A stretch of 31,828 nucleotides of DNA from a virus. Positions 1 to 31,828 of the stretch are shown piece by piece; position 1 is the stretch's first letter, and each line of letters starts with the position of its first letter. Both the position numbers and the translations under genes were made by a program. The notes beneath the pieces were generated by a model. The model worked only from the letters and a program-made list of their open reading frames with translations, was not told the origin of the DNA and did not search any database. Location of the stretch: IMG/VR virus record IMGVR_UViG_3300020214_000072, positions 1 through 31,828 of that record; one strand, given 5' to 3'.

Positions 1-357
1 AATGGAATATCTAATCCGTTTAGTTTAGCAAAGGATGACCTAATTAAAGTTCCTCTTAAGCCAGATTCATATTATTTTAACGGAGCAGACATAATTGACA
101 AAGGAACAGTTAAGGCTAGTCCAAATCTAATACCATTAAACACAAAGGATGCAAACCGTCTTTCTTATCTAAAGAAGCTAGGCACCTCTTTAATACAACC
201 CAATTTAAATTTACCCAATGACAAAAATATAAAGGTTGAAAATGGCAAAGTTATATTTGGAGCAGATGTTACAAAGGTTAATAAACAAGACTGCCCGACG
301 CCAATTTCACGCTCTAATGTATTAAAAAATTTAATTGAATCTAAAATTTTTAAATAA
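1..357 (+). CDS. Baseplate wedge protein, gp53-like (C-terminal part, 5' end outside window)
   Basis: An open frame runs from base 1 to a TAA at 355-357 that overlaps the next ATG by one base. The visible 118 residues begin with NGISNPFSLAKDDLIKVP, which resembles the end of a LysM-like module (NGI.NPF.L..GD.LKIP) as found at the C-terminus of gp53-type baseplate wedge proteins in some T4-like phages. Further on come RLSYLKKLG and VENGKVIFGADV, a pattern I associate with the same proteins. The position directly before hub and spike genes supports a baseplate role. The N-terminal part is missing, so the full length and any wedge domain cannot be judged. The alternative is another LysM-bearing tail protein. 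Confidence 0.45.
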   Translation, partial: NGISNPFSLAKDDLIKVPLKPDSYYFNGADIIDKGTVKASPNLIPLNTKDANRLSYLKKLGTSLIQPNLNLPNDKNIKVENGKVIFGADVTKVNKQDCPTPISRSNVLKNLIESKIFK

Positions 358-1889
358 TGGCTGACCCAAATTCAATATTAGCAATTACTCAACCCAAGCT
401 TGAAATTAGAAAAATTTCGCAGCTAGACGTGGATGCGCTTAATTCCCCTTTTCAAAATCAAACCCGACCAAGCGCCGGAAATTTAAAAACTAGGACTGGA
501 TTAATAAATCCATACCTTGAAATGGATAATTATATTATTCCGGGTGACCGCCTTATATCGTTAAATATTTTTCAAAATGGATTTCTTCCAGAAATACAGG
601 TAACATTTTTAGATACAACTGGTGCATTTTCTGGAATGTATTTTCCTAGAACTAACCCTATTTTAAAGGTATACATAAAATCCCTTAGCCCAGCACTTAA
701 ACCGGTTAGAAATGATTATCTAATCACAAATATTTCTAATTCGGAATATACTAATTTGTATAGCGGAACTGCTAACATTGAAACGGTATACACCTTAACC
801 GGAAAGCTCTATATTCCTGGAATTTATGGAAATAATGTCCAAAGCATTCCAAAAAAGAAATCTTGGGAAGCATTAAAAAGCTTAGCAGATCTATTAAAAT
901 TAGGATTTGCAACCAATGAAACATCGACTGATGATAAAATGACTTGGTTAAATCCTAATAATACGGTTGAAAATTTCATAAAAGATATTTGCAGTAGGGC
1001 CTATAAAAATGAAAAAAGCTTTTTTGATTGTTTTATAGATACTAATTATATTTTAAATTTTATTAATTATGAAAAATCTTTGAGTAAAGACACTAACGTC
1101 ATTCAAGTCCCAATAGATGCAACCGGGTCTCAATACAGTGAAGCATTTAGTACTGATACAGTTGTCTCAAAGGACGACAAGGAAAAGGAAACTGGCCTTA
1201 TCGATGTTTTATTGTCATCTTCGTCAAAAAAAATTAAAACTGGCTTTAATATTGTCCACTATGCAATGCACTCAGACCATGGAGAAATTTTAGCCAATCA
1301 AAGTTTTAGAAAAAGTATTACTTGGCACGATAGATCTTATTGGTTAAATAATAAAGAATTAATTAATCATTTTATTGAGCCGTTAAGCGAAAAAACCATT
1401 AATTTTAAAGAAACTGTATATCAAAAGCCCAAACCTAAAAATTTTGCAGAGGCAACTGAGTCTAGTATAAGATGGATGGGATTAGACTATAATAATTCTC
1501 ATACAAATTATAAATTTTCTAGACTGTTAAACAGCCATAATCTAGATGAGCTTTGTAAAAATTATTTAATTATTAAACTGCCGGGCTTGAGTCAAACTCT
1601 TTATAGAGGTGGAAAGGTTGATGTTTTAATAAATCGATTTATTGGTCCAGAAAAGTCGGCGATTTTGCCTGATGAAAAAAACCCAGCTTCTTCAAAGGCC
1701 GCGTTAGGACAGGATGAACAAACTGACATTTATTTAACAGGCCCCTACGTGGTAAAAGATATTATATATGGATTCAACGGAGCCCCCGAAATAACCGATT
1801 TAAAATATTATACAGAATTGGTTTTAGTAAGGCGAGAGTGGATTGAAGTTAGCGAAAATAATAAGCTTGAATCAGAAAAAACTAATTAA
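357..1889 (+). CDS. Baseplate hub protein, gp27-like (putative)
   Basis: This 510-residue protein starts at an ATG that overlaps the preceding stop (TAATG). No signal peptide or membrane segment is seen. A beta-rich N-terminal region (around residues 55-110, IIPGDRLISLNIFQNG onward) is followed near residues 195-240 by WLNPNNTVENFI and an aromatic stretch ending in YILNFINYEK. This arrangement resembles the hub proteins that form the trimeric base of the tail spike in T4-like phages (gp27) and related VgrG/GpD-type hubs. Its place three genes before no other candidate and two before a gp5-like spike gene supports the hub call, since gp27 binds gp5. Identification rests on fold-like pattern and context rather than a diagnostic motif, so another baseplate component is possible. 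Confidence 0.45.
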   Translation: MADPNSILAITQPKLEIRKISQLDVDALNSPFQNQTRPSAGNLKTRTGLINPYLEMDNYIIPGDRLISLNIFQNGFLPEIQVTFLDTTGAFSGMYFPRTNPILKVYIKSLSPALKPVRNDYLITNISNSEYTNLYSGTANIETVYTLTGKLYIPGIYGNNVQSIPKKKSWEALKSLADLLKLGFATNETSTDDKMTWLNPNNTVENFIKDICSRAYKNEKSFFDCFIDTNYILNFINYEKSLSKDTNVIQVPIDATGSQYSEAFSTDTVVSKDDKEKETGLIDVLLSSSSKKIKTGFNIVHYAMHSDHGEILANQSFRKSITWHDRSYWLNNKELINHFIEPLSEKTINFKETVYQKPKPKNFAEATESSIRWMGLDYNNSHTNYKFSRLLNSHNLDELCKNYLIIKLPGLSQTLYRGGKVDVLINRFIGPEKSAILPDEKNPASSKAALGQDEQTDIYLTGPYVVKDIIYGFNGAPEITDLKYYTELVLVRREWIEVSENNKLESEKTN

Positions 1890-1893
1890 TCAA

Positions 1894-3549
1894 ATGGGCC
1901 GTAGACAAAATAGAAAAAAAGAATCAAACGATCAAGCTGGGAGATCCTCATCCTCAGCAAGCGACAAAAAGTCAGCTAGCATTTCTTCGATATTTGACAA
2001 AAATCTTAAGTCTTTACCTAATATCATAAGTACATTCAGAAAGGCTCGATTAGAAACCGGTTATGATGAACCTGCTTATTTTGGATTTGCCATTGATATA
2101 CACAGTCAAACAACAGAGGCGACTAACATGTTTAATCCATGGACAGGACTTAGAGCAAACCCACTTTTTTATTTACCAGAGTGGGTAAACTTAAAGGGAG
2201 ACGGCTCTGGTATAACTGATGTTAATGATGGAGAAAATTTTAGTAAGCTGCTAGAAAACGCGTATGAAGCCTGTGCAATTCAATACTTAAATAGTTTTTC
2301 GCTGCCTCTTGATAAAACCTATGATGAGCTTGCAGCAAATAATCTAATTCTAAGTAGCGCAGCAAATTCTTTATCTGGACCGCTTAGACCTGGTGGAGAT
2401 TTAAATAGAGGTTTCTATTTAATGGAATTTATTAAAGTATTAAATTCTATTCAAGAAAAGAGCCCATGGACTTTTAAGGAATTAGATGGAATTCCAAATT
2501 TATGGAAGGCAACCCAACCCAACTATGATTATAAGCCCGTCGAACTTACTCTAACTGCACAAGAAACAGTAGATTTACGTATAACCAGATTGGCTGAAAC
2601 TTATAGAATGGCAAGTTTTGATTCATTTAATGGTAGAAAAATACTTCCGCCTAATCTTGAAAGATTTTCAATGGATGTATATTTTATAGATTTAAGATTT
2701 CTAAAACACGCCAATGCCGAAAGTATTCTCTCCGGTGGAAATGGACCAGACTATTCTTCCGATTTTTCCGGCCAAATAAATTTTGGCGGAGTTGCTTTTA
2801 GATGTTATGGTTGCAAATTTGATTTTTCAAATTTATTAGAAAATGCATCCCAAGCAAAGTCTTCGATTGGAGAAAATAGCGGATTTGATACTAAAGTTAA
2901 AATTGTAGTAGATCGAGTTTTGCCAGCAACTTACTTTGGAGATAAGGCATTCGGTATAGCTGGATTTGAAAATAGTGAAGATTCCGGCGAAACTAAGTTA
3001 AGAAATACAGTAGGCGGAGCACTTAACTTGGGACCATTTACTGGAGGAGTCAATCGAGTTATAGAATCTAGCCGCCGAGCATTAACTAATATATTGGGAG
3101 CCCCGCAAAGAGCCCTAAATGACGCCCTACTTAAAACTCAAAGACGATTCGAAGGAGCAGTTTCCGACGCGCTTGGAGATAGCCCCCTTAGTAGTAGACC
3201 ATTTGAGAAAAAGGAAATCGAAACCCTCTTAAATGAAAGAAAAACCGGTGGAGGAATTAAACAAGATGTTTTTCCAGGAGTGGACAATAGAACAGCCAAT
3301 CCGATTAAGAACGATATTTTTCCAGGGGTGGACACTAGAAAAGCAAATCCAATTAAACGGGATGAATTTACTGGCGTTGATGTAAGAAAAGCGGCACCGA
3401 TTAGAAATGATGTTTTTCCTGGCGTTTCATCAAAAACTGCTGGAAAAATTAACCAAGATGTTTTTCCTGGAGATACGCCGGTGTTGACTATTATAAACCA
3501 AAGAAAAACTGGAGGTAAAATAAACAGCCAGAATCCATATAAACAATAA
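1894..3549 (+). CDS. Baseplate/tail-tube-type structural protein with C-terminal 16-residue repeats
   Basis: I place the start at ATG 1894, four bases after the previous stop. An in-frame ATG at 1843 would overlap the previous gene by 47 bases and add an unlikely leader. The product is 551 residues. After a basic, serine-rich N-terminus, the central part (about residues 40-390) contains FNPWTGLRANPLFYLPEW, GRKILPPNLERFSMDVYFID and INFGGVAFRCYGCKFDFSN. The last two resemble the tube-like fold of T4 tube-initiation and tail-tube proteins (gp48, gp54, gp19). Residues 455-534 are five 16-residue repeats, flanked by NERKTGGG and NQRKTGGK. It lies between hub and spike genes. A gp48/gp54-like role at the baseplate-tube junction is an inference; the repeats are not part of those families as I know them. 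Confidence 0.45.
   Translation: MGRRQNRKKESNDQAGRSSSSASDKKSASISSIFDKNLKSLPNIISTFRKARLETGYDEPAYFGFAIDIHSQTTEATNMFNPWTGLRANPLFYLPEWVNLKGDGSGITDVNDGENFSKLLENAYEACAIQYLNSFSLPLDKTYDELAANNLILSSAANSLSGPLRPGGDLNRGFYLMEFIKVLNSIQEKSPWTFKELDGIPNLWKATQPNYDYKPVELTLTAQETVDLRITRLAETYRMASFDSFNGRKILPPNLERFSMDVYFIDLRFLKHANAESILSGGNGPDYSSDFSGQINFGGVAFRCYGCKFDFSNLLENASQAKSSIGENSGFDTKVKIVVDRVLPATYFGDKAFGIAGFENSEDSGETKLRNTVGGALNLGPFTGGVNRVIESSRRALTNILGAPQRALNDALLKTQRRFEGAVSDALGDSPLSSRPFEKKEIETLLNERKTGGGIKQDVFPGVDNRTANPIKNDIFPGVDTRKANPIKRDEFTGVDVRKAAPIRNDVFPGVSSKTAGKINQDVFPGDTPVLTIINQRKTGGKINSQNPYKQ
3256..3495 (+). repeat. Five tandem 48-bp units (16-residue repeats) in the baseplate protein gene
   Basis: Translation gives IKQDVFPGVDNRTANP, IKNDIFPGVDTRKANP, IKRDEFTGVDVRKAAP, IRNDVFPGVSSKTAGK and a degraded fifth copy starting INQDVFPG. 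The period is exactly 16 codons. DNA copies have diverged at synonymous positions while the core D-x-F-P-G-V is kept, which points to selection on the peptide rather than recent slippage. Confidence 0.9.
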
Positions 3550-4352
3550 TGATCCTTAACCGAGACATAGATATTAAGCGCAGATCGGATACGACCGCCG
3601 ACTATATTTTAAAAAAATATCTTGGCACAGTGGTTGATGCAAATGATCCTCTTAAGCAGGGTCGTTGTAAAATCATGATACACGGAGTTTTTGATACTCT
3701 AAAAACTGAAGATTTACCTTGGGCCAACCCGGCAACAAAGTCGGCCTTTTTTGGTAAAGAGGGATCAGCAAGTATTTCTATTCCAAAAAATGGAGCCCTC
3801 GTTGTGGTTACATTTGATCAGGGTGATATCTACTCGCCAGAATACGGTCAATTGCAAGAGTTGGCGGCAGATCTACAAGAAGAGTTAAAAAAGGAAGGAG
3901 AATATCTGGGTTCGCATTTTATTCTTTGGGATGGGGATGAACAGCTTAAATTATGGTTTACGGTTGGAAAGGGCCTAACCTTTGAAAACAAAAAATCCAG
4001 AATTAATATTGCCCAGGACTCAACTATTACAATTGAGCATAAAGATACTGAGTCAATTATTGAGCTCGAGGGTCCAACTATAAAAATTATTGCAAATTCA
4101 ACAGTTGATATTACTGCGACATCAGAGGTCAGGGTCACATCAGAACAGGTCTGGCTTAGAGGAGATTTTACCCGGCTCGGCGCCAGCGGATTAACTGAAC
4201 CTGCTATCATGGGAGATGCCCTAATGGCGACAATTGAATCACTTGCATCAATGATTGACGGCAAACTGCCTTCAACCCCAGGCCTGGCGAAGGGTATTGT
4301 AAGCTTGGCCAAGCCCCTAATTTTATCAGACACCGTTACAGTAGGTAAGTAA
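3549..4352 (+). CDS. Baseplate central spike protein, gp5-like without a lysozyme domain
   Basis: The ATG overlaps the preceding stop (TAATG). The 267-residue product has an N-terminal OB-fold region (about 20-110) with [20 protein letters not shown], then [15 protein letters not shown] and [20 protein letters not shown], typical of gp5/VgrG-type spike OB domains. Residues about 130-215 are short alternating beta strands ([20 protein letters not shown] and on) as expected of a trimeric beta-helix. A C-terminal segment of about 45 residues, [19 protein letters not shown] onward, follows. T4 gp5 is much longer because a lysozyme domain sits between OB fold and helix; here the two are joined directly, so cell-wall digestion must come from another protein. 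It acts as the membrane-piercing tip below the hub. I am confident of the spike call. Confidence 0.75.
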
Positions 4353-4371
4353 TTTTGGTATATTAATTATA

Positions 4372-5238
4372 GTGAAAGACTATTATAATATACTAGGAGT
4401 AGATCGTGGGTGCAACCAGTCCGATATTAAAAAGGCATACCGAAAACTTGCCGTTAAGTATCACCCTGATAAAAATCCAGCCGGCGATGCCAAATTTAAG
4501 GAAATCGCTGAGGCATACAGTGTATTAGGAGACGAGGAAAAACGTAAAAATTATGATCGCGGCGGGTCAACCGGCTCTGTCTTTGAAGACCTCAGGGACA
4601 TGTTTGCTGGCTTTGGTGCCGGTGACATTTTCACTCAAAATTGGGGCATTGACCTAGATATTGTAGTTAATCAAAAGATTGACCTTAAGGATTTGCTTAT
4701 CGGCAAAACAATTGAAGTTGTCTATACAAAAAGGGGCGAATCTACCCCTATTAAATTTAGTGTCGATATCAAGCCAGATTCAACTAAGCACCAACTTATT
4801 TTCGATGGCAAGCGGGCATTTTCCAGATTGACTTTTCAAAATATGGGAAATCACGGAAAGCTTGGTGGAGGTAGCACTTTTAATCGTACGTTTATCGGTA
4901 ACCTCTATGTTTTGCTTGAAATAATTTTACCGAATGGCGTTAATATCGATTCCTCTGGTACCATTATCGATAATCGAGAAATTAATCTTTCTGATCTAAT
5001 TAATATTGAAAACCTAATCTTTAAATCAGTTGCTGGTACTAATTTTAGAATAAAATCGTTAAATGCTAAATCTTTTGACGATCTTAAAATCACCATCCCC
5101 GGTAAAGGGCTGAACTCCGGTCAAGCCGGGTCTGGGGCCTATGTGTTCAAAATTCACACAAATATACCCAATTTTGATAAGTTAACCCAAGAGGAAACAG
5201 CGGAGTTGATAGGCCTAATAAATAAGACTAATAGGTGA
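4372..5238 (+). CDS. dnaJ: DnaJ-type co-chaperone (phage-encoded J-domain protein)
   Basis: The start is a GTG at 4372; no better start is available before the J-domain. Residues 1-65 are a canonical J-domain with KYHPDKN (HPD at 31-33), the loop that stimulates the DnaK ATPase. A short Gly/Phe-rich linker ([11 protein letters not shown] to AGFGAGDIF) follows. Residues about 95-285 resemble two beta-rich substrate-binding domains, including a [21 protein letters not shown] segment and [16 protein letters not shown]. There is no CxxCxGxG zinc-binding region, so it is of the DnaJ type II (CbpA-like) kind. At 288 residues it looks complete. It lies between tail and head genes on the late strand, so it may recruit host DnaK to virion protein folding. 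The client is unknown. Confidence 0.85.
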
Positions 5239-5277
5239 TAGATTGTCACTTATTGCAAATTATTTGTATCAATATGA

Positions 5278-5286
5278 TATAAATAA
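5278..5286 (+). promoter_or_regulatory. Late promoter core (TATAAATAA) before gp21-gp22
   Basis: TATAAATA at 5278-5285 is identical to the T4 late promoter -10 element, in the 65-base gap after dnaJ. The motif ends 17 nt before GTG 5304, close to the 18-21 nt spacing at other late genes here. A second ATAAATAA lies at 5218-5225, in the last codons of dnaJ. The segment 5239-5303 holds nothing else that I recognise. Confidence 0.6.
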
Positions 5287-5303
5287 TAAAAAAATCAGGC
5301 TAC

Positions 5304-7337
5304 GTGGTCCTTACTGGTGTAAACGAAATTACAAACACTTCAGATATGCTCTTCATTATTGAAAGAGTAAATGAAGGATTAACTTCTGCAAAAACGGATA
5401 ACGGTGACATTGTTATGGTTGGAATTTGCGCGGTTTTCGGGCAAATGAATAACAATCGTCGGCTCTACGAAAAAGCAGAATATCTTCCTCACCTAGAATA
5501 CCTTAACGAGAAAATTGAAAAGGGTCAACTATTTGGTGAGTTAGACCACCCACAAAACTTTGACGTTTCCTTGAAGAATGTTTCTCACGTTGTTGAGAAA
5601 CTATGGTACGATCAAGATGATGATACTGTAAAAATTCAAGTACGTCTTCTTAACACCCCAGCGGGCCAAATTGCAAAAACCCTAGTTGAATCTGGCTGCA
5701 CAATCTCAACTTCATCAAGAGCAGCCGGCCAGGTTGCAAATGAGGGTAAAGTAAAAATCCAAAAGATTTTCACATATGATCTAGTTGCTGAACCCGGTTT
5801 CAGCGAAGCTGTTCTTAGAAGATCAGTCAACGAAAGCTTCCAGAATAACTATTCTATGCTTTTTGAATCTTTGGAAACAATTAAATCTACATCAATTGTA
5901 AACAAATTGGTTGATATCTCTGAAAGTCTTAATCTCGCAGAATCGATCAAGGTTTATAAGATAAATAATGAAGAGATAGTACAAACTATGGAAAATAATA
6001 ACAAACACATGACTAATGAGTTTGTAACGAAAGAAGCATTCAACCAATACTCTGAACTTGTTAAAAGCAAGTTCGATGCTCTTAAAGAGAGCGTAGATAA
6101 AATGGTTGATGGCTTCGCAGTTACCGAAGACGACCAAGTGGAAGATGCTCCAGTGGTTAAAGGCCCAGATGCCGAAAAAGAAGAGGAGACAGTTTCAGCT
6201 ACCAACGAACAGTTGGTTGAATACATTAACTATCTTTCAGGCGAGCTTAGCAAAGTAATTGACTATAACGATTACCTTTCTGGCATGTTAAACAAATCTA
6301 TTAATTACTCTGAGCACGTTGCTGAGAGAGTTAATAAGGTAATTGATTACTCAGATTATCTTGCAGAAAAAGTTGAGCAGGGTATCGGGTATGCCGAATA
6401 TGTTGGAGAAAACCTAAACAATTCAATCGATTATTCAGAGCATATCGCAGAAAACGTAAACAAAAATATTAAGTACACAGAATACTTAGCAGAAAACCTT
6501 GATAAAGGAATTCAATATTCTGAGTATGTCGCTGAAAAATCAGAGCAAGGAATCAGATACACTGAATACGTTGCTGAAAACTTAAAGCACTCTATTGGTT
6601 ACGCTAACTATCTTGCTGAAAATCTAGAAAAAGGAATTAAATATTCTGAATATATTGCTGAATCATTAAATGAAGGTAAAGCGGGTGTTTCTGTTAAAGA
6701 GGATTCTGCACTTAGCCAAATTGAAAAACTAGACGAATCTGTAAATTATAAAGTAGCCGAAGGTTCTAGCGTTAGTGATATTGTAAACTCAGTTAATTCA
6801 ATTGTTAAGCATATCAGAGATAATTCAGCTAAAGCTGTACTAGAAAGCAAATATCCTTTCTTAAAGCTTCTTAATGAAGATAATAAATCAAGATTCTTTA
6901 GCCTGTCCCAAGAACAAAAAACTGCTATTATTGAAGCTCTTTCAGGTGCAGTTTATTTCAAAGAAGAGGACGTTATTCAAATTATTGAATCAGTTCTCAA
7001 CAAGCAACAAGAAAATACTCCTAACTTAATCAAATTCATGCCTGCTAAATTTAAAGATATTTACGAAAGCATGACCCCTGCTGAAAAGAGCCGTCTAGAA
7101 GCTCAAGCTTCTCTAACTGTTCTTAATACCCCTTATCAAGTTAAAAACTTCTGGGAAAGCAGAGATCTAAGAGGAGTTAACGAAAGACTTTATTTCGAAA
7201 AACAAAATAAAAATGCGCAACAAATCAACGAAAGCCAAGGTAGAGAAGGTTTCATCTCGATTGAAAAAGTTGCGGAACATCAAAGAGGTTACTCTAGCGA
7301 GTATATCTCAGCTCTAAAAAGAAGAGCACAAAACTAA
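5304..7337 (+). CDS. Fused prohead protease (gp21-like) and scaffold/core protein (gp22-like)
   Basis: The 677-residue product is given from GTG 5304; ATG 5346 (residue 15, MLFIIERVNEG) is an equally possible start. Residues 15-175 are a T4 gp21-type serine protease: the GELDHP motif places a catalytic His at 82, VSH a second His at 95, and STSSRAAGQV the nucleophile Ser at 137/138. In T4-like phages this enzyme cleaves scaffold and capsid proteins after [IL]xE. Residues about 229-677 look like a scaffold: a charged linker, eleven 14-residue coiled-coil-like repeats (305-458), then a conserved-looking C-terminal part with IKFMPAKFKDIYESM. T4 has separate gp21 and gp22 genes. An ATG at codon 229 follows an internal late-promoter motif, so free scaffold may also be made. 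gp23 follows directly. Confidence 0.75.
   Translation: MVLTGVNEITNTSDMLFIIERVNEGLTSAKTDNGDIVMVGICAVFGQMNNNRRLYEKAEYLPHLEYLNEKIEKGQLFGELDHPQNFDVSLKNVSHVVEKLWYDQDDDTVKIQVRLLNTPAGQIAKTLVESGCTISTSSRAAGQVANEGKVKIQKIFTYDLVAEPGFSEAVLRRSVNESFQNNYSMLFESLETIKSTSIVNKLVDISESLNLAESIKVYKINNEEIVQTMENNNKHMTNEFVTKEAFNQYSELVKSKFDALKESVDKMVDGFAVTEDDQVEDAPVVKGPDAEKEEETVSATNEQLVEYINYLSGELSKVIDYNDYLSGMLNKSINYSEHVAERVNKVIDYSDYLAEKVEQGIGYAEYVGENLNNSIDYSEHIAENVNKNIKYTEYLAENLDKGIQYSEYVAEKSEQGIRYTEYVAENLKHSIGYANYLAENLEKGIKYSEYIAESLNEGKAGVSVKEDSALSQIEKLDESVNYKVAEGSSVSDIVNSVNSIVKHIRDNSAKAVLESKYPFLKLLNEDNKSRFFSLSQEQKTAIIEALSGAVYFKEEDVIQIIESVLNKQQENTPNLIKFMPAKFKDIYESMTPAEKSRLEAQASLTVLNTPYQVKNFWESRDLRGVNERLYFEKQNKNAQQINESQGREGFISIEKVAEHQRGYSSEYISALKRRAQN
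5961..5968 (+). promoter_or_regulatory. Candidate internal late promoter upstream of an in-frame scaffold start
   Basis: ATAAATAA lies inside the protease-scaffold gene at the junction of the two domains. It ends 19 nt before ATG 5988, which is in frame and is codon 229 of the fusion. This matches the 20-21 nt spacing at the tail tube and sheath genes. It would give a scaffold product of 449 residues. The motif also encodes residues of the fusion, so chance cannot be excluded. Confidence 0.4.
6216..6677 (+). repeat. Eleven tandem 42-bp units (14-residue double-heptad repeats) in the scaffold domain
   Basis: Codons 305-458 are exactly eleven units of 14 residues with the consensus I-x-Y-[ST]-[ED]-[YH]-[VLI]-A-E-[NK]-[LV]-x-x-[GS]; examples are IDYSEHIAENVNKN and IKYTEYLAENLDKG. 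Fourteen residues equal two heptads, so a long coiled coil is likely. DNA copies differ at many third positions. Confidence 0.92.
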
Positions 7338-7354
7338 AAATTTCTAAAAACAAA

Positions 7355-8884
7355 ATGTCTACAAAAGTATTTAAAAGACTAAACGACGCTTCTGTTAAGT
7401 CAACTTGGGCTCCTGTTTTAGAAAGCTATGGTGTAAACGCTGATGCTCGTCCTTGGTTAGTAGATTATTGCCACTATCACGCAATGTTCGAAAACGCTGG
7501 TGCGATCAACGAAGCAGCTATTGCTCCTGGTCTTTTCTTTCAACAACCCGGTTCTATCAGTTCAGTCGGTAACCCATTAGCTCCTACAACGGCAGCTGCG
7601 GGTTCAGGTGATAAATTTCCAAGTTTATTGCCAGTTGCTATTCAAGTAGCAGCAAAAACAATTGGTTTTGATCTAGTTGGTGTAGTTCCTATGGACTCTC
7701 CAGTTGGTTTTCTTCCTTACTTAGATTATGTTTACCAAGGTGGTAACTTAAACAGTGAGTTTGAACCATATTTAATCAAAACTAACCTTGACGTAGCTAA
7801 CCCAGCTCCAACTGCTAACGGCACAGATTTTATCCAAGTTGGTAAATCTCGTTTAGATGGTAAATTTATCTACAAAGTTGTAACTGGTACTGACGCTAAT
7901 GTTACTGTTGCTCAAGAAGCAGTTACTGCCCAGATCGCAACTGCAGTAGCTGACGTTGAATTGGTTTCTGCATTAGAAAACCACATCTCTGGCTTCACTT
8001 CTTTAAGTGATGCTGATTGGGCTGACGGTTCTCCTGCAGTATCTGGTCCTTTCTTAGGTGGTTCTGAGTATACTCAAACCATGTCAAGAGGTGCCGGCGA
8101 AACTTCTAGACTTCGTCAAATGGGTCTTAAAATGTTCACTAAGTTTGTTGAGGCTAAAACTTCTCAAGTTTCTATCTCTGCAACAGTTGAGCAAATTCAA
8201 GATCTTAACAGAGTTTGGAATTTCGACGCAATCTCTATGTTAGAGAATGTTGCAGTTAACGAGCTTGCTCAAACTATCAACAAAGAAATCGTTTCTAAAG
8301 TTAAAAACTTAGCAACAACTCATGCCTCTGCAGCTGCTTCAGCTGAAGGTTATGCAGCTAGTGTTAACGTTCAACCAGGTGCTGGTACTTTTGAAAACGT
8401 AACGACTTCTCAAAGAAAATTAGTTACTAAGATTCTTGAATCTGCTAACTTAATTTATCACAGAGCTCGTTTCGGTGCTGGTACGTTCGCAGTAGTTTCT
8501 GCTAAAGTTGCTTCAGCTCTTGCTGATGCTGCTGGTTATTCAATTGCTCCTTTCAACAACGATTTAGGTTCAGCTGCTGGTACTTTGTACCCTGCAGGTA
8601 AAGTTCACGGTTTAACTGTGTACGTTGATCCTAACTTGAAATTCGATAACAACACTGTTCTTATCGGACGTAAAGGCGCTGACGAAGAGCCAGGTCTTAA
8701 ATTCATGCCTTACATCATGGCAGAATCTCTTCAAACTATCTCTGAGGGTACTTTCTCTCCAAAGATTGGTATGAAGTCAAGATATGCTCTAGTTGAGGCT
8801 GGATGGCATCCTGGAACTCAGTACGTTCAATTCGATATCTTGAATGCTGCTGGTAATGGTTCAGGTATCTCTTATTTAGGTTAA
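7355..8884 (+). CDS. gp23: Major capsid protein (gp23-like)
   Basis: The 509-residue product is close to T4 gp23 (521). It starts at ATG 7355 after an A-rich leader with no Shine-Dalgarno match. The segments LPVAIQVAAKTIGFDLVGVV and PMDSPVGFLPYLDYVYQGG, and the C-terminal LKFMPYIMAESLQTISEGTF with FSPKIGMKSRYAL, follow the T4-type capsid protein (HK97 fold) pattern. A likely maturation site for the prohead protease is GAINE/AAIAP, cutting after Glu53; T4 gp23 is likewise trimmed near residue 65. The codons use few C- or G-ending alternatives and look optimised, as expected for the most abundant virion protein. A terminator follows, so it probably ends the protease-scaffold-capsid transcript. 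It polymerises into the head shell. Confidence 0.92.
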   Translation: MSTKVFKRLNDASVKSTWAPVLESYGVNADARPWLVDYCHYHAMFENAGAINEAAIAPGLFFQQPGSISSVGNPLAPTTAAAGSGDKFPSLLPVAIQVAAKTIGFDLVGVVPMDSPVGFLPYLDYVYQGGNLNSEFEPYLIKTNLDVANPAPTANGTDFIQVGKSRLDGKFIYKVVTGTDANVTVAQEAVTAQIATAVADVELVSALENHISGFTSLSDADWADGSPAVSGPFLGGSEYTQTMSRGAGETSRLRQMGLKMFTKFVEAKTSQVSISATVEQIQDLNRVWNFDAISMLENVAVNELAQTINKEIVSKVKNLATTHASAAASAEGYAASVNVQPGAGTFENVTTSQRKLVTKILESANLIYHRARFGAGTFAVVSAKVASALADAAGYSIAPFNNDLGSAAGTLYPAGKVHGLTVYVDPNLKFDNNTVLIGRKGADEEPGLKFMPYIMAESLQTISEGTFSPKIGMKSRYALVEAGWHPGTQYVQFDILNAAGNGSGISYLG

Positions 8885-8908
8885 TCTTAATTAACTTAAA
8901 ATACATTG

Positions 8909-8940
8909 GAAAGCCCTCTTTAAGAGGGCTTTCTTATTTT
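8909..8940 (+). terminator. Intrinsic terminator after the major capsid gene
   Basis: A perfect 12-bp inverted repeat (8909-8920 and 8922-8933, arm GAAAGCCCTCTT) with a minimal loop is followed by TTATTTT. It starts 25 bases after the gp23 stop. Confidence 0.92.
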
Positions 8941-8950
8941 AAGAGGTCAG

Positions 8951-8958
8951 ATAAATAA
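8951..8958 (+). promoter_or_regulatory. Late promoter core (ATAAATAA) after the gp23 terminator
   Basis: The motif lies just past the terminator and would restart late transcription for the internal-protein, unknown and tail tube genes. The next annotated start is 79 nt on (small frame at 9038) or 158 nt on (9117). Sequence AGAGGTC at 8942-8948 is partly matched by an inverted GACCTCT around 9008-9014, so the 5' leader may fold. Confidence 0.5.
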
Positions 8959-9037
8959 CTAAAATAATTGTCTAAGTAGGTAATTATAATAAAACGAATT
9001 AATCTGAGACCTCTGACGATCTTTAGTTTTTAATAAT

Positions 9038-9115
9038 ATGAACTATCATATTTTAGAATTGAAGAGACCAGGAGTGACCAGAGAAGATCGAGTAATTAAA
9101 AAAAGAAAACAATAA
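9038..9115 (+). CDS. Possible small basic protein, 25 residues
   Basis: An ATG at 9038 opens a 25-codon frame (starting MNYHILELKRPG, ending IKKRKQ) that stops one base before the ATG of the next gene (TAA-A-ATG), the tight spacing typical of real genes here. The product is strongly basic with no recognisable domain. Its ATG sits in a 7-bp hairpin (AATATGA at 9035-9041 with TCATATT at 9046-9052), which could limit translation or could mean this is only the structured leader of gene 9117. I do not recognise the product. Confidence 0.35.
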   Translation: MNYHILELKRPGVTREDRVIKKRKQ

Positions 9116-9116
9116 A

Positions 9117-9470
9117 ATGGCAAACCCAGTATTGTCTTACACCGAGTTCCTAAACGAAAAAATCAGCCATAACTTGGCAACTATGCCAGCTGCTGGTACA
9201 AAATTAGGAAAAAGCGTAGATCCCAAAATGGCTAAATTAGATATGCCTAAAGGTTCTAGCGTTAAAAAATCAGTTGAATCTAAAATGGCTGACCTTAAAG
9301 CCGCTAAAGGTTCTAAACTTACTAAGTCAGTAGACGCTAAGTTGGAGAAAGCTGAGCCCAAGGCAAAGTCTATCTCTAAGTCAGTAGATCCTGGTTTTGG
9401 TAATCTGGTTATTAAAGGTAAAGCTATCTCTAAGTCAGTAGACCCCCAGATGGCTAAAAAACAAAAATAA
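9117..9470 (+). CDS. Small lysine-rich repeat protein, candidate internal head protein
   Basis: The product is 117 residues and very basic. Its N-terminus reads SYTEFLNE at residues 7-14, closely matching the T4 internal-protein capsid-targeting sequence TYQEFIAE; prohead protease cutting after Glu14 ([IL]xE rule) would leave about 103 residues. The rest is five spaced copies of a KSV[DE] motif at residues 32, 51, 70, 88 and 106, for example KSVDPKMAKLD and KSVESKMADLK, with 18-19 residue spacing. There is no predicted membrane segment, enzyme motif or cysteine. It lies directly after gp23 on the late strand. T4 internal proteins are basic, packaged with DNA and sometimes injected. That role here is an inference; the repeats themselves match no family I know. 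Confidence 0.7.
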   Translation: MANPVLSYTEFLNEKISHNLATMPAAGTKLGKSVDPKMAKLDMPKGSSVKKSVESKMADLKAAKGSKLTKSVDAKLEKAEPKAKSISKSVDPGFGNLVIKGKAISKSVDPQMAKKQK

Positions 9471-9481
9471 TTAATAACTCG

Positions 9482-9961
9482 ATGAGGATTACATTAAGTA
9501 TACCTCGCAGCATTGTTCAGTATATGAACGAAGTTGGCGTGCCTTCGGAAGAAAGAGCGGATCTTTATGAAAGATTTATTATGTACGCAACCGGCTTAGC
9601 GGCTGGGAACGAGGTTAGCCTCTTTGAATCATACGCAGCAGACCATGAATCAGCATATTCAAACGAATCAATGACTTTTGAGTCTTTCATTGCAATTAAT
9701 GAAAAAACTAAAAATTCTCTTAAAGAATTAGTTGGAAAAGATGATGAAGAAGAACTTGATCTTGACGATGCGCGTAGAATTGGAAAGAAGGTCTCCAAAA
9801 TGACAGGGGACGATCGCAAGAAATTTGTTGGAATTATTAATTTCATGGGAGCAAGCTGCCGAATCTACAATGAAATCTGGGCAAACTATAAACCCGTTGA
9901 TCCAGAAAGAAAGGACTCTAATAAAGGTAAGGCCTTTCGGGGAGAAAAACCACAAGCATAA
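9482..9961 (+). CDS. Unknown late protein, 159 residues
   Basis: I do not recognise this protein. The start is ATG 9482, 11 bases after the previous stop. The N-terminal 45 residues (ITLSIPRSIVQYMNEVGVPS onward) look helical. A Ser/Glu-rich linker follows, then FESFIAINE at residues 66-74, which resembles a prohead protease site ([FY]xxF[IL] followed by a Glu) with possible cutting after Glu74. Residues 80-155 are charged and helical, with acidic EEELDLDDARR followed by a basic C-terminus. It lies between the candidate internal protein and a 400-residue unknown on the late strand, so a head or head-completion role is plausible. No signal peptide or membrane helix is seen. Confidence 0.7.
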   Translation: MRITLSIPRSIVQYMNEVGVPSEERADLYERFIMYATGLAAGNEVSLFESYAADHESAYSNESMTFESFIAINEKTKNSLKELVGKDDEEELDLDDARRIGKKVSKMTGDDRKKFVGIINFMGASCRIYNEIWANYKPVDPERKDSNKGKAFRGEKPQA

Positions 9962-9966
9962 TTTAA

Positions 9967-11169
9967 ATGAGCGCCATCTGCGAAATTTTTCAAAGTCATG
10001 AACTTAAGTGGCAAGTCAAAGATTGCGAGCCGCTGTGGAACCAAAACGATCAAAAAACCGTTTTGCATAACTTTAATGTGTACCCAGATTTGGATTTTGT
10101 AGACGCCCATGGAACATCAACCTATGTTAAGTATACTGGAGCAGATAAGATTAGAGCGCTTTTACTTGAAATTCATAAAGTAATTGCCGGAAAAGCTAAT
10201 TCAAAAAAGGAAAAAGAAAAACCCTCAAACGAGGCATTAGAATTACCCGCCCCAGCCAACGGATCTAATTTACCGGCGGTGCAGGGAAGCAAAGAGCTTG
10301 CTACTACTCAAAAGCCAGGATTACCGGCTACTACTCAAAAGCCCGGACTCCCGGCTGTTACACAAAAACCGGGATTGCCTGCAGTTATTCCATATGATGC
10401 AGCTCAATATGTAAAGGACGAGCCGATTGAACCGGAAGACCAAAAGCTTTTACCTGCCCCAGAAGACTTAATTAAAGTTTGGTATTGTTTAACGTTTGAA
10501 GATAATACAAAGGCTATTCATCAAATAGAAATTAAAGCCAGCGATGAAAAGCCAACGGCTGAAACCTTAGTTGGAACCGAAATTAAAGAAAGCGGAAAAA
10601 TAAAACTTGCCTCAGGCCCATACGAAACTGAAGAAGCAGCAAAAAAGGAGTGTGCGGTTGAAGAAAAAGAAGATGACTATTGTAACTACTATGTCACGGT
10701 TAAAACGGATAAACTTAGAATGATTGAGGCCGGCTCCGGTGAAAAGACATTAAGATTTAGATATTTGATGTCTAATAATATGTTAAAAGATCTTAGTGGT
10801 GAAAAGGTATCAAATGCTGATAAATTTACGATTACAATAACTTCTGCCTCTGCCGGTTTTACTAAACTATTTGGTGCAAGCTTTGATATGAAACTTGAAG
10901 ATTTTCAAAGCGAAGATCCAGTCTATCCAGGAAATTTGATTGTTGCAATTATTCCAACTTTAGACATAGAGCTTTCTGGTAACGAATCGTTGCCGTCCAC
11001 CTATTCTCCTAAAACCTATAACGAAGTTAGTGCGCGAGAGTTAAGGCGTAGAATTAATGAACTTGAATTTAGTGATCAAGCCAAAAAAATGACCCCTGAG
11101 CAAAAAGAAAAAGCATTTAGAACTCTTTTGGCTAAGTGGGAGGAAGACGAGCGTAGAGATAAAGCGTAA
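9967..11169 (+). CDS. Unknown structural-type protein, 400 residues, with TTQKPGLPA repeats
   Basis: The gene starts five bases after the preceding stop. The N-terminal part (1-75) is compact with several aromatics. Residues 78-160 form a Lys/Pro/Ala-rich linker containing three 9-residue repeats of the ATTQKPGLP type (112-138). Residues about 165-350 are beta-rich and contain WYCLTFEDNTKAIHQIEIKA and LRFRYLMSNNMLKDLSGEK. The C-terminus is a charged helix ending in KWEEDERRDKA. Two folded parts joined by a proline-rich linker suggest a virion or morphogenesis protein. It lies directly before the tail tube gene, but after it comes a late-promoter motif, so it probably ends one late transcript. 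I recognise no family. Confidence 0.7.
   Translation: MSAICEIFQSHELKWQVKDCEPLWNQNDQKTVLHNFNVYPDLDFVDAHGTSTYVKYTGADKIRALLLEIHKVIAGKANSKKEKEKPSNEALELPAPANGSNLPAVQGSKELATTQKPGLPATTQKPGLPAVTQKPGLPAVIPYDAAQYVKDEPIEPEDQKLLPAPEDLIKVWYCLTFEDNTKAIHQIEIKASDEKPTAETLVGTEIKESGKIKLASGPYETEEAAKKECAVEEKEDDYCNYYVTVKTDKLRMIEAGSGEKTLRFRYLMSNNMLKDLSGEKVSNADKFTITITSASAGFTKLFGASFDMKLEDFQSEDPVYPGNLIVAIIPTLDIELSGNESLPSTYSPKTYNEVSARELRRRINELEFSDQAKKMTPEQKEKAFRTLLAKWEEDERRDKA
10300..10380 (+). repeat. Three tandem 27-bp units in the proline-rich linker
   Basis: The units encode ATTQKPGLP, ATTQKPGLP and AVTQKPGLP. The first two differ only at a few third positions at the DNA level, so this small array is younger than the other coding repeats in the window. 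Confidence 0.88.
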
Positions 11170-11177
11170 ATCAGCGA

Positions 11178-11185
11178 ATAAATAA
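11178..11185 (+). promoter_or_regulatory. Late promoter core (ATAAATAA) before the tail tube gene
   Basis: The motif lies in the 36-base gap before the tail tube gene, ending 20 nt before ATG 11206. The spacing equals that at the sheath gene within one base. Confidence 0.6.
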
Positions 11186-11205
11186 ACAAAAAAGGTCCAA
11201 GATAA

Positions 11206-11796
11206 ATGGCAGGTTTACCACATTTTAAAAATTCAACAGTAGGTCGTAATCTATTTGAACCGTTATACCTTAACCAGTTTACGGTAATTATTACTCCGCC
11301 TGCTACAATCAATAACAATGCGATTACGCCGTTGTTAGTTGAGCACGTAAAAGATATTTCAGGGTTACCGGAACAAGCAGGTACTGGTACTCTAGCAGAA
11401 CAAAAGTACAGATTTTCTAAAAGATATTTTGCGGCAGCCGCTCCAAAAGAAACTGGTGCGAAACTTACAATTAATTTTGAAGTTAACTTAAACGACGCAA
11501 ATGAGATGTATGTTTACAACCAATTTAGAGCTTGGGCAAACCTAGTATATGATCCATTAACTGGTCGTCAGGGTCTTAAAAAAGACTACGCTCCAAATGG
11601 TGCTAACATTTATGTTGGTATACACAATAGAGCCGGTGATATTTACAGAGAGTTTACCTTTTCTCCAGTATTTGTATACGGAGATCAAAACTTAACTGAA
11701 GAGATGAAATTGGATTATGGTGTAGATACAATCTATACTGCCAAATTTAATTTTATTGCGGATAGTTATGTTGAAACCAGAAATGGTCAATTCTAA
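11206..11796 (+). CDS. gp19: Tail tube protein (gp19-like)
   Basis: The 196-residue product starts MAGLPHFKNSTVGRNLFEPL and continues with YLNQFTVIITPP, a usual opening for T4-type tail tube monomers. Later it has LLVEHVKDISGL, a beta-strand-rich centre with LTINFEVNLNDANEMYVYNQ, WANLVYDPLTGRQGLKKDY, and a C-terminal YGVDTIYTAKFNFIADSY. It is somewhat longer than T4 gp19 (163). It stacks as hexameric rings to form the inner tube through which DNA passes, inside the sheath encoded at 24185. In T4 genes 18 and 19 are adjacent; here they are separated by the replication block. It has its own late promoter motif 20 nt upstream. Confidence 0.8.
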   Translation: MAGLPHFKNSTVGRNLFEPLYLNQFTVIITPPATINNNAITPLLVEHVKDISGLPEQAGTGTLAEQKYRFSKRYFAAAAPKETGAKLTINFEVNLNDANEMYVYNQFRAWANLVYDPLTGRQGLKKDYAPNGANIYVGIHNRAGDIYREFTFSPVFVYGDQNLTEEMKLDYGVDTIYTAKFNFIADSYVETRNGQF

Positions 11797-11815
11797 AAAT
11801 TAAAAACTACCTCAA

Positions 11816-12391
11816 ATGGATATTTTTAACCTAAAAAGCAACGACGTTAAAGACTTTAAGAGATTCATGGATATGAAAGCTCCAGCATTCGGCGGACCTA
11901 ACGAAACTGAAACCTTCGAAAAATCTAAAAGAAAATCTCTAAAAGAATGGACTAAGGTTGCGCAAAGAGATACCAATTTTGAAAATGGCGGAAAAAACCA
12001 CAATTATGATGGTTACTGGAAAGCCTTTCATAGCGACGTACCAAGCCGTACCGAAAAGATAAAAATCGAAGAACCTCTAGCCGCAATCCCTACAATGGGA
12101 GTTAAAATTGTAAAAGAGAGCCATATTCCTCAATTTGAAAACTATATGTTTGAAGATGAAGATGAAATTGTAGATGATGCAAAAGAAGATGCACCAGAGA
12201 TTGACGAAGAACTTCTAGAAATGTTTATGGAAGAATTCGCAGACGAGGTAAAAGAAATTTTGGAAATCGCATGCGAAAAAATGGAAATCGAAAAAGACGA
12301 GTGTATTGAAATATTTAAGGCTGCAATTCAAAGAGTTGCTGAAATGCCAGAAGAAGACGAAGAAGAAGATTTACAACAAGACGAAGAATAA
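11816..12391 (+). CDS. Unknown acidic late protein, 191 residues
   Basis: I do not recognise this protein. It follows the tail tube gene by 19 bases on the same strand and ends at a convergent terminator, so it is co-transcribed with the tube. The N-terminal 80 residues are charged and contain KAPAFGGPNETETFEKSKRK. Residues about 120-191 are extremely acidic and probably helical, with a methionine-rich helix ELLEMFMEEFADEVKEIL and a terminal EEDEEEDLQQDEE tail. It has no enzyme motif or membrane helix. An acidic DNA-mimic-like or chaperone-like tail is one reading, and a scaffold or assembly factor is another. Neither is shown by the sequence. Confidence 0.7.
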   Translation: MDIFNLKSNDVKDFKRFMDMKAPAFGGPNETETFEKSKRKSLKEWTKVAQRDTNFENGGKNHNYDGYWKAFHSDVPSRTEKIKIEEPLAAIPTMGVKIVKESHIPQFENYMFEDEDEIVDDAKEDAPEIDEELLEMFMEEFADEVKEILEIACEKMEIEKDECIEIFKAAIQRVAEMPEEDEEEDLQQDEE

Positions 12392-12413
12392 TTAGTATTA
12401 CAAATTAAAAAGG

Positions 12414-12444
12414 AAAGGAGGACGATTATCGACCTCCTTTTTTT
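12414..12444. terminator. Bidirectional terminator between convergent late and early/middle units
   Basis: AAAGGAGG at 12414-12421 pairs with CCTCCTTT at 12433-12440; an inner CGA/TCG step closes the loop after one A-A mismatch. T-runs follow on the plus strand (12438-12444), and the A-run at 12407-12416 gives a T-run for the minus strand. The stop codon of the minus-strand gene (12426-12428) lies in the loop. Confidence 0.8.
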
Positions 12445-12824
12445 ATGTCTTTTAGTACGGTTTTGAACTCTTTGTCTGGATCAACTACGGTAAAATCAAA
12501 ATCAACCCAGTCATAAGTATTTCTTAGAAAAGCAACCGAATTTAAGATTCCAGTTGGAGAAAGTTCAGTATTTAAATAGATTAGTCTGGAATACTTTTGA
12601 TTTTTAATCTTGATTACTTTATCGATTAATTTAGATATTTCATAATTAAGCAAAAAGGCTTGAACTTTATTTGGGATAAAAATTTCGGTTTGAAATTTCT
12701 CCTTTACAATCTTATTGATATTAAGAACATAATCACTTTTACGCTTCTTTGAAAAATGTTCAACAAATGTCTTGTAGTCTTTTACAAAAATAATTGTTAG
12801 TTCTCTGGTTGTGCAATCGGTCAA
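12426..12824 (-). CDS. Unknown protein, 132 residues, last gene of the replication operon
   Basis: I do not recognise this protein. ATG 12824 lies 17 bases after the dCMP deaminase stop. It alternates beta-strand and helix predictions by eye (RELTIIFVKDYKTFVEHF, SRLIYLNTELSPTGILNS, DWVDFDFTVVDPDKEF), suggesting a small alpha/beta fold. There is no P-loop or metal motif. The final codons (IKKGGR) and the stop form the arm and loop of the terminator hairpin. Because it follows nucleotide-metabolism genes it may be linked to that pathway, but position is the only evidence. Confidence 0.65.
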   Translation of the reverse strand: MTDCTTRELTIIFVKDYKTFVEHFSKKRKSDYVLNINKIVKEKFQTEIFIPNKVQAFLLNYEISKLIDKVIKIKNQKYSRLIYLNTELSPTGILNSVAFLRNTYDWVDFDFTVVDPDKEFKTVLKDIKKGGR

Positions 12825-12841
12825 AACATTAATTGTATTTT

Positions 12842-13288
12842 TTATTCAGCATCAGGTAGGATCTGAACTACTTCAACCCCTGCCTTTTTTAGGAGGTCGA
12901 GACCGGCAGAATCTCTATAGGCTTCTGAATAAACAACCCGTTTAATTCCTGCTTGAAGAATTAGTTTGCTACACTCTCGACAAGGAGACATTGTAACATA
13001 GAGAGTTGAACCTTCTGAAGATTGGGTAGATTTGGCAACTTTAGCTAAGGCATTAGACTCGGCGTGAAGTACATACCATTTAGTTTCATATTTTAGAAAT
13101 TTTCCGTCTTCGTCAAAAACTGGATTTTCACACTCATTTTCAAAACCAGATGGGGTACCATTGTAGCCATCTGCAATAATGGTATTGTTTTTAACAAGTA
13201 GCGCGCCAACCTTTTTACGCCGAGCCGCAGAAAGTTGACCCCATTCTGAGGCCATTTTCATGTATACTATGTCATAACGGGTTATCAT
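12842..13288 (-). CDS. dCMP deaminase
   Basis: This 148-residue enzyme converts dCMP to dUMP with a zinc-bound hydroxide. It shows the deoxycytidylate deaminase signature: GYNGTPSGFE at 41-50, HAESNAL with zinc ligand His75 and catalytic Glu77, and SPCRECSKLI with zinc ligands Cys103 and Cys106. The length is that of bacterial and phage dCMP deaminases, somewhat shorter than T4 Cd. Its ATG overlaps the stop of the ThyA-family gene by four bases (ATGA), so the two enzymes are translationally coupled. Together with dUTPase it would feed dUMP synthesis. If its neighbour acts on dCMP rather than dUMP, the two enzymes compete for the same substrate. Confidence 0.92.
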   Translation of the reverse strand: MITRYDIVYMKMASEWGQLSAARRKKVGALLVKNNTIIADGYNGTPSGFENECENPVFDEDGKFLKYETKWYVLHAESNALAKVAKSTQSSEGSTLYVTMSPCRECSKLILQAGIKRVVYSEAYRDSAGLDLLKKAGVEVVQILPDAE

Positions 13289-14163
13289 ATTTCAAACTGA
13301 TTTACGATCCAAGTTAAAAGATCATCTTTTTCCTGTAGAATTAAAATTTCATCTTGGTCCTTTTCAATAAATTCAAAAATATCTGCAAACTCTTGGGTGG
13401 GATTACCAGACATTGAAACTAAATTGGTTTTAACTGAAGGAAGCTGCGTTGGAATAAATTCTCCAAGCAACATTTTTCCTACTAGATCATAGTGCCTGTC
13501 ATAAATATGATATGAATTTGCATGGTGAGTATAGGTACCAAGTTCCAATTCTGGATAAAATTCTTTTAGGTGAGAAAGGGCCTGCATTTGAAGAGAACAA
13601 AAAAATGCAACATCGGTTGGTGTACCCCAAATTGCATCATTTGATCTCATATAAACACTAAAATTTAATTTATTGTGTCTAATATGGAAAATGCCGTACA
13701 TTGTACAAACAAAGTCCTTATTACTACTATATTGATGTTCTGGCGTATTAAAGTGCAGAATTGCCTGACGACTGTCCTTATCTTTAGCAAGAGATGCAAT
13801 TGCCCATTCATATTGGGTCAGGCCACCAAGAGATTTAGGCTTGAATATCAAATTACCGTATGCTGAATTTACTGTGCCGTTTGGATTTTGAATTTGTTCC
13901 CAAAACTTGGCATACTTTGAAATAAATTTAACATCATTTCGACCAGCATAATACCATAAAAATTCGGCTGCAATATATTTAAATTGAGTAGATCTGGCCG
14001 CATTAGTATACATACACTGGCTTGGCTCAGAGATTTCTAAAGAAACATTTAGTAATTCTTTACTAGTGGTTCCTCGAGTTTCACACAAGTCGCCATTGTC
14101 CATTAAATCGATCAATGACTTTTGATAAGCTTCGGCAAATGATGTTCCTTTGTAAGTTGGCAT
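13285..14163 (-). CDS. Thymidylate synthase superfamily enzyme; probably dCMP hydroxymethylase (gp42-like)
   Basis: The 292-residue product has the ThyA-family core: NSAYGNLIF near 99-107, SRQAIL at 131-136, DFVCTMYGIF with catalytic Cys153, MRSNDAIWG at 172-180 and SYHIYDRHYDLV at 217-228. Two points favour T4 gp42-type dCMP hydroxymethylase over true thymidylate synthase. The cysteine context is DF[VM]CT as in gp42 instead of PCH, and the Asn that selects dUMP (N177 in E. coli ThyA) is Asp184 here (TPTDVAFF). Asp at this place is known to favour dCMP. The product would be hydroxymethyl- or methyl-dCMP for modified phage DNA. Automated annotation will probably say thymidylate synthase. It lies nine bases downstream of gp46 and overlaps dCMP deaminase. 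Confidence 0.85.
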   Translation of the reverse strand: MPTYKGTSFAEAYQKSLIDLMDNGDLCETRGTTSKELLNVSLEISEPSQCMYTNAARSTQFKYIAAEFLWYYAGRNDVKFISKYAKFWEQIQNPNGTVNSAYGNLIFKPKSLGGLTQYEWAIASLAKDKDSRQAILHFNTPEHQYSSNKDFVCTMYGIFHIRHNKLNFSVYMRSNDAIWGTPTDVAFFCSLQMQALSHLKEFYPELELGTYTHHANSYHIYDRHYDLVGKMLLGEFIPTQLPSVKTNLVSMSGNPTQEFADIFEFIEKDQDEILILQEKDDLLTWIVNQFEI

Positions 14164-14172
14164 AGTTCTATA

Positions 14173-15837
14173 TTAATTTACTCTTATATCAGAAAAATGA
14201 TCTTTGTTTTCGACAAATAGCTTAACATCAAAAAACTCCTCTGGTAAGGGGTCGTGAGAAATCACAAACACTGTCATGTTGTGCTTTTTAGCAAATGTTT
14301 TTAAGAGATCCACTACTTTGTAAATACTAACCGAATCTAGAGAAGAAAAGATCTCATCTAGGAATAGAACATTGATCTTATTATTCTTCATTTTAATTAG
14401 CTCTAAAATACATAAAAGTACTATTAGGTTCATCTTTTTTTGTTCACCAGCTGACAGAGATTCGGGAGAAATTTGCATACCCAGATGAGTAATAATTGGA
14501 TTAAATTCTAGATCAAATTCAAATGCAAATTTAAACTCAAGCAGTTTAGAGGTTCTTAGGATATTTTTATTAAGAAGTGGAATGATTTGATTCATTAAGA
14601 TTCGCTTCATTCCGTTATCTGATAAAATAATCTCTAGTTCTTGGTTTATTAATAATTCTTTATCGAGGTCTGCGATTTCGGTCTTAGTTATTTCAATTTC
14701 TCCCTTTAGTTGATCAATAATATTTTGTAAATATTGTGTCTGTTTTTCCGAATCTTGTGATTTAGATAGGGAGTCTAGCTCTCTTTTTGCTGAATCAATT
14801 GCAGATGCTAGTTTTGCATGATCGTTTCTAAATTTTTCTTGAGAGGCCTCTAACCCTTGAGCAGAAGTTTCTATTTGAGAAATTTTTAGTGTAATTGGTG
14901 CAAGTTTTTCATTGAACTGTGATCGGCTTTCGTCCAATTTATTTTTAATTCCAATATGAACGCTATCTGTTAGATCGCTAAGGCAGTACGGACACTTATT
15001 CTTAGCGTAAATCGCTAATTTTTTATCAATTTCTGCAATATTAAATGTACACGACGACTTGGATTCTCTAGCGGCCTTTAATTCAAGTCTGATTGATTCA
15101 AGTTGATCCTTTAACTCTGAATAGGATTGCTTAACCTCATTTTGTTTGGTTGAGGCTTTTCCTAAAAGATCATTAAGTTCAACGATTCTATTTTCTTTTT
15201 CTTGAGTCAAGTCCTCTTGTAAAGCAGACAGTTGTTGGATGGATTGCTCTAATAGGTGCTGATTTTTGGTTAAAGCGGTTTGGCTAGAAGACTGCTTACC
15301 CTTTACTGTTTTTGCATCCTCCTTGACCAGTTGATTCATATCATTGACTAAATCAAGACCAAAGATTTTATCGATAATCTTTCTTTTATCGGCTGGACTT
15401 AACTTAACAAAACTTTTAAAATCGTTTACTGAGAGAGATATTGTATTTGAAAAAACATTGAATGGAATTTTAACCAATTCTTCTTCAATAAACTCATCAA
15501 CTCTACGTTTGTCTGGTAAATTATAATCATTTCCATTGATTAGAATCTTGGAAAAATTTGGTTCAAGGCCCCTTTCAATTTCAACCTCATCTCCATTGTT
15601 CGCAACAAACTTGACTAAAGTATAGGCATTCTTATTAATGCGGTTGGGCATTTCCTTTATCTTTCTAATTCCAGATTTTCCATAAATAGAAACGGTTAGC
15701 GCATCAGAAATACTGGATTTGCCTGAGCCGTTTGTTCCTTGAACAAGGATAAGATTTGGCTCATCTGAAAATTTAAAGGCTTGAATCTTATTTCCATATG
15801 AACAAATATTTTTAAATGCAAATTCTTTAATTTTCAT
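14173..15837 (-). CDS. gp46: Recombination endonuclease subunit gp46 (Rad50/SbcC-like ATPase)
   Basis: The 554-residue length matches T4 gp46 (560). Walker A is GTNGSGKSS at 34-42. A long coiled coil spans about 175-400, interrupted by a zinc-hook-like KCPYCLSDL at 281-289. The ABC signature is LSAGEQKKMN at 461-470, Walker B is VLFLDE at 490-495, and ISHD at 526-529 is the H-loop. With gp47 it forms the Rad50-Mre11-type complex that resects DNA ends for recombination-dependent replication and helps degrade host DNA. Its ATG overlaps the stop of the intervening 169-residue gene (ATGA). All key motifs are intact. Confidence 0.93.
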   Translation of the reverse strand: MKIKEFAFKNICSYGNKIQAFKFSDEPNLILVQGTNGSGKSSISDALTVSIYGKSGIRKIKEMPNRINKNAYTLVKFVANNGDEVEIERGLEPNFSKILINGNDYNLPDKRRVDEFIEEELVKIPFNVFSNTISLSVNDFKSFVKLSPADKRKIIDKIFGLDLVNDMNQLVKEDAKTVKGKQSSSQTALTKNQHLLEQSIQQLSALQEDLTQEKENRIVELNDLLGKASTKQNEVKQSYSELKDQLESIRLELKAARESKSSCTFNIAEIDKKLAIYAKNKCPYCLSDLTDSVHIGIKNKLDESRSQFNEKLAPITLKISQIETSAQGLEASQEKFRNDHAKLASAIDSAKRELDSLSKSQDSEKQTQYLQNIIDQLKGEIEITKTEIADLDKELLINQELEIILSDNGMKRILMNQIIPLLNKNILRTSKLLEFKFAFEFDLEFNPIITHLGMQISPESLSAGEQKKMNLIVLLCILELIKMKNNKINVLFLDEIFSSLDSVSIYKVVDLLKTFAKKHNMTVFVISHDPLPEEFFDVKLFVENKDHFSDIRVN

Positions 15838-16343
15838 TGACTGATTGGTTTTGGCAAATTAATTATTTCATCCGGTAAGATTTCGCTAGTTGCTACAACC
15901 TGCCAAATAGAAACCTGGTCATTCCATTTTAATTCTGCATTTGGATAATCAGAAACCGTATATAGAGAAATATTACCTGTTAAAAAGTCTAGCCAGCGAT
16001 AATCTTGCATTTTTTCCAAAAATCTTGGGTCATTGGGTAGATCATCAAGATCCTTTTGTGTTACTGCCCGATTTGATTCCAATAATTCGGTTCTTAATTT
16101 TTTAAGAAATTCATCTAATTCGGAATTCATTCTTTGTGATTTAACCGGATTAGGTTTAACACAGTTAGTAAAGGATAACGACATATTAAAAATAATATTT
16201 GCCTGAATTAGATTTATGTCATGACTACAAACGGATTCGATGGGTTCGCCTTGAAGGATTCTTCCGATTGAAATTACCTTTGGAAACCCCTCCTTTGGAT
16301 CGAGCTGAATCTTTACTTTATTTGATATTCCAATATTAAGCAT
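15834..16343 (-). CDS. Unknown protein between gp47 and gp46, 169 residues
   Basis: I place the start at ATG 16343 (MLNIGISNKVKIQLDPKEG), which overlaps the gp47 stop by eight bases; an earlier ATG at 16394 would overlap gp47 by 59. The product has a beta-rich N-terminus with GFPKVISIGRILQGEP, a middle helical segment and NISLYTVSDYPNAELKWNDQ near the C-terminus. No catalytic motif is visible. It overlaps both flanking genes and so is translated in step with the gp46/gp47 nuclease, which suggests an accessory role there. That is context only. Confidence 0.7.
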   Translation of the reverse strand: MLNIGISNKVKIQLDPKEGFPKVISIGRILQGEPIESVCSHDINLIQANIIFNMSLSFTNCVKPNPVKSQRMNSELDEFLKKLRTELLESNRAVTQKDLDDLPNDPRFLEKMQDYRWLDFLTGNISLYTVSDYPNAELKWNDQVSIWQVVATSEILPDEIINLPKPISQ

Positions 16344-17457
16344 AATCTTTTTCCTGTTTTGCTCTTTCCTGTATTTCAAAGAATTTAGTAACAAGATCCT
16401 TTTTCATACTTTGAGAGTAATGTTTTGAATTTAAGTAGTTTTTAAATATTTCAAATGCATTAAACTTATCTGAACTAGAAAGATCTAGGGCAGTATCTAG
16501 CGTACCAGATTCGGTTGAGTCATTAGTATAGGTGAAAAACTCAATTTTTCGATATTTTATCTGTTCGACAATCGACAAAAACTGACTAATTGGAATTTTG
16601 TTGGAAAGATTAATTTCTATCATAACATCAACAAAATTATTAGATAAAAGTCCGCTAAGCTGATCAAGATTCATATCTAATAACTCGCAAATATCATATT
16701 TGACATAATTTGGAGATACTGAATTTTCAATAAATTTCTCTTTAAAATTATCTTTAGCATCTATTATGTAGAACCCCTTGGTATTCCCTCGATCTCCCCT
16801 GTCCATCTGGTAAGGCGTTCCAGTATACAATATATTGTCTTGTTCTTGTCGATGGTGGATGTGCCCTGAATAAACCTTGTCATACTGGGATAGCGCTGTA
16901 ATTTCAAGCCCATGTTCAACTTTAGTCCATCTATTAAACTTTAAACCCTTAATGTCTGCATGACAAACTATACGTTTGCACATTTGTGCATAGTCTGCAA
17001 CATGATTGCTAAGAGTCTTAATATCTTCGATCCATGGCAGTAGTAACCAGTTTTCGGTATCATTAATTGTTAAAATTTCTGGGCTCTCAAAAACATAGAT
17101 ATTTTCGGCTAGGTGTTTAAGGTGTCTAACTGAATTAACTTCATTGGAGTCTTTATAATAAACGTCATGATTACCAAGAATAATGAATATTCCTCTTTTG
17201 AATATTTTAGAAAGGGTTTGGAATATTTCCATTGAATCATTTTGTATACGAACATTAATTGATTCTCTAGAGTGAAAAATATCCCCTTCTAAAATAAGTA
17301 TATCGGTTTCTGGATCAAATCCATTTTCTTTGGCCTTAGCTGGAAGAACGTCCAATAAAAACTCCTTTTGGATATCGGCCCACTCAACTGAACTATTTTT
17401 AATGCCTAGGTGAAGATCTCCAACTAAAAATATCTTGTTTATATTGTTTAACTTCAT
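16336..17457 (-). CDS. gp47: Recombination endonuclease subunit gp47 (Mre11/SbcD-like nuclease)
   Basis: The 373-residue product carries all calcineurin-type phosphoesterase motifs in order: GDLHLG at 13-18, EGDIFH at 57-62, GNHD at 95-98, CHADIKG with His166, and SGHIHH at 197-202. These bind two metal ions for exo/endonuclease activity. The C-terminal third is the gp46-interacting and capping region, with less visible conservation. The length is slightly above T4 gp47 (339). The ATG overlaps the stop of the upstream unknown gene by one base. It works with gp46 at replication and recombination forks. Confidence 0.93.
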   Translation of the reverse strand: MKLNNINKIFLVGDLHLGIKNSSVEWADIQKEFLLDVLPAKAKENGFDPETDILILEGDIFHSRESINVRIQNDSMEIFQTLSKIFKRGIFIILGNHDVYYKDSNEVNSVRHLKHLAENIYVFESPEILTINDTENWLLLPWIEDIKTLSNHVADYAQMCKRIVCHADIKGLKFNRWTKVEHGLEITALSQYDKVYSGHIHHRQEQDNILYTGTPYQMDRGDRGNTKGFYIIDAKDNFKEKFIENSVSPNYVKYDICELLDMNLDQLSGLLSNNFVDVMIEINLSNKIPISQFLSIVEQIKYRKIEFFTYTNDSTESGTLDTALDLSSSDKFNAFEIFKNYLNSKHYSQSMKKDLVTKFFEIQERAKQEKDYA

Positions 17458-18113
17458 TAAAATAGCTTTTTAAATCGAACCTTACCGTCTAATATCCCAA
17501 ATTTGTTGTTTAGTTCCAATAAGAGGATCTCTTTATATTCATACTCTAGTGATTCAAAGAGTCGTTTAAAATCCATTTGAGAAATCATTGATACAAAATC
17601 TAAGACATCAATTGGTCCAATAAAGGTTGTTTTGTTATTGATTTTAACTAATTCACAAAGTCTAGAAAAAGCTAAATTTATTTCAGCTTTGGTAAATTTT
17701 CTACCCTCGACTGAAATATTCATTAGATTTGAAATGATTTCATCTGCCTGCGCAATGTTATTTAAATCTCGCTCAATAATGGTTTTATCCATATACCGAT
17801 CGTATGTGTCGCTATCTAACAGATGACTGTCCAAATGACTTGGATCCAATTTAATTCCTACATTATGGTAGGTTTCCTCTGTTAATCCTTCTCCATTATT
17901 CCAACTGTTATTAAAAATTTTATCTTCTCTTTTTAGCCTTAGGTGTTGTTGGTATCGGGCCTCATCTTCATCTTCGAGTACATCAGCCTCTTCGCTGATT
18001 ACGTCTTCATCCGATTCCTCTTTTTCATCCTCACCATCAATATCATCAAGGGCTGACCAATTGTCATTTTCATTTACGAAAAGATCTTCTTCTTTAATCT
18101 TTTTCTTCCACAT
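17457..18113 (-). CDS. Unknown protein with acidic N-terminus, 218 residues
   Basis: I do not recognise this protein. It lies between the gp41 helicase (16 bases upstream) and gp47 (one-base overlap). Residues 20-60 are a low-complexity acidic stretch (DIDGEDEKEESDEDV and on). Residues 95-218 look helical, with DEIISNLMNISVEGRKFTKA and DVLDFVSMISQMDFKRLFES. In T4 the late sigma factor gp55 is encoded just upstream of gp47, but I see no sigma region 2 or 4 pattern here and do not assign it. An accessory role in replication or recombination is inferred from position only. Confidence 0.7.
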   Translation of the reverse strand: MWKKKIKEEDLFVNENDNWSALDDIDGEDEKEESDEDVISEEADVLEDEDEARYQQHLRLKREDKIFNNSWNNGEGLTEETYHNVGIKLDPSHLDSHLLDSDTYDRYMDKTIIERDLNNIAQADEIISNLMNISVEGRKFTKAEINLAFSRLCELVKINNKTTFIGPIDVLDFVSMISQMDFKRLFESLEYEYKEILLLELNNKFGILDGKVRFKKLF

Positions 18114-18129
18114 CTTAGTTGTTTATTTT

Positions 18130-19617
18130 TTATAAATTTCCTAGTATTTCGTCATGTTCACCTACCTGCTTAATATTGGGCGCAATCGTTAATTGAGGTT
18201 TAGTTTGGACGTTTGCATACTGTTGGCGAAGATCGTCTTCGATTGAAGAAATATCATCGTCATCTGAATAGTATTCGCTTGCTGGATCGGTTTCTTCGAC
18301 TAGTCTAGAAAAATCATAGTACATTCGATACATTTTAAAGCTTTCGGTATACCCTTCATCGCGGTTAGCGATAACTTTAATTTTAATTCTCTTTTCCATT
18401 GGCCCTCTCATTAGACCATAAAGCGAATCCACTGTGTGAACAAGACCAAAGGATTCTGCAATATCTGACATTCCAATATCTTGATCCTCGACCGCATCTC
18501 TTTTAATTTGAGTTGCGGTAACAATTGTCCATTCATTTCTTTGTGCAACGGCTCTAAGCTCTTCAGAAATTACCTTAATTTTTTCATAAGTATTTCCCTG
18601 TTCTTTCATCGGGCGCATTAAATTAATATAATCGACAACCACCACCTGAAGCAGTTTACCTGTGCTCTCTTGAACCTTTAAGAAATAATTTTCAATGTCT
18701 ATTGCAGATGCAGCGCCGGTTGGAAATTCTTTTACCCATAGTTCACCAGGAGCAGAACCGCTTTGCCTAAATTGTTCAATTTTTGCTTCAATAAGAGCAA
18801 TTCTATTGGCTGATGTAATTTCGTTATATTGATTATATGGAATATTTAGGATATTTGAACCTAGCCTTTTCATATACTTAGTATCAGCTAATTCGAGTGT
18901 GGCAACTCCCGTATTAACACCTGACATAAATGCACGAGCTGCAATATTTGAAAGAACCATAGATTTTCCGACCTTAGGTCTTCCTTGAAAAACTACTAGT
19001 GTTTTTGGATTCCATCCTCCACCGAGCGTCTTATCAAAAAATGGAAATCCTGTCGGTGTACCCGTTTTTGATACTTGAATGTGATCGGTTGCATTAAAAA
19101 AGTTTAGGCCAGATTCAGCATTGCTAAATGAAACGTTTAAATTAGTATTGAGTTTAGATCTAACTTGATCTGTAATAACATTAACGTTATCCGGGCTAAT
19201 TTCTGTTGTCTTAAGAAACGAAAGAATATCAACAATTGACGTATTGAGATTCTTGATTAGGATAAAGGACTTTGTATACTTTGATAAAAATTCATAGCTA
19301 TATTCTCCAAGGTTTACACCCAACAGTGTAGAAAAAGACTCGTCGCTTATTTCGATTCCGGTTAGGTTAAGCAGATGTCTAATTTCAGCCTTAGATGGAA
19401 TTTTATGGTATTCTTTATAGTAATTTTTGACTACTTTAAAAATATTGCCAAGGTCATCATTGTTAAAATAATGAGATTTTATTTTTGGAATTACTTCTCT
19501 TGCATCTAAGGCCTCCACGTTTTTTGGACGAATGAGTGTCTCATTGTTATCCTCCATTAAAATAAAGTTAAGAATAACCTTTTCTAGTAATTCAATATTT
19601 TCTTTAAAGTCTATCAT
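18130..19617 (-). CDS. gp41: Replicative DNA helicase (gp41/DnaB family)
   Basis: This 495-residue protein has a helical N-terminal domain (about 1-160) and a RecA-like C-terminal ATPase. Walker A is GRPKVGKS at 212-219, followed by the DnaB-type motif ATLELADTKYMKRL. Walker B is VVVVDYINLM at 325-334, and TATQIKRDAVEDQ is the downstream sensor/DNA-contact motif. The hexamer would unwind the lagging-strand template at the phage fork. As in T4, uvsX lies upstream and the helicase downstream in the same operon. The acidic C-terminal tail (YYSDDDDISSIEDDL) may bind partners. A primase gene is not in the window. Confidence 0.9.
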   Translation of the reverse strand: MIDFKENIELLEKVILNFILMEDNNETLIRPKNVEALDAREVIPKIKSHYFNNDDLGNIFKVVKNYYKEYHKIPSKAEIRHLLNLTGIEISDESFSTLLGVNLGEYSYEFLSKYTKSFILIKNLNTSIVDILSFLKTTEISPDNVNVITDQVRSKLNTNLNVSFSNAESGLNFFNATDHIQVSKTGTPTGFPFFDKTLGGGWNPKTLVVFQGRPKVGKSMVLSNIAARAFMSGVNTGVATLELADTKYMKRLGSNILNIPYNQYNEITSANRIALIEAKIEQFRQSGSAPGELWVKEFPTGAASAIDIENYFLKVQESTGKLLQVVVVDYINLMRPMKEQGNTYEKIKVISEELRAVAQRNEWTIVTATQIKRDAVEDQDIGMSDIAESFGLVHTVDSLYGLMRGPMEKRIKIKVIANRDEGYTESFKMYRMYYDFSRLVEETDPASEYYSDDDDISSIEDDLRQQYANVQTKPQLTIAPNIKQVGEHDEILGNL

Positions 19618-19622
19618 ATAGT

Positions 19623-19970
19623 TTAAATGTACAGCTCGTTAAACACTGTTTGGTTAATATACAAAAATTCTCCCCGTTTTACTAGGGTTTCTGAGTCCAT
19701 TAATTTTTTAATTATCAGCCTAAGTTTATCCTTAAAATCTGGAGTAACTTCATTTTCATTAAAAACGTATTTAAGAGTTTTTGCAGAAAACTTTAATTCT
19801 GATGTATTAAATTCTTTATTTTTTAATTCACATACTCGCATAATGTATTGAATAATATCGACAATAAAATCGGTTTCAGTAGGATAACCCGGAAGGACTC
19901 TATGCAAGCCAAGTTCATATTTAATCGGCTGGGCTGGGTTAAGTTTATAATTAATCTTCTGTTCCATCAA
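19623..19970 (-). CDS. Unknown small protein between uvsX and gp41, 115 residues
   Basis: ATG 19970 (or the adjacent in-frame ATG 19967) overlaps the uvsX stop by about 20 bases, and the stop lies five bases before the helicase ATG. The sequence is basic, with KFSAKTLKYVFNENEVTPDF, then DKLRLIIKKLMDSETLVKRG and EFLYINQTVF. The last part looks like the recognition helix and wing of a small winged-helix domain. In T4 gene 40 occupies this slot between uvsX and 41, but no similarity is apparent. A DNA-binding or helicase-accessory role is a weak inference. Confidence 0.7.
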   Translation of the reverse strand: MMEQKINYKLNPAQPIKYELGLHRVLPGYPTETDFIVDIIQYIMRVCELKNKEFNTSELKFSAKTLKYVFNENEVTPDFKDKLRLIIKKLMDSETLVKRGEFLYINQTVFNELYI

Positions 19971-21156
19971 TGTCGGTAATTTCAGTTAGATCATCGGTTA
20001 ATTCATCTGTTTCCATACTAGAAATTCCATCTTGAGTTTCAGGAAATTTAAAGGTAGGTTTAATGATTTTTTCATCAAGCTCCTTTAAGACAGCATCAGT
20101 AAAAAGGCGACTTGTAAAAAATTCCTTAACTGGAACTGCATCTCCATTATGCCGAATAACATAAGTTTTTCCTAATTTTTTTGGATAAAAATAAACAGTC
20201 TCGCCATTTAATTGGAAAGGAGAAAGCAGAGATTGCTCATCGGCTTTCATTTTATCAAATTCTTTTTGGGTTACAATAACTCCTCGGCCAACTCCGCAAG
20301 TTTCCCAACTAACATATTGCTCTAGTCCAACATAAGGATTCATTCCTTTATGGAAAGAGATATGAAATTCAATATCAAGAGGCCTAGCCAAACGGTTCTT
20401 TTTAGTTTTACTACGAACAATAATGCCGGTTGTAGTTTTATTTTCATCGCGAAGAGTCCCTTTACTTAACATCAAAATAATTGACGCGGAAAATTCTGGA
20501 CCCCCGCCGCCTGCCATACCCTTTGGGGTGTATTGGTCCATTGAAGCATAGGTGTGATTTGTAAAAATAAATGGAACTTTATAATTAGAAAGGTCTAATG
20601 TAAATGATTTGAATAGCGCGCGCATTTCCTTTGCTCTAAGACCCATATCGGCTGCGTTTTTACCCTTTTCCATGTCAGTTTTACTTTTATCAGTATCTAA
20701 CATTCCAACAGAGTCTACAAATAGGGCGAGTTTAAGTCCTGGATTTTCTTTGATTGTTTCAATCAAGTCATTAATAAAGAATTTTACTTCACTAATAAGT
20801 CCCAAGCGTAAATACTTAAGTTTAGCTAAATCCACACCAAACTTTACATAGTCTGATGAATCGATTGCGCCTTCAGTATCAATATAGATTACCGAGTAAT
20901 CTTTTTTCTGGAGCTCACGAACCGCATTTAAACAAAGGAAAGTTTTACCTGAACCAGGATCGCCGGCAATACCGATGCTTCTTGTATTGGGATAACCTCC
21001 AAATAGAGAGCCCGACATTTGAGCGTTTAATAAAAAATTTCCGGTTGGGATATACTCCTCAATATCTGAGAAGCCACGAATTTCAATTTTAGATTTTACC
21101 TTTTTTTCAAGTAAATCGTTGAATTTTGCGAATGCATCTAGTGTAGATTTTGCCAT
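19951..21156 (-). CDS. uvsX: UvsX recombinase (RecA/Rad51 family)
   Basis: The 401-residue product is close to T4 UvsX in length. Walker A is GDPGSGKT at 65-72, VIYIDTEGAIDS at 89-100 carries the catalytic acidic residue, and Walker B is LALFVDSVG at 143-151. A DNA-binding-loop region follows with KGMAGGGGPEFSASIILML. The tail is acidic (ETDELTDDLTEITDIDG), as usual for T4-type recombinases, and would interact with mediator proteins. It performs strand invasion for recombination-dependent replication with gp32 and gp46/47. The gap upstream (21157-21209) contains a TATAAT-like box, so it may start its own transcript. Confidence 0.93.
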   Translation of the reverse strand: MAKSTLDAFAKFNDLLEKKVKSKIEIRGFSDIEEYIPTGNFLLNAQMSGSLFGGYPNTRSIGIAGDPGSGKTFLCLNAVRELQKKDYSVIYIDTEGAIDSSDYVKFGVDLAKLKYLRLGLISEVKFFINDLIETIKENPGLKLALFVDSVGMLDTDKSKTDMEKGKNAADMGLRAKEMRALFKSFTLDLSNYKVPFIFTNHTYASMDQYTPKGMAGGGGPEFSASIILMLSKGTLRDENKTTTGIIVRSKTKKNRLARPLDIEFHISFHKGMNPYVGLEQYVSWETCGVGRGVIVTQKEFDKMKADEQSLLSPFQLNGETVYFYPKKLGKTYVIRHNGDAVPVKEFFTSRLFTDAVLKELDEKIIKPTFKFPETQDGISSMETDELTDDLTEITDIDGTED

Positions 21157-21172
21157 AAAGTTTTATCCTTTT

Positions 21173-21178
21173 ATTATA
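21173..21178 (-). promoter_or_regulatory. Candidate -10 box upstream of uvsX
   Basis: TATAAT on the minus strand, in the 53-base gap upstream of uvsX, lies 16 nt before the ATG. No convincing -35 is seen at standard spacing. A similar CTATAATAAA box precedes gp32. Phage early or middle use is a guess. Confidence 0.3.
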
Positions 21179-21209
21179 CTCTCTTCTACAAAGCTGAGGA
21201 CAAAGGATC

Positions 21210-21560
21210 TTATGCAAAATACGAGATGGTTAAAAAGCTTGCAGCAAGAAGTTTAGAATTAGAATAGTCCCCCTGCATGATTTTATAGAAAGGCACTCGT
21301 GTTAAATCTTTGAAAGTATCCAGCCCGCTTACGTTAACTGCAAAGCAAATATCTTTGTCAATTTTACCAAGCTTAAATATTCTATCCTGGCTAAGGTCTT
21401 CTACTCCCAGCGCCTGATACATTTTCTTAATTGCTGCAAAACTTGAGGAGTCTTTGGCATGGTCAATCTTTATCGTAATTGGGCACTTGTCCTCAGTACA
21501 ATAGACCGCTCTTAATTTTTCTGAATCAGAAACTTCAATGGGTAGAATAATTAGCTCCAC
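21210..21560 (-). CDS. Unknown protein, 116 residues
   Basis: The only plausible start is GTG 21560, which overlaps the preceding TAG by one base (TAGTG). The product begins with ELIILPIEVSDSEKLRAVYC and contains SFAAIKKMYQALGVEDLSQD and LTRVPFYKIMQGDYSNSKLL. It appears to be a small mixed alpha/beta protein. No domain is recognised. Its position in the polymerase-uvsX unit suggests a DNA metabolism accessory, but nothing in the sequence shows it. Confidence 0.65.
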   Translation of the reverse strand: MELIILPIEVSDSEKLRAVYCTEDKCPITIKIDHAKDSSSFAAIKKMYQALGVEDLSQDRIFKLGKIDKDICFAVNVSGLDTFKDLTRVPFYKIMQGDYSNSKLLAASFLTISYFA

Positions 21561-22141
21561 TATTTAGAATCAAGTTTTTTCAGCAAGGCGTCCTTAATGT
21601 GCTCTGCTGTTATTTGATTATTTATATGATTTGCCAATTCTGTTAAAAATTCAGATTTATTCTGCGAACTTTTATACATCATTTTTAGCAAATTAATTGC
21701 AGGAAGATTGACTCTTAGATTTAGATTTAACAAAGATTCCTCAGTTGCAAACATTTCAAAAATTCCAGCAGATTTTGGATTAGGCCGAGCTGCTGCATTT
21801 GGCGGTTCTTGCTTATTTTCGATTTTAGGCTGAGCTTCATCACCAATTGGTCCTCTAATTGAAAGGCATTCGGCTTTGGTTAGGGGTGATTGCCCGTCCA
21901 GTATTGCCATAAGTCTCGTATTTAACTCGTCTAGACTAACTACTGAGCCGTCCTCTAATTTTATTGCCAGTAGGCCACCTCGACCAAATACGTCGATTAC
22001 TTTAGTAATTGTTGCGATTTTAGTATTATCTGGGGTATTTACCCATTGATAATCTTTGCCCATAATAAAATCTCTGGTTTGGGCTAGTGCGTCAATGTTG
22101 AACATAAATTTGTTTATTTGTTTTTTTATCCATTTTATCAT
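21560..22141 (-). CDS. Unknown protein downstream of the split polymerase, 193 residues
   Basis: ATG 22141 overlaps the polymerase stop by one base; an internal ATG at 22105 (MFNIDALAQTRDF) is an alternative. Residues 25-75 (GKDYQWVNTPDNTKIATITK, FGRGGLLAIKLEDGSVVS) look like a small SH3/KOW-type beta barrel. A proline-rich linker follows near 105-122, then a helical C-terminus LPAINLLKMMYKSSQNKSEF. It contains neither polymerase motif B nor C, so it is not the missing polymerase half. A clamp-loader subunit (gp62 follows in some T4 relatives) was considered but has no sequence support. Confidence 0.7.
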   Translation of the reverse strand: MIKWIKKQINKFMFNIDALAQTRDFIMGKDYQWVNTPDNTKIATITKVIDVFGRGGLLAIKLEDGSVVSLDELNTRLMAILDGQSPLTKAECLSIRGPIGDEAQPKIENKQEPPNAAARPNPKSAGIFEMFATEESLLNLNLRVNLPAINLLKMMYKSSQNKSEFLTELANHINNQITAEHIKDALLKKLDSK

Positions 22142-23520
22142 TATAAAGCGGCTTTTTTGGCTGCTTGTTTTAGTTGAGTTATATTATTCTTGATGCGCAT
22201 ACGACGATCATACATTGTTTTTAGTATAACTCGAGCCGCTGAGTCTTTTTTCTTAGTAAAAAGAGTATCGTTTTTAGTATAAATTTCATCCTCTTTTAGA
22301 ACATGGCCAGATTTCATTTTACCTAAATAGGTATCTGGCGAAATATTAAATTGAATTTGAACGTTGGGGTACATTGAAGAAAAGTCAAAGCATGAAACAT
22401 ATTTAAAGTGACCCGGAACAGGTTTACTTACATAGGCGCCTTCATATGTTACCTGTTCTTCAAGGTCGCGTTTGTCTGATGCCATTTTTTTGCCGTCACG
22501 TAAAAAGTGCCGACACATAAGAGATTCGGTAATAAACACTGCACTAAATACTTTGGAAACATCGACTTGTGCAGTTTTAGAAATTGCAAATGCTACATCA
22601 AGTAGACTTAGCTTATCTTCAATAAGCTTAACCAGCATTACGTCAATAGCGTTATACTTTACAAAATTTTCAACGTCTTGCTGAGCTTCTATCATTGAAC
22701 CATATTCGTGGTGCAATTTGCTTACACCAAGAATAAGTTGAGAAATATAGTCTAACTTATAATTTTCAACAACCTTAATTGGCTTTAAATTTGTAAATAC
22801 TTCAAGATAGTCAAGCAAACCTAGGTGAACTGGGGACTGGCCTTTGCCGATGAGCTTATCGCAAACCATAGATTCCATTGGCTTGATATTAAGCCGCTTG
22901 CATCGATTTATAAGATATTTCCAGTCAAATTCAATTACATTCCAGCCTGTAATAAAAGGTAGTTTTGGTAAAACTCGATGAAAAAACGTTGACATTAGGG
23001 CTTCTTCTGTTTCAAAGAACATATATTTGATGGAGAAGGTTTGGCCTTGAGCGCGTAAGTATTCATTAATTTCTGATTCCATTTTTGAAATAGCCGCATC
23101 ATCTAGCTTTTTCATTGTAGATAAAATATAGGTCACATTATCTGGGCCGCAAAAAGAAATCAAATTGACCGGCATGGTGGCTTTTGCTGGATCAGGAAAC
23201 TCGTTTGACGTTAACTGAATCTCAATATCGAGAAAATACTTCTTTGGATTATGATCAGAATAAATTTGAGCAAGTTCTTCTTCAGAAAAACGGGTTTGAA
23301 TTAGCTCTTCAATCCTAAAGCGACTTAACCATTTACTTTTACTTTTATCAACAAATTTATTATCCCAGCTACGATATTCTGATGGACGACCGGTTAGCTT
23401 CCAATTGAATTGATCGGCAGCATGAATGTGCTTGACTGCATATGCGACATTGCCCGCTTCATCATAATATGAAACAATTAGTTTAGAATCTTCTTGTTTA
23501 AATTCGGAGCTTATTATCAT
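22141..23520 (-). CDS. gp43: DNA polymerase gp43, N-terminal part (exonuclease and start of palm)
   Basis: The 459-residue product is family B polymerase up to the start of the fingers. Exo I is YFLDIEIQL with Asp98/Glu100, Exo II is GWNVIEFDW with Asp199, and Exo III is KYNAIDVML with Tyr289/Asp293. The GAYVSKPVPG segment follows, and motif A is FDFSSMYPN with Asp379. The chain ends at QAAKKAAL, where the fingers helices begin. Motif B (KxxxNxxYG) and motif C (YxDTDS) are absent, and no other gene in the window carries them. The stop overlaps the next ATG in the usual operon manner, so this looks like a settled gene end. Split gp43 genes are known in some Aeromonas T4-like phages. It needs a second subunit to polymerise. 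Confidence 0.88.
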   Translation of the reverse strand: MIISSEFKQEDSKLIVSYYDEAGNVAYAVKHIHAADQFNWKLTGRPSEYRSWDNKFVDKSKSKWLSRFRIEELIQTRFSEEELAQIYSDHNPKKYFLDIEIQLTSNEFPDPAKATMPVNLISFCGPDNVTYILSTMKKLDDAAISKMESEINEYLRAQGQTFSIKYMFFETEEALMSTFFHRVLPKLPFITGWNVIEFDWKYLINRCKRLNIKPMESMVCDKLIGKGQSPVHLGLLDYLEVFTNLKPIKVVENYKLDYISQLILGVSKLHHEYGSMIEAQQDVENFVKYNAIDVMLVKLIEDKLSLLDVAFAISKTAQVDVSKVFSAVFITESLMCRHFLRDGKKMASDKRDLEEQVTYEGAYVSKPVPGHFKYVSCFDFSSMYPNVQIQFNISPDTYLGKMKSGHVLKEDEIYTKNDTLFTKKKDSAARVILKTMYDRRMRIKNNITQLKQAAKKAAL

Positions 23521-23549
23521 TTTTATCTTACTTTTGGTTAATATACTAA

Positions 23550-24038
23550 TTAATTAGATCCGGTTGAACCAAATCCGCCTGCTCCCCTGTCCGATTGGGC
23601 TGGGAAAACCTCGTCTTCTGATTGACACTCAATTAATTTTGCCTTAATAATCGGGGTTAGGATAAATTGAACTATTTTTTCGCCTGGAGATACAATAATG
23701 GTTTCTGTACCACAATTATAGTGGTGAAGGTGTAGTTCTCCCTGATAGTCACAATCTACAACTTGGGCTCCAACCTGGAGTCTCTTTTTTGTAGCAACCC
23801 CGCTCTTATTATATGCGATTAGGGCTGTGTGTAGAGGAAGTCTTGCACGGATTCCGCTTGGAATCAAAACGTCTTCTCCTGGTTCTAAATGAACAGCTTT
23901 AAAATCATTTGGAACAAAAAAATCAATTCCGGCAGACCCGGGTGTTCCATATTCTGGAGTTTTTACGTCCCTAGTCTTGATAAATCTGATCAATTCTCCT
24001 CTGGAGAGAGGTTTTGGAGTTCTTTTCATTGCTGTCAT
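23550..24038 (-). CDS. dut: dUTPase (deoxyuridine 5'-triphosphate nucleotidohydrolase)
   Basis: The 162-residue product (or 159 from ATG 24029, MKRTPKPLSRGEL) has the trimeric dUTPase motifs in order: motif 1 PGSAGIDFF, motif 2 IPSGIRARL, motif 3 NKSGVATKKRLQVGAQVVDC with DYQGEL, motif 4 GEKIVQFIL and the Gly-rich C-terminal motif 5 RGAGGFGSTG. It hydrolyses dUTP to dUMP, keeping uracil out of DNA. It is the first gene of the long minus-strand replication unit and lies 29 bases upstream of the polymerase. Its own 5' region is shared divergently with the tail sheath gene. Confidence 0.94.
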   Translation of the reverse strand: MTAMKRTPKPLSRGELIRFIKTRDVKTPEYGTPGSAGIDFFVPNDFKAVHLEPGEDVLIPSGIRARLPLHTALIAYNKSGVATKKRLQVGAQVVDCDYQGELHLHHYNCGTETIIVSPGEKIVQFILTPIIKAKLIECQSEDEVFPAQSDRGAGGFGSTGSN

Positions 24039-24074
24039 GTGAGTAATCAGTTTTTTAGTACTTTCTTATACTGT

Positions 24075-24089
24075 CTTAGATATACTAAG
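24075..24089. promoter_or_regulatory. Inverted repeat in the dut-sheath divergent region
   Basis: CTTAGATATACTAAG has 5-bp arms around ATATA. It lies between the divergent dut and sheath genes and could be an operator or part of the dut promoter (a TATAAG box lies near it on the minus strand). No function is shown. Confidence 0.25.
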
Positions 24090-24101
24090 ATCTTTACGCT
24101 G

Positions 24102-24109
24102 ATAAATAA
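24102..24109 (+). promoter_or_regulatory. Distal late promoter core (ATAAATAA) before the sheath gene
   Basis: This is a second exact copy of the late motif in the 146-base dut-sheath gap, 75 nt before the ATG. It may give a longer leader or be a relic. Confidence 0.4.
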
Positions 24110-24148
24110 TGATAGCAAAGGACAATCTAGACCAAAATCATGAGTCCT

Positions 24149-24166
24149 AAGTTAAATAAATAACTT
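24149..24166 (+). promoter_or_regulatory. Late promoter core inside an inverted repeat before the sheath gene
   Basis: ATAAATAA at 24156-24163 ends 21 nt before the sheath ATG. The motif lies within a perfect inverted repeat, AAGTTA-aataaa-TAACTT (24149-24154 and 24161-24166). Confidence 0.6.
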
Positions 24167-24184
24167 AAAAATAGTAGGACCGAA

Positions 24185-27100
24185 ATGGCACAAAAATTAA
24201 ATCTTAATCGCTTTAAATCAAGTGGCGTATACACGGTAGAAATCGATGAAAGCCAAAATATTGCTTTGCCTCTAGGAACTGGCCGATTAATTATCGGATC
24301 TAGCAAAAGAGGCCCGATTAACACTGTTGTAGCGTTGAGCGACTTAAATAGCGCAGTAGCAGTTTATGGCGAAAAAGATACTAAACTTGAAAGTAGGGGT
24401 AGTTATTTCCATAGAACACTTGAAGTAGCCCTAAGAAGAGGCCCAGTTTTTGCTTTGAACGTATTGCCAACAGACGATACACTTGACAAAGTAAAATTTG
24501 CAACGTTTAACACTGAATCTGCATCATTTAGTTCAGATCTTGGTGCGGCTGCATTTGAACAACCTCTTTCTAGCTTCTTTAACACACAAAAACTTTGGTT
24601 TACTGACGAAGATCAGTTTAACAGAACTAAAAATAACGCGTTAGGCCCTGAGGATGACAATAAAATCTTTTCAATTGTTAACTTAGGAAAGCGCCCTATT
24701 ACTGTTTGGGCTAAGCTTGCTGATGTAAGCGGTTACGATGTAACCGTAAAAGAATATTATAAAGTAACCGGTGGTGACAAAGTAACCATTCCTACCTATC
24801 TTCACCCAGATGATATTGTTGCTGACTATATAGTCGAAGTTATTGCAGTAGAAGGAGAGTGGACAGATAACGTAAGACTTGCAAATGACCCAGTATTTAA
24901 ATCATATTTTAACGAAAAAGGTTTAATTATGTCAAAACTTAATGGCTTCTTGAATTTAAGAGAAGTTAAGGTTGTTGCTAGAGTAAATGGTTCGCTAATT
25001 CCTCAATTTAAAGATCCATCTGGTTCAGATATTTCAATTGACAGAGTATTTAACAGACTATTTTCTCAAACTGAATTATTTTGCGCACTTGATGAAAATA
25101 AAATCGAATTAATCGATCTTGAAACTGCTTTTGCAAATGCAAACATGGATTCTCACAGAATTGATCTTGCTGGTCATGGTTATTCTGATCTAATTGCAGC
25201 AGATGATCAAGATTACTTTATTGATAATGGTTTTACTGGAAATTACACAGATGCTAATGCTAAATTAGATGTACTTGGTTATAAAGCCCCTGTTAAAAAC
25301 ACTGCAGTATTTGAAGTTACAACTGGAGCTAACGATTCATCAAGAGTAGTAACAGAGTCCGGCAATCAAATTATTATAGCTCGTGAGGGAACTCAACTCT
25401 ATGCTGCATGGGATAACGGATTCTTGGTAACAGGAAATGGATTTATCCTAACTCAAAATGGAACGGCTGCTACTAAATACATAAAAATCGAGGGCGGTTA
25501 TACTGAGGTTGTTGCTAACGTGACTAAGAACTATATTAAAATTAAAGCCTATGACAACGTTGCTCTAACTAACCAAACTGCAACGATTCCAGTAATCACA
25601 GTTGGACCAGACACTTTTGTTAAAATTTCTCTTGATATTCACGCAGCAAATTCTACCACAAAGGTATTTGATTTTGCAGCTGAATTGGCTGCGGAAGATG
25701 TACCAACTGAGATTTCTACAACTAAGCTTGCTCTTAATAAAATTGAGATGAAAGTTCTTGCTTCAACTTCTGTGACAGTTGGAAGCGGCCAGCCGACTGT
25801 GACTGCAAACAATGCAGCATATTTAGCAGAGGTTAGTGAATTTGTAAAACCTAATCATTTTGTTAAAGCTAAAGCAAACGGCAATGGAAGAACCCGATTC
25901 TTAAAAATTGTTTCGGTTGCTGGCACAACTGAAATTGGTGCGCCAACCACTGTTGTAACCCCAGCTGTACCCGCGGTTAACGAAACCAATATCGCAGTTG
26001 ATTCATTTAATACGGGTGCAACCACAATTACGCTTTCTGCCAATAATGCAAACATTGTAATTGGCTGTACAGTAAGTGGTACCGGTATTGCCGCAAACAC
26101 AACGATAACAAACAAGGTTGGTCTTGTTTTAACCTTATCTGCAGCGACCACTGCCGCAAGTAGCGGAACCTATACATTTACCAAAGCAGCGATTGCAGCG
26201 GTTAATACTGTTACTGTGAAAACCTTTAAAAAGTTTTTGGTAACAACATTAGTACCAACTGATGCTACAATTCTAGGTATTGATATTGATTCTTTGATTG
26301 TTTTTCATAAAGGAATTAAAAACTACATTTCTTCGGTAAAGGGTATTGTACTAAGCGGATTTACTATGAGAGATGCTCAACTTCCAAATGGAACGGCGAC
26401 TCGTCAATCTGAGATCCTAGGCTGGCTGTATGAATATACTAATATTGCAAACACTCTAGCTGAAGGAGAGGCGGTTGATTTTAGATACATTATTGATACT
26501 TATGAAGGTGATATCTCTGGCTCTTCTAAATATTATTTAGCAAAAATTGCTGCAGATAATGGACAGTGTTTAGCTATCCTAAATTCACCTTCGTACAGAC
26601 AATTAGAGCTTTCAGCTGAACCTTCATTTGCTGATGCAGTTACTAAATTAGTTTCAGCTAAGCATATTGCGGATGGCGGTAATCTAGATCTTAATCCGAC
26701 TAAAACTTTCAAATTTGTCGACGAAGACGTTAATGGAGTTCCAATGGGATCCTATGCTGCATATTTTATGCCAAATCTAATCGTAAACGATGGTGGAAGA
26801 AATAAATCAGTTCCGCCTGCAGCGTTTGTTGCAAATGCGTTTATGAATAAATTTGAAGCGGGCAGACCTTTCTCAATTGTTGCTGGTAAAAATGGTGTCT
26901 TAGGTGATCCCGAAATTGTTAACGTTGAATATGAATTATCGCAAGAAGACAGAGATCAGTTGGAACCGGCCGGTTTTAACTTAATCGTTCGTCGTAGAGG
27001 TTTTGGTATCATGGTATTCTCAAATAACACCGCGTATCAAAAAATTAACTCAGCTCTTAATAATACTCACGTTAGAGAGGCTCTAGCAACAATCGAAAAA

Positions 27101-27403
27101 GACATCGAAAGAATCCTATTCAACTTCTTGTTTGACTTTAATGATGAAATTACTCGTTTAAGAATCAAAACTCTAGTTGAAGGTTACTTAGAAAGAGTTA
27201 AAAATGCTCAAGGTATTTCAACATATACTGTTGTATTTGATTCAACAAACAACGGACCAGAAGTACTATCTGCAAACTCTGCAATCATCGATGTATTCCT
27301 AGATTTTCCAAGAGGTATTCACAAATTCATCAACCGTATTACAATTACAAGAGTTGGTGGAGGTCTTTCTTCAGAATCAACTGGATTTATTCCTTCATTC
27401 TAA
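24185..27403 (+). CDS. gp18: Tail sheath protein (gp18-like), enlarged
   Basis: The 1072-residue product starts with a T4-type sheath N-terminus (SSGVYTVEIDESQNIALPLG, RLIIGSSKRGPINTVVALSD, YGEKDTKLESRGSYFHRTLE). It ends with the sheath C-terminal domain: GFGIMVFSNNTAYQKINSAL, LATIEKDIERILFNFLFDFN and FPRGIHKFINRITITRVGGG. T4 gp18 is 659 residues, so about 400 extra residues lie in the middle (about 300-720), the surface-facing part of known sheaths. These include an Ig-like segment with CTVSGTGIAANTTITN at about 627-642. Hexameric rings around the gp19 tube contract to drive injection. It is transcribed alone on the plus strand between two minus-strand blocks, with late motifs upstream and a terminator downstream. 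Confidence 0.9.
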   Translation: MAQKLNLNRFKSSGVYTVEIDESQNIALPLGTGRLIIGSSKRGPINTVVALSDLNSAVAVYGEKDTKLESRGSYFHRTLEVALRRGPVFALNVLPTDDTLDKVKFATFNTESASFSSDLGAAAFEQPLSSFFNTQKLWFTDEDQFNRTKNNALGPEDDNKIFSIVNLGKRPITVWAKLADVSGYDVTVKEYYKVTGGDKVTIPTYLHPDDIVADYIVEVIAVEGEWTDNVRLANDPVFKSYFNEKGLIMSKLNGFLNLREVKVVARVNGSLIPQFKDPSGSDISIDRVFNRLFSQTELFCALDENKIELIDLETAFANANMDSHRIDLAGHGYSDLIAADDQDYFIDNGFTGNYTDANAKLDVLGYKAPVKNTAVFEVTTGANDSSRVVTESGNQIIIAREGTQLYAAWDNGFLVTGNGFILTQNGTAATKYIKIEGGYTEVVANVTKNYIKIKAYDNVALTNQTATIPVITVGPDTFVKISLDIHAANSTTKVFDFAAELAAEDVPTEISTTKLALNKIEMKVLASTSVTVGSGQPTVTANNAAYLAEVSEFVKPNHFVKAKANGNGRTRFLKIVSVAGTTEIGAPTTVVTPAVPAVNETNIAVDSFNTGATTITLSANNANIVIGCTVSGTGIAANTTITNKVGLVLTLSAATTAASSGTYTFTKAAIAAVNTVTVKTFKKFLVTTLVPTDATILGIDIDSLIVFHKGIKNYISSVKGIVLSGFTMRDAQLPNGTATRQSEILGWLYEYTNIANTLAEGEAVDFRYIIDTYEGDISGSSKYYLAKIAADNGQCLAILNSPSYRQLELSAEPSFADAVTKLVSAKHIADGGNLDLNPTKTFKFVDEDVNGVPMGSYAAYFMPNLIVNDGGRNKSVPPAAFVANAFMNKFEAGRPFSIVAGKNGVLGDPEIVNVEYELSQEDRDQLEPAGFNLIVRRRGFGIMVFSNNTAYQKINSALNNTHVREALATIEKDIERILFNFLFDFNDEITRLRIKTLVEGYLERVKNAQGISTYTVVFDSTNNGPEVLSANSAIIDVFLDFPRGIHKFINRITITRVGGGLSSESTGFIPSF
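25973..26205 (+). repeat. 75-codon Ig-like cassette bounded by 8-bp direct repeats in the sheath gene
   Basis: GCGGTTAA occurs at 25973-25980 and 26198-26205, exactly 225 bp apart, in the same reading frame (AVN at 597-599 and 672-674). Surrounding peptides also match (TPAVPAVN and KAAIAAVN). The segment between encodes one beta-rich domain with the GTGIxAxTxI pattern common in phage surface proteins. Confidence 0.6.
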
Positions 27404-27422
27404 TAAGAACCCTAATAAACAG

Positions 27423-27449
27423 AAAAAGCCGCATAAAGCGGCTTTTTTT
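27423..27449. terminator. Bidirectional terminator between sheath and groES
   Basis: AAAAAGCCGC (27423-27432) pairs with GCGGCTTTTT (27438-27447) around an ATAAA loop, with a T7 run on the plus strand and A5/T5 on the other. It serves the convergent sheath and groES genes. Confidence 0.92.
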
Positions 27450-27466
27450 ATGTAGTTAGTTTTTAA

Positions 27467-27781
27467 TTATCTTTCTCCGGGTTCAAGAATTGTTGGAATT
27501 GAATCTGCTACGATTTTTGCAACAATTTCATGTGCAAGAACGATTAGATAATTTTCGCCATTCCACTGCATATCTAGTCCAGCGTGTCGTTGATAAATTA
27601 CTTTATCGCCTGGCTCTAATGGAATAGGGCGATCGGTTCCTCCGCCGACTGCAACAACGGTACCGCTGTTTGATCTCTTTCTGGTATCAGGTGGAAGAAT
27701 AATACCGGTTTCGGTCTTTTTGTTTTGTTCGTCTGGTTTAAGTACCACACGATCATAAATTGGGATTATTGGTGAATTCAT
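27467..27781 (-). CDS. groES: GroES-like co-chaperonin
   Basis: The 104-residue protein shows bacterial-type GroES sequence: PIYDRVVLKPDEQNKKTETG leading into the mobile loop GIILPPDTRK, then SGTVVAVGGG and LEPGDKVIYQRHAG. T4 gp31 replaces GroES for folding gp23 but is barely similar to GroES; here the sequence is plainly GroES-like, suggesting acquisition from a bacterium. It would cap host GroEL for folding the capsid protein. The ATG overlaps the RNase H-like gene stop (ATGA), and a terminator follows. No GroEL gene is in the window. Confidence 0.92.
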   Translation of the reverse strand: MNSPIIPIYDRVVLKPDEQNKKTETGIILPPDTRKRSNSGTVVAVGGGTDRPIPLEPGDKVIYQRHAGLDMQWNGENYLIVLAHEIVAKIVADSIPTILEPGER

Positions 27782-28887
27782 TTTGCTGAATGATATTTTT
27801 TAAACGCCGGCAAATCAAATCTCTTAATAGAATCAAAATCAAATGACTCTCTGATAGATCCAGAAAGCTTAGCTGGGACGTGATCTATAGATAGACATAT
27901 TAGTCTAATATTAAAGTCTAAAGTTCTTCTGAATTGATCCTGTGCTTCCTGAGATGTTATTTTTAATTCATTGATACTCTTTTCTATAATTGAATCCTTT
28001 ATGTAAGGATCGTTAGTTCTTAATTTATGCACAATCAGAGACGAGTCGCCATCTTGCTCTTTTACCAAAGAGACGACTGCTTCTAATTTGGTCTTTGTCA
28101 TTTTTGGATGAACTCTTGGAATAGAATCTGATGAATCTCCGCCTAAAATTTTAGTTAAAAGCTCCTCTGCTGGATCCACTTCATACTTAACAAAATCTCG
28201 TTGAGTAAGCTCTCTAAGAATTTCATCAATGTTTGAATTATCTACTGCAGATTCAAAGTTAAAGATATCGACCGGCGCTAATTCCTTTTTCTTATTTGCA
28301 ATAAATACTCTTTTATTTTTGGTCATCATTTTTGGTGTAACTAAAATAATAGAGCGATTACCACTTTCTAATAATTGGATTAGATCCTTATCAACTGACC
28401 AAATACAAAAATCTCCTTGAAAATTATCGATAATATGCGCGATTAGGTCATCTCCCTCTGCGCCAACGACTCTGGCAGAAACTGCGCCCATTCCCTTTAA
28501 TTCTGAAAGAATTTCTGTCTGAAATAATTCAAAAAAGAGGTATATTTTATCATCGTATTTTCGATTAGCTTTATATTCAAATTGATCATCAGGCCGATCT
28601 TCCTTTTTAAAAAACTGCTTAATGTATTCTTTTCTCCAACTCTTTGAGTCAAATACAAAAAATACAGCCCCGGTGCCGCCTTTAAATGGGGAGACAATGG
28701 AGCTGAAGTAGTTGATAACAAAATTTCTAAACGTTACAGCGGCTTGCTGCTTAAGCATAAACTTGCTGTCGTCCAATAGATCATTGACAAAGTACTTTTC
28801 ACCAATTCTCTTGTCTTTTTGAAGCATATTCTTGACAATTGAAACGGAGACATTAAGAAAAGCATTTCCATCAATTACTATATTCAT
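27778..28887 (-). CDS. rnh: 5'-3' exonuclease / T4 RNase H-like FEN nuclease
   Basis: The 369-residue protein has the FEN/5'-nuclease acidic motifs in order: VIDGNAFLN at 3-11, FFVFDSKSWRKEYIKQFF near 76-93, YKANRKYDD near 104-112, GAEGDDLIAHI with two acidic residues, SVDKDLIQLL, and LGGDSSDSIPRV, the helix-hairpin-helix metal site. In T4 the homologous RNase H removes RNA primers during lagging-strand synthesis. It is longer than T4 RNase H (305). As in T4 it is in the same cluster as gp32. Its ATG overlaps the stop of the upstream small gene by one base. Confidence 0.88.
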   Translation of the reverse strand: MNIVIDGNAFLNVSVSIVKNMLQKDKRIGEKYFVNDLLDDSKFMLKQQAAVTFRNFVINYFSSIVSPFKGGTGAVFFVFDSKSWRKEYIKQFFKKEDRPDDQFEYKANRKYDDKIYLFFELFQTEILSELKGMGAVSARVVGAEGDDLIAHIIDNFQGDFCIWSVDKDLIQLLESGNRSIILVTPKMMTKNKRVFIANKKKELAPVDIFNFESAVDNSNIDEILRELTQRDFVKYEVDPAEELLTKILGGDSSDSIPRVHPKMTKTKLEAVVSLVKEQDGDSSLIVHKLRTNDPYIKDSIIEKSINELKITSQEAQDQFRRTLDFNIRLICLSIDHVPAKLSGSIRESFDFDSIKRFDLPAFKKYHSAK

Positions 28888-29201
28888 TATTTAGATTTTT
28901 TCGCAGCCGGTTTGGCTTTCTTTGGAGCCTGTTCTACTGCAGGTTCTGGTTGAGCGGCCGCTGATGGAGTAAGTCGACGAATCGCTTTTGCAATAAGTTC
29001 GGCTTCATCCAAATTATAGGCGCCTTTAATTTGTCCATGATTTGCAGCAGAGATCAATACAATCAGTGAATGCTCCGGGGTCAAATTTTCCAAAAATTTA
29101 TCGTAATCGGCTTTATCTGTATAAGAAATAGTTGATAGAAGATAGTTTTTTGGAACTTCTTGTTGAGGAGTTTCTTCAGTATTTAACTGTTCTTGTGACA
29201 T
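28887..29201 (-). CDS. Unknown small protein with Lys/Ala-rich tail, 104 residues
   Basis: I do not recognise this protein. The N-terminal 20 residues are Glu/Gln-rich. A central compact part of about 60 residues (NYLLSTISYTDKADYDKFLE, NHGQIKGAYNLDEAELIAKA) is followed by a Pro/Ala/Lys tail ending PAAKKSK. Such tails often bind nucleic acid. It sits between gp32 (21 bases upstream) and the RNase H-like gene, the slot that in T4 holds genes 59, 33 and dsbA. It lacks the hydrophobic C-terminal clamp-binding end of gp33, and I see no gp59 or DsbA similarity. Confidence 0.7.
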   Translation of the reverse strand: MSQEQLNTEETPQQEVPKNYLLSTISYTDKADYDKFLENLTPEHSLIVLISAANHGQIKGAYNLDEAELIAKAIRRLTPSAAAQPEPAVEQAPKKAKPAAKKSK

Positions 29202-29222
29202 GTGATTAAAATTATTTTAAAA

Positions 29223-30245
29223 TTATAGAGAAGCCAGTAAGTCATCAAAATCATTAGATGAAGTTTTAGCTGGTGCGGCCTGCTTTGGGGCTGGCGCAGA
29301 GTCAAAATCATCAAATGAATTAGTTTTAGCAGCTGGCGTCATAAAATCTAAATCATCCGCTACAACTCGATTTGTTGGTTGTGAGCTTTTAATTGCCGAA
29401 AAATGCGGCTTGATTTTTTCATCGCGAGTATTTGCTAAAACTGAATCAAGAATAGACTTGTGCGGAATAATTGCTTTAATAAATTCTGCAACCTTCTCAT
29501 AGTCAGAATCTGACCACTCTTTATAGAAATATTGAGAAAGATCTGGTGAATTTTTTTCCAGGAATCCTTTTACATAGGCTTGTACCTTTTCTTCACCATT
29601 TACTGGAAGTTCTCGACCATCATCTAATTTTAAGATTAGAGGACTTGTTTCTGACATAAACTTAGATGAAGAATAATCTCTCCAGCTCTTAGTTTTACGT
29701 TTCACTACAAGTACCATATCCTTTCCTTCTAACATTGAATAAGGATTAATCTTTTTGATATTGATCAATTCTGCTTCTGGGCTCAATTCTTGCTGAATAA
29801 GATTGTCGATATTATAGCCGAAACTATAAACTTTGATTTTTCCTTCTAGCTGAGGAAATTGAGGATCCTTTTTGATGTAAACGAGAGAGTAATAATTATA
29901 GGCTCTCATGAAATTCTTTTGGATTTCTTTTACAATTTCAGGCTCTTCGTTTGCTAATTTACGAAGTTCAAGATCAAGCGTCCATAGAATTGAAGATTTT
30001 CCTAATGAAGATGGGCAATCGATTGTAAATCTTTCACCAGTTAATGGGTTGGTCATTCTAGCGTAGTACTTTTTGTACTTACTCTTAGAAGGATCCCCGA
30101 TCCAAGGAATAAATCTGATTACGGAGCGATAAACTCCATTTTGGGCCTGGTCTGGGCCAGGATTGTAGAGATTTTCGTCTACTTTGCGTGCGGTGCCAGC
30201 TTTAGGGGCGGTAAAGTCGTCGGTGTTTAAATTAAATAAATCCAT
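29223..30245 (-). CDS. gp32: Single-stranded DNA-binding protein (gp32-like)
   Basis: I choose ATG 30245 (MDLFNLNTDDF), giving 340 residues; an upstream ATG at 30287 adds a poor leader overlapping a promoter-like box. The core has VYRSVIRFIPWIGDP, matching the AVIRFLP strand of T4 gp32, then TGERFTIDCPSSLGKSSILW, SLVYIKKDPQFPQLEGKIKV and SKFMSETSPLILKL. The C-terminal tail carries acidic clusters (DDLDFM, FDDFDSA, NDFDDLLASL) like T4 gp32, which recruit replication proteins. Only one of the four zinc ligands of T4 gp32 (the cysteine of DCPSS) is at a matching place, so the zinc subdomain seems lost. It coats ssDNA and supports UvsX and the polymerase. Confidence 0.9.
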   Translation of the reverse strand: MDLFNLNTDDFTAPKAGTARKVDENLYNPGPDQAQNGVYRSVIRFIPWIGDPSKSKYKKYYARMTNPLTGERFTIDCPSSLGKSSILWTLDLELRKLANEEPEIVKEIQKNFMRAYNYYSLVYIKKDPQFPQLEGKIKVYSFGYNIDNLIQQELSPEAELINIKKINPYSMLEGKDMVLVVKRKTKSWRDYSSSKFMSETSPLILKLDDGRELPVNGEEKVQAYVKGFLEKNSPDLSQYFYKEWSDSDYEKVAEFIKAIIPHKSILDSVLANTRDEKIKPHFSAIKSSQPTNRVVADDLDFMTPAAKTNSFDDFDSAPAPKQAAPAKTSSNDFDDLLASL

Positions 30246-30267
30246 TTTGCTTTGGTTTTTTATGTTT

Positions 30268-30273
30268 ATTATA
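30268..30273 (-). promoter_or_regulatory. Candidate -10 box upstream of gp32
   Basis: CTATAATAAAC on the minus strand, 22 nt before the chosen gp32 ATG. It supports an independent gp32 transcript and the downstream start at 30245. The -35 region is not clear. Confidence 0.3.
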
Positions 30274-30302
30274 GATATTTTACCCAATAAACATCCAAAG
30301 TT

Positions 30303-30965
30303 TTACGTGAATTTTATATTATGCTGAGCCGCCCATTTTGCCCAGGCGGAGAGAACTTTATCCATTTGCTCTCCGGTAATGAAACCTAACTCTAAAAATG
30401 GGGTAAGATATTTGATTGCGCACTGTTGGACCGATTCTCCGCTAAGTCTGGCCTCTTCCGCAAGCCCCCTAACCTGAGCAGGAATTTCGTCACTAAGAGT
30501 AAAGTATGTATAGTTAGATTTAGCACGATTTCTAGTCGAGACTCGTGGAATTTTTACCCGGTGCTCAGGAGAAAAATTGTCGCCTCTTTGTAAAAGGTGT
30601 TCAAGCTCATGGCGAATAACATCTAATAACTTAGACTCAAGTGCTCTAGATTTAATTTGAGAAGGGTCAACGGCAACGCTAATCCCTATTTCTGGGCCAT
30701 CTGTACTATCTCCTCCAAATGATTCACCATCTATGGCAAACCCAAATTTTTTAAATCTAATAATTTCGGATAGAACGTCTTTAAAATATTGATCGGTTGC
30801 TGGATTAAGTTTTTGTGTTACTTTAATATTTACAGTTAACTCAAATAAAATTGGATCAGAATAGTCCAAAGTAAAAGAATGATATCTACTGGCTTTTTCA
30901 TTTGCTTGATGAATAAGCCTGAGAATATCGTTTGTTATACTTTGAGAAAATTCACTTAAATTCAT
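30303..30965 (-). CDS. HExxH zinc metalloprotease-like protein, 220 residues
   Basis: The motif RHELEHLLQR places zinc ligands His119 and His123 and catalytic Glu120, and SDEIPAQVRGLAEEA offers Glu160 as a likely third ligand. This is a gluzincin-like arrangement. The N-terminal 100 residues (SQSITNDILRLIHQANEKAS, VNIKVTQKLNPATDQYF) have no known domain. No signal peptide or membrane segment is present, so it acts in the cytoplasm or virion. ATG 30965 overlaps the stop of the preceding gene (TAATG), whose start follows a late motif, so it may be a late or packaged protease. Small HExxH proteins are seen in other T4-like phages, but the substrate is unknown. Confidence 0.75.
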   Translation of the reverse strand: MNLSEFSQSITNDILRLIHQANEKASRYHSFTLDYSDPILFELTVNIKVTQKLNPATDQYFKDVLSEIIRFKKFGFAIDGESFGGDSTDGPEIGISVAVDPSQIKSRALESKLLDVIRHELEHLLQRGDNFSPEHRVKIPRVSTRNRAKSNYTYFTLSDEIPAQVRGLAEEARLSGESVQQCAIKYLTPFLELGFITGEQMDKVLSAWAKWAAQHNIKFT

Positions 30966-31408
30966 TATGCTAAGAATATTAGGTTAATATCCTTTGTTGT
31001 GGGCTCGCCGTCTTTTGTAAAATCTATATCAATAACCGTTTGCGGCTTGCCAAGTTCATTTTTTTGAACTGCTGTTGCAAACTTTTTATGTGAGCTCTTG
31101 AGCTCAACATCCTTTCCTTTAAGATAATTTAATATTTCCTGTTCAGAATCTTTTGCATTCTTTTCAATCCATTCTTTAACTCGAGTCATATCAAGAACAT
31201 ATTCATTAAACTGTTTGGTTAACATGTCTCCGGGTTTATCGACGGATCCGATTGGATTTGATAATAATATTGCGCGTATTTGTTCAGCTTGACCTGCTGC
31301 AACTCCACCCGTTGGAGCCCCGCCGCTAACCGCAGCCGGATCCGGTACGACCGCGGTTGGATCGGCCGGCGCCTGTTCATTTAGCCAATTTGTAAAATTC
31401 TTAAGCAT
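30965..31408 (-). CDS. Candidate internal head protein with capsid-targeting-like N-terminus, 147 residues
   Basis: The N-terminus MLKNFTNWLNE fits the pattern [YF]xx[FW][IL]xE seen in the T4 capsid-targeting sequence (YQEFIAE) and in the 9117 protein here (YTEFLNE); cutting after Glu11 would expose QAPADP. A Pro/Ala/Gly-rich stretch (residues 13-42) is followed by a folded part with EQIRAILLSNPIGSVDKPGD, KEWIEKNAKDSEQEILNYLK and a beta-rich C-terminus VIDIDFTKDGEPTTKDINLI. A late-promoter core ends 18 nt upstream although the neighbours are early-type genes. I recognise no domain. Packaging in the head is inferred from motif and promoter. Confidence 0.7.
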   Translation of the reverse strand: MLKNFTNWLNEQAPADPTAVVPDPAAVSGGAPTGGVAAGQAEQIRAILLSNPIGSVDKPGDMLTKQFNEYVLDMTRVKEWIEKNAKDSEQEILNYLKGKDVELKSSHKKFATAVQKNELGKPQTVIDIDFTKDGEPTTKDINLIFLA

Positions 31409-31426
31409 GAAATTGTGCCTTTATTC

Positions 31427-31433
31427 TATTTAT
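31427..31433 (-). promoter_or_regulatory. Late promoter core (ATAAATA) between nrdA and the 147-residue gene
   Basis: ATAAATAG on the minus strand begins in the last base of the nrdA stop codon and ends 18 nt before ATG 31408. It is the only late motif found with good spacing on the minus strand. Confidence 0.5.
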
Positions 31434-31828
31434 TAAGCAGAACAGGCAATACAATCGTCTGGATTATCGAGTGAACACATCAGGTCCGATTGGGTATCTT
31501 CACCCACGGTAGCCTGCTTTAGTACAGTAGAGTCTACTCCAAGTCCAGCAATAGCATCAACTGCAGATTCGGTTCTTAGATAATACATACCAGTCTTAAG
31601 ACCTTTTCTCCAAGAATGAAAATGGGCAGAGATTAATTTTGCAGCGTTTGCCGACCATTTCCTTCTGCCTCAAGTCTAGTGTAATTTTTTTCAAATTCTT
31701 CATTATTTTCAGACACAATTATCTCTTACTTTGCATTTTCCTTTACAAACTTAATCTCACATGAGTCAGTTGTGCAGTATGCCTCACCAATTGCATCAGC
31801 TGCCATGCCAGAGTAAACTCCTGTTAGA
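31433..31828 (-). pseudogene. nrdA: Ribonucleotide reductase large subunit NrdA, C-terminal end, frame-disrupted
   Basis: The last about 75 codons are clear class I NrdA: KLISAHFHSW, RKGLKTGMYYLRTESAVD, GLGVDSTV and the C-terminal redox tail CSLDNPDDCIACSA. It reduces ribonucleotides to deoxyribonucleotides. Read upstream, the frame breaks at about 31658-31661: the expected LEAEGKW is restored by adding one base to an A run (AAA to AAAA on the minus strand). In the upstream frame there is also an in-frame TAA at 31726-31728 (between KENAK and EIIVSEN), while TGVYSGMAADAIGEAYCTTD beyond it is intact. The protein-level match is continuous on both sides, so no insertion is present. Sequencing error near a contig end or a decayed gene are both possible. 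The 5' part lies outside the window. Confidence 0.8.

Follow-up and report, generated by a model that had tools for sequence, protein, structure and literature searches.

A T4-type prohead protease joined to a scaffold-like domain in one phage gene, with a putative late promoter and a conserved candidate start inside the joined frame

The window, meaning the whole stretch of DNA analysed here, is a 31,828-base record of an uncultured virus, in which a forward-strand reading frame at 5304–7337 is open from a GTG start, encodes 677 amino acids, and directly precedes the gene for the major capsid protein gp23 (7355–8884, forward strand; Pfam Gp23, 2.9e-48). The first-pass annotation had read this frame as a single 677-codon gene in which a protease with GELDHP and TSSRA motifs is followed by a scaffold-like repeat domain, and both the open reading frame and Pfam bear this out. 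An exact match to the late-promoter box TATAAATA lies upstream at 5278–5285 on the same strand and is assigned to the full-length gene. Residues 51–54 of gp23 read INE|A, a look-alike of a T4-type maturation site. A gene with a DnaJ domain (1.6e-26) occupies 4372–5238, between the baseplate and protease genes and inside the structural cluster.

The N-terminal part of the protein, about residues 16–220 (5349–5963, forward strand), carries the S77 (T4 gp21-type) protease domain, as indicated by Pfam, AlphaFold and Foldseek. The Pfam S77 profile (PF03420) matches residues 39–153 at 4.1e-11, exceeding its curated cut-off, and a profile search with the protease matches T4 gp21 (5jbl) at 7.3e-7. An AlphaFold model of the fused protein, built from 41 relatives (mean pLDDT 61), is confident only in the protease and the C-terminal helices: the protease fold spans about residues 35–170 with an additional strand at 215–219, the linker at 222–242 is of low confidence, and long helices follow. 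When the protease model was searched with Foldseek, the top match was again T4 gp21 (5jbl; E 1.4e-7, TM 0.68 on target), with herpesvirus proteases, among them pseudorabies pUL26N, ranking next (E 1.5e-3 and weaker). The GELDHP and TSSRA motifs fall at residues 78–83 and 136–140, respectively, and D81, H82, P83, S137, S138, R139 and D159 are invariant across 45 sequences; the catalytic roles of these conserved His and Ser motifs are assigned by homology. By profile, fold and motifs, the protein appears to be a prohead protease of the T4 gp21/S77 type, with predicted activity. Leu-Ala-Glu at residues 211–213 (5934–5942, forward strand), a T4-like [LI]xE followed by Ser in the linker, is a candidate self-cleavage site at which the protease could be released.

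The predicted free scaffold (6009–7337, forward strand; 442 residues, pI 4.8) is mostly helical and includes, at 6216–6671 on the same strand, a run of 14-residue repeats (YxEYLAENLxKxI), most of them containing [LIV]xE. Such motifs look like cleavage sites of T4 gp21, and they are over-represented in residues 237–677, with 24 [LIV]xE against 12.0 in shuffled sequences and 10 [LIV]AE against 0.9. Sequence homology to T4 gp22 was sought with hhalign (probability 0.6%) and among PHROGs (no gp22 match), and on these results we dropped the idea that the domain is a gp22 homologue. It nevertheless has gp22-like traits, being helical, acidic, rich in protease sites and placed between the protease and gp23. 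The term scaffold is therefore used here as a functional reading, from position, predicted helices, acidity and cleavage-like sites, of a domain that would work like gp22 without being filed as its homologue.

Relatives were collected by protein searches of IMG/VR, which yielded 18 contigs and then 80, and remoter ones were drawn from public phage records; no close relative in culture was found. Protease and scaffold share one frame in essentially all of the about 80 contigs (32–90% identity), and by this comparison the fusion is a family-wide feature of a large group of uncultured T4-type phages. Fused forms are present in Rhizobium, Acinetobacter and Tenacibaculum phages too, and the match of the window to PHROG 207 (519 positions), which holds T4 gp21, runs across the protease–scaffold junction, so that fusion as such is not new. 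Genes encoding the protease only are found in T4, Pectobacterium phage CBB, Xanthomonas phage XacN1, Pseudomonas phage Ettore, Sphingomonas phage PAU and Flavobacterium phage immuto. Two contigs have in-frame stops, one in the linker (L084) and one in the repeats (L097), which may be sequencing errors or natural splits made tolerable by an internal start. In Flavobacterium phage MaF61 (L020), the prohead protease opens a frame of more than 1,400 codons, beginning at 3393 and annotated as a putative prohead scaffold. In Vibrio phage 1.031.O (L171, 1655–3073), the protease domain forms the C-terminal part of a 472-residue protein, after a long N-terminal extension that is basic and then acidic, and the scaffold is a separate gene.

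Inside the fused frame, at the domain junction, ATAAATAA occupies 5961–5968 on the forward strand, within codons 220–222 (ATA AAT AAT). The first-pass annotation had proposed that this is a late promoter, followed after 19 bases (5969–5987) by an in-frame ATG at 5988, with the spacing seen at other late genes. The coordinates check, and the spacing is right for the genome, the mode being 19–22 nt in a close relative of 217 kb (G001). In that relative, ATAAATAA occurs 46 times, mostly 15–25 nt upstream of an ATG; 25 copies lie 11–27 nt before a called gene start, and only five are intragenic in the sense direction, the junction site among them. The motif by itself means little, because one-mismatch TATAAATA sites in the window are at chance level (89 against 92 expected). 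A codon test on the 19 sequences of clade A compared synonymous identity with each pair's own rate. Ile220–Asn221 is encoded by ATA-AAT in all 19 (z 6.3 against an sd of 1.9), and codons 219–224 are among the three top peaks of the gene, the others lying just past Met236 and near the 3′ end. In clade B1, tested apart, the top peak of the gene falls at the same protein site and reads AAG-ATA-TAT-AAA-GTT, with codon identity in 12 of 12.

In four related genomes, each internal site carries the box of its own genome. The most enriched 8-mer before gene starts is ATAAATAA in G001 (25 against 0.7) and G006, and GATATATA in the clade-B genomes G007 and G008 (40 against 1.3 and 19 against 0.7), whose internal sites contain exactly GATATATA. 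Boxes inside genes in the sense direction are rare in these genomes (5, 8, 4 and 2), and the junction supplies one of them in all four. A box lies within 90 nt before Met236 in 38 of 57 members, where the remainder of these genes predicts 0.27; dereplication at 60%, which does not fully correct for shared ancestry, leaves 11 of 26 against 0.16. Genes for gp55-type late sigma factors are present in eight of eight related genomes tested. The box thus resembles a T4-type late promoter in its TATAAATA-like match, its genome-wide consensus, its spacing and the presence of gp55 in relatives, and its selection at the DNA level in two clades upholds the proposal of an internal late promoter, albeit a putative one. 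The distance from box to Met236 is 40 nt in the window and ranges from 22 to 71 nt in the family, which indicates that the box shifted in evolution while some box was kept. About a third of members (L016, L025–L029, L078, L093, L094, L101–L107 and others) have a missing or degenerate box and retain the Met. Two of these were considered as support and left uncounted: megaphage LR756502 (L027), whose late box is AATATATA and whose internal site is merely a mismatched GATATATG, and L078 (G009), whose internal site holds only ATAAACGA.

The start codon that the putative promoter would serve is probably not the one originally put forward. The proposal had been initiation at ATG codon 229 (5988–5990, forward strand), 19 nt after the box. 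It is instead the in-frame ATG of codon 236 (6009–6011, forward strand) that is conserved, being invariant in a 45-row alignment (A2) and found in 53 of the 55 non-redundant members of a separate alignment. An alignment of relatives, suggested in the first-pass annotation as a check on both motif and ATG, divided the two: the promoter motif is kept far above the synonymous rate, and ATG 229 is lost beyond the nearest relatives. Met229 occurs in 5 of 19 clade-A sequences, those of the window's subclade, and is ruled out as a general start because it is missing outside these; it may be co-used there, since its 19-nt spacing is the mode of the genome. Aside from Met236, the only invariant residues in A2 are those of the protease core plus P580, F616 and W617. 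The invariant Met just precedes the motif [NE]FVTxExxNxY, and the linker around it is free in both length and sequence.

The A-rich leader of Met236 (5991–6008, forward strand) is distinctive in base frequencies and in weak folding. Adenine is found at –14 in 43 of 43 family members, at –15 in 98% and at –12 in 95%, compared to 59%, 40% and 25% at the respective positions before other in-frame ATGs of the same genes; the overall fraction of A is 0.62 versus 0.38, and predicted folding is weaker (–3.2 versus –5.8 kcal/mol). Codons just after Met236 are also synonymously constrained in the clade-A test. In Flavobacterium, start regions are devoid of Shine-Dalgarno motifs and over-represent adenines from –14 to –11, and adenine at –12, –13, –3 and –6 accompanies higher translation (PMC6847099). 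The Met236 leader appears to resemble such Bacteroidota ribosome-binding sites, and this leader type is our only basis for taking the host to be a member of the Bacteroidota. The in-frame junction ATG of the fused genes in Rhizobium phage TM39 and Acinetobacter phage Ab1-TPeters is instead directly preceded by GGAG or GAGG, suggesting that the start signal at the junction differs by host group. In Vibrio phage 1.031.O, the scaffold is a protein of its own that begins at the equivalent point: its residue 5 lines up with residue 225 of the Ab1 fusion, in which the junction Met is residue 218. Overall, these sequence comparisons support selection on an internal in-frame start.

Upstream, the start of the full-length frame has features of its own. 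The first possible start is GTG or TTG in 13 of 13 clade-A members examined, among which an in-frame ATG slightly further in occurs only in the window and L052; non-ATG starts are rare in late genes (4 of 31 and 3 of 43). This suggests little fusion and much scaffold in clade A, the direction proposed in the first-pass annotation, although in clade B the full-length frame begins with ATG, so that a weak upstream start is not general. Met15 (5346) was rejected as the full-length start, as L010 has Ser at this position yet keeps the GTG.

A possible origin is visible in T4, where the TATAAATA ahead of gene 22 shares bases with the gene 21 stop codon (gcg tta TAA ata). Two of the three frames of ATAAATAA read TAA, and the fused genes use only the open one (ATA AAT AAN). 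In the simplest history, the gene 21 stop would have been lost while the promoter and start of the scaffold were retained within the joined frame. Our preferred reading, to which we give a probability of roughly 0.78, is such a fusion of genes 21 and 22 that keeps the scaffold's late promoter and start, and yields a little protease–scaffold and much free scaffold. Transcripts from the upstream late box (5278) would produce the fusion via the weak GTG start, and those from the internal box (5961), beginning past nearly all of the protease coding sequence, would produce free scaffold only. The latter would be initiated mainly at Met236 (6009), and perhaps at Met229 as well; ribosomes could also enter at Met236 on the longer transcripts. 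We infer that the scaffold tail of the fusion would co-assemble with free scaffold, building a minority of protease into the core, and that after completion of the shell the protease would cut itself in the linker (e.g. after LAE213), digest the scaffold at the repeated [LIV]xE sites and trim gp23. T4 uses about 580 copies of gp22 versus about 55–100 of gp21 (PMC9958956, PMC5694885), which makes a similar imbalance of products plausible here. If so, gene callers, which give one 677-residue protein at this locus, probably overlook its main product, the free scaffold.

The alternative that survives best, although still unlikely, is that only the fusion is made, as for gpO of P2, in which protease and scaffold also form a single gene (PMC8508860); self-cleavage would then supply the free scaffold, the Met would be structural and the box incidental. 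Candidate [LIV]xE cleavage sites do exist in 76 of 79 family linkers, and Tenacibaculum phage PTm1 (L021, 3579–5273) has a fusion without the junction methionine, possibly representing a fusion-only head. However, a fusion-only head fails to predict three of the observations above, namely the conservation of box codons in two clades with different box sequences, the signature of adenines at –14 and –12, and the Shine-Dalgarno motifs at the junction ATG of the proteobacterial phages. It is likewise quite improbable that free scaffold arises by internal translation alone, with Met236 entered on the full-length mRNA and the box not acting as a promoter. A precedent exists in lambda, whose C and Nu3 overlap within one gene (PMC8508860 and its reference list), and Met236 with its leader is conserved more widely than the box, such that this explanation is likely for those members that have no box. 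Where the box is present, it is codon-conserved, clade-specific and matched to the late consensus of each genome, which internal translation would leave unaccounted for.

Very unlikely is a third possibility, in which the internal box serves gp23 and later genes as an additional promoter, and free scaffold is an unimportant by-product. Since gp23 is next in line, any transcript from the box would cover it, and intragenic late boxes near gene ends do occur elsewhere in these genomes. Against this, gp23 appears to have an element of its own at 7203–7253 (forward strand). This second synonymously constrained stretch, AACGAAAGCCAAGG, which encodes NESQG, is the strongest such signal in the gene for clade A (z 8.2 at 15 codons) and in L033–L042 comes after ATAAATAA, about 130 nt upstream of gp23. 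It is probably a promoter or leader element for the capsid gene that is likewise concealed within scaffold-coding sequence. Moreover, an extra gp23 promoter leaves the conserved Met236, its leader and the codons that follow unexplained. Finally, one-mismatch sites are at chance frequency in the window, but the idea of an AT-rich coding sequence in which ATAAATAA and a Met occur by accident is contradicted by the comparative data (codon identity in 19/19 and 12/12, and boxes in 38/57 against 0.27) and has a negligible likelihood.

The nested arrangement preferred here, in which the 3′ part of the protease gene doubles, in frame, as a scaffold gene with an apparent start of its own, has its closest parallel, by analogy, in UL26/UL26.5 of herpesviruses, and its phage parallels in lambda C/Nu3 and P2 gpO. 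Herpesvirus UL26 encodes an N-terminal protease and a C-terminal scaffold, with self-cleavage in the linker releasing the protease, and a nested gene, in the same frame and sharing the 3′ end, also yields the scaffold by itself (PMC4498786). The phage gene has the same order of domains, nested in-frame scaffold frame and common 3′ end, and its protease model resembles the herpesvirus proteases, which rank behind T4 gp21. In contrast, the phage nested unit is predicted from sequence, the phage promoter is of the late-sigma type, most of the phage scaffold looks digestible, as in T4, and the two scaffolds have no known sequence in common. That both nested units descend from one ancestral arrangement seems a distant prospect; we entertain it because the fold of the phage protease is the one shared by T4 gp21 and the herpesvirus enzymes, and because the gene has the same layout, with an apparent promoter of its own for the scaffold. 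Repeated independent fusion is more likely, as protease and scaffold are separate genes in T4 and in several other phages that have this protease.

Among phages, the gene is like lambda C/Nu3 in that the scaffold is encoded, in frame, by the 3′-terminal part of the protease gene, and differs in that an additional internal promoter is indicated. Nu3 is attributed to internal translation, and neither the lambda protease nor that of P2 gpO belongs to the family of the phage protease studied here. P2 gpO combines protease and scaffold in one polypeptide, as here, whereas a nested start for free scaffold is not cited for P2 in the same source (PMC8508860). T4 genes 21 and 22 share the gene order, protease family and type of late promoter with the fused gene, but are separate; shorter in-frame internal products are annotated for T4 genes 17 and 21. 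Rhizobium phage RHph_TM39 and Acinetobacter phage Ab1-TPeters also have one protease–scaffold frame with a junction ATG, although with a Shine-Dalgarno motif rather than an A-rich leader, and with a different scaffold. Searches of open-licence papers turned up no account of such a layout in T4-type phages. What appears to be new here is the combination of a T4-type protease, a putative phage late promoter embedded in the coding sequence, and start signals that vary by host group.

If correct, the nested reading would extend herpesvirus-like protease loading, in which few protease-tailed scaffolds are included among many plain ones, to phages with proteases of the T4/herpesvirus type, where protease and scaffold are otherwise thought of as separate genes. 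It would also illustrate that a gene fusion can keep a downstream promoter and start alive within coding sequence, readable from codon conservation alone.

Two minor observations concern the promoters of the related phages. Their late boxes fall into two dialects, GATATATA in L064 and L058 (G007 and G008) and ATAAATAA in L007 and L034 (G001 and G006), each accompanied by a gp55-type sigma gene, and hence provide a natural set for co-change of sigma factor and promoter. In G007 and G010 (L121–L138, L177–L188), a second motif, TATATTTG, is enriched upstream of genes; it resembles the Bacteroidota housekeeping promoter element, TAnnTTTG, and such sites are likely early promoters that hint at the host.
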